Source: Schistocephalus solidus (lineage: Eukaryota > Platyhelminthes > Cestoda > Diphyllobothriidea > Diphyllobothriidae). Taken from it: a stretch of 64,000 bases of DNA. The notes beneath the pieces were generated by a model. The model worked only from the letters and a program-made list of their open reading frames with translations. It had not been told where the DNA came from and searched no databases. The first letter of the stretch is position 1. The number at the start of each line of letters is the position of its first letter. Location of the stretch: contig WEDG01004009.1 in assembly GCA_017591395.1 (NCBI GenBank), forward strand, positions 1-64,000. The letters run 5' to 3'. Of the stretch, positions 1 through 64,000 are shown piece after piece. A program made the translations under genes and the position numbers.

Positions 1-2440
1 CAGTTCATTTTCGGCATATCTGTTCAAGGGATCACTGGTAATAACCGTACGACTCCTCCGCATTGCTCTCCGATAGGAGTTTAGGTACGCATTTCTCTCG
101 ACCTATTTCTCAATAAACCCGGCCCATACTTTCACTTCTACAAGTTTGGTGTTCATTTGTAGGTACCGATAGAGTGCCTTTAATGCCGAGGGGTCTTCTG
201 ACTGTTTAAGAGTTGTGAAAAATACCATTGAAAATTCAAAAGACAATATAAGAAAAAAAGGGTCAAATAAAGACTATAAAAAGCTTTATTCTTAGGCAGA
301 TGGTGGATAAGCATCAACGCGTAGACCCCAGAGAAGCCTTCCTGGTGATTTGCAAAGAACTCTCAAGATATTCACAATTTCTTGGACAGCATATGTTGGC
401 TACGGTAGAAACTTATGTAATCAGGCCACATAAACCGGTCCTGTACGTCCCAAAACATCTTTATACAGGTACCACAATTACCGTGGCTGAAAGCCACAAA
501 TTCAGCCGCCTGCATCTAATTATCTATCCCAGCGGTCACCGTCCCTCTGACGATCATCAGAAGATAGGCCAAAATTTTGTTTCTTCTCCCTCCTCCACCC
601 TTATAACCCTACGATTTGACTTAAATACACATTGATATAAATGTAAAGGCCTGATGAGAATTTATCAAGAGCTATTCCTATGCTCGCCACATTGTTTTTT
701 GAATATTGGCATTGTAATATTAGAAATAGTAGGTACACGAATATGCAAGACCAGTACGATTGGTATTTCTTTACGGTGCTCTTACTATTTATGGTATTAG
801 TAGTTGCGTTATCCGTATTAATAGTCTTAGTATTGGTTTAGCCCTCGTATCAGTCGATGCTTCGGCCGCGTTGGCGCCAGTATGCTATATTTAGGTTGTC
901 TCAGTGTTTGTTCCTGTCCTGTTAGGATAATAGTAAGCGACGTTTTGAAATTAATTGTGAACTAGAAAATAGGCCGTGAAAAAAACTCCTACCTTGAAAA
1001 TGGAGGTACAGCTCCATTTTCGAAAAGAGAGTAGAAGAAAAGACTGCTTAGCAAAATAAAGTAAGGGAGTAGAGAAGGCTAATACTGCAGTAGCATTTCA
1101 GAATGAGATAATGAAACGTCAATATAGCTCGTTCTTGATCACTAAGGCGCATGAAACCAAATCTCGCGAAAATGCGTCAGTGAACATGAGGCTCCCAGCA
1201 TCTCAGGAACATTATAGACTGTGTACGTCAACTATGTCCCCCACGGTATGTTATTAATGCTCTCCGAAAATGTTGCGATATACTTTTATTTGAACTTATT
1301 AAAGGAATGGCTGCCTTAAATCTCCTGCGGGTCCAGAAGATTCAACGTAACTTCTGTCTTCGGTCTCCATGGTGTGCAGATTTGACGGCTTGGCTAGTCC
1401 ATCGAGAAGGTTTTGGTCGTTAAGAGTTTCTGGCTTTCATGATCGCAGTAGCAGGAACTCCAATCGACATGGTTAATGCTCTGAATCATCCAGGGCATCC
1501 GTCTCAATGAGGCTGTGTTTTCGCCTTTAAATTACCATTGATACCCATGTTTTCATCCAACATACGTGACCTTATTTGGAATTCAGTGACCAGCATGGTT
1601 TGCTGGCTTTCTTGTTAATTATTATGTTCGGAGAATAGGGTATGAATGACTTCCACGCATTCGAATTGGGAGACATGGAATTACTAATATTTACACAGTT
1701 CCATACGCAACAATACCTGCATCAGTCGTCAGGTGGTCGTGAATTATCTCCCTTACCCTCATTGCCCTCAGTCGACATTTGCTTGCTAAACGAAACTACC
1801 AAAAAACCAGTTTGCATGCCTTTGTAGTGCATGTGCAGCCAGGTTGTGTAATATGTTTATTTAAGCGAACCGCGGGTAGCCATCCATAATCTGATACCAC
1901 ATTTACTATCGTACTTCTCGAACCGTTCATAAAACGTTGTGTTTAATACACCGTAATAGGGTCGAAATTACATATCGTCTAATGCAGTGAGCAGACAGTT
2001 TTGAGCATAGTTGTTTCCAACTCGCCACTACAGTGACGGTCGTGGAACTTCTAATAACCTACCCGAGGTGATTATAATGTCTTAATCAGTGGAGATATTT
2101 GATGCACAAAAAGCTATTTACTAAAAAAAGATTTCAATTCAGTTCTCTTTATTGAAGGCTAAACTGGGCGAAACGGGGCCAAATTCGACTTTTCTTGATT
2201 TCGAGGCTTTTTCCTACGCTATTTCACCTTCCGTACCAAACCTTTTTGTTTGTTTGCGTTTAACTATAAATGAGTTTTCATATAAGTTCGAAAAATTTAA
2301 AATATGTCCTTTGAGAGAACTCGAAACTTTGAGCTCGGGTTCATGAAAAACATGTTAATGCAGGTATGAGAAATCGCATTGTTTTTGGAAAAACAAGGAA
2401 GCATTTAGTTTTAAAAGTTAAGTTCTGCAAATGCTTGATG
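1..2440. other. AT-rich DNA, no recognised gene
   Basis: No conserved domain or RNA gene is recognisable. The longest open frame (300-635, plus strand, about 111 codons) has no motif I recognise and looks like chance. This may be intron or intergenic DNA. Confidence 0.5.
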
Positions 2441-2579
2441 TCTTGTGCAATACAACGCAGTAATAAAGTCGTGTGAGTGTATTTTGTTTTACCACACCGA
2501 TAACTGGCACTGTAAGCAACCATATATACAAAAAATCGCGACATGCCGTCATTTTTCTCTTTCACGCCCTACGAGGAAG

Positions 2580-3563
2580 ATGTCTAAACAATATGAATCT
2601 GCAGGTGACTATGAACGAATACGGAAACTTGCAGCAGAAGGAGTGCCGCTTGAGTCGTTAGCTCGTACTTTCGATATAAGGAAGGTCACTCTGTGGTGCG
2701 TTCTCAATGATAGAACCCTGCCTAGAAGTGAGCAGGCAGACCAAAACGGTCCGCAAGTAAGCAGGACGACGATTTTGTTCATAGTACACTAAAAGTATCA
2801 TTATGCCCACTGAGGCCATTCACAGGGAACATCTGCCGGTTTTCTCTGTGAATATAATCAGGAAAAGGATTCAGGAATTTGAACTGCACCAGGCAAATGC
2901 CACAATCAAGCCGTTTTTACGTAGGAAACTTATAAGAGAACGATTTTTTTATTTGCTCAGAAGTACATTGATTAAAGGCCCTCATTCTGGAAGAGCATTT
3001 ACTTCTGAGATGAGGTCCTATTTTTAGATGAACCGGCGATGTCAACCCAGATGGTCATATGTGGGCAAAAACTTCTCCCGAGAACAAACTATATCGACAG
3101 TATATTTCAAGAACTGCCGACGTCTGATGGTTTGGATGGCCATCAAATTTGGAGAACGATCGATTTGGTGGTCGAAAACGGAGACTATTAATAGTAAGGT
3201 GTTCTTCGATATTCTAAAGGAAGCCTTTGGCTATAACGGCATCTGTCGATGCAGAAGGGACACGAAAATGCTTGCAACGATAATCTAGCTTTTTAGACAT
3301 CAGCCGGTCTCTGTGCGTGTGGACTGCAATCTATTTTTATTACCGTGAATAATCCGGACTTGAATTCAATCAAAAACCTTTTTACAATTATCAAAAGAAA
3401 CTGGCATATGGCAAAGAAAGGTCTTTCAATGCAAGAAAAACTTGATTTTGTGCTGCATACTCACATTGAAAAAACTAATATAGACAACCTGTCTACTTTC
3501 ATGTCTGACAGGCTTTGTTCTGTTATAAATGCAAACGGACGGTTTAGAAAGTACCGAGCTTGT
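2580..3563 (+). pseudogene. decayed Tc1/mariner-type transposase
   Basis: Family role: cut-and-paste DNA transposases bind terminal inverted repeats through an N-terminal helix-turn-helix and cut with a DD(E/D) triad. Seen: about 2580-2730 reads as a helix-turn-helix segment (YERIRKLAAEGVPLESLART). A second frame, about 2840-3280, resembles the Tc1 middle region (IIRKRIQEFEL, then KPFLRRKLIRERF and later RLMVWMAIKFG). A third frame, 3345-3560, carries the signature NPDLNSIKNLF, the counterpart of PDLNPIENLW. It is dead: three frames are needed, a TAG interrupts the middle part at 3025-3027, the position of the first catalytic Asp appears as Ser in FTSE, the usual DNA..H block is missing, and the last acidic residue reads as Lys. 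The element's terminal repeats were not found. The foldback element just downstream may be unrelated. Confidence 0.8.
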
Positions 3564-3718
3564 GCATTTGTTACTATTCTATATTATATTCATGATTTTA
3601 TTCATTCTCTTTCCATATGAACAGTTATATTTAGCCTTATTTAGTTGATTTGTAATATAGCCATTACCTTTGATTCAGGTTTTACTGAAAATTGATTATT
3701 TGTGAAAATTCCCATTAA

Positions 3719-4452
3719 AAGTTTCAAAAGACGACTTGGCGAGTATACGCACTGCTTTCGATAACTTCTTTTCAGGCCAGTACAGATATAAAGAACCGTT
3801 GAAACGCAGTTGAAATTTAAAACAATAAATCGATAATTTTTTTCCGTTTGGGTGTGTTATGTGAGAGGTGTGCATAGGGGAAGGATAATAAGAAACATTG
3901 TGTTAGGCAACAGTGAGCGTTTGGTAGAGCCGTTATAGAGGCAGGGGAGGACAGAGATGGCGCGGGGGAATGAATGCAGTTAAGTGACCGCTGACCAAGC
4001 TAAACGCCGAGCTTATACAAGGTTCTTATGTGCGCACAAGACCGGCTTCTTCAACCATACGGCAGTCGCTTCTGCTGCTGCTAGTAGACGTTGACCCAGT
4101 GGCTTGGGTTAGTTTGGTGGGACCCTATAAATTACACTGAAAGCTTCACTGGGGCCCACGCTATGCCCGAAGTCAACGATTTGTGCAAGGATGGCGCTGT
4201 TTTATGCTCGTGACTTCCCCTTTTCTCAGCCATGCTGGGAGGTGTTCTCTTATTCTTTTGAATAGGCGTCTAACACTGTCACTTTTCATCCTTCCCCTAT
4301 GCACACTTCTCACATAACACTAAACAAACGGGCGAAAATTTTCAATTTCATGTTTTAAATTTCTACTACGTTCCAAGGTTTCCCTATAAATGTACTGGTC
4401 TGAAAAGGAAGTTATCGAAAGCAGTGCGTATGCTCGCCAAATCGTCTTTTCA
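3719..4452. repeat. foldback / MITE-like element with long inverted arms
   Basis: Left arm about 3722-3893 and right arm about 4282-4450 are reverse complements at high identity. Matching blocks include TACGCACTGCTTTCGATAAC on the left, answered by GTTATCGAAAGCAGTGCGTA on the right, and GTGCATAGGGGAAGGAT, answered by ATCCTTCCCCTATGCAC. The roughly 390-bp centre is single-copy here and has no coding potential. This is a non-autonomous DNA transposon or foldback structure. Its ends and target-site duplication are not resolved, because weaker similarity continues outward for some tens of bases. Confidence 0.85.
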
Positions 4453-6585
4453 AAAATTAATTATTTTAATGTTAGTAATTATAAAGTTACAAAACAATCA
4501 ATGCCTTATTTTTAAGGATGGTCGTTCGTTTACTGGTTTAAAACTTTGGGAGACGCAGCCTGCACTGATTTTACGAAAGAGGCCCTTTCTTGTGAAATCC
4601 GTGAGATTTGATAAGTTAGGCAGACTGCTGTACAGTGCGTGCCCTATCTCATGAGAAAAGGCCCGTTACGCGAAACCAGACAACACTGCATCCCCCAAAG
4701 TTTTATAGCGCTAAAGAAGTGACTGTTCTTCAAAATAAAACGGGAAAATCGGTGGCCAATTACCGGAAATTATAAATATACAGAATGCCAGTTTATGTAA
4801 AAAACGAGTAAATAAAGCCACACAAGTAGATTTACCTTTGAAAATGGTCATTTAATGTATATGAAACTGAATAAGTATTCTAGATTACGGGCAATGGAAA
4901 GTTTAGCCAGAAACAACGGCCTAAATTTAGAGTAAATATTCCAATATGGTTTCACGAGAATGGGCGGCTTTCTTCGTTTGTGCACTGTTTAAGATGCTTT
5001 TGACTAAGGCAAACAGATTTTCGTTTGACTGTGCCGACAGGGATGTCACAGGATAAAATAGTTTATAAGCTCATATGCTGACAGGCCGGCCAGTAACTAA
5101 TAAATTTAAATAGAACTGTCAGGTGAAATCATAAATGTACCCATTTATGCGTATGTGGAGGATTTTTCTTTTGTTAAATTTCTTTATAAGCATTTCGGAT
5201 GTTGGATTACGATAAGTTTCAGCTCTTCTTTGAAATGACAGTGAATATTTTGCGACTTCCTGTGTTTCCTGTCCATTTCCCATAAATGTAGATTCTGTTG
5301 TATTTGCTTATAAAAAGCTTCAAAATAAGATATTTCTTACTTTTACCGAAGTAGGGAGTTTTGAGGAGTTCTTTCTAATTCAGATTGTCGTTTGGGTCAT
5401 GTTTGTAGACATACAGAGGCATAAAAACTCTTTGTCGAGCAAACTGAACGCCCACAATCTAATTTGGCAATCGATCTTAGGATCGCAGAAAGAAAAGTTT
5501 AAATAAGTTTCCTTTAAAAAACGCTTTACTAAGATATTTCGTTGTCGAATGTCTGCGTACCTAACCTTTTTCCCACATTAAGTCAAAGAAAAATGGGTAC
5601 GTTTTACCGGCTTTTTCTACTTCGGTGAAAATAAGGGATATAAAATTGCGGAAAATGAAAGTACTCGCTTATTTAATTCTATAGGAGCTTTCTTCACTTT
5701 AATTACTTAATTTTCATCTCTATTTCAGGATAGCAAATGCTAAAACCGAGTGGCCGAAGCTATATTAATATTTTGTGAAGAAACTTGAATCTTCTGCCCT
5801 TTCCATTTCAAGTTTCCGCATTCGTTCATAATCAATTAAAAAAAGAAATTATTTAGACATCTTTGGCATACGCTGTGTCAGTGAAAAGTGATTCCAAGTC
5901 TTTGCTTCTCATATACATGCGTGTAAAGGCTCGTAGTATCAGTGCGGTAAAACAAATAACAATCCCACATTTTTATTACGGAGTATTTTGGTAAAAAACG
6001 TCAAAAATGTGAAAAACTGAATTTTTAAAACTGAAATCTGGCTTTGTTTTCCTGGAAGCAATGCGATTTCTCTTACTTACATTTACCTGAATTTCATGAG
6101 CGCAAAATAAAATGTTTGGTTCTCTGAAGGGATATATCTAAAACTTTATGCTTATACTAATTTTCTTCTCTCGTACAACACACCGAATCAAAATTTTTAT
6201 TTGTTGCTTTCAATTGTGTACGAAAATCTATGGATAGCAAGAAACGTCAGATTTGGCCCGATTGGGCATAGTTTTCCCCTTAATGAAATATATCTGAAGT
6301 GGCGTCCCCATTAGTGAACAGGTTTCTTTGTATCATGTTAACCCAGTAAATAAAAATAACACCTTAAATTATATGCCGTAATACCACCTCAAATTTTTTA
6401 TTCCGATATTTATACTGTCTACAAAGTGAGCCTTTTTAGAAACTGCGAGGTGATCACAATAATACATATTAACTGCGATATTTGAGTGTGGCTTAAGGAA
6501 ATTATCTCTGGAATGACTTATATGACCCCTTTAACAGGACATAGGAACAGGAACGCCAGCCTTAGTAATAAAAGTGGTCTTACGC
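4453..6585. other. AT-rich DNA, no recognised gene
   Basis: No coding or RNA gene seen. About 5160-5310 resembles 18640-18800 in the same orientation (shared stretches around CTTTGAAAT, GAATATTT and CCATAAAT.TAGATTC), so an old interspersed repeat lies here. Confidence 0.45.
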
Positions 6586-6589
6586 ATAA

Positions 6590-6800
6590 TTCCAGGACAA
6601 GTAAATATTTCTGTGTCCTACCCCTAACAGTAGCCTTAACATAAACGTGTAGCATATTCTTGATCTGAGTTCTAACCCTAGCCTTTCAGGCAATACTCAT
6701 CCTGACTCTAAACCTAATCATAACCCTGATTCTAGTCCTGGCCCTAACATTAAACCTAACACTAAACTTAACCCTTACGATATCCTTAATCCTACCACTT
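6590..6800. repeat. degenerate telomere-like (CCCTAA-type) tract
   Basis: Many imperfect CCTAAC / CCCTAA / CTAACC units run in one direction (CTAACCCTAGCC, ACCTAATCATAACCCT, CCCTAACATTAAACCTAAC). Flatworm telomeres are TTAGGG, so this is either an interstitial telomeric relic or the variable part of a mobile repeat. Similar tracts lie near 8.7, 18.27, 24.25, 34.52, 32.89 and 50.9 kb. Confidence 0.7.
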
Positions 6801-8690
6801 GTTGCCCCGGCATTTGACAAAAATCCACCCATATGGTGCCTGGTTCCTGTTCTCATGTCCTGTTTAGGGAGACATGTAAGTCTCCTCACTGAAATAGTTC
6901 AATTAGGTAATTCTCTTGGTCTCGAAAAGTTAAAAAAAACTTGAATTTCACACTCACACACTGCAAGGAGTGCCGAAGAAAAAAATGAACAAAATAATGA
7001 AACCCAGACAAAACCTGCAAAGGTTAGCTGGCGACCACATTTCTAACAGATTACAGGTTTCTGTGTGAATGTTGTTTTGAAACTCCAGGAAATAATGGCC
7101 TTACTCACCAGATCTACAAAAGAAAAAACTCGAGGGGCAGACATTATTCATAATTCCTGTTCGACAACGAGTGTTTACGTGTTACCTTTCCCATAAAAGA
7201 AAGTTTACTGTGTTTACTGCGTCTGAAAATGTCATACCCATGAAAACACAACTAAATATGTGCCATGCCAACCAAAGGAGCGTTTTCAGCCCCTTTTATG
7301 ACAGAGCGCCTTGACCGCATAAACTACTTTTCCAATAGATTTAGGCGGCAAACCGTCCATTTATTTTGGTCGAAAGTGAAGCCGGCACAAATCGATATCT
7401 GATAATAATATTGCTTTGCATCCTTAGATTTATGTGACCTTTGTAAGCCAGCCAATCCCCTTGCCATTTCACAACAGTTCGACGTAAAGGCAGCCAAAAA
7501 CGAGTCCAGAAGCATCTTAACTGCATTTTCTAATCTGGCATGTTTTAATTCCACTCAGATATTATTAATCGTTTCATGCAATACCTGTGCAACCTTATCT
7601 TTCCCCTCAGTTTCACTTCACATTTAAATGTTTGCTATTTTAGGAAGGCGCCAGTCATTAATACATAAGGGGGCCTGTGAAACTGACACTGGGGCCTTAT
7701 TGAGAACGTGGTCATAAGACTTTTAGGCAATCTTTTTATTCCCGGCCACACCTTAGTTTTGGTTTTGACTTGAAAGTCTTTTGGCCTTTAACGCCAAGTG
7801 TCGCCATTTATGCAGTTTATGCAGTTTCCCCTTCAAGCCTTTTCATTGGGATATTTTTGCTTCACCTTCAGTTATTAAGCCGAACCGCGGGACGGAAGGG
7901 TGTGGCATACGGTGACTTATCGAAGACTGCTCTTAAGTTCTATTAAGCCACTGGTTCACCCAAGGGTTTTAATCTATCCTTAAGGTTATAAACCGTCATC
8001 TGTACTCGCACGAGAACTTCAAAGAAATTACCGTTGGAAAGTCGTTGCGTCGCATTTCCTGTATCTCGGAGGCATGGATAGCTAATGGACTCCATGTGGA
8101 AAGTTTTCGCTAGACACATAAACTTCATCGTGGAAGGCAGCCTAAGTTAAAGCATTGCTTTACAGCCATAAAGTTCCCTCTATATTTCATAATTAGGACG
8201 GAGTCTGTTACCTTACTTATGGAAAATAACTTCGTTGCGGCATGGAGACCTCCAAACAGGGACTGTTACAAATTAACGAAAGTGTGTCGAGCCCTCTAAT
8301 ATAGTAAATACAAGACAGTTTAAAGAATAAAGGCTGTCCTATCCTTGCAGTAAACACTCTGATGAGGAAAATGAAATAGATCACTATACTTACTCCTAAA
8401 ATATATAATTGTTTCCACATGGGTCGTGTAGACAGCTGCAACTGCACTGAGAAAGTAAAAATTGTTTTAAAAACTGGGGCTAACGGTATAAAAAAATGAG
8501 GCAAGAGGCTATAACGAGAGTATTAACACGCTAATTGCATCCAGGATCAAAAGTCATCTATGAAACATATAGGACAACGACGTGCCTGTGAGACCGACTT
8601 TCGGCCAAAATGTCTCAAACGGACTTATTTCCCGTAGGGCACGGTTCTACTTACCCCCTAGTATTAAAGGTGGCCCTGTGTTAACTTTCA
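6801..8690. other. no recognised gene
   Basis: Small open frames (for example 7324-7554 and 8217-8504, both minus) show no family motif. No tRNA, rRNA or tandem array was seen. Confidence 0.45.
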
Positions 8691-8694
8691 GGAG

Positions 8695-8800
8695 GCGTTA
8701 ATGCTAAAGCTATGGTTAGGATAAGGAGGGTTAGTTTCGGGGTCAGGGTTTAATACGGTTAGGATTAGGACTTGTTTTCGGTCAATTCTTAATCTTAGGA
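8695..8800. repeat. degenerate GGTTAG-type tract
   Basis: Imperfect units such as GGTTAGGATAAGG, GGGTTAGTTTCGGGG, CAGGGTTTAATACGGTTAGGATTAGG. This is opposite in sense to the tract at 6.6-6.8 kb, with about 1.9 kb between the two. Confidence 0.6.
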
Positions 8801-9129
8801 CAGGGTGATAACTATTCCTCGGGGCATTTAGAGCAAGTCCTCAAGTACTGCATGGTGGGAGTACTTATAACCATGTCCCCAGTAAGTAACCTGCCCGTAT
8901 GCGAACATTTGTATCCTCCTCGTCGGTTACGAATATCAAGAATACCAAACATTTGTTCGGAAAATGACAAACATCAAAGTCGGGCAAATTTCAGCATCTC
9001 GAGGTACAATAGCTTTCCTATCTCATGTAATGTCAAGTAAATTCCCGTAAGGCGTTTTCGATTTGAACAAGTTACTTAATCAGGGTCGATATATTGGTTA
9101 CTATGAAACCTAAACTCAAAATATTCCAG

Positions 9130-9960
9130 TCACAGCAGGATGCCGTCCATTGAACAAGCTTCTTTCTGGCGGCCTGCAAAACTTTCACTCCGCAAAAATG
9201 CAACCTAAGTAGTATGCATTTTTCTTATTGATTTTTGCTGCCATTATAAATGTGAATATAGGTTCTAGAAAATATAAACAAAATAATCTCCCTTCTATTG
9301 ATTTGGTAGAAAATTATCTCTGAAAATTTTGTACATGAAGAAATGGTATCTTTCCAGTTTAACAGACTTTCCAAATTGTCATTACATTGGAATTCAAAGT
9401 TTCCAAACGACAAGCTATATACTTTCTGCCTAAGGAAAATCAAATTTCTCTACGCTTTAAGGAAGATCTCGCATAGTACTAACAAAGGTTTGCAATTTAT
9501 CGAGATCATTTTGAATATTTTAAAGGCAACATAAATAAATTCACGGATAAGTTGTGTTATGTATGAACCTTTATTGGTCATAAAAATCTTATAATAAGCA
9601 AAATTTTTAAAACAGAATGATGCCCTTTATTCAAATATAAAATTTACAGAAGTAAGGAATAAAGTAAAGTAAAGAATACTTTGGGCATGTTTTCCATAAA
9701 AAAATTTTTTAAATTTAGAAGGTTATTTAAAATCAATGAAACCTATGCATACTTTATGAGTAACCATTATTACATAGCATGATTTTCGCAGGTGATCATT
9801 AAGAAGCCCTTTTAAAAGCCGACATCCTGCTCTGACTGAAATATCTTGAGAAAATGCTTCATGATAATTAATCTTAAAAACAAGCTTTAGTAATTTAACC
9901 GAATCTAAAACACATTTCAGAATGTCGGCTGTTATTTAACGATAAAGGAAATCTACTGTA
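9130..9960 (+). repeat. AT-rich interspersed repeat, family A (copy 1)
   Basis: One of six related AT-rich segments of about 600-900 bp in this window. Shared landmarks in order: a CAGTCAC..GGATGC block, CTGCAAAACT..CACTC, a T-rich centre, a TTTTCCATAAA / ATTTAAATTT block, and a 3' part reading AAAAGCCGACATCCT followed by TGACTGAAATATCTTGAGAA and CATGATAAT. No coding potential. It could be a non-autonomous transposon or an old LINE tail; I cannot classify it. Confidence 0.65.
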
Positions 9961-10717
9961 CCCTTTACCATTAGTCCATCTTAAAATTGTCAGAAATGAC
10001 TCTGATAATAATCATTGCTGAAATTGGTTTTAGATGTCGAAGTATTTAATATACCAATAGCTTAAGGCCTAGGTATGCGCATGTCAAGTTTTCTATTGCT
10101 GCATGACACAGATGGAGAAACTCAGGTCTTCAATGGGTCCACTTGTCTTGCAATGTAGTCTAATTTTAACTATCGAGTTTTTTAAATTTCCCCACAAATT
10201 CATGCAAGATGTTCACCGAATCCTGCAGGACAATCCTTTTTATTTTTTTATCCACTATTAATTTTTGTTAAGGAGATAAAAATGCTTACAAACGGACTTC
10301 TCAATAAATAAATTTCCGTATCAACGCTTTTGGTACACGAAAAACGTCACGATATGCGAAAAATTGGTTGCATGGGTTACATAGGTGGACTTTGAGGAAA
10401 AAGAATTCCATGATTGGACTGGAGGCAAATAAGAGACTTAAATATTTTCTGAAATATTCGGCTTTGATGTATTACTCGTTACATGGAACATATCGGTCCA
10501 AAAATTATCATACTCTCTGACGTGCATCGAAGATTTTTTCGGGTGGAAGGGAAACGAATCAGCATCACTACACACTACAGCAGTTATTTTCAACCTAGAT
10601 CATACAGAAGTTATTAAACGACTTGCATCACTTTTGTGACCAAACTCATGTAAGTAAACTTAAGATGGTCTGAAGAATGAAGGAATACCGTCCAACCATC
10701 GCCTCGTTATGGTTGAC
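9961..10717. other. no recognised gene
   Basis: AT-rich single-copy-looking sequence between a family A repeat and the polypyrimidine tract. Nothing supported. Confidence 0.45.
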
Positions 10718-12338
10718 CATTCTTTTTCTTTATCTTCTTCATGTTCTTCTTCTTATTCTTCTTCTTCTCTCTACTTCTTCTTATTTTTATTCTTCTTTTT
10801 GTTTTTCTTGTTCTTTATCTTCCTCTTTTTCTTATTATTCTTCTCCTTTATCTTCGTTTTCTTCTATTTCTTTTTCAAACTTCATATTCTTATTCATCAT
10901 AAATATCTTTTTCTTCATCTTCTCTTCCTTTTTCTTTTCTTATTATTCTTTGTTTTCCTCAATTTCTTTTGCATCTCCTCCTCCATTTTACTTCTTTTTC
11001 TTCTTATTTTCCTTCTTTTTCTACTTTATCTTCATCTTCTTATTTTTCCCTTCCTCCTTCTCATTATTTGCTTCTTATTCTTCCTAAATTCTTCATCTTC
11101 TCCTCCTCATTTTCTTTCTTCATCTTCTAATCATATGACTCCTACTGCTTTTTATTTTTCTTTTCTCCTTTATCATCATTTTTTCTTCCTGCATTTTCCT
11201 TTTTTTCTTTTTTTCTCTTCGTCTATTTTATTATTTCTTTTTATTCTTGTTTTTCTTTTTATTATGCTTCCTTATATTCTTCTTCTTCTTTTTATTCTTC
11301 TACTTCTCCTTTTTTCTTCTTCTTCTTCTACTTCACCATCCTCCTCTTCCCCTTCTTTTCCTCGTCCCCGCCTCCTTTTCCTCGTCCTTCATCTTCTTCT
11401 TCTTCTTTTCTATCTCCTTCTTATTTTATTCTTCTTGTTATTCTCATTTTTTTATTTTTCTTTTCTCCTTCTTCTTCTTCGTCATCTTCAATCTTTTTCT
11501 TCATTCTGCTTCGTCTACTCGTTCGTGTTCTTATTGTCATTCTCTTCCTTATTCTTCTTTATCTTTATCTTTTTCTTTTACTTCTTTTTATTCTTCTGCT
11601 TCTTTTTATTTATTATTTTCCTTCTTTTTTCTTTTAGGCTTCTCCTTATATTTCTTCCAAATCTTATTTTCTTCGTCTTCTTTACTAACTTCTGCTTACT
11701 CTTTCTTTTATTTTTCTTCTTCTTATGTTTTACTTTGCTTCTTCTAATTATCCTTTTTTATTATTTATCTTCTGCATCATAATCTTATTCTCCTCCTTTT
11801 TTCTCTTCTTTTTTCATTCTTTCTTCTTATCATTCTTTTTCTTCTTCTTCTTCTTCTCCTCCTTCTTCTTCTAAATTTACATCTTCGTTTCCTCATTCTC
11901 ATTCCCCTTCTCGTCCCCTTCTTATTCTTTTCCTCTTCCATCATCTTCTTTTTCATGTTCTTCTTCTTCATCTTCACTTCTTTTTCTCCTCTTCCTCCTC
12001 CTCCACCACATTCTCTTTTTTCTCATTGTTTTCCTTCATTCTTATGATAATCATAATCATCTTCTTGTTCTTGTTTTTCTTATTTTTTCCTTCAGTTTTT
12101 CTTGTTCTTACTGTCCTCATCCTCTTTCATATTATTGTATGTCTTCTTCTTTGACTCCTCTTTTTCTTTTCTCTTTCTTCTTTTTTCATTGTCGTCTTCT
12201 TCTACTCCTTTTACATCTCCGCATTTTGCTTTTTTGCTTTTTCTTATATTTTTTCTTCGTATTTTCTTCTTCTTCTTTATTTTCTCCCTCTTCATGTTTC
12301 TTAAATTTTTTCTTTTTCTTTGCTTCTTCTTCTTCTTC

Positions 12339-12353
12339 TTCATCACCATCATT

Positions 12354-12447
<94 letters not shown>

Positions 12448-12450
12448 CCT
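12339..12450. repeat. (ATC)n microsatellite
   Basis: About 33-36 near-perfect ATC/CAT units in the middle of the polypyrimidine tract, with small imperfections at the start (CACCATCATT). In the three frames it would read as runs of S, H or I, so any frame through it is not a gene. It probably grew by slippage. Confidence 0.97.
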
Positions 12451-12544
12451 TCTTCTTCTTCTTTGCTTTTTCCTGCTCTTTCTTCATATTATTCTTCTTC
12501 TTTCTATTTTTATTTTTTTCTTCTTGTCCTTAGTCGTCATCGTC

Positions 12545-12600
12545 CTCATCATCATCATCGTCATCATCATCATCATCATCCTTATCATCACCATCATCTC
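12545..12600. repeat. second short (ATC)n patch
   Basis: Interrupted CATCATCATCGTCATCATC units about 100 bp after the main ATC array, separated from it by TTC-rich sequence. Confidence 0.85.
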
Positions 12601-13768
12601 CTTTTTTGTTTTTCTTCATCTGGCACGTCATTTTCTAGTTGCCCTCCTCCAACTTCTCCTTTTTCGTCTTTATCTTCTTCTTTCGCTTCCTCCTATTATT
12701 CTTCTTTTCTCTTTCTGTTTGTTTTTTTCGTCGTCGTAGTCTTCTTTTTCTTCTTTTCCCTTTTCTTCATTATAATTATCTTCTTTGTCTTCTTTTACTT
12801 TCCTCCTTGTCTTTATTCTTAGTCATTTTATTTTTCTCTTTCTTCTTCATCTTCCTCTTATTCTTCTTATTTTTCTCCTTCTTTTTCGCTTCTTTTTATA
12901 TTTTTTCGTGTATTTTGTTTCTTCTTCGTCTTATTTTATCTTCTTCTCCTCCTCCTTCTGTTTTTCTTCTTATCCTCCTTCTTCTTTCTCATCATCATAG
13001 GGATAATCATCTTCTTTTTCTTCTTCAGATTCTTCAGGTTCTTATTCTCCTCGTACTTATTATTCTTCTTTATCTTCTTCTTCCGCTCCTTCTTTTTCCT
13101 CTTTTTCTCTTTCTTTGCTTCTTCTTATTCTACTTCTTTTTCTCCTTCATTTCCCCTATTGCTTCTTCTTCTATTTATTTTTCTGTTTTTTCTTTTCTTC
13201 TTCTTTTTTCCCATTCATCTTCTTTATCTTCTTTTTTTTCACCCTCTTCATATTATTCATCTGATTCTCTTTTTTCTCTTTGATTCTCCCTCTTATGATT
13301 ATTTTTCTTCTTTTTATGCTTCTTCTTATTCATCTCATTCTTCTTCGTCTTCTTTTCCTCCTTACTCTTCTTTATCTTCTTCTTCCTCATCCTTTTTTTC
13401 TTCTTTTTCTCCTTTTTACTTTTCTTCTTCTTCTACTTCTTATTTTTTACTTCATTAGCATCATCTTCTTCTCCTCCTGCTTTCTCTTCTTTTTATTTTC
13501 TTGGTCTTCTTTCTTCTTCTTCTTCTTCTACGTCATCATCATATTCATTTGCTTCTCGTCCTCCTCCTCTTTGTACTTCTTTTTCTTCATCTTTATCCTC
13601 ATCTTCTTCATCTTCTTATTATTATCCTTCTCCTTTTCCTATTCGTCCTTCTTTTTCTTTTTCTTCTTATTCTTCTTATGCTTCATTCTATTCTTCTCCT
13701 CCTCATTTTCATTTTTATTTTTCTTATTCTCCTTCATCGTCGTCGTTTTTGTCATCTTCTTTATTTTA

Positions 13769-15139
13769 AATACTATCAAACGATGACTATGATATACCAC
13801 TGAAGGTGCGTTTACTGCTTTAAATCATTTATTACGCCATCCTTCTAAGCCTCGACCAATTCCACGATCCACGGATGGGCTGCAGTGCACACCACATCAC
13901 ATTTTTTCTATGAATTCACGTGCACCTGAGGATGCAAGTACATTGGACGAACAAAAGACCATTTACAGCCAGATCTATTGAGCACCTGCCCAGGTGGCTT
14001 CATAAAAGAAAAAAAACATCTCACGTTCTTCCACTACGAGCGATTTCTGATAGCGATCACTCATCTACTCTCAAAACATAATTCGGACTACTTGTTCGGG
14101 CATGAACAACTCGTTCATTAAGCTACTTGGAGGCGGCCTATATAAGGCGTGTGAAACCAAACGTTTGTTAACCGTTTGAGCACGTTGTCAACCTAAATTT
14201 GCCATGGTAACCTCTAGTTCTTGATTTTCACATTTTCCGCCTGCCTTTTTTGCTTATTAAAATGTTTCCTCCCGTCTTATCCTTCCAATATTATGTTTAA
14301 CGATACTTATTCTACTAATAAACCTGTACAGCACTATACCTTGACCTCGCTGTTTTGTATTGGTCCACTTCTATACGAATTCAAGTTTTTCCGTATTCTC
14401 TCATTCGTTTTTATGCTTTTCAGCGACAGAATGCAGCAGTGATCTGTGGATAAGCACAAAGCCACCTGCATTATGGGGCGCTCCTATTTTCTTGTCCTGC
14501 CTGGGTGTCAAACAAACTAGTCCTGTCGCCAATTTTCTCACAACAACTATATGAAGTCTTTTCACCAGGACAATTCTCATTATTAGCATTCCAAAGTTCT
14601 AATTTAAATTGGTTTTAAGTGCCCTGTTTTAGAAGAAACGCATATACACGTGCTTACTCTGGTAAGTTATCGCTGTTCTCAAGTTCGAGCTTTCCTTACC
14701 TAAGTTGTCCGGTTTGTATGTAGTGTTGTATCCCTCGTTCATCTGTCTACCAACCATTACCCACCCGCCTCCACATTAGCTGGTACCTTTACATAGTCAC
14801 ATGCTATTCCTCACAGAGATGCTCCTGTGAAAGAGCTTCGCACCTAAATCTTAAATAACACAATTTTTGTGCTTCTAGATACTTTATCAGAATCAGCATA
14901 TCAATGACAAAAATGAAAGATTAACAAATATGGCGGACAAAGTAGAAACGGTTCTTTTGAATATTTGTGGGCCCTATTGAAAACGATGAGCCGAAATTAT
15001 GTTAAATATGTTCTCCTGTTGAAGTTTATTTAAAATAAATGTGCTACCTTATAAACTTTTGATCGAATATCTGAAATGTATTTTTTATTTAAAAGGACTA
15101 ATTAAGGAGTGTTTTTGTACTAATTTTGCTGTGGCATAA
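13769..15139. other. no recognised gene
   Basis: Returns to mixed composition. Small open frames at 14221-14590 on both strands have no recognisable motif. Confidence 0.45.
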
Positions 15140-15960
15140 TCATAGGATATTTCAGTCACGTAAGGATGCTCTTTTTTCATGAGCTTTCTTCTTGCCACCT
15201 GCAAAACTGCACTCTATGAAAATTATTAAATAAGTAGCATGACATTTTAGCATTTACTTTTGATGCCCTTAGAAATTAAAATATACTTTTGACCTAACAC
15301 ACATTAAACTATTCTTTCTTGCCCTTATTTCGCAGAAAATTACGACTTCCTTAAATTTTATGCTGGAAGTGTGCATCATTCGGTTTTAAAAACCTTTTAA
15401 ATGGCTGAATAATTTTGAACAGGATCTGCGATTAAATTTTCACTCAGATTTTCTAAACTACATCGTGTATATATTCTGTCTATTGAAAATGTCACATTTA
15501 CCTATAATCGGACGAAAACGACACATACTGTTCCTACAATGTTTCAATGGACGTGAACCATGTTGTATCCTTTACACGCAGCATTTATACATGAACAAAT
15601 ACGATATTTTATGAAGTTCGATTTCTTAAAAAATCGCAAAGTAGAACATTTTTTAAAACAGAAATAACCTTCCTTTAAGTATTAAACATGGAGAATATTT
15701 AATGCTCTACGAAAATTGTACAATAAAGAATATTTTACGCATGTTTGCTGTTAACTATATTTAAATTCACGTAGACAGTGAAATTTGACGAAAATAATTC
15801 AGACAACTCGTATTCTCAGTTTTGCAGAGCGCAGTTGTTGCAGACAGCCGTAAAAAAACTCGGTATAAACCGGCCTTCTGACATGACTGAAAATTCTGGG
15901 GAGTTAAGTGCAGGATAAGTAATCTAAAAACCCAATTTAACTAATCTTTTTGAATTGAAA
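15140..15960 (+). repeat. AT-rich interspersed repeat, family A (copy 2)
   Basis: The opening block ATTTCAGTCACGTAAGGATGC, the GAGCTTTCTTCTTGCCACCTGCAAAACT region and AAGTAGCATGACATTTT match copy 1 at 9.13 kb closely. The distal part (AATATTTTACGCATGTTT, then TTCTGACATGACTGAAAATTCTGGGGA) matches the 3' half of the family. Same orientation as copy 1. It lies immediately beside the beta-mannosidase exon, as expected for an intronic repeat. Confidence 0.65.
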
Positions 15961-16211
15961 ACAAATACAGAATTTCAGTTGGTATTTAATGGAACAGCAA
16001 ATCAACATGAAAGCCGGATTTTCGTTTTACAAGTGAATGTTGGCATTTTGGCGTATTTTTACTGAACTTACCCCTGCATCTCCTGAGTTCGCTAAAGCAA
16101 TACACTGAGACTAGAAAAAAACAAAATGACTCTATGGCCCCTCCTACTCTGTCAAAAAATAATTTCTGTGGATGGGCCCAAAGATCCCCTTTTAACAACA
16201 ACAATCAGCAT

Positions 16212-16581
16212 ACCCTGTGCCTGTTTCTGGGGTGTAAGTTGCACAGGCAAACATCATGTCCTGCCAAATCATGATGCCCAGCCGGCTGGCGAGGTCATAG
16301 AAGTGGCGCGATTCATAACGGCCACCGCCCCAAACCCGCAGCATATTGGTACCAACCATGGCTGCGGAGCGGAGCACCTCTTCCATTGGCCCGGTCTCCA
16401 TGTCCTGTACTGGGCTGCTGCTATTCGGTCTGACTCGATATAAACCGGGATGTTTGCCGGGAAGCAGTCTCTGCGGGATCCAGTTGCTTCCCTTGGCGAA
16501 CACCGGGAGGCCATTCACTTTAAAAAAGAAGGTTGAACCAAAGTCCTGCAGACTGCCGTTTGAGGAAATTTGAATCGGTTG
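16212..16581 (-). CDS. beta-mannosidase (GH2) internal exon
   Basis: Beta-mannosidase is the lysosomal exo-hydrolase that removes terminal beta-mannose in N-glycan breakdown. The minus strand reads without stops through the characteristic stretch FFFKVNGLPVFAKGSNWIP, then NMLRVWGGGRYE, FYDLASRLGIMIWQDMMFAC, which is the GH2 TIM-barrel start. The acid/base Glu (NE motif) would fall in a later exon, not found here. A 3' splice site is likely at TTCCGACAG, putting the first exon base at 16581. A donor such as CAGG|GTATGC near 16212 is plausible, but the exact end is uncertain. An insertion of about 20 residues after GSNWIP, relative to vertebrate enzymes, is odd but in frame. The exon is GC-richer than its AT-rich flanks. 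It could be an isolated pseudo-exon, but the intact frame argues for a live gene with long repeat-filled introns. Confidence 0.85.
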
Positions 16582-16619
16582 CTGTCGGAACGGAAGTTGC
16601 AAATCAGTGGATTAGTAAT

Positions 16620-18245
16620 CTCAAATATTGTTGAATTACGACCTGCAAAAAGGAACCTTGATCCATTTTGTTCGAGTTTTCCTATATTTATGTCAATCGA
16701 TACAAAATTAGCAAGTAAGGAACTCTTCCCAGTCTTTTAAATGAAAGGCGGTCGTGGTTATTCAAACGAGCTACTAGTAATTTTTGCTTTTGGAGATATT
16801 GTTTCAGATTTGCGAAAATTTTTAACGCAAAAAATAAAAAATTGAGACAACCCTAGAGTTATAAAACTACTTTTCGACCACTTATTCCAAGACTAATTGC
16901 CAGTAATGGCAAGTCTAGCATTTCACATTAGAGGCAGAATACGTTATTCTCAACAAGAAAGCAATTAGATACAGAATAGAAGATTGCAGGAATTTTTTCC
17001 TTATTGCAACTTCTATGCCAGCACTTTACTGAAAACAATTAGTACCAAGGCAAACTAAAATGCAACCTAGCACCTCATTTTCAACATGCTCAATGATTAG
17101 GCCTCAAGATACAGTAAGTGTAACTGGGTATAAAACCAAATCAAGCATACTGTATAATAGAAATGTGCGAATCATTCATGCGTAAGTTTAATTTTTACGA
17201 AAGTACGCCATCTTCTGAACTTGGCATTGTATGAAAGGTCGAATTTTCTCGTGAAGATGTTTATTACTGTTTCCGTAGCTACATTTTCGCGTTCTAACCT
17301 GCACTTTGTGCATTTTCTCTGAAACAGAATGGGCATTACATACGCTGATGGATTAGTTCAATAGATAGTAGTAATATCTTATGATTTTTGAGCAACCTTA
17401 ATAAACGTGAAAACAAAAGACTACATCAACAGTCCTATGACTTACTCATCGATTCCCATAATTACAAGCTATATAAAAAATAAAATATGCACTTCCGTAA
17501 AGTGCCATATTCCAGGAAGACATACTTTGCTATCAGATGGGAATCTTTCTGTAAAACTGCCTATGTTCATCTGATATAAGTGAATACGCTCTACGCTATC
17601 CCGTTACTGATGTTATAGCGGGAAGCCAGTGGGTCATTGCTTTAAAACTGCTTTTGGTATACTTTGTTTGTCATGGGAGTTTTACACAACTTGCGTTAGT
17701 AAACTCTTATTTTGGAACATATATCAGGCGATCTGAACAACATTTTCAGGGGTTTTGGCGATTATCGCATTCCCCTCTGTGCAGCAGATTACTGCCTGCG
17801 CGTGTTGATCTGTCAGTTTCTGTTGCGTGACAAATCCTCCATTCAAATGGATCAGGTTTGCTAAGATTATGGAATGCAGCCAACTTGTGTGAGTGCGAGA
17901 GAGAGAGAGTTCGTTGATAGTGCTTAGGAGGTGAATCCGTGTCATGCAGTATACTAACCCTTAAATCCGTCATAACATTTGCGCAGACCTGGTACCCCCT
18001 CGTAAAAAATGGGGATATTTTTGCTGTAGATAAAAGAAGTGAGTAAATTTGCGGAGAAAATTCGACAAAGTGATAACTAGCAAGTATCCATTTCCTAGGC
18101 GGTCTTCTAAGGTGGATGTAGATTAAGGGACAACATCTGTCTGACACCTTTGGGGGACTTCCAACCTTTGTAGTGGAGTGCATCAAGTTGACCGCATAAG
18201 ATGATGAGGCTGGATACGGGAAAAGGAAGCCTCGTAATACAGGTG
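16620..18245. other. no recognised gene (probable intron or intergenic)
   Basis: Upstream of the beta-mannosidase exon in gene sense, so an upstream exon might be expected here, but none is recognisable. A 172-codon open frame on the minus strand (17746-18264) has no family motif. A short GA run sits at 17895-17910 and a short GT run at 18359-18373. Confidence 0.4.
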
Positions 18246-18261
18246 CCCTTGTCTTACATTC

Positions 18262-18290
18262 CACGGAGGTTAGGCTTAGGGTTAGAATAT
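18262..18290. repeat. short telomere-like patch
   Basis: GGTTAGGCTTAGGGTTAG: three TTAGGG-like units directly after a GGGAAAAGG block. A similar GGGAAAAGG block precedes the tract at 24.22 kb. Confidence 0.45.
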
Positions 18291-18639
18291 AAGTTTACTG
18301 GTTGTGTTATGAGACGGAAACAGGTAACTTTGCTGAAAGTTTGCTCATATTGACTTACGGTGTGTGTGTGTGTGACCTACCTCATGCAACGTGCCGAAAA
18401 TTTCAAATTATTGATGATTAGTAGCAACCCAGCACCCATACATGTAGAAAGGCCTTCAAATAATAATGAACGACCCCACACGAATTCAAAACTTAAAGGT
18501 AATAGAAAAGTAATTGTAATTCTTTTAAAAATACAAACTTTTTAAAAAGGTAGCATATTGTGAAAACGTGCTAAATCGGTGTTACTGTGACTACTAAACT
18601 TAAACAGAATTTTCCTTAAACTCGTTAATATACCATTTT

Positions 18640-18800
18640 GTGTTTATTAAGCGAACTTTCCTTTCACCAAATTTCGTTATTGATATTTCTGGTAATGTAT
18701 TACAATAAGTGTCAGATCGTCTTTGAAATATCGGGGAATATTTCGCGATTGTCAGGGTTTCCCGTGTTTGCCATAAATATAGATTCATTTCTATATGTTT
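18640..18800 (+). repeat. interspersed repeat, second copy of the 5.2-kb segment
   Basis: Resembles about 5160-5310 over roughly 150 bp in the same orientation (CTTTGAAAT..GGGAATATTT, GTTTCCCGTGTTTGCCATAAATATAGATTC). Not classifiable from two diverged copies. Confidence 0.5.
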
Positions 18801-21135
18801 ACCGAAGTAGTGCGATTTTGGATGTTCGCTCTAAAGCTGATTGCTGTTTACTTTATACTTGTTATTTCACCAAAAAATTAAACTTCGTTTCAGAGAAAAA
18901 TGAGTGTCCGTAACAAAATCGACAACCAATATGCCTAAGGTCAACCTAAAAACTTCCAATCATAGGATGCTTAATTAAAAATGGCTTTAATTAGATATTA
19001 AGCTGACGAATATATGCGGACTTCACCCTTTTTAATGGTTAATTCAAGAAGAAAATGTGGAAGTTTGACCATGTTTGACTATCCTGAAAAGTAGGGACAA
19101 AATGTTCACTGAAAACGAAGAACTCACCTTTTACTCTATATTGGAACGTTTTCACTATATCTGTTTACTTAAATGCCCAGTTCTAAGATTGAAAATGCAC
19201 AAAATGGTGCTCTGATATACGCTACGATTTCGGAAAAATGCCCTTCCCGTTCCGTAATTCCAGATTAGCGGAAATTATATAATACAAAAATGTGTGTTAT
19301 CACATGCTTCTATTTTCAAAAAGGTTGTTTTACGCGCAGTTTCCAGTTCGTATTTTGTTTACGGCCTTCCTTTTCTAGGTCCTAATGCCAAATACCAGTA
19401 AAGAGGTTTTTTACTGCGTTTTTTGGCAAAATCGTCAGAACTTTGCAAGAATTATTGTTTCTTGTTTCTGAGAAACAATGCTATTTCCTACAGTTGCCAC
19501 AATTTGATTTTCTTTGAATTAAACTCATATTTCTGGGTTACAGAAGAGATTTTTGTAACATTTCTTGCTTATATGAATGCTCTTTTATAGCACAATGCAT
19601 AAAAACAAAAAGGTTTTGCTCTGTGATATTAAATAGCATATAACATTTGTTTTATATCCAGAAACCTCGATTTCGCCAAAATCCTGCGGGTTTCCTTTTG
19701 TAAGAGCAGATTGAACATGCAGTGTTCTTTAGAAAAAAGGAGTTCCGAGCCTAAAATCCACTCAAAAATCCAAGATAACAAGACCAAATACATACTAAAC
19801 TACTCACGCAAATGCTGCCATACATTGCAGGAGTAAGGTCATCTATTGTGTATTATTGGGGTTGTTCCTCTTTCAGTCTTTTACTCCATTTTCGGTTTTT
19901 GCGTTCTAATCATTAAGTATGATAATTGGAATTGTTTGGAATTTTTTGCCTGGTAGTCAGCAGTCGTTATGTCCAAATTTGCGTTCAGCGCAGCAAGTGC
20001 GCAAAAAATGGAGCGATGTCACTGTGTGAGGAAAGGGGCTTGAACTAAGTACATGATCTAAGGGGATAGCACCTTTACTGAAGTTTACCCATGTCGAATG
20101 TAATAAGTCGTTTAAGCAGAGAGGTGCAGAAATCCTGGATTTGTCTGCAGGCGCGTGACTCTTAGGCAAATTCAGGGAAAATTTTCTTTTCATTATCCTG
20201 GTTTGAGTTTCAAGATGATCATGCTTATTGCGAAGCGGGTAGATGCGGTCAGTTCGGTTAGCTGACTTTGAGAAAGGTGAGTGATTCCGTGAACCATGTC
20301 TTTGTCTCTTAGGGAACATCGCTCTAATCGCTGAAGTTCAGGTAAAATGTAGACATATGAGTAAGGAAAACGACCATGGGATATCCACCTCAGAGTTAAG
20401 GTAGGTATTTACGACTCAAACCCATCGGAAACTTCGTCCCCCGCCCTTTTCGACGGAACTTCACAAGTAATTCAATTTGAGTAATTTAAGCTGTTTATTG
20501 ACTTTCAAACGCGTTCTGCTGAGCAGCTTAGAGTTCTCTGATTTTCATCTTGAAACTCTCACCTTTGCCAATCTGATTACTGCATTTATAAAGTGGAAGT
20601 TATGAGATTAGCAAGTATTTTTTGACATTATCTATGTGATAGTTACAGATTATGCAAACTGGAAAATAATAGTTGACAGAAGGAGAATTTTGTGGTGCAC
20701 GTTTCCTACGTAACGCTGGCAGGTGCCTGCCAAGTTACTGGCTAGAAAACTGGTTTGAACATATTTCTGACAGATGAAAACTATTGTAGAATACACCAAA
20801 CCACTCGCACAGTGTCAATGCTTACAGTCGATGTGCTATCTCATGAAATGTTGGCCAACATTCTAAATGATGATCAAGTTTCTAAAATATTACCTTAGTA
20901 AGTTTGTTATAATAATTATTTTACCTCATAAGCCAGGGATGTTTCATTCGTGTAGGATTTGGGCTTTTAATCGAGCATATTTTCCGTTGCCTGAAAAAAC
21001 TAAAATCTGTAAAGATAACTAGCTATGCAATATGCCTTTTCCTCATGGTTTTGAGTGCCTTGTAACTTCAAATATATTTTATTGTAAACATGCATCTAAA
21101 TATTCTGTATTGTAATTATTTAATAGCAATTTACG
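18801..21135. other. no recognised gene
   Basis: AT-rich. A 120-codon minus open frame (19957-20319) shows no domain I recognise and no clear splice context. Confidence 0.4.
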
Positions 21136-21139
21136 TATT

Positions 21140-21600
21140 CGTACAATTTTAGACCTCAGCAGGCTACATATTCATTTAACAAAACTTGTTGAATTGCGCA
21201 AACATTTTGTATCCGACCTACCGTTACACTTGAATTCAGGATTTACAAACTATATGCTGTATACATTCCTTCTAAAGAATATAACACCTTTCTCTACGCT
21301 GAATAAGGGGTCACAGGGAACTTATAATAGTTTGTAGTAGATGTGGATCACGTTTCATATTTTATCAGCATGATGAATAAATTTGTACATATGATGCTTT
21401 ACGAATGTTGATTTCACGGTCTTAAAAATTCCCATGATTAAAAACTCTGCTCAAAACTGATCAATACCCTTTCTTTAAATATAAATTTTGAAGAAGCCGT
21501 AATTTTCTAAGGAATGAGTACAAGAAGGAAAACTTAAGTGCCAGCTGTTAATTATTTTTAAATGTTCCTAATTTTTTGAATATAAAATTAAACACTCGTA
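21140..21600 (+). repeat. AT-rich interspersed repeat, family A (copy 3, partial)
   Basis: The distal part aligns by eye with other family A copies: CTTTCTTTAAATATAAATTTTGAAGAAG, then a GAATGAGTACAAGAAGGAA block (compare 33.88 kb). Same strand as the other copies. Boundaries are rough. Confidence 0.5.
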
Positions 21601-23675
21601 TACGTCAGACCAACAAGCAACGTAGTGAATAGTGGTCAGTTCTCAAAATGCACCTGGATGGAAAAATATTGCTGCAATGTTTGGAAAAGCGTTTACCAAT
21701 AAGGACTGATGGAAAATATCATTACAGCTATTGTATTAACAAGTAAATTTTGGCAATGAAATCTTAATTTTTTTACTGAGTAAACGAACGGCTTTGCAGA
21801 TGCCCACTGTGAACACAAGTAGCAAATGGAGAAAATCAAGGCTATGATGCGAATGCTACTAATTACACTACAGAATATTCATACTACAGCATAACAACTG
21901 CGATTCTTGCCTTTGGATTATCAGCGGCTATCGCCATACTGCTTTGCCTAGAAGCTTTAATCACGCTCCAAATAATCTCGATGATAGCATTCCTACGATC
22001 AATCAATGTCACCTTTAGGTTCTGTCCACTTTCTGCGGAATATATTATTCATAGGTTCACGAGCGATCAAGGAATAATGTGGCCTAACGCCTTGTTGCGA
22101 CATGTCTCAGTAGGTGTTGGAAATCACCTTTGATTCATTGAAGACAAGCGAAGCAAGCAAACGGGCTGCGTCCCATTATCTTCTAAACTATGTCCAATGT
22201 GATCTGCCACGCAATATGTATTTCCTTCGTCAAACTGTTCCCATTTTATCCCTGAAACCCTATTGAGGCAAGTAGGTTTGCTTTGTCAGAAAAAAATAAC
22301 CTCCATTGGAAAAGCCCACTCCTGTTCGATGCTGTCCTTTTCCATTGACTACGTATTCCGACGTAATCTCTCTTGCAAGAGTTTCAACTTTTTAAGGACG
22401 CAACTTCAATTACTTTCACAAGCCATACTCTGCTTTTGAATCGAGCAACTGTCGTTCACGTGATTCCGTTAATATGCAATTGCCCTCTGGATATGCCCAA
22501 AATACTCTACAGTGGTTTGATGCCGCCGCGTCTCTTTTTTGTGTGCTGCACATCCTTCTTCCATAAATGTTTCATGCAGAGCTAAGCTTAAAAAAGGCAA
22601 ATTGTCCCAACGAGTTATAAAACTCTTCAACCTGCATATCAGATTTTATTTGACCAACCCACGTAACACGCTGCGCTTTCTATTGTGGATTTAGTGTGAC
22701 CTATCAGACAAAGGTAAATTCAGGAAAAAATAAAAAATGTAAAAACGGTCAAATCGCTTTATCCAAAAACCTGATAAATCGCTTTTTTAAAGGAGACATC
22801 ATAGAAAGTAGAGCTAACGACTTGGAACACCCGTTATAGCTGTCTAGTTCGTCAGACTGTAAGTGTGTGAGTATTTTAGTTAATAGAAAGTATTGGTAAA
22901 AGCCAGGCTTCGGGCTAACGAACTACTCAAGTTAAACATAATCAAAGAAGATGACACTGCAACTGTAGGCTGACCAGATGTCAAAGCATTATGCCGGAGT
23001 TCGTAATCTAATTGATATTTTTCAGCACACTTTACCTTCGTACATCAACATCACCCCCAGAACTAAAGTGGACGAACCAAAGTGATGGTTTCTCTTGCTT
23101 AATCATATCATATCACACTAGTCATTTTTTTGTGTCCAACATAAGGGAACGCAAGTTACTAGCATAGCTGGTAGGCAGCTTCCGTGATCAATTCTGCAAA
23201 GGGCCTGATCAGTAATCGGTTCGATGTCGCCCAATCGCACAATATTTTTGAAGTTCATGTTCCAGGCCTGACATAGTTTATTAGAAAAATGCTCTTAGTT
23301 TTACGATAACAGAGTTCATCAAGTGGGTCTGCATAAATTAAAATTATGAGCAGGAAAACTTTTGAAATTGACTTTAAAGTTAGTCTGAGAGCTCTTCACT
23401 GCCCCCAACTAAAAGGGCTTGGCTCTGTGAACTTGAAGTAAAGATTGTACAGTCAAAAGTATTTAGTGCAAGTTGGCGGGAGGAGAAGTGCGGTCAACTG
23501 GAGGACAGTGGACAAGGTTGCACCACTTCCGCCTTAATCAAGCGAAGCATCCAAAAAATGCGAAACAGGTTCGTCAACCTGCTGCAAGCTTAACTTTTTT
23601 GTTTATTGAAACATTTTCGTTGCCACTGCATAGGCATTTGATACGGTATCCAGGGGGAAGTGACCTTGTTTTCAA
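21601..23675. other. no recognised gene
   Basis: AT-rich, with small unrelated open frames only. No repeats recognised inside this stretch. Confidence 0.4.
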
Positions 23676-23679
23676 GAAT

Positions 23680-23783
23680 GGATCTTTCGTTATATATATA
23701 TATATATGCAGAATAACTTGACCGACAAAGACAAGGGAGACTGGAATGGCCATTTCTGGCTTATTAGCCGTCATCAGCCAGCA
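23680..23783 (-). repeat. retrozyme-like repeat, partial copy forming an inverted arm
   Basis: This is the reverse complement of 23878-23966. It includes the whole hammerhead-like module and its 3' continuation (TTGACCGACAAAGACAAGG on the plus strand) and ends in a TA run at 23690-23707. It carries no tRNA head of its own and abuts the tRNA head of the plus-strand copy. The result is a hairpin-capable palindrome with about 90-bp arms and a tRNA-like loop. Confidence 0.85.
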
Positions 23784-23855
23784 ACGAGCTCGTATCACAG
23801 TGGGTAGAGCGTTGGACTTCTGCCCAACAAGGTCGCGAGTTCGAGGCTCGGGCGC
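23781..23855 (+). promoter_or_regulatory. tRNA-Arg-like head with Pol III A/B-box-like sequences
   Basis: A-box-like TATCACAGTGG at 23793-23803 (the 53.1-kb copy retains TGGCGCAGTGG, a near-ideal A box) and B-box-like GAGTTCGAGGCTC at 23837-23849. Between them GTTGG and CCAAC can pair around a loop containing CTTCTGC, which most resembles a tRNA-Arg(TCT) anticodon arm with one extra base. It cannot be a working tRNA: the acceptor stem is not closed and the loop is too long. Confidence 0.7.
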
Positions 23856-23877
23856 GGCAGCGCCTGAGTTTGGGTAT

Positions 23878-23922
23878 GGCTGGCTGATGACGGCTAATAA
23901 GCCAGAAATGGCCATTCCAGTC
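23878..23922 (+). ncRNA. hammerhead ribozyme-like core (type I)
   Basis: Read as RNA: stem I 3' side GGCTGG (23878-23883); conserved CTGATGA (23884-23890); stem II GGCT / AGCC with loop AATA (23892-23903), flanked by a C/A mismatch where G-C is usual; conserved GAAA (23905-23908); loop-less stem III ATGG/CCAT (23908-23915); the H17 position is T at 23916; stem I 5' side CCAGTC (23917-23922) pairs with GGCTGG over 6 bp with one G-U. Cleavage would fall between 23916 and 23917. The self-complementary stem III is the hallmark of schistosome-type hammerheads that work as dimers. Activity is inferred only; the mismatch at the base of stem II and an AUU rather than GUC site would weaken it. Confidence 0.65.
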
Positions 23923-24062
23923 TCCCTTGTCTTTGTCGGTCAAGTTATTCTGCCTATATACATAGCTGCCTTACGGCTGCTGGCGGGGCTTGAGAGTTAG
24001 CCCCAAGGCACAACGGGACGAGTGAGTCCTGTAACCGATCGGTGAGCGCCCCATTACCAATG

Positions 24063-24063
24063 T

Positions 24064-24096
<33 letters not shown>
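24063..24096. repeat. (TA)n microsatellite tail
   Basis: About 16 TA units directly after the body of the retrozyme-like repeat. The inverted copy upstream ends in a similar TA run at 23690-23707, so the tail belongs to the element. Confidence 0.9.
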
Positions 24097-24099
<3 letters not shown>

Positions 24100-24219
24100 C
24101 AAGTTTCACAGACGTATAATTTCTATAAGAAAAAGTGCGGCAGGGTTCGGTTATATGGTAGGTCACGGGAAAAGGAACTGCCACCTACTACATGTGGCTT
24201 TGCGGTGAACTCCAATGAA

Positions 24220-24302
24220 CTAAGCGTTAGGGTTAGGTTTGTGGTTAGGTTGAAGGTTGAGCTCAATAGTAGGGCTAGGGCCGATGTTTGGGTTAGATTT
24301 GA
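24220..24302. repeat. degenerate telomere-like (GGTTAG) tract
   Basis: GCGTTAGGGTTAGGTTTGTGG, GTTAGGTTGAAGGTTGAG, TAGGGCTAGGGCC, TGGGTTAGATTTG: imperfect TTAGGG-type units lying between two retrozyme-like copies. Confidence 0.65.
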
Positions 24303-24359
24303 TGAAAGAGTCAGGGCATGGAAATGTGTCTTTTCTCAGAAGGGAATATCAACAAAGGA

Positions 24360-24545
24360 CAACGGACCCTTGACTCAGTGATAGAGTGCTGAACTCGAAA
24401 GCGCTCAACGAGCAAACAATCAGGGTTCCAATCCAAGTTTCGCTTATCCTGGATTTAAGGTAGGGTAGACTAATAACGCTAGCAGGCTAGAAATAGCAAT
24501 CTCAGTCACCCTTGTATTTGTCGATACTCAATTCTGAATATATAT
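24360..24545 (+). repeat. retrozyme-like repeat, degenerate copy
   Basis: Has a tRNA-like head (TCAGTGATAGAGTGCTGAACTC, then GGGTTCCAATCC as a B box) and the later AGGCTAGAAATAGCAATCTCAG and CACCCTTGTATTTGTCG blocks. The CTGATGA half of the ribozyme core is lost (CTAATAACG instead), so this copy cannot self-cleave. Same strand as the copy 300 bp upstream. Confidence 0.7.
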
Positions 24546-24689
24546 CAGGAAATGGTTATCTTTTGAGTCATGTTCTATTATCCTGGCGCTGCAAGACCAA
24601 GCAGGCTTCCACCATCAGAGCTACATTACTTAAATAGCATTTTTATAAATTAGCCTGCAGTATCGCTCTCATCACAATGCCAGCTTTCG

Positions 24690-25400
24690 AATGAGTTTCT
24701 TTTCGGTAGCTCAAAAACAGTGCACTCCCTAAAAACGGTCACTTATATCGGATAAATTTTCCCGTTGATTTTCAACTTATTTAAAATATATTTTATATAA
24801 AAATAGTTACACAAGTATTCTTTTTGTATCCAATTGATAGAATATTATGCCTTCTTCCAATCCTCTGCTCGAAGGACGGGTAATTTTTGGTTTTAAAAGT
24901 TTATAATTAGGAGATTTTTTGGGACCTGGAACGTTGCTTACTAAAAATCGAAGTTGTCAATATATTAGTGCTGCTTGTCCAGTACAAAATTTAATAAGCC
25001 CTTTAGGACTTCTTTTTAAAAGCGTACAAAAATGCATGAATTTTCATACACGGAATATATACAGATTGTAGTTAAGAAAACATGAATGCAGGTGTAACAG
25101 CAGGTCAGATTAAAAATTATTCGGAAATTCAAAAAGTAATCTTATGCATGTTTTCCCTTAAATACATTTTAATTTATAAGAGTAGAGAAACTCTATTGTA
25201 AAGAAATAATACTACCTAAGTATTCTTTTGTACAGGGCAATGTCTTTGCACACAACCGAAAGTAGCTCTTTCAAAAGCCAACATCCTAAGGTGGCAGAAA
25301 TATTTTGGCATTATACTGCATGATAATGAATATAAAAATCCCATTACGATAATCTTTTCTAATCGACAAATCATTTCAGGTATTTTACTGCGATGTCTCG
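24690..25400 (+). repeat. AT-rich interspersed repeat, family A (copy 4)
   Basis: Contains the full order of family landmarks: TTCCCGTTGATT, ATGCATGTTTTCCCTTAAATAC, CTTTCAAAAGCCAACATCCT, then GGCAGAAATATTTTGGCATT and GCATGATAATGAATAT. Same orientation as all other copies in the window. Confidence 0.7.
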
Positions 25401-25404
25401 CGTT

Positions 25405-26430
25405 AGTCAAAGGGTAGTGCTTTTACTGACACGCTGCTGTCTTCCTAGTCTGTGCGTTCGGAATTCAGGGCGACGGGGGTAGGCTGGTGATTGTTATCAT
25501 GACGGCAACTAATATCCGCGTTTCCCAGTCGGTGCGACGTCATTTGCTCCTGTCTGTGTTTTCCACAGTTGTCGTCCCATTAGCACGCATCTCGTCCTTG
25601 TCCAACGTTTGAATCCGTCCTTGCAGTGTGGCCGCTGGTCCCTAGGCTGGTGCTGACCTATCTGTTCATATATAACGGACGATCCTCGTCATCGGTAACC
25701 GCCTACAGCAATCTTCAAACTCGACAGGCTTCACGGGCTCTTGTTCACCTTGGTTTCCCTTCTGTTTGCTTTCGCGTCCGATGCAACTTTGCGCTCGCCT
25801 TTTTTCTCCTGGTCCGTGTTTGTCTACGTTTGCGTCTGGTCCAACTTCCTTCCAGTGGTTTCGCTGATTGAATTATTCACCTGGCGTCTGGTGCGTCGCA
25901 TGAAGATTCACACAGCCAACCTACGAGCTGCTGACTGGCCAGATCTCTCGGCCGAGAATTGCGGCAGCTTTTAAAAGGAAGGCCTGTTTAGAGGCTGCGT
26001 AGTATTTAAATACCAGCGAACGTCTACCTACCCTTCTTGCGAGACTAGCGTATTAACACATGCAGGTTTGTAATCCGTAGAATCTGACATACCCGTAACT
26101 AAAGAAGAGAAAATGCCAGGTCCAAGGAAGTAATTGAGAATAAGTAGACGCGATCCCCGGGACAAGAACTTTATTTTGTCTAACCTCTCGAACCCAGCTT
26201 CAGAAAGAGCGTCCAATAGGGTAATGTTTACACAGAGCGTTGCAGTATTTGGAGGATGCAGTTGCTATAGTACTGCCTACCTATGACAAGTAACGGCTCC
26301 CCCTTCGTGGTGGATGACTGCCCTTTGGTATGCTACTGGCTTGTCGGCCGGTGTGTCAGTCGTTATCTGCTGAAATTACATCACCCGTGTTGGAGGTTGA
26401 CATGATAATGGCTGAGCCACCTGGATTACC
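25405..26430. other. GC-richer leader of the Penelope-like element, unclassified
   Basis: Composition rises and several open frames appear on both strands (25626-25974 plus, 26028-26216 minus), none with a recognisable domain. It lies directly 5' of a PLE reading frame, so it may be that element's 5' terminal region. Confidence 0.4.
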
Positions 26431-26435
26431 GGCAT

Positions 26436-28450
26436 TTGTGTTGGAAAATGTGTTCGCCTGCACGCTCCTCGAGCGGCCAAGCTGAGCAAGAGAAGACAAG
26501 ATACTGTGAGTTCATGGGCGAGAATGGGAGGAAACTGCTTCAGCAGAGGGTTACTAAACGGGTCCGCAAAATCAGAACGACACACGACGCAGCATTGGGG
26601 CACGAATTCCGTAAGCTGCAAGATCACACGTCCTCCAAAAACGAGATATTGGTACACCACCTGTCATCAAGTGAACTAATGCAGGAGAAAGTGCAGGTCT
26701 AACGGCACGAAACCTCGTTGCCAAACCTATTAACGTGATTACGGCAGTAGAACCGGTCATTAATCAAATGGAAGCAACGGAGGAGACAAAACACCTTATC
26801 CGGCACCAGGTGTGGTTCATCTTTATGGCTCATAAACCGCGCGAAATATCCCCTAAGGTCGAACGCAATGTACTAAAGGAACTCAAGGCCGATCGAGCCA
26901 TCATCCTCGTGCCCGCGGACAAAGGGCGTTCGATCGTCATAGTTGGCAGAACCAACTTTCTTCAGAAGGCCAAAAACATACTGGAGAACCGCCAATTTTA
27001 AATCCCATGTGAAAGCAACTCCGTAAATACGTTGAAACGCGAAATAACTGCGACGCTGTCTGGCCCTGGATAACTGGGATGCAATAACGTCGACCGACCG
27101 AGGAATGGCGAGAGCTCAAGACACTCAATGCACTCTAAAGTACGGACTGGTACTGTGGCTGTTTCGGCGTCTCAACTTTCTGACCGCTGAATCGGATACC
27201 ACGATCTGTTCGTCAACACAATTCTTGCAGAAACTGAAAGGGTAGGTCTCTAGCCAAGCGAGTTCATGGTAGCTTTTGATGCCACGTCCCCCTTTACTCC
27301 TATCCCCCAATATTTGGCCGTAGAGGCCGCTGAAAGCAAAGACAAGGAAACTGAGAATCGCTTTGGACAATCCCAAGTCCTTCAGCTCCTGAAGTTTTTG
27401 TCTGAGGACGTACTTCAGGTTTGACAGAACAGTCTGCGAGTGGGTAAAGGTAATACCAGTGAGCTTGGTGATCACGGGACTCATATTCGATGTGGTCCTA
27501 AACCAGTTGGAGTCGCTGGTAATCTAACACCACAGACCAAAGTTCTGGAATGATTATGTGGTGATACCTTTGTAATCATCGAACGAGATCATGTGCTCAC
27601 GTTCAAAGAACATCTCAAAAACGTATTCGCGGACATACAGATTACGATAGAATAGTAAAAAACAACCAGTTGGTTTTCCGCGATGTCCATGTCTGTCGCA
27701 AAGAGTAAAGTAACCTAAAGACCAAAATTTTTAGGAAAGATACAAATATGATGCAAGCACTCAACTTCAACCGCAACCACCCAAGTAGTTACAAACGCAG
27801 TTGCGTACCAGCTTGCTGAGGCGCACTACACTAAAAACATGAAGACAAGGTTGCCGAATTACAATTTCTTTGACGGATGTTCAGAGAAAATGACCATGTG
27901 CACAATGTCATCAACTGCTGCATGTGTTAACGAGACGAGTGAAAATATCGCACTGACCTCAAATTTTGGCGGGCGATTCCATACGTTAAAAATGTCCCCG
28001 AGGTCATCAAACACCTCGCACCACATGGAGCTGGAGTCGCACATAGACCGGAGGCAACAATTAGGTGTCAGGTAATGAAACCAAAGGACCAATTACCACG
28101 GCAAGAAACATGTGGAGTCGTTGAGCAGATCTAATGCAGATGTGGGCAAAGCAACTACGCCGGAGAAATTGGAAGACTGCTTTGGACGCGAATCCAAACA
28201 CGTGATAGCAGTACGGAGAAATTACGCCGATTCTCAAATCGTGGCTCGCTGGCACAAGAAAATTATTCACTTGAAGTTAAGGATTCCTGTTCAAACCCAT
28301 CATCGGAGATATCGTCATGTAACCGAATTTGCGCATAAGTAAAGGCCTCTCGAAAGGAAATGTTTCTCGGAGCAGATCGGAGCGCTTCGCGCCCAAACAA
28401 ATTTCGAACAGAAGCAAACATTCGAGTCCCGTATCAGCTTATTGCTCTGT
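26436..28450 (+). pseudogene. Penelope-like element, near full length, decayed
   Basis: PLEs encode a telomerase-related reverse transcriptase and a C-terminal GIY-YIG endonuclease. Seen in order: N-terminal GENGRKLLQQRVTKRVRKI (about 26520) and ELKADRAIILVPADKGRS (about 26880-26935); MARAQDT (about 27105), after which the usual LPKVHK block is missing through a small deletion; LFRRLNFLTAESDTT; RT motif A region EFMVAFDATSPFTPIPQ (about 27262-27312); the YVDD box near 27555 broken by a frameshift, followed by DTFVIIERDHVLTFKEHL; RT thumb WRAIPYVKNVPEVI (about 27985) and PEATIRCQVMKPKDQLPRQ (about 28051-28105); then the GIY-YIG start with CGQSNYAGEIGRLL (about 28130-28170) and RRNYADSQ. At least ten stops or frameshifts. 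Dead. Confidence 0.9.
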
Positions 28451-28735
28451 TAATGGGTAAGGGCATGAATCCACAACTTCAGACGTATATATTTCGTATC
28501 CAACTGATTGCATCTACTTCTGATCAGTTAACATTCTAGGCTAACTGAAATTTAGGTATAACACTTTACGCGCTAGTCACTTATTTACTTTTTATCCACA
28601 TTATGCTCCTAGGCTACTTAAAAGGGTTTCCACGATGCGCTACAATAAATCATCGCTATATTTATTTTATATAGTACAGCGTGCCTGATTATGTCTTTAT
28701 ATATATACTATTAATTGACATTGTCACTCAGGCCT
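28451..28735. other. AT-rich spacer
   Basis: Between the PLE end and a family B repeat. Nothing supported. Confidence 0.5.
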
Positions 28736-28739
28736 CGCA

Positions 28740-29490
28740 GTCAGTCAAATATGTGTTGTGTGGAAATGCTGACTGGTGGTCTGTGAGTCAGGATGCGATT
28801 GCTTCTACCTAACGTAACCTGTGGCTATCTTACACATGTGAGATGTAAGCCATTTAACCCCCTGTTGTGTGAAATCCTGGTGCTTGTGTTTGAGGACAGG
28901 TCATGTACGTAGAACATGAAGACGAGATCACCAGCAGTTGCGCCCACTTCCGCATCAGACAACTGACAAGCTCGGACGGTGCTCTGATATTCGGGGTGGG
29001 AGAGAGAGTGTGGTCGACGGCTATACGCATTTTCCTCACTATTAAAAACCTGACAGACTTAAAACTATCACGGTGCGCTGAAAGCCGTGGCTTTTAAGGT
29101 TGCCAACTGACGGGATAACTCGAATTGCGTGGTCAGCCGACTAGTTGTTTTATATGGAGTGTCTGACTGGTGGACTGAGGGTCAGGCTGCAATGGCTCCT
29201 TCTTAATGTGGCTTTTATGACACTGCCACTCCGTGGGATCCGAGCCAGGTATGGCGGTTCGCCCAGAGGCGGCTCCGGCCGCACCAGCCAACTGCGCTCT
29301 CTCCCTTCTCCTGTCTTCTTGACTCTGCCAAGACACCGGGCACCGATGGGTAAGGGAAGAGAGAGTGCGGCAGATGCAGCGCAAGTTTACTATCACTTTT
29401 AACTAAAGCACGTGCAAGTCACCATCCCTGCACCACCCTTCCGTGGAGCATACGGTGGACATCGTTTAACTAAGACGGTCGAACTATCGT
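28740..29490 (+). repeat. GC-richer interspersed repeat, family B (copy 1)
   Basis: Landmarks in order: CATTTTCCTCACT, AAACTATCACGGTGCGCT, AAGGTTGCCAACTGACGGGATAAC, GGCTGCAATGGCTCCTTCTT, CACTGCCACTCCGTGGGATCC, GAGAGAGTGCGGCAGATGCAGC, CCTTCCGTGGAGCATACGGTGG. The same order is found, reverse-complemented, at 35.57-35.97, 36.93-37.40 and 41.06-41.68 kb. Non-coding. Its middle (AAGGTTGCCAA) is where LINE 3' ends join it in two places. Either a SINE or part of a LINE 3' untranslated region. Confidence 0.75.
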
Positions 29491-29960
29491 ATATCTACTA
29501 TTACGACTTCTATACTTCAATTATATTGCCGCATAATACGCGGCTAATCCACAATGTCGTTCCCCGCGAACACATTTGGCGATATCATTCCAGGTTTAAT
29601 AAGTTTTCACACGTCGTTTACCTTTTCGTCTGATAACTACATACAACTTCTTCTTACTGACTACAATCCGTAATGTATTTATCAGAATTTATCAAGGCAA
29701 GTTCAAATGATGTTCAATCTCGCCAATCAGCTTCTGAAAAAAATTAAAATACTGACATATTATCAGTGTTAGGACTATGTCTGTCGCAAAAGAAAAAGCC
29801 ATGTCTAAGTTTGAGCCCCCCCCCCTGTTTGCATTCATTCGGGAGCGGGAAGGGACAGGGACCTGTCCCTGATGAGGAAGAGTGACTTAAAAACGCTGGA
29901 GGACCGTGACAATTCAGTTGCCAGTAGCGACGACGTCCGCAGTGTGCCTAAGACTGCAGC
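29491..29960. other. no recognised gene; poly-C run
   Basis: A run of about eleven C at 29817-29827 is the only notable feature. Confidence 0.45.
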
Positions 29961-30235
29961 TTGACTCTGTGTTCTGCAGCCTTCTAAACCACGGTTGTTT
30001 TTCAAATATTGAACAGGTCTTCTTCGTCAAGTACCAAACCAAGGCTGTTGAGAGGGGTACTCAAACACAAATTGTTTTCCAGTAAGTTCGAGATTAAACG
30101 TCCGAGGCGAAGTGCTCGTGAACTGTGCCTAGTAGCAACGACTTTCAATTTTCCTTTGAAAGCGAATTGCCCATCTGGTGACGGAGGTTCAAAATAAATT
30201 ACCGCCACCTACCGGATTCGATTAAATGTAAATGC
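29960..30235. repeat. repeat shared with 32.35 kb; otherwise unclassified
   Basis: GTGTTCTGCAGCCTTCTAAACCA (29971-29993) recurs as GTGTTCTGCAGTCTTCTTAACCA at 32356-32378, where it interrupts a LINE. The remaining 240 bp has short open frames on both strands without motifs. Confidence 0.5.
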
Positions 30236-30835
30236 TTTAGAGTGAATAATTTGCATTTTTGACTCATAACTACAGTTTGCCCTGAAATTATTAATACTTA
30301 GCACGGCATCTGAGCATTGTTTATTATTACTGCAAATACTAAATGAAATCATAAAATCTAGAAGATTTTACCAGAAGGACTCGAGAAGATCCTTCTCCGA
30401 AAAAAAACAAGAATATATTTTATTTAAGCACTCCAAACACCTAAAAAAGAATATCAGAAAACAACTCCAAAATCAAAATATGTTTTAACCACATAAGATA
30501 TGCGCTCCACTTAAATAACTATTCCAGTCTGAACGCCACAAATTAGAACGTCATTTCTTTCAGCATTGCTCTCCCTTCGCGCGCAGTTTCGCTATCATTT
30601 CCGTACAAAAAACAATGCATGTTGACGTATTGGATAAAAATAGACTAATACCGATGGATTTGTATGCTTATTAATATTTCATTAAATAGACTGTCATTTT
30701 TAAATGGCAATAAGCGTACGCCGTACACATGCGAAGAATCTAAAATTGGTTTATGTGACCATAAAATAGCTCAGTAAAATGGGTAAATTATGATATTTGA
30801 AGATTCCTTTGGCCCCACTGTGAAAAACGCGGCGC
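30236..30835. other. no recognised gene
   Basis: AT-rich spacer before the plus-strand LINE copy. Confidence 0.5.
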
Positions 30836-30839
30836 CTCG

Positions 30840-32352
30840 GTGGAATTCAAACACATGCCAGCAAGGGAGAAGACTTTAGTACAGCCAACGCCGACATCAG
30901 CAAAATTATTCGCGGAGAAAAAAATGCTACACAAAGCCTACATGGACCTTCGGACTGTTGCCACTAAAGCAGCCTTCTTTAGATGCCACCGCATTGTACA
31001 GCAACGGCTGCGGGATATGCAGGATGCCAGGATGATCCAAAAGGCTGAGGAAATCCAGGTGTATGCGGACTGCAATGAAACGAAAACCTTCTTCAAACCC
31101 CTCAAGGCCATCTACGGCCCCTGCATCAAGGGGACCACACCGCTGCTCAGCTCTGATGGCACAACACTGCTGTCAGAGAAATACAAAATTCTGAAGCGCT
31201 GGGTCGAGCAATTCAGAAGTGTCCTTAATTTCTTATCAGCCATCTACGATGCTGCCATTGACCGCTCCCTGAAGTGGACACGAACAATGACCTCGGTCTG
31301 CAGCCTTCCCTATCAGAAAATATCCGGGCTGTGCAGCAGATTTCCAGCGGTAAAGCACCGGAATTTGACACAATCCCACCGAAAGTCTACAGGCACGGTG
31401 GACCCCGGCTGATAGCAGAACTCTCAACACTCTTCCAGGAGAAGTGGCGCCAAGGACACGTTCCTCCGGATTTCAACGACGCGACCATTGGTCATCTCCA
31501 CAAGCGGAAGGGGAACTGGTAGCTCTGTTATAAACAGGGGGCATCGCTTTGCTGAACACCGCCGGGAAGATCTTATCCCGTATCCTTCTCAATCGTCTGA
31601 ATTGACACCTGGAGCAGAGACTGCTCCCGGAAAGCCAACATGGGTTACGATGACAACGCGGAACTTACGACACGATTTCCGCCGCCCACCAGCTACAATA
31701 GAAGTGCCAGGAGATGCGAACCCACCTCGACACTACCTTTGTAGATCTGCCGATAGCCTTTGACATGGTGAATCGTGATGGACTGTGGAACGTCATGCGA
31801 AAATTCGGCTGAACAGAGCGGTTCACGCATATGGTGCGTCAGTTTCATGACGAGATGATGGCACGCCTCACTGACAACGGGACGGTATCCGAAGCCTTTG
31901 ATGTGCCCAACGGAGTGAAGCAGGGCTGCGTACTGGCCCCCACCCTGTTCAGTCTCATGTGCTTTCTTTTGCTGATTGACGCCTTCCGTGATGAGCAGCC
32001 TGGGATCTGCATCGCCTACAGAACTGACGGGCACCTTCTTAAAAGTAGGCGTATGCAGGCAATAACGCGCGTGTCTACGGCTACATTCCATGACTTGCTC
32101 TTCGCGGACGACTACGGCCTTAACACCAAGACGTATAAGGACAGGCAAAGGAGCACGGCCCTCTTCACCACACATTGCGCAAATTTTGGATTAACAATCA
32201 GTACATCCAAAACTGTGGTGATGCGTCAGCAACCTTCCTATGCGGAATACGACGTTCCTTGAATCAATGTCAACGGCGCTCAACTCCAAAATGTGGAAAA
32301 CTTTGCTTATCTGATAAGCAGGGTGTCACACAACATGAGAATCGACGACGAG
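30840..32352 (+). pseudogene. LINE copy 1: endonuclease-RT retrotransposon, RT part
   Basis: Non-LTR retrotransposons copy themselves by target-primed reverse transcription. This 5'-truncated copy starts after the endonuclease. Seen: linker AEKKMLHKAYMDLRTVATKAAFF and EKYKILKRWVEQF (30860-31230); RT entry SSGKAPEFDTIPPKVYRHGG (about 31346-31405) and LFQEKWRQGHVPPDF; motif A region FVDLPIAFDMVNRDGLW (31738-31790); GVKQGCVLAPTLFSLM (31915-31962); the catalytic box FADD (32101-32112); INVNGAQL (about 32264). Frames change at least three times and several TGA/TAG stops occur. The copy ends after RIDDEV at 32352, where the repeat shared with 29.97 kb begins. It retains the 1.06-kb segment deleted from LINE copy 2. 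Confidence 0.92.
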
Positions 32353-32396
32353 GTTGTGTTCTGCAGTCTTCTTAACCATGGCTTGGCATGATTGCA

Positions 32397-32988
32397 ATAT
32401 GCAACCCAAGTCAAGGAACAAAGGATACGTCAGCGAGTAATACATGACCGGTGGTATGGGGAGTTTTATAAGTTGGGCTAAAGGATGGAAAGGAGAGCGC
32501 TAACGTAATCCTAACGCACCTATCCATTGTTTTCGTTCGTTTTAGCATTCGTTGCCGCGTTAGTAGGGTCACAAGTAAGTAGGGTGGTGCATTAGTTTGT
32601 TGCCTCGACACGTGCAGCTTGCGAGATCCGGTGGCTTTAAGTCACGGTGACCACTATGCGCAATGTCATTCCTAGCTGACCTGACCCACTTTTATGGACC
32701 CTCAATCGTAGCAAGAATGAGGCCGGCTCTGTGCGAGCTCCCATTACCACAGTATACCTGATGCGTTTCGGAACTAATATCGCGTCCTAATAGTCGATGC
32801 CTGGAAGGTTGCCACTTGACCCGATACTTCGGTCCTCCTATGGCCAACGAACTATAGTGTCTGACCCTACTAACCCGGGAACAAATGCTAACCCTAACGG
32901 GTACAATAGATAAAGGTTAGCTTTGCATGTAATACGATCGTGCATTACACGCTGACGTATCCTTTGTTCCCGAAGTTGGGTCGCATAT
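32397..32988. repeat. foldback / MITE-like element with 50-bp terminal inverted repeats
   Basis: Left end 32397-32450 (ATATGCAACCCAAG.., GGAACAAAGGATACGTCAGC) and right end 32932-32988 are reverse complements apart from a few changes (right end read inward: ATATGCGACCCAACTTCGGG, then AACAAAGGATACGTCAGCG). Inside, GTTAGTAGGGTCA near 32560 is answered by TGACCCTACTAAC near 32862, so pairing extends well inward. No coding capacity. It sits just 3' of the truncated LINE copy. Confidence 0.85.
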
Positions 32989-33095
32989 ACCGTTCTTGCC
33001 CACGGCTTTTAGCTTATCGCAATTATTTTAAAAGCCCTCAGCTTTTTAAATTTCTCTGAAATTAATTTGTTTCTTGGAACATCTCGGAAGCATTC

Positions 33096-33293
33096 GCAGT
33101 GACCAATGGAGTGAGGCAGGGCTGCGTTTTGACCCCCACCCTTTTAAGTCTCATGTTGTCTGCCATGCTAATGGCCGCCTACCGTGACGAACGCCCTGGG
33201 ATTCGCATCGCCTACCGGATGGATGGTTAACCCCAAATCCACGGCGGATGCATTCCCTCTCGCGTGTGTCCACGGCCACCATCCACGATTACA
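33096..33293 (+). pseudogene. LINE fragment (RT palm piece)
   Basis: VTNGVRQGCVLTPTLLSLML, then AAYRDERPGIRIAYRMDG, then SRVSTATIHDYN: the same region as 31903-32110 of LINE copy 1 but independently diverged. It is closer to what I would expect of the family in places where copy 1 is mutated. Truncated at both ends, with a TAA after MDG. Confidence 0.88.
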
Positions 33294-33329
33294 ATGTCAA
33301 TTCTCATCCCACATAATTTGAGATATTTC

Positions 33330-34090
33330 CGTCAGATTTATATGACGGCTTTGCCTGAGCTCCTTCCCGACTGCCTGCGAAATTTTTTTCTACAAAATGG
33401 CTTATTGATTAGTAATGCGTTTTCACATTTATTTTCAGTCTATAAAAATTCAAACATATTTTATCAAAACATGCATAAAACTATTCGTTCATGTAGTACT
33501 GGGTAGATAATTTTCTGCTTGGAAAATGGTACTTTCGATTTTTAAAAACGTTTCTTATTTGGATACCTTTATAAGACAGTGGCATGTCCGTGAATCAAAA
33601 ATCATATCGATCCATTTATTAATTCTTTTAGCAAAGTATACAGCATGGTCCAGATCAACTGCAAAATTTTAGTAGCACTGTACAACATCTTTCTAATAGT
33701 CTGTAGGAATTTTCCATTCCCTTATACGGAAAATACAGAGTTTTTAGTTTGAAAGCGCTGAGGGCAGGTTTAGCAGCAGGCCGGGCTCAAATTATATTCG
33801 GGAATAGAATAGGTTTTGAAACCAGAAGATACCATTTCTTCGAATATAAAATTTAAAGAAGACGCAATTTTATATCAAATGAGCACAAGGAAGAATATTT
33901 TTCGCATATTTTCCGTAAAACATACTTAAATTTGTAAGGGTCCCAAAAATAATGAGAAAATTCATGCTAATAATGTACTTATTTTTCATACAGTTTAAGT
34001 TTTGTAGGCAATCAAAAAGGAGTTCGTTCAAAAGCTGGCATCTGGGGCTTTTTCTGAAATACACCTTTTCAAATTTTGTTTATAGTTCGT
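33330..34090 (+). repeat. AT-rich interspersed repeat, family A (copy 5)
   Basis: Landmarks: GCCTGAGCTCCTTCCCGACTGCCTGCGAAA, CATGCATAAAACTATTCG, GAAGACGCAATTTTATATCAAATGAGCACAAGGAAGAATATTTTTCGCATATTTTCCGTA region, GTTCAAAAGCTGGCATC. The block at 33850-33930 matches copies at 21.5 and 43.2 kb. Plus orientation. Confidence 0.7.
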
Positions 34091-34335
34091 GGGATAGCAC
34101 ACCTATTTTACCGCCATTTCTCTCTATCGCTCTTCACGTACCGTTGTACGTTCAACAAGAGCCTGCTTCTCAAAGTCAGAATTAAACCATACCTAGTGAG
34201 TTAGCTTCCTTTCCCACAGCTAGTTGGTTACATGAGAAAGGTGATCGCTGAGCTGCCTCTATTGCAGGACGCTATATGTGTGCTTCATGGGGTCACGCCC
34301 TTTCGGGCTTATTCGCCTTTTATTACCAACCACTT
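34091..34335. other. spacer, nothing recognised
   Basis: Short open frame only. Confidence 0.4.
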
Positions 34336-34339
34336 AACT

Positions 34340-34445
34340 GACAAAATTTTCGCCACCAGGTTCTCCAGGGTGAGAGGATAGGGTATGGCTACCCGATGGC
34401 AGTAGCCAAGGAAGAAATAATCATTCCAGTTTTTCATCTTCCTCG
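34340..34445 (+). repeat. retrozyme-like repeat, degenerate fragment
   Basis: GGTATGGCTACCCGATGGCAG, then AAGAAATAATCATTCCAG, aligns with the GGTATGGCTGG..GATGACGG..AGAAATGGCCATTCCAG core of the family. Ribozyme bases are partly lost. Confidence 0.5.
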
Positions 34446-34504
34446 GTAGCAGTCCGCGATCCATGGAGATGATTATTCCTGTGCTGAAAATTTAAGGCAA
34501 ATTT

Positions 34505-34560
34505 TAACTTCAACCCTAACCCTAACAGTAAACATCGTAGTCCTAACCGTAACCTCTTCA
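34505..34560. repeat. telomere-like (CCCTAA) patch
   Basis: CAACCCTAACCCTAACAGTAAAC and GTCCTAACCGTAACC: includes two perfect CCCTAA units, the cleanest in the window. Confidence 0.65.
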
Positions 34561-34569
34561 GGCATTGCG

Positions 34570-35345
34570 GACCAGGCCATCTGGGATACGGGAGAACTTC
34601 TAACCTTGCTATGCCCATTTATCGACCAAAAATTACTTTTTCAGGACTGCCAACTGGATTGTCACATTCAACTCGTTTTTACGGACACTAACATACTCCG
34701 CAATCGGATTTCAAAAAGACCAGTTGTTATCACCTTGGTTCCACCTTCTACAGAGCTGAGCACTGTAGAGTACATTTACCCTCCTTTCGGGTTTTTTTCG
34801 TTTTTGCTTTCAGGGTGCCGAGCAGGCATTCATAAACTGCCGCGGTTTAGAAGCGGCTGGGATCTAACAATCGACTCCACAAACGTTCAGTCTCCAAGAT
34901 TTATTACGGGTTCAGCGTGCCCGCGCAAACTGATTTTTTCGCAAACCACACGCCTTCGCAGCCTCCCTCACCCTCAGGACAACTGCTGAATTAATCGCTT
35001 CGATCAGATTTTAGCAGGATGTTTTGCCCCAACAGACGCAGAGTCGGTCCGAACCCTCCCCCCGACCCCATACCGGGAGGTTGAGCCTAGTGGGCAGAAA
35101 CTGACGTACTGAGCGTTTAGGCACAGTGTGGGCGGCAGCAGCAGCAGAAGCAAATTTTTCTCGTTTTAATGAGCGGCAATTCTTGCCTTGACATCATCTC
35201 TACTCTACGGTTGCCTTAGGTCGTTCACCGGAGGGAGTGAGAGGACGAGAGCGGGGACTGTAGATGTAACAACTTTAAGCGCCAACGATTCATCAAATGC
35301 ATACGCGCACCCCTTTACGGCTCATCCTCAGGCTGTGGAAATCCT
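34570..35345. other. mixed-composition DNA with splice-like signal, no identified gene
   Basis: An open frame runs 34606-34989 (plus). A pyrimidine-rich tract ending TTTTTGCTTTCAG|GGTGCC at about 34815 looks like a good 3' splice site, followed by an open stretch to a TAA at about 34868. No homology is recognisable, so this could equally be chance. Confidence 0.3.
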
Positions 35346-35348
35346 AGG

Positions 35349-35386
35349 CACGCGCGCTCGCTTGCGCGCGCGCGCTCGAGGCTGGC
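35349..35386. repeat. alternating CG tract (Z-DNA-prone)
   Basis: GCACGCGCGCTCGC and TTGCGCGCGCGCGCTCGAGG: alternating purine-pyrimidine, unusual in this AT-rich window. Confidence 0.7.
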
Positions 35387-35569
35387 GCGATTGCGGAGCA
35401 TGGAGGCGATGTGCCCAGGTAAACAAAAGCTTGCACCATTAATTGCAAACTAATTAAACCGCCAGGTTGGCGCTCAACCTTCCCTCACTCTGAACCATGG
35501 TTCTGTGCCTTCCCGTAGTTTAAAGGCTGTGAGAGGGGTGGAGCTTCTGGAAAAGGAAACTTGGGAACA

Positions 35570-35970
35570 TATTCAATGTAACTGACAGATTGACCTTCGT
35601 AGTCCGACGATGTCCACCGTATGCTCCACAGAAGGGTGGTGCAGGGACGGTGACTTGCGTGTGAATTAGTTTTAAGTGCCTGTAGCCTTGTGCTGCAGCT
35701 AACGCAGTCTCTCCTCCTCCCCCACCGGAGCCTGGTGCCATCACAGAGACAAGCAGACCGGATGCGGGAGAGGACGCAGATGGCTGGCGCGGCCGGAGCC
35801 GGACCTGGTGTATCCTCACACCTGGCTCAGATCCCACGGAGTGAGAGTGCCATACAGGCCACGTTAAGAAGGAGCCATCGCAGCCTGTTTCTCAGACCAA
35901 CAGTCAGTCACTCCAGACAAAACACACATTGGACTGGCTGCGAGATCTGAGTGCAATTGTTATTTAGCAA
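35570..35970 (-). repeat. GC-richer interspersed repeat, family B (copy 2)
   Basis: Reverse complement of the distal half of copy 1: CCACCGTATGCTCCACAGAAGGG, GCTGGCGCGGCCGGAGCC, CTGGCTCAGATCCCACGGAGTG, AAGAAGGAGCCATCGCAGCC. Truncated at its upstream (higher-coordinate) side at TTGCAAGGTTGC, about 220 bp after the end of the LINE zinc-finger frame at 36186. Confidence 0.75.
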
Positions 35971-36185
35971 CCTTGCAATCCACGTCGCTTATGGCCCCAT
36001 GATATTCTCAAGCTCAGATCACACATGCAACAGAGGAGCCACATGGAGAAGGAGCCGAGGATCATGCTTGCCTCTCAGTCAGCTATGCCAACTGAGAGCA
36101 TGTTCTTTGTGGTGTTGCGTGTGATCATGCGAGGTGCAAAGGCTGACAAGGAGAGAACTAGTGTTGTGATATAGTCGGCGGTGTT

Positions 36186-36690
36186 CTACCGCAGGTTTTT
36201 ATGGGGATGCATTTGACCTTATAGGGCCATGCGGTGTGCGAATGTGCATGGTCAATGCGGACAGTTGATTCGGGTGCGGCTGTGTATGTTGGTGCTCCTG
36301 GCTCTGGTTCACCGGTGTCTGTGACATGGATTCGCAAGTGACCGACCAGGCCGAGGCGGGGTGTTCATGTGCAGTGACAAGGAGGACAAGATAGGTTGGG
36401 AGGGGCTGCGTCCGGGGGGCTCTGCCGCTGTTACTGATATTCACGATCATGGATGCAGATGGGAAGTGTTGATGGTTGTGCAAGATGTGATGGCATCGCG
36501 GTGGATTCCACTTACGTGAACGCGCATGTGGCCGAGCAGGCCCATGCGATGAGTGAATGCGCCTGGGCAATGAGGGCAATGGAGGCGGCATTCTCTGCTT
36601 TTTGTTGGTGATCAAGGCACTAGTTTGCCGGTCTCTGTGCGATTGATTCGCAAGTGATCGACCAGACCATAGTTCGAGTTGGTTACTTAG
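36186..36690 (-). pseudogene. LINE copy 3: C2H2 zinc-finger tail only
   Basis: Minus-strand reading gives GLVDHLRINRTETGKLVP (near 36650), then PHCPGAFTHRMGLLGHMRVH (about 36510-36570), and ends with QMHPHKNLR followed by TAG at 36186-36188. This matches the last fingers and the C-terminus of LINE copy 2, which ends HNNLR-stop. Several frameshifts. Everything 5' of the fingers is missing, as expected for 5'-truncated LINE insertions. Its 3' side runs into family B. Confidence 0.82.
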
Positions 36691-36699
36691 GTGGTAGGC

Positions 36700-36925
36700 G
36701 TTTGGAAAGTGATGTCCTGATCTTAATAATGTCAGAAATTATCTACCTGATTATGCTTTGCAGTCCATCTACCAGAAACCACAAAGAGAATGCTTGAGTA
36801 CCCATCGAGTAGCCGAACCCATTTTTGCTGTGCCCTTCAGCAGCATAAAACTTCGGTAAAACCTGTGTCTGGCTTTTAGATAGTACCTATTTCGGAAGTA
36901 GTTTATAACATTTTTTCCATATATA
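36700..36925. other. spacer
   Basis: No feature recognised apart from a short AT run at 36918-36930. Confidence 0.45.
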
Positions 36926-36929
36926 TATA

Positions 36930-37400
36930 TGCATCTACCGCACTATCTACTCCTCCCCCACCTGAGCCCGGTGTCATTAGATAGTCAAGTGAACCAGAGA
37001 GGGGAGAGGGCGTAGGTGGCTAAAGCGGCAGTAACCGTCCCAGGCCATGCCACCACACCTGGCTCAGATCCCACGGAGTGAGAGTGCCATACAGGCCACA
37101 TTAAGAAGAACCCATCGTAGTCTGACTCTCAGCCGCCATTCTGCCACTCCAAACAAAACACACATTGGGCTGACAACGTGGTCCCAGTTATCCCATCAGT
37201 TGGCAACCTTCCAAGCCACGGCTTTAAGCGCACCGTGATAGTTTCAAGCGCGTCAGAATGTTTTTTTTGTGAGGAAAATGCGCTGAGCTGTCGATCTCAC
37301 TCTCTACCCACCCTCAAAATCAGACCACCTTCCAAGCCAGTCAGTTGCCTGATGTGGGTGTGGGTGCATTGGCTGAAGGGTCGGTGAACCCGTCTTCGCG
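36930..37400 (-). repeat. GC-richer interspersed repeat, family B (copy 3)
   Basis: Nearly complete reverse-oriented copy: GATCCCACGGAGTGAGAGTGCC, GGCCACATTAAGAAG, CCCATCAGTTGGCAACCTTCC, GCACCGTGATAGTTTCAAGCG, GAGGAAAATGCGCTGAGC. Matches 41.3-41.65 kb at high identity. Confidence 0.8.
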
Positions 37401-37439
37401 AGCCACAGCACGACCTGGCCCCCATAACGAACACACCAG

Positions 37440-37600
37440 GATTTACTTAATCAGGCGATATGGAGGAGCCCTGCCGTCTGACTCCCAGTCCACTGGTTAG
37501 CCACTCGACACACACAGCACATACACTGGGCCGACAGCGTAGTCTGGCGTAAACGTCAGATTGGCAACCTTCCAAACCACGTTTCTAGATAACTTGATTT
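37440..37600 (-). repeat. GC-richer interspersed repeat, family B (fragment)
   Basis: CCGTCTGACTCCCAGTCCAC, CACATACACTGGGCCGACAGCGTAGTC, CAGATTGGCAACCTTCCAAACCACG. It is the part of family B that starts at the GGTTGCC point, lying about 80-100 bp after the stop codon of LINE copy 2. Confidence 0.7.
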
Positions 37601-37716
37601 TATCAGGTACGTGATGATGGTGAGGATGTTTTCTATGTATTGGTGTTGGTTGTGCGCTGATGTGGCTTAGCCTCCGGTGGTTTACCGCAGGTTGTTGTGG
37701 AGGCGCATGTGTCCTA

Positions 37717-38600
37717 CTAGGCCCATGCGGTGTGTAAATGTGCGGGAGCAGTGAGGTCAGTGGAGGCGGGCGTGGTGACTGTATGTTGGAGCCCTAGGCA
37801 CTGGTTCACCCGCTTTCGTGGGATGCATTCGCAGGTGACTGACCAGGCCAATGCGTGAGTTGAAATTGTGGACGCGGTGTGGGCAGGAGAAATCGGTTGA
37901 GGCCGGGGGATGTCATTTACGGTAGTGGGGGTAGCAGTGGCGGTAAGAATGACAGGAGCGGAGGGTGTGCATGATGTATCGGTGTTGTCGAAATTGCAGT
38001 GAATTCCATTGTCGTGGATGCGCATGTGACCGAATAGGCCCATGCAATGAGTGAATGCGCGAGGACAGTGAGGACAGTGGAGGCGACGATCTCTGCTGTG
38101 TGTTGTTGCTCCAGGCACTGGTTCACCAGTCATTGTACGAGGGATTCGCAAGTGACCAACCGGGCCGATGCGTGAGGTGAATGTGCGGTCGCATTGAGGA
38201 CAGTTTAGGAGAGAGTCCCCATAGCTTATGATGGTGGTGGTAGTTAAGGCGAAGGCGGTGGTGGTTGGGGTGGTGGGGTAACAGGTAATGAGTATTGGCC
38301 TGTGGTCTCTATGATGGTGGGAGTAATGGAATTGATGCAAGGAGTGCGGGTGGGGGAGTCTGAAGGAGGGTCGGCAGAATTTAAGGTATAAGGTGGAATT
38401 GTCGGATTGTTTGTGCATTGCGTCCGAAGATGTCCAACCAGGCCGATTTGCGCGCGGAAGGTGCGTTGACAGCGCAGGCATGTTGGCAGGGCCTGGGCAT
38501 TGGCGGTGTTGGTCTGGGGCACTGGTGACTTTCGTGCCGCTCTTTTGGCCTTGGGGGCGGCGATCCGGTTGGCCTCATAGATTGCTGAACCAGTCTTCAC
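37717..38600 (-). pseudogene. LINE copy 2 zinc-finger tail
   Basis: First module CLRCQRTFRAQIGLVGHLRTQC (C2HC spacing, near 38475-38410), a Pro/Thr-rich linker, then in another frame CPQCDRTFTSRIGPVGHLRI (second His lost, to Pro; 38202-38137), CPHCPRAFTHCMGLFGHMRIH (intact C2H2; 38076-38014), a shifted CPHRVHNFNSRIGLVSHLRMH and a last HCSRTFTHRMGLVGHMRLH ending NNLR-stop. The fingers alternate between two types, joined by a conserved TGEPVPGA-type linker, implying duplication of a two-finger unit. They probably bind element RNA or DNA; function is inferred. Confidence 0.85.
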
Positions 38601-38862
38601 GGATTTTCTCCATGCCGGTCTATCCTAGGCGAGGTCCTCCCAGGTCACCGGGTTTGATTTTCAGTTGCTGCAGAGCTTTCTTCAAAGTGTCCTTGTAGCG
38701 TCGTTTATGACCTCCCTGTCGGCGAGCACCCTTAGCGACATCTCCGTAGAAAAGTCGTTTGTGTAGTCACTTGTCGTCCATTCTTACAAGGTGGCCACTC
38801 CATCGCAGTTGCACTTGTCTCAGCAAGGCGTGGATGCTGAGGATTCCGGTCCGCTCCAGGAC

Positions 38863-39477
38863 TTACGTGTCCGGGATCCTGTCTTGCCATCTCAGCTTCA
38901 GTATTCTGCGGAAACAGCTGAGATGAAAGTGATTCAGCTTCCTGGCTTGGTTCGAGTAGACGGTCCTGGACTTCGCTTCGTAAAGGAGTGTCGTCATAAC
39001 GATGGCTTTGTACATCTTCAGTTTGGTGTTCATGTGGATACTGTGGCGATTCCACATGGAGGCCTGCAGCCAGCCGAAGGCTTGCCTAGCTTTGGAGATC
39101 CGTTGGGCAACCTCGTCATCGATTCTCGTGTTGCGAAACATCGTGCTTCCTAGATAAGCGAAGGTTTCCACGTTTTTGAGTTGAGCACCGTTGACATTGA
39201 TTCGAGGAGCATTGTATTCCGCGCTGGGTGGCGGCTGGTGCATGACAACCATTTTGGCTGTACTGATTGTTAATCTAAAATAAGCGCAGCCGGTGGCGAA
39301 CAGGTCCATGCTCCTTTGCATGTCCTTCTTCGTCACGGTGTTAAGAGCGCATTCGTCCGCGAAGAGCAAGTCATGGACTGTAGTCGTAGACACATGCGTT
39401 GAAGCCTGCATACGCCGACTGAAGAAGGCTGCTTTAGTGGAAACAGTCCGAAGGTACATGTAGGCTTTGTGTAGCAT
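38863..39477 (-). pseudogene. LINE copy 2 RT C-terminal segment with deletion scar
   Basis: A single open frame of about 204 codons fuses KAAFF of the RT linker directly to SRRMQASTHVSTTTVHDLLF, the residues just before the catalytic FADD box (here FADE, second Asp changed). The junction lies at 39422-39428 in the 7-base word AAGAAGG (CCTTCTT on the coding strand). In LINE copy 1 the same word occurs at both sides of the lost segment (30973-30979 and 32034-32040). The frame stays open to RIPDT at 38863. Confidence 0.88.
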
Positions 39478-39753
39478 TTTCTTCTCTGTGAATTATTTGT
39501 TGATGCCGGCGTCATTGTCGTCAAACCAGTCCTGGTGTTGACGGCTTGCGCGTTAAAGGACTTCGAGAGCGGTGGATTGGATGATATTTCGCAGTTGATA
39601 CCATTGTGTCTCCACGGTGTCGATATCATCTGGAACATGCAGGTCCTCCAGTTCGGGGTTATTTGTTCGCTGAAATCAATACAGTGAGCAGGCAAATTTA
39701 ACAAAATTGTATTTAACTTACATGTTGGTTGCTTACCTTCGCCAGGGTTGAAT

Positions 39754-40440
39754 TCAGAGCCTGATTTTGGAGTGGACGATGCGGTGATCTGTCCAAACAT
39801 CGTCCTCGCGGATTGCCTTGTTCACCAGCACGTCCTGTAGATCTCCCCTCTGGACCAGAACATAGTCCAGCAGCCGCCAGCGCCGCGACCGAGGGTGCAT
39901 CCACGTGGCCTTCTCCAGCGTCAGAAGGCGGAAGAAGGTGTTGGTCAGCAGGATACGGTGTTCCGTACAGGTTCGCTGAAGAAGGAGGTTGTTATCGTTA
40001 CAGTTACCGAGATCGTGGGGACCCAGCACTCCATGCCAGGCAGCGTGGTCCGTCCTGACGCGGGCGTTGAAGTCACCAAGGACGGTCGCCAGCAGGGCGT
40101 GCAGGTCCTCGTAGAATTTCTCATTCACCACATCAGATCTCGTCATTGTGGGAGCGTAAGCGCTGATGATGTTGGCGAACTGGTCTCCCCCAAAGTGGTA
40201 GCGGAGGCTCATCAGACGATCATTGATACGCTGCGGCAGATAGGGCAGACGTCCCACGATGTCGTTTCGGATGGCAAGGGCGACACCAGCGTTGCATTGC
40301 TCTACCTTTGGCTGGCCGCTTCTGAAGAAGGTGTAGCCGGCACCCACCTCCTCCAATTCACCCTGCTCAGAGAATCGGGTCTCACTGAAAGCAGCAATGT
40401 CCACCTTGTTGCGCCCCAGTTTGCGAGCAACTAGCGCCAT
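39754..40440 (-). pseudogene. LINE copy 2 endonuclease domain (APE type)
   Basis: About 228 codons open without a stop. Motifs: [20 protein letters not shown] with the metal-binding Glu near the start, [15 protein letters not shown], the signature VLGDFNARV (residues about 118-126), [15 protein letters not shown], and the closing TDHRIV (the SDH-type motif). This enzyme nicks target DNA to prime reverse transcription. All key residues I can check are present, so this is the best-preserved domain in the window. The frame shifts right after HSKIRL. Confidence 0.9.
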
Positions 40441-40560
40441 CCTCCATTCCAGCCGGTTGTTGCTACAATAGTCTTAAGGGAACGAAAATTCCAGGCTGCT
40501 AGTGTGAGCGGACTCACCCAAGCAGCCGGAGGGTATGGCGCGGGTCATGGGGACGGTGGG

Positions 40561-41055
40561 AATTGTTGTTTGTTTTAGTTTCACGACCGCGCATTTGTGA
40601 TCTGCGAGCCGCGTCCAGCTGCATAAGGCTTAAGACTCAGCATGTGTTTTGGGAGCCTTTTCTACTCCCATTCCTGATGAGGTTTATGCAACGCTGTCCC
40701 TAAATAGGGCTGCTTGGACATTTCAGACGGCTGCCGAACTCCACCATGGGTCAGGGTTTTGTTTTAGTGGGAGAGCGACCCGAGTTCGCCTGGGCTGCCT
40801 ACAGTCTTGCTGTCACCCCCACCGTATGAATTTTTGAGGGGGGTTGGAAGTTCAGGCGTCAGACATACCGGGAGTGGAGGCACACACAACACCGGAGACC
40901 CTCACCTGGTTTAGCCCGCCGATCATGACGGTTGCCCGTGGTGTGGCCGCTGGGAAAAACCCAACTTCGAGGAGCCACAGGTGAGAGAGAGGGTACCAGT
41001 TAGAGGCAGCCACAGGAGCATTCACACCTGTGCTAGACAAATAGAGCGATTCAAT
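40561..41055 (-). other. probable LINE 5' leader
   Basis: GC-richer than surroundings, no domain. It runs directly into the endonuclease frame in the minus direction, so it most likely represents the 5' untranslated region of LINE copy 2. Confidence 0.5.
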
Positions 41056-41059
41056 GCTA

Positions 41060-41680
41060 TCTGTGTGGTTCTAACTTAACCAGCGCGCCCTACAAACACA
41101 CACACACGACAGTTCAACCGTCGTAGTCCGATGATTTCCAACGTATGCTCCACACCATGGTGGTGCACGGACGGTGACCTGCACATGATTTAGCTTACAG
41201 TGATAGAAGACTGCGCTGCATCTACCGCACTCTCCTCCTCTCCCTCCTATGTCCGGTGTCATGACAGAGTCAAGAAGACCGGAGATGGAAGAGGGCGCAG
41301 GTGGCTGGCGCGGCCGTAGCCGCCCTTGGGCGTACCACCACACCTGGCTCGGATCCACGGAGTGGGAGTGCCATAAAGGCCACATTAATAAGGAGCCATT
41401 GCAGCCTGGCTATGTCTGCCAGTCAGTCACTCCACACAAAACACACGTTGAGCTGACCACGCGCTCTGAGTTATCCCGTCAGTTGGCAACCTTCCAAGCC
41501 AGGTCTTTTAGTGCACTGTGATAGTTTCAAGCGCGTCAGATTGTTTAAAGTGAGGAAAATGCGCTGAATCGTTGACCTCACTCTCTCCCCCACCCCCACA
41601 ATCAGACCACTATCTGAGCCGGTCAGTCGTCGGATGCGGAATTGGGCTATCACGTTAAACATGGGCTAAATATCCTGAAG
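41060..41680 (-). repeat. GC-richer interspersed repeat, family B (copy 4, most complete)
   Basis: Complete landmark order in reverse orientation: CAACGTATGCTCCACACCATGG, CGCGGCCGTAGCCGCCCTTGG, TCGGATCCACGGAGTGGGAGTGCC, GGAGCCATTGCAGCCTGGC, CCCGTCAGTTGGCAACCTTCC, CACTGTGATAGTTTCAAGCG, GAGGAAAATGCGCTGAATCG. A CA microsatellite (41096-41106) marks one end. About 600 bp. Confidence 0.8.
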
Positions 41681-41699
41681 TTTCGAAAACACACATTTA

Positions 41700-42470
41700 T
41701 CCATTATCTGAGGTAAGTTTTGTACGGCACCTCACAGTATTTGCGGGTGCTGTTCATGCTAGCTTGCTGTTTTTTCCAGGGCTAGTCGTGCAAGTTGCAC
41801 TACGGGAGGGGAAGTCGATTGCTGTCATAATAGCCATTACCCTTCTCCCTCTCCTCGTCGTGGCCGTATCTGGATGGCAACAGCCGTTGCTTTCGTTTGC
41901 ATTGCCCGCATTTGTTGTCCCTGAAACGCAAATCCTGTCCTTTTCTAAGGTTTGCGTCTTCGCTTTTATCGCGCTGGCGACGCCTGTCACGGGCGTTTAT
42001 GCGCGAGCTTTGTTTATGCCCTTTTGCGTTAAAGTCAGACAGTTTGACTTCTCTGTAGTTTCCCCTACGGCTGTGTTTGTGTCTGATATACGTTCAGGCC
42101 CGCCTGTTTTATAACTTGTTATGGCTTTGCTTACGATCGTTTCCGCTGATTGGTCCTCGCAGGTAACGTCTGGTACATCTGGGAGAGTCATACAGCGGTT
42201 GATAGAAGTTGGTACGGAGTGTCAGATTATAAGCGCTTCCCTGCCTGTTTGACCGATGCTTCGGTGTCCTGAAAAGCGAAGGGGGTTCAAGAGGCTGCAC
42301 AGTCTTCAGTCACCAGTGCGACCTGGTCAGTTCTTCTCGCTGCCCTGGAATGCTTACTTATGTGGGTCTTCAGTTGTTTACTGGTCTCTCCAGATTACCT
42401 CGACTCACAGAAACTGCAGGGGACACGATAGACCACATTCACATTTTCACCTCATGGCAGATTGATCTTG
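41700..42470 (-). pseudogene. Penelope-like element 2, C-terminal part (different lineage)
   Basis: Minus-strand 42455-42300 reads VNVVYRVPCSFCESR-stop-SGETSKQLKTHISKHS, the start of a GIY-YIG endonuclease (VVYRV..., then the GET block that follows the YIG). The Tyr of the YIG is replaced by a stop (TAA). The sequence differs clearly from the PLEs at 28.1 and 57.3 kb, which have CSCGQSNY, so it is a separate PLE lineage. Downstream (lower coordinates) two minus open frames (42191-41997 and 41990-41754) have no recognised domain and are probably its 3' region. No reverse transcriptase is attached on the 5' side. Confidence 0.75.
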
Positions 42471-42479
42471 GGACCATTT

Positions 42480-42684
42480 ATACCTAGGGACGCGCAATTA
42501 CGCTTCATTTAGCAATATATATTTCATATGTCAAAGGTTTTATACAGTGCCACTTGAAAGCCCAGACATGGTGCATCTGCGAGGGACTCAGCTCCATAGT
42601 GGGTCACCTGACCTTCTCTATGCATTGATTACAAAACAGTACCCATTGCGTAGCTTGCAGCATGATCTCAAAATAGTTAGGTAA
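42480..42684. other. spacer
   Basis: AT-rich, nothing recognised. Confidence 0.45.
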
Positions 42685-43480
42685 AAAAGATGCCGACTTC
42701 CAACTTAGCTCCTTAACGGTTACCCAGCAGAAATTGTCCGAGGAAAATGGATACTTAAGTAATAAGCGTTTTTCCCGTTGATTATCGATGCACATTTTAA
42801 TGCAAATATACTATATAGAAAATGTGCACAAAACTATTCATTATTTACTTTCATTTGGCAGTAAACTACATCGTTTTTTAAGTTTATACTGCAAAAAGGG
42901 CATTCTTCGGTTTAGAAAAAGTTAGTTATTATTATATTTTATAAGACTCTGAAATGCTCAGTCATACAGCATCGTATCTACCGTTTATTTATTTTGCCTA
43001 CGAAGTAAGAACATTGTCCACATTATTTGCAAAATTTTAAGAGATATATATTACGCCATCTTTACAAGGAAATTATTCGGCGTGTAGTTTGGAAACTCTT
43101 GCCGGAAATTCCACTGCAAGTCGTTTTCATAATTATTCTGGAATTGAAATTTGTTTTAAAATTGAAATATACCTTTTCCTAGGGAAGTATAGTTGAAGAA
43201 GATGCAATTTGCTACTAAATGGGTACAAAAGAACTTTTTGGGTTTATTTTCCATAAGATATATAAGAATTGCAAAGGGCGTTGACAATAAATAATGAAAA
43301 TGCATACTACATAAGCAGTCTTTGTTTATCTAATGGCGTTTTTTCAGGCAGTCGGAAAGAAGTTCAGTTTAAAGCCAACATCCTGTCGTGACAAAGGTAT
43401 TTTGAGATTACGGTGCCACATACGCAATACTAAAAGTCCATCAAAGTATTCCTTTCTACTCCATTTCAGTCTATCGGTAG
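42685..43480 (+). repeat. AT-rich interspersed repeat, family A (copy 6)
   Basis: Full set of landmarks: GATGCCGACTTCCAACTTAGCTCC, TTTTTCCCGTTGATTATCGATGC, CTGGAATTGAAATTTG, GAAGAAGATGCAATTTGCTACTAAATGGGTACAAAAGAAC region, CAGTCGGAAAGAAGTTCAG, AAAGCCAACATCCTGTCGTGAC. The longest copy, useful as a family reference. Plus orientation. Confidence 0.72.
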
Positions 43481-43499
43481 TACTTTTATGAAATTGGCC

Positions 43500-43790
43500 A
43501 GTTATTCTGTGCGAATGACGGTGAGGCTCGAGGGTGGGCCCAAGGCACAACAGGACCAGCGTGTCCCGCAACACAATCCATGAGCGCCAGTCTAAATTCT
43601 ATGGTTAATATGCCCGAGCCTGTAGCTGAATTGCTAGTGCGTTGGAAATCTAAATAACAGGACGCAGGTTAAATTCTCAAAGGTTTGCAAAACCTAGGGC
43701 TGGCCATAGCTGGCTGATGACGGCTGTAGGCCAGAAATAGTCATTCCAATCCCCTGTGTCGTTGTGGAAATTTTATATGACGGTTCGTTG
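43500..43790 (+). mobile_element. retrozyme-like repeat, body-then-head arrangement
   Basis: Order: body (GGGCCCAAGGCACAACAGGACC, CATGAGCGCC; 43530-43590), linker, tRNA-like head (CCCGAGCCTGTAGCTGAATTGC, then GGACGCAGGTTAAATTC; 43612-43675), then a ribozyme-like core (43708-43752: AGCTGG, CTGATGA, stem II GGCT/AGGCC, GAAA, TCATTCC). The body lies upstream of the head, so this is part of a head-to-tail dimer. CTGATGA and GAAA are intact but stem I is mismatched. Confidence 0.75.
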
Positions 43791-43799
43791 ACTCAAGAT

Positions 43800-45375
43800 C
43801 TTGCCTCAAGTTCATACGCATATAAAGAAATGAAATGATGTTATTCTGACTTTTGCTATAAGCCCTACAGCTCAGCTTCTAGTACTTATAGTCAAGTGAG
43901 ACAACCTTTTAAATTTCTACTTCGTTCGGCTTGACACCGCTTTAAGAAAAGTAGGCAGCCAATTGAGATCATCCAGAAACACGGTCTTTAACCAGCTTTA
44001 TAGTGTCGAAATATGGTGACACATCCCGTAACATGCCAGATAACACCGATCACTCGTTTAAGCGCACCACCTTAGCTGTACTGCGAAGGAAAGTGCGGAC
44101 ATTTAGTTTGCCTCCGCGTCCCTTACTGACAGGAGGAACTGGCTAGTTTACAAGATGGTGTGCCTTTTCTTGGATTTCCCGAGGGCGCGGTCACATCACT
44201 CCTGAGCGCTGCGAGCTCACCCGCCAAATAAAATTTATCCAAGGCCTAGTTGCCGCATTCACCGGCTCTGTTTATCCATCGGGAGTTAACTGCTCGAACT
44301 AATGCACCTCGAGGTTGCCGCCTTGAAAACGAAAAGCGTAAATACTTTTTATCATTCCACAATGGCATGCCACGTCTAAATTATGGAACAAAAAACGGGA
44401 CTTTTCTTCAATATGTTTTGATGCATTTTGAGTGGGAATCTTGGAACTATAACAGAACTTTAGTTTTAAAAATATAGGAAAAATTTCAAAAGTACAACGG
44501 CATTTTAGTATACTAAATAATTCACTGTTTGACCCTTCAACTTAACACGAATGGCTTAATTTAACAGACTTCATAAATACTTTCCAAAATCGATAAATAT
44601 GCTTTACGAGAACGTGATAGACAACAGTGCCTCCTGATCTACCCTTGTTAGGAAAAACATTGAACATTTCTTTGTGGGAAATTAGAGTAAATGGACCTGT
44701 CAAAAATTTTAAAGAAGAAAGGTTGGTGTTATTATTATATTACACGGTAGACAGACTGCGAAAGCAGCCATGCTCTATAAATTTTTGATAGGAACAAAAC
44801 CCAGTTTTCAAAATGGCTTTATTTTTATCTTTCGGCCTTATTTAAAATTTATTAAATACGAATTACGATTATCTGCTGTTGAAGGTTTCGAAGAAATCTT
44901 TAGAAAATACTGCTTGACGTGGTGCACTTTGAAATAGACTGCTCGCAAAGCATGCAGCATAATAAAAAAACCAGATCTTATAACTTTCTGGAAAAAAAGG
45001 CATAATACTTGATGGAAAACTGTTGTTGCACATCAGCAAATTCACCATTTGGCAACCTCCAATCAAAAATAGACACTATTATATAGGCTGGTATTTTTCA
45101 ATTACACGAAGGCAGAAGGGCAGGAAATATGTGAAATCCAAAATTGGGGCGTTCAAGCGTAATTTAAAGGAGTTCTATTCAGGAAATGTTCGGAGCAGAA
45201 ATTCCGCATTTGACGCTAAAAAAGTAGTGACAACATTTTTATCTGCCCTACCAATGGGCCTACCTTCTGAAAAGCAAAATCACGAAATCTTGGTCTCAAA
45301 TAACCATAATAACGAAAATAGTCACTGAAATAGGAAAAAGCGTCTGATTAAAAGTCCTAAAATGTGCCATCTGCT
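43800..45375. other. no recognised gene
   Basis: Small open frames (for example 44250-44477 and 45023-45328 plus) without motifs. A GC-richer patch at 44050-44330 has no recognisable content. Confidence 0.4.
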
Positions 45376-45379
45376 GGTT

Positions 45380-45462
45380 GGGGTCGAGAATGAGACCCAG
45401 GGTATAATGGGACAAACAAGTCCCGTGACCGATCAGTGAGCGTTCGTCCATCAATGTAAATA
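45380..45462 (+). repeat. retrozyme-like repeat, body fragment
   Basis: GGTCGAGAATGAGACCCAGGG, ATGGGACAAACAAGTCCCGTGACCGATCAGTGAGCG: matches the body of the 23.8-kb copy (GGGACGAGTGAGTCC.., CCGATCGGTGAGCG). No head or ribozyme core. Confidence 0.7.
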
Positions 45463-45464
45463 TT

Positions 45465-47645
45465 TCCAATCAAAACCCGCATGAAAACGTGTCCATTGCT
45501 AAATTATTAGAGCTCTTGAGTACTAATCAACAACATAACTCTAAAACACTTCAATGCCAGTTAACAACGCCTTTTTTTGCAAGCCACAATGGTTAATAAA
45601 AGCAAATTAGTTGAGCAACTACTGAATTAGTCTAATAAAAAGGCAAGATTTGAATTTCTCCAAGGAAAGGACGCACAGAATTAACGTTTACCACACCGTA
45701 TATGATTATTAATGTTTGACACTTTAAGGCACTTAAAAGAAACAATTTGGAGATAACTCTTCCGATTTCTGCGAAACTTAAACAAAACAGAAAGTTTAAA
45801 TTACGTATCTAATGCTGGAAATTAGCATCCAATTAATGTAGAAAACTGGCAAAAAAGGACCGTGACAACTCCCAAAAATTAATGAAGGACCTTCAGCTAA
45901 ATGGAGACATATAAGAGGTACTGAAAGCAATTTTACGTTGATTATAAATAAGACGTTTCTAAAAACTGAAAATGCTTAACGTGTGAAAATGTCTTTTAAA
46001 CACGTGAGCCTAATTTTTACAGTTTATAGTGTCCGTTCATGCAGAGTATAACAAATACAAACACGTTTAAAATATTTTTTCTATACATCTGAAGCAACAA
46101 CAACAAGCAGGCAAGGGCGTTGTGTTTAGTGTTATGTATTGTGTTTTATTTGTGTTACGTTATGCATTTTAGCATGCTTTTTTGAGCATCTCACGTAATT
46201 CGTCCATTTTATTTTGCTGGACATATGGTTGCTTAAGGCACGATTTTGCTAATGGAGACGTCTAATGAGTAAAACGTGTCATATTTTTGCATGTCAAGTG
46301 GTTGGTCAGTGAATAGGAATTCGGAATAGAATAAGTAGGTGCAATGGTGAACGTACTGTGTATCAGGAAAAAGTTTTTTCGTTAGGGTACTGCACGGTTT
46401 TTAGCAGTGTTGGAATATCAATGAATAATTTACGATTTTTATTGTTACCAGTCGGCTGTTCCAAACAATAAGTTCTGTATTTTTGCCTGCCAAAACCTTC
46501 CAAATATGGCATTTCTTAATGCACTTTTACCCAAGGAGAAGGTGAGTGGACGTTTTTTGCAGATGAAGATTTGCATAATAATTGTGGATTCTACCAAACA
46601 TAAAACCTCGTTGTCAAGGAAAATGACTTTCTACAGCAAAGAACTGCGATGCTACATTTTAAAACCCCTAATAAGCTGCCTGCATTAAGTGTATTGGTAG
46701 GGAATGTCACTCAGGACTTTCTGTGCTATTCGTCTTTGTGCAAAATAAAATCTGGGAAATACCGGCGGAGTTTTAGCCGTTTGTGCATTTCCGCAAGCGA
46801 CAAAAATGTTAGACCTCAGTGCAGCAGTGAGTGGTCACCTTAGTGTTGAGATATTTTGCCCAAACGGCTCAGATTATGCCCCTGGCACGCGTAACCTACC
46901 TAGTAGTAGAAAACCAACAGACGAAAATAGGTTTGAAAGTTTAAAAGTTGGAAGGTTTAAACAGGCTGTTAATGATTAACCTGGCGGTGTTTGTCTGTGG
47001 AAATTTCCGCATGCCTGTCAATTACGAGCAGACCGAAATAGACGATAGCCTTTAGGCCTGATAACTATATTTTTTTAACATTACATTACGAAGCTCTATA
47101 AATTTGAATTTTTAAAGAAGAATCGATGCCTATTTTCCCGAAAAGAACGTTTTTGTTGTCTATCTGCTTCACCAGATATGACCTCGCCAAAAATTGCTTT
47201 GCCAGTGCATGAATGTTGTTTGTTTGGGAAATACACGTATAAGTGCATAACTGTGGCTTAGGACAGTAACCGATATAGCATATGCTCCAACTATGAGGTA
47301 CCACTGACTACTGCCCAAATTGGTAAGTTTTTTCCTTGAAAAATTACTTAGAAGCATATCTTGACTAAGAACAGGACTTCTTCCGGAACGCGATAAGCAA
47401 ATAAATACAACGCGCAACACGGAGAAGCCCCATCCTGGGTATCTAGTTTTCCGTGACGACGTCTCATGAGCTACGTCATCTGCTCTACAAAAGAAGGCAA
47501 TCAGATAATGAAACAACTGTTTCAATTCCTAAGTAAGATAAATTAGTCTGAAAAGTAACACCATTTATTCTGTAAATCTCCGGGGTTGTTTCCTCAGGTC
47601 ATCGTCATGCGATGCATACAAATATGCAGAACAATAAAATTTTTC
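45465..47645. other. no recognised gene
   Basis: AT-rich. Open frames at 46506-46843 (plus) and 47086-47525 (minus) show no family motif. Confidence 0.4.
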
Positions 47646-47649
47646 TATG

Positions 47650-48030
47650 TTCCCAACAAATAAACAAGTAGATAAATATTGCCGGCAAAGACAAGGTATA
47701 CTGGAATTGCCATCTATGGGTCATTAGTCGTCATCAGTCAATCGATCCTAGGAGGATCGAAGCAACGACCCACTGAGCAGAAGTCCATCGCTCTAACCAT
47801 AGAGCCACGGGCTCGATGTGTTGCCAGGTTAGATCGGGAATATGGACTTGTATCCATTGATGAACGCTCAACGATCACTAAGGGAACTCTCTCGTTCCGT
47901 TCTGCATTTAGGCTCACTCTCGAGCCCCGCCACCAGTCGCACAGCGAATAGGCAGATAAACATTACCGGCAAAGACAAGGAGACTGGAATGGCCATTTCT
48001 GGCTTAGTAGTCATCGTTGGTGATTGGTGA
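47650..48030 (-). mobile_element. retrozyme-like repeat, 1.3-unit head-to-tail copy
   Basis: In the minus sense: ribozyme-core part (48028-47984: CAACGATGACTACTAAGCC, AGAAATGGCCATTCCAGTC), body (GGCGGGGCTCGAGAGTGAGCC, GATCGTTGAGCG), linker, tRNA-like head (CGTGGCTCTATGGTTAGAGCG, ATGGACTTCTGCTC, TTGCTTCGATCC), then a second core (GACTGATGACGACTAATGACCC..., CAATTCCAG) and GTCTTTGCCGG. The CCAG blocks of the two cores are 283 bp apart (47701 and 47984), giving the unit length. The first core has lost part of CTGATGA and the second has a damaged GAAA. Confidence 0.8.
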
Positions 48031-48034
48031 GTGT

Positions 48035-49835
48035 TCATCAACAAATGCAAATTAAGAAAGGTTTATTTTTTGCGGTAATACGCCGTGGCTTTAACCCAAA
48101 TATCCTCTCCTTTATATCAACAGCCCTATTTTTAAACAAAAAACCGGCAGTGAATGTTGGAGAACCGAACAAAAATGCCTCATTATATTACGTTCTGATG
48201 AAGAAGAAGAAAGCGAGACCACCTGTCCAATGACCTACGCATATCTTTTTCGGAAGAGAATTCACGGTGTCGACATCTGCTCATCGAGGGAAGATGGATA
48301 ATTTATCGAAGTTGTGTTATCCAATCGTCACCAGTGGTGATATCGAGTTTTATGTCACTAAGAGGTAAGCTAAGTAGACTGTGAGTAGCATGGCAGCATC
48401 CAGCAACTGCGCCTTTAAGCAAACATGCATTAACAAACAATAGACGATTGTAAATTTTTGAGAACACCTAAAGGCTGTAGGGATTTGCGCATTTTCTGTA
48501 TTTCTAATAACCACGGCATCATGAAACGGCATCGTAAATGTACTGCCTAATCTTTTTTTGCTTATCTCGGAAACCTACGTGTATTAACTGCAGGTTGCTT
48601 GAAATGCCTTTTCTTCCGTACAAAAACTCATGTGTATTGCAAGAATAATTTGAGTCATTTGTGCCTGTGTATGCTTTTATATACAGACTAGGGCTTCCAC
48701 TATGCTCGCATTTGCGAGGGCTTCAGTCCCTATTTAGGATTCATAACGACTTTTCTCTTATACGAATTCCGGATAAGAGCGTTAAATTACTAATTTCGAA
48801 AGTCAGTGATGGAAGAACTCGAAATTATATATCCAAGACGTGGCAGACAACGTAACTAATATTTCAGTAAAAAAAAATAGACTTCTGTGGAAAAGACATG
48901 TAGCTGAATAAAATAACTAGTAATGAGGTTATATGAAAGTAGTTCCTCTACACTTCAAACGTAGGTGACAGCCAAAAGTTCAAGTATGTGGACTATATAC
49001 CAGAAACCGCAGAGGTAACGCTGGATAACCCATTAAATACCCGATCTTACTGTTCCATCATCATACAACAGCAGAAACATCGGGGAAATATATCTGAAAT
49101 TTTAGCTACTATCTATTTTGGGAACACCATGAATCTGATATCTTATAGGGTCGTAATATTTGCATTTTTACATAATTGCAGAATGGGAGCAGCTAGGCTT
49201 CAGCGCAACTATTCAGTACCATTTTGGGAATGACACCAAAATGCCATGTCCAGGCACTTCAAACCAGGTCCTTTCCTGAACAATCTTCAAATTGTTGACA
49301 CCCAAAAATTCTAATTTTTTCAGAAAACTTTTTTCCCTTTGACTTGTTCCTGGTACTACTGCCGTTCTGCTTGACTGCCACTTCCACCACAACCACTTCC
49401 ATTGGATCCAACAGTAGCAGCAGTCACGGCTCCGGGTCATATTAGTTCTCTACTGCACGATGATGGCGAAATCTGCGGGAACAACTGATGTACTCAATGT
49501 GGGGACCTGGTGTTAAACTAAAAACTAGAGAGTTTCGATAACAGTTAGACCTCTCTAACCTACACCAGTCGCTCCTCGCCATCCGCACCAGGCCACCCGT
49601 ATGTCTCGTCAACATCCCCTACCGGCGATGTGCATCCGTACTGAACTGCCATTTGATAAATACGCACTAAGCGTTTGTATTTGAACCAGAGGTCACCGAA
49701 ATGTATGACGCCATTTCGCCCTTTCTAAATAGGCCAAATCTGCTCCTGTAAAACATGACTTCAGTAGTATTATTGCTGTTACTATAGTCTCATCTCCAGG
49801 GTGACTATTCGATTACCATTTCTTACATGTACTTT
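48035..49835. other. no recognised gene
   Basis: Open frames at 48988-49233 (plus) and 49213-49440 (minus) have no domain I recognise. Confidence 0.4.
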
Positions 49836-49838
49836 TCA

Positions 49839-50460
49839 TCAGATGTTTAAACCTTTTGGTAAGAAATTCTTCAGTAAGTAATTTTCAGGCCCAAAATCGG
49901 TAAAAGGAAGCCTTGTTGAGGAGGCGAAAGGCATACTGTGAGCGCGCTCTCCTTGGCTGAAGACGAAGACGAGGTGAAATCGATTACTGCTTCCGTGCCC
50001 CTGACGTACGCCACCCTTACGCCTGTGCACACACGTCCACCCACTTCCTGGCCAAGTCAGGGCGCAGTCTCAGGGGCGGGGGGGGGGTGAGGAAGCGTGC
50101 GGACGTGGGGCAGCAGCTGCTGCAGCAATCCGCCAATCAGAGGCGACTGCATAGTTGGATCGTGCAGTCTGGCGTCTTTGCCGGCTTTCTCTATCGCCTC
50201 GTCGTTCCTACTTCCTCTTCGCCGCCTCACCCGGGTACACAGCCTTGACGCTACTGCCACCGCCCTCTGATTGCCTCCCCCGCCATCCCGCCCGCCCCTC
50301 CCCTGCCCCTCTTCCTTCATCGCCGTACCCGCAGCTGCTGTGCCGCCTCTACGCCTCCACGCACCTGCAGCCGACACGTGCGGATGTGCATGCTCCAGCT
50401 CGTAGGCATGTCTTGGCGTGCACAAGGCAATAGTAGTCTTCACAGTAAGCACACGCTGAA
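49839..50460. other. GC-rich island with long open frames, unidentified
   Basis: Strong rise in GC and CpG, with a G10 run at 50078-50087, and open frames on both strands (50057-50452 minus, 131 codons rich in G/A/R; 50155-50433 plus). Neither has a recognisable domain, and simultaneous opening of opposite frames is typical of GC-rich DNA. It could be a promoter/CpG-like region or a repeat. Confidence 0.45.
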
Positions 50461-50839
50461 CTCGAAGGGGCGTGTGTATGCCTCTGATCGTATTTTACTC
50501 TCCTCCCCAAAATCACTTACTGACTCACGCATTAACTTCGCCTTCTAGTAAGGCGCTACTCCTATGGCAATTTTTCGATGAAGGCAGGTAATTGGACTAC
50601 TACGCCTTTTCACTCCACGAACGTAGCGATCTCGACCGCAGGCGAGCACTGACTGAGTAACGAGAGGAGATGAACGATGACTGGGAAGCGGATTGTGCTA
50701 AAAGTTACTGCTGCATCCCTTCTGCCGTTCACCTGATCCATTCAACTCGACAGCTAGTTGGTCAGTGATGGTTACAGTTATTATGTTAAAGTCAATGTAC
50801 TTACCGCGTCTCAGTCGATTCCCGCTCACACTTACTTAG

Positions 50840-50992
50840 GTAAGGATGGCCTAGGGTTAGAGTCAGGATTATGTTAAATTTAAAGGTTCAGTTTCATGTT
50901 AAGGTTTAAGTTAGGTTTAGGTTAGGGCTAGGGTTGAGATTAAGGTTAAAGTTCAGTGTCATGTTAGGGTTAGTGTTAGCGTTAAGAGACGA
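50840..50992. repeat. degenerate telomere-like (GGTTAG) tract
   Basis: CCTAGGGTTAGAG, AAGTTAGGTTTAGGTTAGGGC, TAGGGTTGAGATTAAGGTTAAAG, CATGTTAGGGTTAGTGTTAGCG: the longest run of TTAGGG-like units in the window. Confidence 0.75.
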
Positions 50993-50999
50993 GAATATG

Positions 51000-51685
51000 T
51001 TCTCCTTCCTGAACGTTGTCGCAAAGGCCACCAATTTTAAGTGCGCGGGACGTTCCTATTTCCGTGTCATGTCTAGGCTGCCATGCAAGTCATTCTTACC
51101 CTCAATTGTCTACCTCTAGTCTAATTCGAAACCACCCAAGCATAGTATATGTTTGATGTCAGCTTTTGCACGATTATGACCCATCACCCGCAGCTTTTAT
51201 GGCATCCTTATAACTACAGTGCTAGTTGATCGATCTCACGATCAAAAATCAATCTGATGTATTTTTGCGATAGGCTTGTAGCCTTGCTTAAAGGGACCAG
51301 ACGTCCAGTCGGTCCTCTGGTTCAGTCACCCTTTCACAGCTCTGGTATCATGGGCCGTGGGCGCTAGCTCATTGGTCGTCTAATTACAGCCTTGTAACAG
51401 AAACGCAAATTGTTGAAAGGCTAACAAATGTAAAACGGTTTGCTAAAACCCCTATTATTTTTTTTATCTAACTCCCAGAGAGTTCCGACAGAACAGGATT
51501 TTTCTGTCTCCAATAATATGTTAAGTAAATGATTGAGCTAAATATTAGCGGCTTCAGTGAACTAGCTAATGATTATTGATGCCTACACATCTAGGAGGAT
51601 ACAGACTGTGGTAAAAGTGTTCACGGGGTTGTCCTAGTTGCAGGACAGATTCTGCATCCCACGCAGGCGATCGTATTACAGCCAG
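51000..51685. other. no recognised gene
   Basis: Mixed composition, nothing supported. Confidence 0.4.
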
Positions 51686-51689
51686 CGAT

Positions 51690-51860
51690 TAATCATTCAG
51701 AGGTGTTGCCGTCCTGAACAAGGGCACTGGAACAGCCAAATATAGGTTATCAGCCATCACCAGTCATTGTTGTTCCAGTCCCTGATGTTACCGCATCCGA
51801 TGATTGAATACGCATCCTGATTGCTCCTAGGCCAACGCTCTTACCCTCCCCCCTGAAGTA
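51690..51860 (-). repeat. retrozyme-like repeat, degenerate copy
   Basis: Minus sense: GGTAAGAGCGTTGGCC (tRNA head), then GGGACTGGAACAACAATGACTGG, TGATGGCTGATAACC, GCTGTTCCAGTGCCCTTGTTC. Head plus remnant of the core; ribozyme bases lost. Confidence 0.55.
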
Positions 51861-51864
51861 GGTA

Positions 51865-53030
51865 GCGTTTCAGTCAGGCACGAAGTGGCTTCACACTGCC
51901 TGGGTGCATTAATTAAAAGTCCAAATATGTGGCTCGCCAATTTTCTGCGGCCGCATGGCGCAACTGTGGGAGTAGAGTTCGGATCAGTCATGTGCTCGTC
52001 AGCGTTTTTAAAACACTTCACAGAATGATATATATTCCTGGTCGCATTGAAAGCTCTTTAATGGAACCTGGTTACAATAGTTTTTAGGGAGTGGAACATT
52101 AGTCCTTCAGTGAAAAGCAGTTCGCTGGGAAATCGGTGCCTGTAGCAAAATTCTCCGACTGTGCGCCGGAAAATATGCCAGAGACAGTCCACACTCACGC
52201 AGGAACTAATAAGTCTGTACCAAAGGATAACCATTCGACAAATTGTTGGCGTTAGTTTTAGTACCCCGGAGGATCTGCCTAGCCACTGCATCGCCATAAA
52301 ATACAAGTTAGTATTCAAATGAAGACGGGAAAACTAAAAATTCCCGGTTAGAACTCCAGGTTTTCCAGAACTGGCGTTGATTTGTAGCCAGCTGGCAAAA
52401 GCCTGTAAATCAGAGGTTGCCATTCCCGTCTTATTCATCGTTTATAAACTCAATTTTGAAAAACTCGGCACCCTTCATGGGATTTGGACCCCCAGAAAAT
52501 AAGGGCGAAGATTGAGTATAACCTGATTTAAGAGGCCGCGGGTGAGAACCTTGAGTTTACTTGGAGCCGAATTAGGGTGGCCGTCCAACCTACTGTAACG
52601 TATGGAATCCACCAATTCTGATACAGTAAGCTGTCTAAACAGGTTTTCCCAAGCAATAATTGTAGAAATAATGGGGTGACTACCAAGCGCACATTTTAAT
52701 TGGAATTGATTGATATGAATTGTTCCCCCAAATAATCGGCATTTAACGTCCGTGTTTGGTTGAGTTACGCGGCCGTCTGCAAGGATTTTCAAAGCAAATC
52801 AGAAAGTACTGCTGCCGGATCGATAAGTCATCCGTTTAAAATAAAAAACGCATTGTTTTCCTCTAACTGATGTTTCACAATTTCAGATTGTGTTTCCTAT
52901 AAGAACTTAACTTCCCCGAAAAAAAAACAAATTTATTGACAAAAGATTGCACTGGAAGGACTAATTTCGAATGTTTTATTTCCTAGCGAAATAACAAAAT
53001 AAAGTAATAAAATGTACTCCAAAGAAAATC
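51865..53030. other. no recognised gene; faint retrozyme remnant
   Basis: Minus open frames 52058-52318 and 52475-52792 (87 and 105 codons) lack known motifs. At 52378-52440, GTAGCCAGCTGGC..AATCAGAGGTTGCCATTCCCGTCTT faintly resembles the retrozyme-like core. Confidence 0.35.
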
Positions 53031-53034
53031 ATGT

Positions 53035-53390
53035 GACAAGGGGGACTGGAAAGGCCAGTTCTGGCTTATTAGCCGTCATCAGCCAGCCATACCCAACTTC
53101 AGGTGTTGAAGAACCCGAGGCTTAAACTCGCGATTTGGCGGTTAGGATTCCAACGCTCTACCCACTGCGCCACTAGCTCGTTGTTTTGTTTATTTCAATC
53201 GGGATTATTAACAATGGTAGATGGGCGTTCACCGATTGGTTACAGGACTCACTCGTCCCGTTGTGCCTTGGGGCTCACTCTGCAGCCCCGCCAGCAGCCG
53301 CAGAGCGGCTAGTGATATAGGCAGAATGATATTACAAGCAAAGACAAGGGGAACTTGAATAGTCATTTCTGGCTTATTAGCCGTATTTGT
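53035..53390 (-). mobile_element. retrozyme-like repeat, 1.15-unit head-to-tail copy
   Basis: In the minus sense it starts inside a first core (GGCTAATAAGCCAGAAATG, 53388-53365), continues through the body (GCGGCTGCTGGCGGGGCTGC, GCCCCAAGGCACAACGGGACG, ACCAATCGGTGAACGCCC), a linker ending AATAAACAAAACAACGAGC, the tRNA head with A box TGGCGCAGTGG (53172-53162), and a second core, and stops at ACAAGGG near 53035. Equivalent points in the two cores (53059 and 53367) are 308 bp apart. Start and end both fall in or beside the ribozyme core, as expected if linear units are copied from a circular or multimeric template. Confidence 0.82.
53044..53088 (-). ncRNA. hammerhead ribozyme-like core, one core base lost
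   Basis: GGCTGG, CTGATGA, C, GGCT-AATA-AGCC, A, GAAC, then TGGCC..., CCAGTC. Identical to the 23.88-kb core in stems I and II, including the same C/A mismatch, but GAAA has become GAAC, which should abolish cleavage. Confidence 0.7.
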
Positions 53391-53394
53391 GAGA

Positions 53395-54505
53395 TTCACA
53401 ACACCTGTTAAAGCCCAAATATGCATATTTTTCGTGCAAATTGACCTCTGGGTTTCAGTATATTTTGACAAAATAAAATATTTAAAAATACCTTATTACA
53501 TTTTGGTAGCAATTTCACACGAAAACTTCATGCTGGCCATTGAAAATAACGGCTTTCTGTAAAAATTTCAATCATTTTCGGTGGCAGCGACAGCAGCAGA
53601 AACGTGCTATTTATCTGGGGGTTCCAAAGTCATTGATTTCATCTAACAAAATTTAAGATGCCTTATAAAGGACAGTTTCACCGTTGTGAATGACGACTTT
53701 CATTGTATACCAGACGACGTGGGCAGGCAGAACGGTGAAGTGTAAGTGAATTGATTTGCAGTGACAGCAGACTTACGCAGCGTCTACTGCACTATGCCAT
53801 TACCCCACACCTTGCTCTCATATCCAGGCAAGGGCAAAACGTCTTGCAGCAGCCAGTCTACGCATACCACATACAACCGGGTTACCACAGAGTGTACCTG
53901 TCTTTCATGGGAGGCGCCTTTGATCTCACATGCGTGCGAGTGCTATAGTGTGCTTTTTAACCTAGTGACATGTTCGCATTTCATTCCGAGTGGGCAAGTA
54001 GGATCAGCTTGTGCATCCGCGAGGTTTTCACCAAATTTACCTTCTTATAAGTGCAAAATGCGTTCCCCGGATTTCCTGATGCATCGGCAGGATTAGGCGG
54101 AGCACCAAAACAGAAACGCTTTCCGGGGACGTATCCCTTACGCCCACAAGTAATCTGTCCTACAGCCTCGCGAAAATGTGCTATCAGTAAATTTAAAGTT
54201 TCAATAGCTTGTGACAGGACTGTAGGCAGAATGAGAACTGGTCTAACTGATAGTCCTAGGCACTGAAATTGGATTTTCGGAGGCTTCGCATCAGACTAAA
54301 ACGAAAGTTCACTGAGTAAGCAACATCGTTGAATCCAAAATAACCTGACAAAATAATTAAACGTGCTGTGGGATGCTAGTATCTGCGACGACCGAGCGTA
54401 CATAAATGCAGCAAAAAATTTGTAAATTCATTGACCGATCAAACTCGTTTTTGGGCATAGGAGGAGAAATGGCTTTCGTGATGTTGACTACTTTCCTTGG
54501 TAGCC
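53395..54505. other. mostly unrecognised; shared segment near 53.78 kb
   Basis: About 53765-53810 (GCGTCTACTGCACTATGCCATT) resembles about 56845-56880 (CAGCTGTTGCATTATGCTATT) on the same strand, so an old repeat lies here near two PLE fragments. Open frames at 53751-54266 have no motif. Confidence 0.4.
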
Positions 54506-54507
54506 GC

Positions 54508-54690
54508 TCACGCGTCCTCCTCAGGGCACGACTTTGAATTTGGGAGCGTGAGAATATTGGGCCAATCGGACAATCAGATTTCACGCCTGTTGCAGAAGGT
54601 CTGGCACTCGATGGAGGTCTTGAGTAATAACCACATAGATGTTCCAACCGCTTATCGGGCACTGTGCGAACAAATAAATGGCTCTACTAA
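54508..54690 (+). pseudogene. Penelope-like element 3, C-terminal fragment
   Basis: Reads VAAHASSSGHDFEFGSVRIL, then LLQKVWHSMEVLSNNHIDVP and TAYRALCEQI. This is the conserved C-terminal half of PLE GIY-YIG proteins: H..GH.F.F..V.IL..., a basic/acidic helix ending W, then IDLP-AYR-L. The GIY-YIG start and all of the RT are missing. It differs from the copies at 28.2 and 57.1 kb, so it is a third lineage. The frame continues a few codons past the motif. Confidence 0.75.
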
Positions 54691-54699
54691 AGGTCATTC

Positions 54700-55076
54700 T
54701 TGGCAAAGATGAGTTATATGTGCAATGATTTGCAAAATCCTTGACGATGAGCGCGCGTGAGAGTTTAAAACGTCAGATGACTAAACCTCTGGCCCCAGAG
54801 ATCGCAATCCCGCATTCCTTTATACATTTGTTGACCTCGCGTATGTTCTACCATTCATGGGAATGTATGGTGATACCAGGAAGGGATTGTGCTCAGATTG
54901 GCCAACGGGGCGCGCTAAGCTGGTTGCACAGAGTTCACCCGAACCTTTTAACTACCGCCGTAGAGTAGGTGGGGGAAGGACGGTGGCAGAACCAGACGTA
55001 GGCTTCCAGGCGGCCTCAGCCACCACTCCGCACGCGCCAGGTTTGGTCAATCGACTTGTGCGCGGGAGAGGGAAGG

Positions 55077-55077
<1 letters not shown>
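54700..55077. other. spacer
   Basis: No gene recognised. GC rises toward the GA microsatellite. Confidence 0.4.
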
Positions 55078-55131
<54 letters not shown>

Positions 55132-55132
55132 C
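55078..55132. repeat. (GA)n microsatellite
   Basis: About 26 GA units with one GGGAGA interruption. Confidence 0.97.
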
Positions 55133-55324
55133 CAGGCTGACCCCAAGGAAGCAATTCTCATGGCACTACGGTGTATTCTTCACTGATCTATTGTAGACTT
55201 TGATCAGGTGCTATATGATGGCGTGTAGAGGCACACAGGCCCACGTCGTGAGAGCTGAGATTCGTACCGTTGCGGCTGTCTTCTTCTTGTTGTGTTGAAA
55301 TGCTGGTCAAGTGTTTGTTGTAGA

Positions 55325-55960
55325 CCAGGGGCGCAGGTGCGGATTTTCGCTGTGCCAGCCACCTGCGTCCTCTCCTACTTCCGGTCTTCATAGCTCCGTC
55401 TGGACACCAAGGCGGAAGAGCAGGAGTGAGTGCGGTAGATACAGTGCGAGTATACTATCATAATAATCAAATCCACGTTTGATTCCAGTCTACTGTGAAG
55501 CACGCGGTGGGCATTTTTAAAAGTGATGGTCGAGCTGTCCTATTCTTCACTATTATAAATCTGACGTGTTAGAAAGTACCATTGCGCACGAAAAGTCGTG
55601 TGGGATAATTCGTTTTCTATTAGAGTATTTTGGAGTGACTTGCGGTCCTAGAGTCAAACTGCAATGGTCCCCTACATAAGATGGCGTTTTATGGCATTTT
55701 AATACACGTCAATCTGGAGCTGCCCTATCGTGAACATCTGGTAGGTGCTATGGGACCAGGTAAGGTTTGGCACGCGTCGAATGGTTCCTTTCTGAGCCAC
55801 TGTAACCGAGCCCACCTCCAGTTGTCCCACCGGACCTTGAGGGATGAGAGAGTGCGGTAGATGCAGCACAAGTCTGCAAGTCACCGCCCCTCGTCCACTG
55901 TACGGGGTACAAGATGTACGTCGTCAGTTGATCTATCGTGTGTATGTTCACTTTGCAGGC
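55325..55960 (+). repeat. GC-richer interspersed repeat, family B (two nested fragments)
   Basis: Fragment one (55325-55540): GTGCCAGCCACCTGCGTCCTCTCC, CTTCCGGTCTTCATAGCTCCG, GAGTGAGTGCGGTAGATACAG. Fragment two (55545-55960): ATCTGACGTGTTAGAAAGTACC, GTCAAACTGCAATGG, GAGAGAGTGCGGTAGATGCAGC, GCAAGTCACCGCCCC, GTACGTCGTCAG. Both are plus-oriented and more diverged than the copies near the LINEs. Confidence 0.65.
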
Positions 55961-55964
55961 TTTC

Positions 55965-56450
55965 ACTAGCAACCAGCATGGGATTCATTAATTATGTCAC
56001 TCTCTCCTTTGCTTGTGGAGTGAAGGGGTGTTCGTTCATGTTGAAAGACCGATGACGTGTTATTTCTCTAATCCAAAACACCACTTAGGGGCTACTTACG
56101 AAATGAATTATCGTGTGTTTCAACGTTCCATATGTGTCTTTGCATAAAAATTAGTTCACAAGTGTGTCCAGTCATCTATTTGACGCATTTTGCTGAACAT
56201 ATTTCAGTGGCTTGATGATAGGAAATAACGTAAATCTTAAACTACCACTGCATAATTCCACCTCCCACAACCACTTTACTGACACCTTTTAATAAAATTA
56301 TACCTGTGATTAGCATGAGCTCGTTAGGTTAGCCATACTGAAGGACACGACATGTTTCAAAACGAAACTCTGAAAGGACTACGTAAAGTGCTATTCTATT
56401 GAGAGTAAAGACTACGTAGTTAACAATCTTCCCTTCTTGTATTTCAACAA
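55965..56450. other. no recognised gene
   Basis: AT-rich, nothing supported. Confidence 0.4.
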
Positions 56451-56639
56451 GGGCAGTTAGGGACAGTCTGATGAGAAAAAACTTCGTTGTTGGCCGGTGG
56501 ACAAGTTGCACTTTCGTTGATAGATCAGACTGGTGTGACTGCTTCCGTTAGCGTAAATACTGAACTTGCGTAATAGAATCGAAGAGGTGAGTTCCAGGAA
56601 GTAGTCACGAAGAAGGAGACACAAGCCCTGGAAGAGGAG

Positions 56640-56692
56640 CTTTATTAGCTTGACGTTTCGCATTCTCACTCGAGTCCATCATCAGACAGAGA
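56640..56692 (-). ncRNA. decayed hammerhead-like motif of the PLE terminal region
   Basis: Minus strand reads CTGATGA (56685-56679), a stem II region TGGACTC-GAGT-GAGAATGC in which only CTC/GAG still pairs, then GAAACGTC (56659-56652), matching the minimal stem III AC/GT plus cleavable C of PLE hammerheads. Family knowledge: PLE terminal repeats carry type I hammerheads. Stem II is largely broken and stem I is not evident, so this is a relic. Confidence 0.5.
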
Positions 56693-56711
56693 GAGAGAGA
56701 GAGAGAGAGAG
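56686..56711. repeat. short (GA)n microsatellite
   Basis: About 12 GA units immediately next to the PLE hammerhead-like motif. Confidence 0.9.
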
Positions 56712-57429
56712 TAAGATAAGGATGTTATATTGCCCATGTTTTGCAGTATTAATGGGATGTAGATGCTCGGCCTCTACATGCCTATCAAAATTACCAGTTC
56801 CAGAGAGCATCGCAGATAGTTGCACGTGGTGTGATATTTGTTTGACTGGCCAGCTGTTGCATTATGCTATTGCCATGTCATTGCTGTGCGCCAATGTCTT
56901 TGCAAGAGTATCGGTTCTCACGCTCATCGCTTAGGTTGCATATGGTGTGATGGTGACCCGCAATCGAATTGCTGACGCCCGGATTTCGTTATCCATGCTA
57001 GTTTTTGGGAAATTTGGCTGGCCGATATTGGCACCAGGAACAGCGGCCATCCACACGTTCTCTGTATGACTAACTGCTTTGCTCAGGCAAAGTCTCAGCA
57101 CTGAATGTGGAGCGGGGAGGTCGTTGGGCGTTTTGGTTGATTTAGGGTCGGAAAACCAGGATTCGAGTATTTCGCGGTTCACGCGGTTGTCACCTCTAGT
57201 GAGAATTTCGACTTCATTAAACTTGCATGTGTGGCCGCGTCCCGTATAATGAGCCGTGACTTGGAAACTGGTGTCTTTCCTCCTCACTGCTGCTGCGTGC
57301 TTGGCCATTCGTGGTCGGAGTATTCTTCCAGTTTCCCCGATATAGTTGCTCTGTCCACAACTACACCAGACCCGATAAACGACCCCTAGGTGTTACTTGC
57401 CTCGGCAGTAGGTCTTTAGCCCTATGTTC

Positions 57430-57655
57430 TAATGCCGTATTGGTGCTTAGAGCGAATGGCTACCCGTGCAACTTCCTCAACCAGCGCCTACGCAAACGAG
57501 ACGAGAGACCAAATCTGACCGGCCCCAAAGTTTGGCAAGGTCTCCCGTACGTGAAGAGTGTCTCACAAGCATCAGCCAACTTCTCACACCCCTTGGTGTT
57601 GGAGATGCACACATTTCTTGGCTGGCAATCAAAAAGTATTCACAAACTTAATTAA
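57430..57655 (+). pseudogene. Penelope-like element 4, RT C-terminal piece, inverted
   Basis: Plus strand reads LRANGYPCNFLNQRLRKRDE, then TGPKVWQGLPYVKSVSQASA, the RT thumb block that normally lies about 40 residues before KDLLPRQ (compare the same block at about 27880-28050 in PLE 1). A one-base shift later gives LTPLGVGDAH. It is on the opposite strand to the GIY-YIG part and the two meet at about 57422-57430. Confidence 0.85.
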
Positions 57656-57659
57656 TAAT

Positions 57660-60265
57660 TATAGTCCCATGTTTTGCAGTCAACCAACCAAAGCGAATTT
57701 ACAACGTTTCATTGTAGCTTCTGGTTTTATAAGAAAAACTCCTGATTTTAGCTTCCGAGTTCTCGAGTTTAAGTAAATGTAGTTCTGTGAACGTAAATCT
57801 CATCAACCTTCCCCGATTCTCCTCAAAGGAATTCCACCCCATCCTATGAAAAGATCAAAATGATAGGTTCCTACTGATAGGGCCTTTCTTCAAAGAACCC
57901 GTTACAATTATCATTCAACCGTCGCTGATTCGCCAATGCCGGAATTCTTTTCTGCATTAACAGTCTACTGAAGCGTTTCTGGCCTCGATTACTTAAAGTC
58001 GGATTATGCATTTATTTGGAACTCTGCTATTATGGCCAGTGGAAACGTTGCAGCAGGTCAACCTATTGCTAGTTACTACTTATTCCACCCATAGAGCATA
58101 CCGGTATCGGAAAAAAATATATTTATTGTCATGATTTAGCGCGATCAGCGTATGGAAACTACAGCTCTCTCGCTCGTCAAGGTGGTTTTTTAATCTCGTC
58201 CTCTGCTCGGCACAAAAAGTGAAATGAAAAAATGTGAACTTGCTAGGTCATTTTTTTCCTGAACTTAAGCAAAGGATTTTTGAATTGGGAAATATCAATA
58301 AAATTTTCCGTAAAATCCTTTGCAAGTTGGTATATTGAAAAAAATAGTACATTAACGTCTTCACCCATCCTAAGGAAGCGCTGTTATAGAGTTTATTTTT
58401 GGCAAAAAAAATGGTTAGGATTTCAGTCTGTTTAGAACACTACTTTAATTTACTGATCTCTAGTTACCTGCCTCCGGACTCGGTTTACCTGAACACGCAT
58501 GCTTACCAAGGCCACAGGACTATTTTCTCTAAACCAGTCGATATTTTTCAAACTCACACCTATTTACCATCACTAGATCGAACACAGTTGCTAAGCCCTG
58601 GTTGACACTCCCAATGCAAGCACAAGAAACGTAGTTGGGCGGTAGTTACTGCAGCCTAGAGACGAAGGACGGGCAGATTCTGGCTGTAAAATAATTTCTA
58701 CAGTTTCATGAGCAGATTGCGCAATCCACCGTGTTCACTTTCTCAGACTATATGCCCTAGGAAGCGCGTCTATTGGACAGGAATGAAAACCTCTAACCAA
58801 TCAAGAAAATTGACAATACCCTGGCATAAATGACAGCCAAGTCGTTTCCGACAGGAGGGGCAGTAGCGTTCACCTGAGTTCATTAATTTGATGCCTACCA
58901 TATCAATAAATATATATGTTCATTACGAAACCAAAAACGTTCCTCAGCTTTTTCGTTCCTTAGAAGCGAATTTTACCCGTCCATAACTTCGTACACGCTA
59001 ATTAGTAGGGAAATATTTCGGGACAATGAATAACCTATATGAGAAGTTTGCCTAAGGCATAGGTGCAGCTGATTTTGGAAGAAGATTTCTTACGCATGAA
59101 ATGTAGGCATTCTTCTTTCACTCGGCAGTCAGGGCTCTCAATAGAGGTGAAAGGTAGCCAGCAGAAGCAAGGCACTTTTTGCCGAGGCATATGTTTGTGG
59201 CCGTACCAATTGTGGTTCTCTAGGAGACGACCACACCGCGGGCTAAATTAAATATTAGTATGTAGCAGCATTTATTTGGGAAGACTGGCGCACAATAAGG
59301 ATGCTCAATGGGGGTGGTGCACCTAGAAAGGAACAAGACCAGTTTATATCTGGGCAAACCTCCTGAATAATTGGCCATGATTTTTGCAAGTTGCATTTAA
59401 ATTGGAGGCACTGATGGAGCAGCGAGTATTAAAAGAGACAATATTAGTTGAAAGTAGATGGAAGATCAAAATGCGTATGTTAAAGTCTGTGCATTAGTCA
59501 AAGTTCCCAATTTAATCAGGGCACTATTGCTAATGGGAAACTGACTGCTATCTAATAGTGACTAACAACTTCGAACCATGTAACCGCTACACCAAAACGA
59601 ACATAATGAAGGAATTTCCTTTGATGGTGATCCAAACTGAGCTGAGTTTCTGTTTTATCTATCATGGAAGTCCAAAATTAAAAAAAACCAATCCTTATGT
59701 GACATTCGCGTAACTGTCCATGCATGTTTATATCCACGGTTTTTTAATGGCATAACGCGAACCATACCTACTGCACTGTATTGGGAGCCCTAAGCGTTTC
59801 AGAGGTTTAAGGGATTTATTATGAGGGAGTCATACAGAAGGCGCTCCGTATCATGGTGTAATCGCTTCCTTATTTAAGGTAAAATGATATTTTTTAATTT
59901 AAGAGCGAATGTTAATAAAAGTGACTTCTCTTATGATAAGTGACTAAAAAAATTAATTTTATTGTTTTTCTTCCCATTAAATACGGAATTAATTGGCGCA
60001 AACACAAAAAGCAGGGAATAAGTGCACACAAGTTAAGTAATCAGACTTCGAAAAGTGCAGGAGTACATAACCAGAAGCCGTCCTCCTGTCCCCTACGAGG
60101 GATTTCAGAAGAACATCGTGGCCTAATTAGTATCGCAAGTGAATTTATTCCGGTGAGCGCCATTTTTATATGTGTCCTCAAATTTTTATATGGTTCAGTG
60201 CCTGCGGCAATTTATATACATTTTTTCGTTTATTTTTAGTGTTTGTTTAAATGTAATTTCACCTC
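57660..60265. other. no recognised gene
   Basis: AT-rich. Small open frames only (58399-58605 and 59940-60239 plus). Nothing supported. Confidence 0.4.
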
Positions 60266-60291
60266 TTAGAGGAGCTTTGCTATGCTCCTCT
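60266..60291. other. small perfect hairpin
   Basis: AGAGGAGC-TTTGCTAT-GCTCCTCT: an 8-bp stem with an 8-base loop, followed by GTCTCTTTC. No T-run or known motif gives it a role. Confidence 0.4.
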
Positions 60292-60886
60292 GTCTCTTTC
60301 AAAATTGATATTTGGATTTTACATACGTTTTTTACTTCAAATTTGATTTAAGATGAGAATTGAGTTTTTGTTTGTTTCAAGTTTTCTAAATTTAATATTA
60401 TATCATTCTCTCAAAACAGACTGCTTTACCTCTACGTACTTCTTAGTATTTTTAATCCGGTGCAATAGGCAAAATCCCTTTGCTTACTTGGTAAGCATCG
60501 GTGAAAATCCCACTGATATTAAATTACATGCACAACCCTCAGAGTGTTGGAAGAAATTTGGGTTGCGTTTGCCGCTAATCCGGTCTTCTCTGACGCACCT
60601 GTGCTCAGTTTGCCTCATCCGAGGACATTTTTTTCCGTCCCTTCGTTTAATTGAATGAACTTGCTAATTGACTAGTGGAAAGCAGACATTTACCTTGTTA
60701 AGCATTTGGGTCCTATTACAGGAGACGTTTCGGTATATGGAAAACCATCAAAATAGGCAATTTGACACTCTTATCCTTCTGGTAAGTATTCTTGGCTCAT
60801 CTAATACACATCGATGCAACACGTGAAATTTTATTCAGACAATTTGATGAGCAGTACTCGGCTAGGCAAGAAAGTCCGAAAAGAAA

Positions 60887-61112
60887 TTTTTGTCATCAAC
60901 CAGTCATGTCCAACCCCATTCAGAGCTCTAACCCACGACTTGTTGACCAGATGTCCAAAGCTCTAACCATGGAGCCACGTGCCGGTTTAGATCAGGAAGA
61001 TGGATCTTCGTTGATGAGAGCTCAATGATCGTTAACAGGACCCGATCGTCCAGTTCTTCCTCGAGGTTCACTATCGAGTCTCGCCAGCAACCCCATAATG
61101 GCATTGAACCAT
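60887..61112 (-). repeat. retrozyme-like repeat, body plus head
   Basis: Minus sense: GGTTGCTGGCGAGACTCGATAG, GAACTGGACGATCGGGTCC, GATCATTGAGCTCTC, linker ATCCATCTTCCTGATC, tRNA-like head (CACGTGGCTCCATGGTTAGAGC, TTTGGACATCTGGTC, CGTGGGTTAGAG), then ACTGGTTGATGAC at the edge of the core. Again body precedes head. The ribozyme core is truncated. Confidence 0.7.
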
Positions 61113-61119
61113 GGTTTAT

Positions 61120-64000
61120 CTACCTCTGTTGTTTTGTTTATTAACAAATGGGCAACAAATTTCATTTTGCAGTTTGCAATTTATGGTTGCACTTCCACTT
61201 AAGCGCTGTCAGTTTTCGGGTGGCATAGGTTGGTAGTGCGAACCATAGTCAGGTTCCTCGGTGGTACTAAAAATTGCGTAAACTTGCCTGTTTTGACTGA
61301 AAGTTAATCTTCAGTTATTTTGAGATTTGTCCTTCATTAAGCTACCTTAAAGCAAGGACCTAGTTCGTAATGACTCAGTCTAAGTTTTGAACCCACTAAA
61401 ACTTATAGATCATCGATATTTTTCGCAAAAGTTTTTGGGTGGGATGATGGATAGGATTTGGCCAACCTGCAATGGTGGCTTCGTATCCTTATGCAGTATT
61501 CTTTCACAGCAGAGGAGCAAATTATTTACGCAGAAAGGATGGCAGCCACGTCCTAACAGTCTCCCTGCCTCATTTGATGAGCCTAATACATACTTTCTTG
61601 CACTTTTTGAAAAAAAGCACAAACGAATAGTAAAATGACAAGCAACCGAAAAGTACTTCTTTCTAACTGAAGCCCATAAGAGATTTTCAGATCTGGATCT
61701 CAGTTCTACTCACTTGTTTTATTGAAACAGGTGTGTCTAGGACTGAATATCCAGCTCAGTTAATTTGATGCTGAGAAGATCCTGTTTTCAATTTTAGGCT
61801 TCTGTTCTGTAACCTACATAAGTTATTATTGATTTAAGAATTACTTATTGTGATAAAGAAACTTGGATACGTGATACCCATTTGTTCTTGTTTACTGGAA
61901 TGGTATTTCAGGAGATTATACATAATTTATAAGTAAGCTAGTTACTAACCACCAGAGAGGAGGAAATATGAACCCTTCAGGATCGAAACTTTTTGTCTAT
62001 TTTCGGAAAGGCATGGTCGCGAATGAAAGAGCTAATGGAGTGCCTTCTTGAGTATCAATCGTAAGTGCTTATTTACGTTCCTTCGTTTATAAAATCATAG
62101 GGGAAAAGCCTCAGGCTGGGCCAAAGGGGTTTTATTTCAAAAATAAAACAACCACGGTTTTCCTGTGGAATAAGAAGCGATTTCAATAGAAAGGACAGAA
62201 TAAGACACTGTACTTCACGTTCATCTTGTCAGCCTTGCCATCTGCAAGACAGACCTCAGTGACGTTGCTGTTTAATTCAACCATAAACATTCAGCCAGTT
62301 GGTGGAATGGATACCAGGACATAGAAATACACACTGTGGACGTTTTTAAATGCCTGCTTAACGGTGATGAAGGAAGATATAATTTACTTATACCACTTTT
62401 TATTAATAAGGATATTTCTAGGCTGGTACATCGTGAACTGCTTAGTAAGCGTTTGAATCGGTCAAGTAGATAAAAGCACAAAGTCTGACACTTGCATCTG
62501 TCTGTTGGCTTTCTAAGTGAGCAGTTCCGTTGTACCTGGGTAGAATATGCTATTTTTAATTTACCGAGGATATTTGTAGAAGCAAATCTTTAACTAGAAT
62601 AAGAATGTGGCGAGGCGACATGAATTGAAGCTGAGGTAATGGGTGAATGGCGAATAATTCCTGATTTGTGCTTATTATCTTAAGCGGTTAGTGAATGGAG
62701 CTAGCCACCCACAAGCGAAAATTCCCGGCAAATAATTATGCGAATAGTAGTGAAGGCGAAAAGATGCAGCGATAACACGAAACCCTTTTTCGCATCCTCC
62801 TGATTGGCTGATGGAGACAGAGTCTTGTTCATTGGCTAATCCGATGGTTGTGTTTTTTTTTCAACAACATGTCTTGTAGTAAACTGGTTTTTGCTACAAT
62901 CAATAATGTGCAACACGTCCTCGCTTTCTAATCAAGATTAAACTCTGACCTTACTTGATTGTATGGCTGTCTGACCGATTATTGCGGACACGAGAGAGTA
63001 ATGACAGCCCACTCCAATTTTTATTTCAAAACAGCAGTGTATTACTAAGTAGGTTCAATTTCTCAGCATTCGTGACGCCCTAAATCGCTTAGTTCCTGTA
63101 TAGATTTCTCCAATCGCTCAAGGTCCATCACATACTGTAGCCAAAAATATCCATGTTTCTCTCAGTGAATCTATACTTCAGTCCTAACTGGGCAAGGTCA
63201 TACACAAAACAGCTTTCATGCTTTTCAAAATCAGTAGTGTTGACCTATCGACTAAAACAAAATTCCGTTGGCGTTTCAGCAACTGTACGCACGTGCATTT
63301 GTCATGAGTTATCCCTGTGGATAATGTATTTGTTCCACGCCATGAGGAATGTGTTAATCACACTACAGTCTCCGTTCACAAGCCAGAGGAAAAGGAAAAG
63401 ACAACTGTATCAATTTCTTTACTGCTAAATTTTGCTTTTCGCATGGAAAACAACCTGAAACCAACAAAGGTAGTCAAATGACGTATGTAGCTGTGTTATA
63501 TGACAGGTGCGTCTACAATTGACATGCCCATCTCGTTTCTACTTAGTGAACCCCCGGAAAGGTAGATTATACAGCGGGACAATACACGTTAATTAAAATT
63601 CGGCTGTATATTTTCGTTGGGGCGTGCATCTTGCTTCATTGCACTATCCAACAGATAAATACCTGAAGAAACAAACAGGATGGAGGAAGGTGAGCGAAAA
63701 TGAATTGTGCTAGACTAGTTGGCTGATCTCAAATCCTGAAAAAAACAATTTCCGTTTTGGACGTCACCCCGACAAAGAGCCGTCCACATTTGCATACGGA
63801 GAGCACAGAGACCAGAGCTCTCGCAATCGAAAAAAATGCAAAACTTCATTCACAGGATTGCGAAAAGTCCCACCGAAGGATGCAGAATACTATTTGAGGA
63901 GTACACGTGAGCTTACGATAATTTCCCATTGGGACCAGTAAATTTATATGAGGACGGATACAAGTTTCCCAAATTAGAAGCATACATGTCTTAGGATTGT
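61120..64000. other. no recognised gene
   Basis: AT-rich. Open frames at 61387-61638 and 63153-63428 (plus) lack known motifs. No further repeats recognised. Confidence 0.4.

Follow-up and report, generated by a model that had tools for sequence, protein, structure and literature searches.

The repeat at 23.8 kb in the DNA shown above, in which a tRNA-like head precedes a hammerhead ribozyme, raises the question of what kind of element it is and how it was inserted where it lies. The first-pass annotation took it for a single 316-bp SINE copy extending from 23781 to 24096. Mapping of the repeat in the window (the whole stretch of 64,000 nucleotides that was analysed) revealed a different layout. 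The repeating entity is a 309-bp tandem unit. An inverted pair lies here between two (TA)n tracts, and the copy at 23.8 kb is its right arm. At the supposed left boundary (23781/23782) this copy meets an inverted partial one (23708-23782) head to head, and the sequence at the supposed right boundary, from about 24065 to 24096, is target (AT)n outside the element. A monomeric SINE at 23781-24096 is ruled out by the tandem unit together with the inverted-pair mapping. The locus and its older relatives in the window are arranged as follows:

23691..23707, no strand: (TA)n target tract on the left side, read from the sequence, forming an inverted repeat with the right tract
23708..23782, minus strand: left arm, an inverted partial unit (unit 98-172) with its zone A end against (TA)n, from an 86-nt inverted repeat (98%) and unit mapping
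23740..23782, minus strand: hammerhead core of the left arm, a descriptor match
23782..24069, plus strand: right arm, unit 1-288, with its zone B end against (AT)n, from unit mapping
23782..23877, plus strand: tRNA-like head, from the family box pattern and Rfam tRNA on family 2
23793-23803 and 23838-23848, plus strand: approximate places of the A box, decayed in the window copy, and of the B box, positioned by eye
23878..23922, plus strand: type I hammerhead with predicted cut at 23916/23917, from sequence and descriptor
23939..23967, plus strand: zone A (unit 158-186), holding 25 of 58 family-1 array 3' ends
24055..24071, plus strand: zone B (unit 274-290), holding 24 of 58 family-1 array 3' ends
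24065..24096, no strand: (AT)n target tract on the right side, overlapping the unit end by a few bases, read from the sequence
47665..48017, minus strand: older relic, in the tandem order ribozyme, body, linker, head, ribozyme
53034..53385, minus strand: old relic, in the same tandem order

Judging by its predicted proteins, the host is a diphyllobothriidean tapeworm. The exon-like frame 16192-16611 (-) has 95% identity over 42% of its length to a protein of Dibothriocephalus latus, relatives of this frame being called beta-mannosidase by one source, and frame 56931-57392 (-) has eight relatives, of which the six named ones are from Schistocephalus, Sparganum and Spirometra. The window also contains LINE-like reverse transcriptase and endonuclease pieces at 31813-32262 (+), 38863-39492 (-) and 39754-40473 (-), and a long low-complexity pyrimidine-rich stretch (10664-13803) that is open in several frames.

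Drawn as a circle, the 309-bp unit comprises the tRNA-like head (1-96), the hammerhead (97-141, cut at 135/136), a hairpin body and a linker able to pair with the bases following the hammerhead. A search of the genome assembly (603.7 Mb, 8019 contigs) gave at least 341 matches, many of them in arrays with a period of about 309 bp; scores were computed for 38 of the 1209 first-look candidates, and about 150 matches were listed. The working set consists of 37 loci, namely the window (or its copy L001) together with L009-L045 minus L027, which overlaps L043, and the runs in them are made of 1 to 33 pieces. A second family with units of about 305 bp (for example L010 252-555) differs from the first in head and body. 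A comparison of the majority sequences of families 1 and 2, built from 13 and 11 units, found changes at 2 of 45 hammerhead positions against 92 of 267 outside it (Fisher p 1.3e-5), and one plain pair of units gave 4/45 differences in the ribozyme vs 95/268 elsewhere (p 0.0002). The ribozyme is the best-conserved part between the families. Its exact core is present in 140 of 154 unique units, which had been collected through loose matching to the 3' part of the ribozyme, a selection that favours ribozyme conservation; when this anchor was not used, the exact core was found in 198 of 212 family-1 and 20 of 28 family-2 BLAST pieces.

Folded as a circle, the unit exceeds 100 shuffles in stability, with z values of -4.5 (family 1), -3.4 (family 2) and -1.9 (family 3). 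For analysis of covariation, 28 units were aligned: 14 of 138 family-1-like units chosen by a diversity filter, 12 of 14 family-2 units chosen by a length filter, and two relics; one of the 28, which spans an inverted join, was dropped. Among the remaining 27, two-sided changes were found in 26 of 94 consensus pairs, compared with 6-16 when the partners were slid, in a count from which relatedness between units is not removed and whose structure derives from the same alignment. Compensatory change in stems I-III, proposed earlier as a check on the ribozyme, is weak: the only ribozyme differences between the families are at two places in stem I, where one partner has changed and the pair is intact, and the two-sided changes lie in the head and body. 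A divergent old relic at L013 184-493 (-) has GGAT/ATCC in a body hairpin that reads GGAC/GTCC in family 1 and GAAC/GTTC in family 2, with pairing kept. There is also a third hammerhead family, with a 232-bp tandem unit, C at the cut, a U.U stem II base and no tRNA head seen by eye; its copies are located in L016 (with cores at 410, 642 and 874 on the minus strand) and in L028 at 2332 (plus strand), the latter between (TA)n tracts.

The ribozyme itself agrees with what the first-pass annotation described. The core motifs CTGATGA and GAAA are present, as are the 6-bp stem I (GGCTGG/CCAGTC), the 4-bp stem II (GGCT/AGCC) and the palindromic stem III (ATGG/CCAT), and a U precedes the cut at 23916/23917. 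A descriptor of this architecture matches the window twice (23878-23922 + and 23740-23782 -), and produced one match in 150 window-size Markov sequences (mean 0.0067 per sequence), a rate that rules out a chance hammerhead. By eye, the core can be extended by an outer GGG/CCC helix beyond a small internal loop. Rfam hammerhead models gave no match in the whole window at the gathering score, nor in 23400-24500 up to an E value of 10. This silence is weak counter-evidence, since the same models, run without a known positive as control, also miss family 3 with its C at the cut (L016 and L028, up to E 5).

The suspicion that the C.A pair at the base of stem II is a family trait proved correct: among the 140 exact-core units this base is C.A in 135, U-A in three and C.C in two. 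The cut-site position H17 is U in all 140, a second trait that is expected to slow cleavage. The hammerhead monomer favours another fold in all three families tried, according to a folding programme that ignores the core's own contacts. We consider it probable that the ribozyme is active in some form. In the accessible part of one study, axolotl ribozymes whose stem III is weak or whose stem II base is a U.U mismatch worked better as dimers (PMC7229834), and the ribozyme of the Penelope-like element PAc required its protein, as far as the available text of its description goes (PMC11167929).

The claim of a tRNA-Arg-like head with Pol III boxes holds for the family and less well for the window copy, where the A box looks decayed and no tRNA was called by ARAGORN or Rfam. 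A strict pattern of A box plus B box is present in 116 of 130 family-1 units, 4 of 14 family-2 units and none of 3000 random sequences, 10 of the 154 unique units being left out of these counts. In the searched loci L017, L029 and L030, two family-2 heads of L030 exceed the Rfam tRNA cut-off of 29 with 32.6 and 31.9 bits, and family-1 heads (L016, L028) reach at most 22.1 bits. The family-1 head looks Arg-like by eye. The run TTTT is absent from 116 of 130 family-1 units, so that long Pol III transcripts are possible, and the head would be the part used by Pol III.

How the units were inserted can be read from the ends of the arrays. Of 58 family-1 array 3' ends, nine lie outside zones A and B, some of them at the edge of the fetched stretch; the binomial test applied to these zones treats the ends as independent, which may not hold. 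Neither zone coincides with the ribozyme cut. In family 2, 17 of 27 3' ends fall in the matching zones, where the sequence differs, and 10 outside. The 5' ends are scattered, with a small excess (4/58 in family 1) at 133-139. Cleaved linear monomers were considered as template and are unlikely, because the 3' ends are not at unit 135/136. A (TA) tract is present at 38 of 47 refined ends and lacking at nine, 12 of 59 runs that were not refinable being left out.

Both ends could be classed in 14 of 23 head-to-head junctions, the other nine remaining unclassed. Twelve of these 14 pairs combine an arm ending in zone A with one ending in zone B (permutation p 0.018); among the twelve, L015 depends on a 27-bp arm, and the L041 arms come from different families. 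In the remaining two pairs both arms end in one zone: L014 (B/B, families 1 and 2) and L025 (A/A, family 2). The L041 pair extends from 1958 to 2252, with the family-2 arm on one side and the family-1 arm on the other. In nine of the ten pairs with two family-1 arms (L015 being left out), the distance between the paired arms is smaller than their mean distance to the other arms in 9/9 cases, each time with at least one other arm as close; those of L043 differ by 0.7% vs 2.8% between arrays.

The L012 pair is enclosed by a 17-bp direct repeat, TACATACCATATTACAT. It is the one clear target repeat, most sites being in (TA)n, where repeats cannot be read. At each of its ends this repeat agrees with the unit over a few bases, perhaps the match used for priming. 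A slightly different junction rule gave 22 head-to-head and nine tail-to-tail junctions, and eight of the latter join family 1 to family 2. Such tail-to-tail neighbours, mostly across (TA)n, are seen in L010, L011, L014, L025, L026, L029, L033 and L043, as if one family had entered the (TA)n of the other.

Penelope-like elements are represented in the window by GIY-YIG pieces and by one hammerhead-like pattern:

27841-28239, plus strand: Penelope-like GIY-YIG piece
42260-42481, minus strand: Penelope-like GIY-YIG piece
54500-54682, plus strand: Penelope-like GIY-YIG piece
56931-57392, minus strand: Penelope-like GIY-YIG piece
56652-56685, minus strand: minimal hammerhead-like pattern after the piece at 56931-57392

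GIY-YIG-like pieces thus occur at no fewer than four places in the window, at least, and in nine of 36 other loci, one of them weak. With the Pfam GIY-YIG model a window frame scored 19.6 bits (cut-off 22.6) and one relative 23.7, and a search of the window for this domain at a stricter limit found nothing. The Penelope-type minimal hammerhead pattern is present in the window at 56685(-) and in L028, L033 and L045, one of these with TTGACGA, and absent from these sequences when they are reversed. The density of the pieces is roughly 1 per 16 kb, with four in the 64 kb of the window and nine in 145 kb of fetched loci. The nearness of these pieces to the arrays was set aside as proof, the density being alike in window and loci.

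The element is best explained as a retrozyme whose head is of Pol III type, and the locus as the insertion of a non-autonomous retrozyme whose RNA circles were copied by a Penelope-like enzyme from both ends of a break, a reading to which we give a probability of roughly two in three (0.68). The unit and its arrays, the conservation of ribozyme and fold, the end zones, the junctions with (TA)n, the head-to-head pairs, the 17-bp repeat at one target and the Penelope-like pieces close by are observed; we infer transcription, cleavage, circles and enzyme. The tRNA-like head of each unit would drive Pol III transcripts through tandem arrays, and the type I hammerhead, probably as a dimer formed via the palindromic stem III, would cut them into 309-nt units that a cellular RNA ligase could close into circles. 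A Penelope-like enzyme would then cut both strands of an AT-rich target, in most cases (TA)n. The DNA ends so released may each prime on the RNA in AU-rich zone A (158-186) or zone B (274-290), and copying would continue, often for several rounds of the circle, leaving two copies joined head to head. Against this reading stand the C.A base and the U at H17, seen nearly throughout, the monomer's preference for another fold, the family-1 GC of 56%, the ends outside the zones (9/58 in family 1, 10/27 in family 2), the nine refined ends without the tract, the two same-zone pairs among 14, the nine unclassed junctions and the nine tail-to-tail ones. Further points against it are the departures from PAc, described below, in zone spacing and in the match to (TA)n, and the normal insertion by PAc ribozyme mutants. 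A bolder form is put forward tentatively, at a little under even odds: a Penelope-like enzyme would mobilise hammerhead RNA circles in trans, and the arrays would be the trace that this leaves in the genome. The two ends of a staggered break in AT-rich DNA would prime on a single circle, each in a different one of the fixed zones, and copying round that circle would produce head-to-head satellite arrays in one step.

The template could instead have been an unprocessed multimeric transcript, copied by a Penelope-like enzyme from internal starts, with the hammerhead minor or acting later. This is considered unlikely, although, according to the accessible part of its description, PAc works on unprocessed RNA and still inserts normally when its ribozyme is mutated (PMC11167929). 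The family-1 units without TTTT, from which long transcripts are possible, and a core weakened in two places (the C.A base and the U at the cut) also favour such a template. It leaves the strongest conservation, that of the ribozyme, unexplained, and the presence of one zone per arm with near-identical arms fits a bridging RNA circle somewhat better, though not decisively.

An account that dispenses with the circle and the Penelope-like enzyme alike has the unit as a tRNA-derived SINE moved by a LINE, with twin priming inverting one arm, arrays growing by DNA recombination and the hammerhead as a passenger. The tRNA-like head and the LINE reverse transcriptase and endonuclease pieces within the window are in its favour, as are long arrays, for example those of L036, L040 and L042, which vary inside as much as between loci, and twin priming is a process that yields inverted copies in LINE-1. 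It predicts one fixed 3' end, whereas two internal zones and multimer arrays starting inside the unit were found; the arms of 12 of 14 pairs end in different zones, and the ribozyme is conserved, all of which makes it improbable. Still less credible, and given very little weight, is a satellite expanding by DNA recombination alone with (TA)n as merely a fragile place, for which the 309-bp tandem period, the long arrays and the (TA)n at their edges would speak; it is opposed by 3' ends that recur in two zones while 5' ends scatter, and by scattered short insertions, head-to-head pairs and the 17-bp target repeat.

The retrozyme reading, with copying by a Penelope-like enzyme, can be set against known systems. 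In the available portion of Cervera and de la Pena 2020 (PMC7229834), metazoan non-LTR retrozymes carry a type I hammerhead in tandem units 150-450 bp long and have a predicted self-paired circle, GC under 50% and, when present, target repeats of more than 4 bp. According to the same portion, tandem retrozymes occur in many animals, platyhelminths being named without detail, and are proposed to spread via RNA circles; enzyme and priming are left open there, with Penelope-like elements as strong candidates. The present element shares with them the type I hammerhead (by descriptor), the tandem units of 309 bp, a target repeat above 4 bp (17 bp) and the predicted self-paired circle. It differs in its tRNA-like head with A and B boxes, its C.A stem II base, its AUU cut triplet, the insertion ends found in this analysis and the GC content of family 1 (56%), families 2 (49.5%) and 3 (45%) being within the trait. 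Since GC under 50% is, in that portion of the source, a descriptive trait, the element would work like a retrozyme, as a variant.

The proposal that a tapeworm carries a tRNA-headed, hammerhead-bearing element like Sm-alpha is supported, the window proteins matching those of tapeworms. Sm-alpha and Sj-alpha of schistosomes were reportedly treated by Ferbeyre in 1998. Sm-alpha SINEs of Schistosoma mansoni carry hammerheads and, in the accessible part of one description, are called as tRNA-Gln, so that Sm-alpha has a tRNA-like head too and the combination of tRNA head and hammerhead is not new (PMC2770079). As far as Sm-alpha is known by this description, the likeness lies in both features occurring in a SINE-like repeat, and the difference in a family-1 head that looks Arg-like by eye instead of Gln-like. 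SINEs derived from tRNAs and moved by LINEs have a tRNA-like head, are short and non-coding, and occur in many copies. The present element has all these properties, including the A and B boxes, and departs from such SINEs in having two internal 3' end zones in place of a single fixed end, tandem multimers and a ribozyme.

Purified PAc, in the accessible part of its description, cuts both strands and extends them, with a preference for AT-rich DNA; it starts at two adjacent internal sites, 30-40 nt apart, which lack homology to the cut DNA (PMC11167929). Penelope copies of Adineta, as given in the available text, have an inverted terminal repeat next to them and 8-10 bp target repeats, and one of the inverted ends may bear a 31-bp tail (PMC3846280). 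The present element resembles Penelope-like elements in the use of both target strands, AT-rich targets, two internal start zones, tandem copies, an inverted copy with asymmetric ends and a hammerhead with short stem III. Its 309-bp unit lacks the ORF for reverse transcriptase and GIY-YIG, and is at most a passenger of such elements; unlike the PAc starts, its zones are about 105 nt apart and match (TA)n by a few bases.

Among the titles and abstracts listed in searches of open-licence literature, none dealt with such a tapeworm element or with two-zone, two-strand priming of retrozymes. The new part is the insertion footprint, with two end zones and both strands: the insertion sites record where copying began and on which DNA, both strands serving. 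If the proposed mobilisation in trans is true, it explains both the movement of animal retrozymes and the priming of the circle, and leads from RNA circles straight to satellite DNA. The pattern also points to RNA circles as one possible source of satellite DNA. The end pattern resembles that of purified PAc in vitro, as far as the accessible account of that enzyme goes (PMC11167929), so that the conjecture of Penelope-like elements as candidate enzymes for retrozymes can be put to the test, both in genome data and by an assay at the bench.
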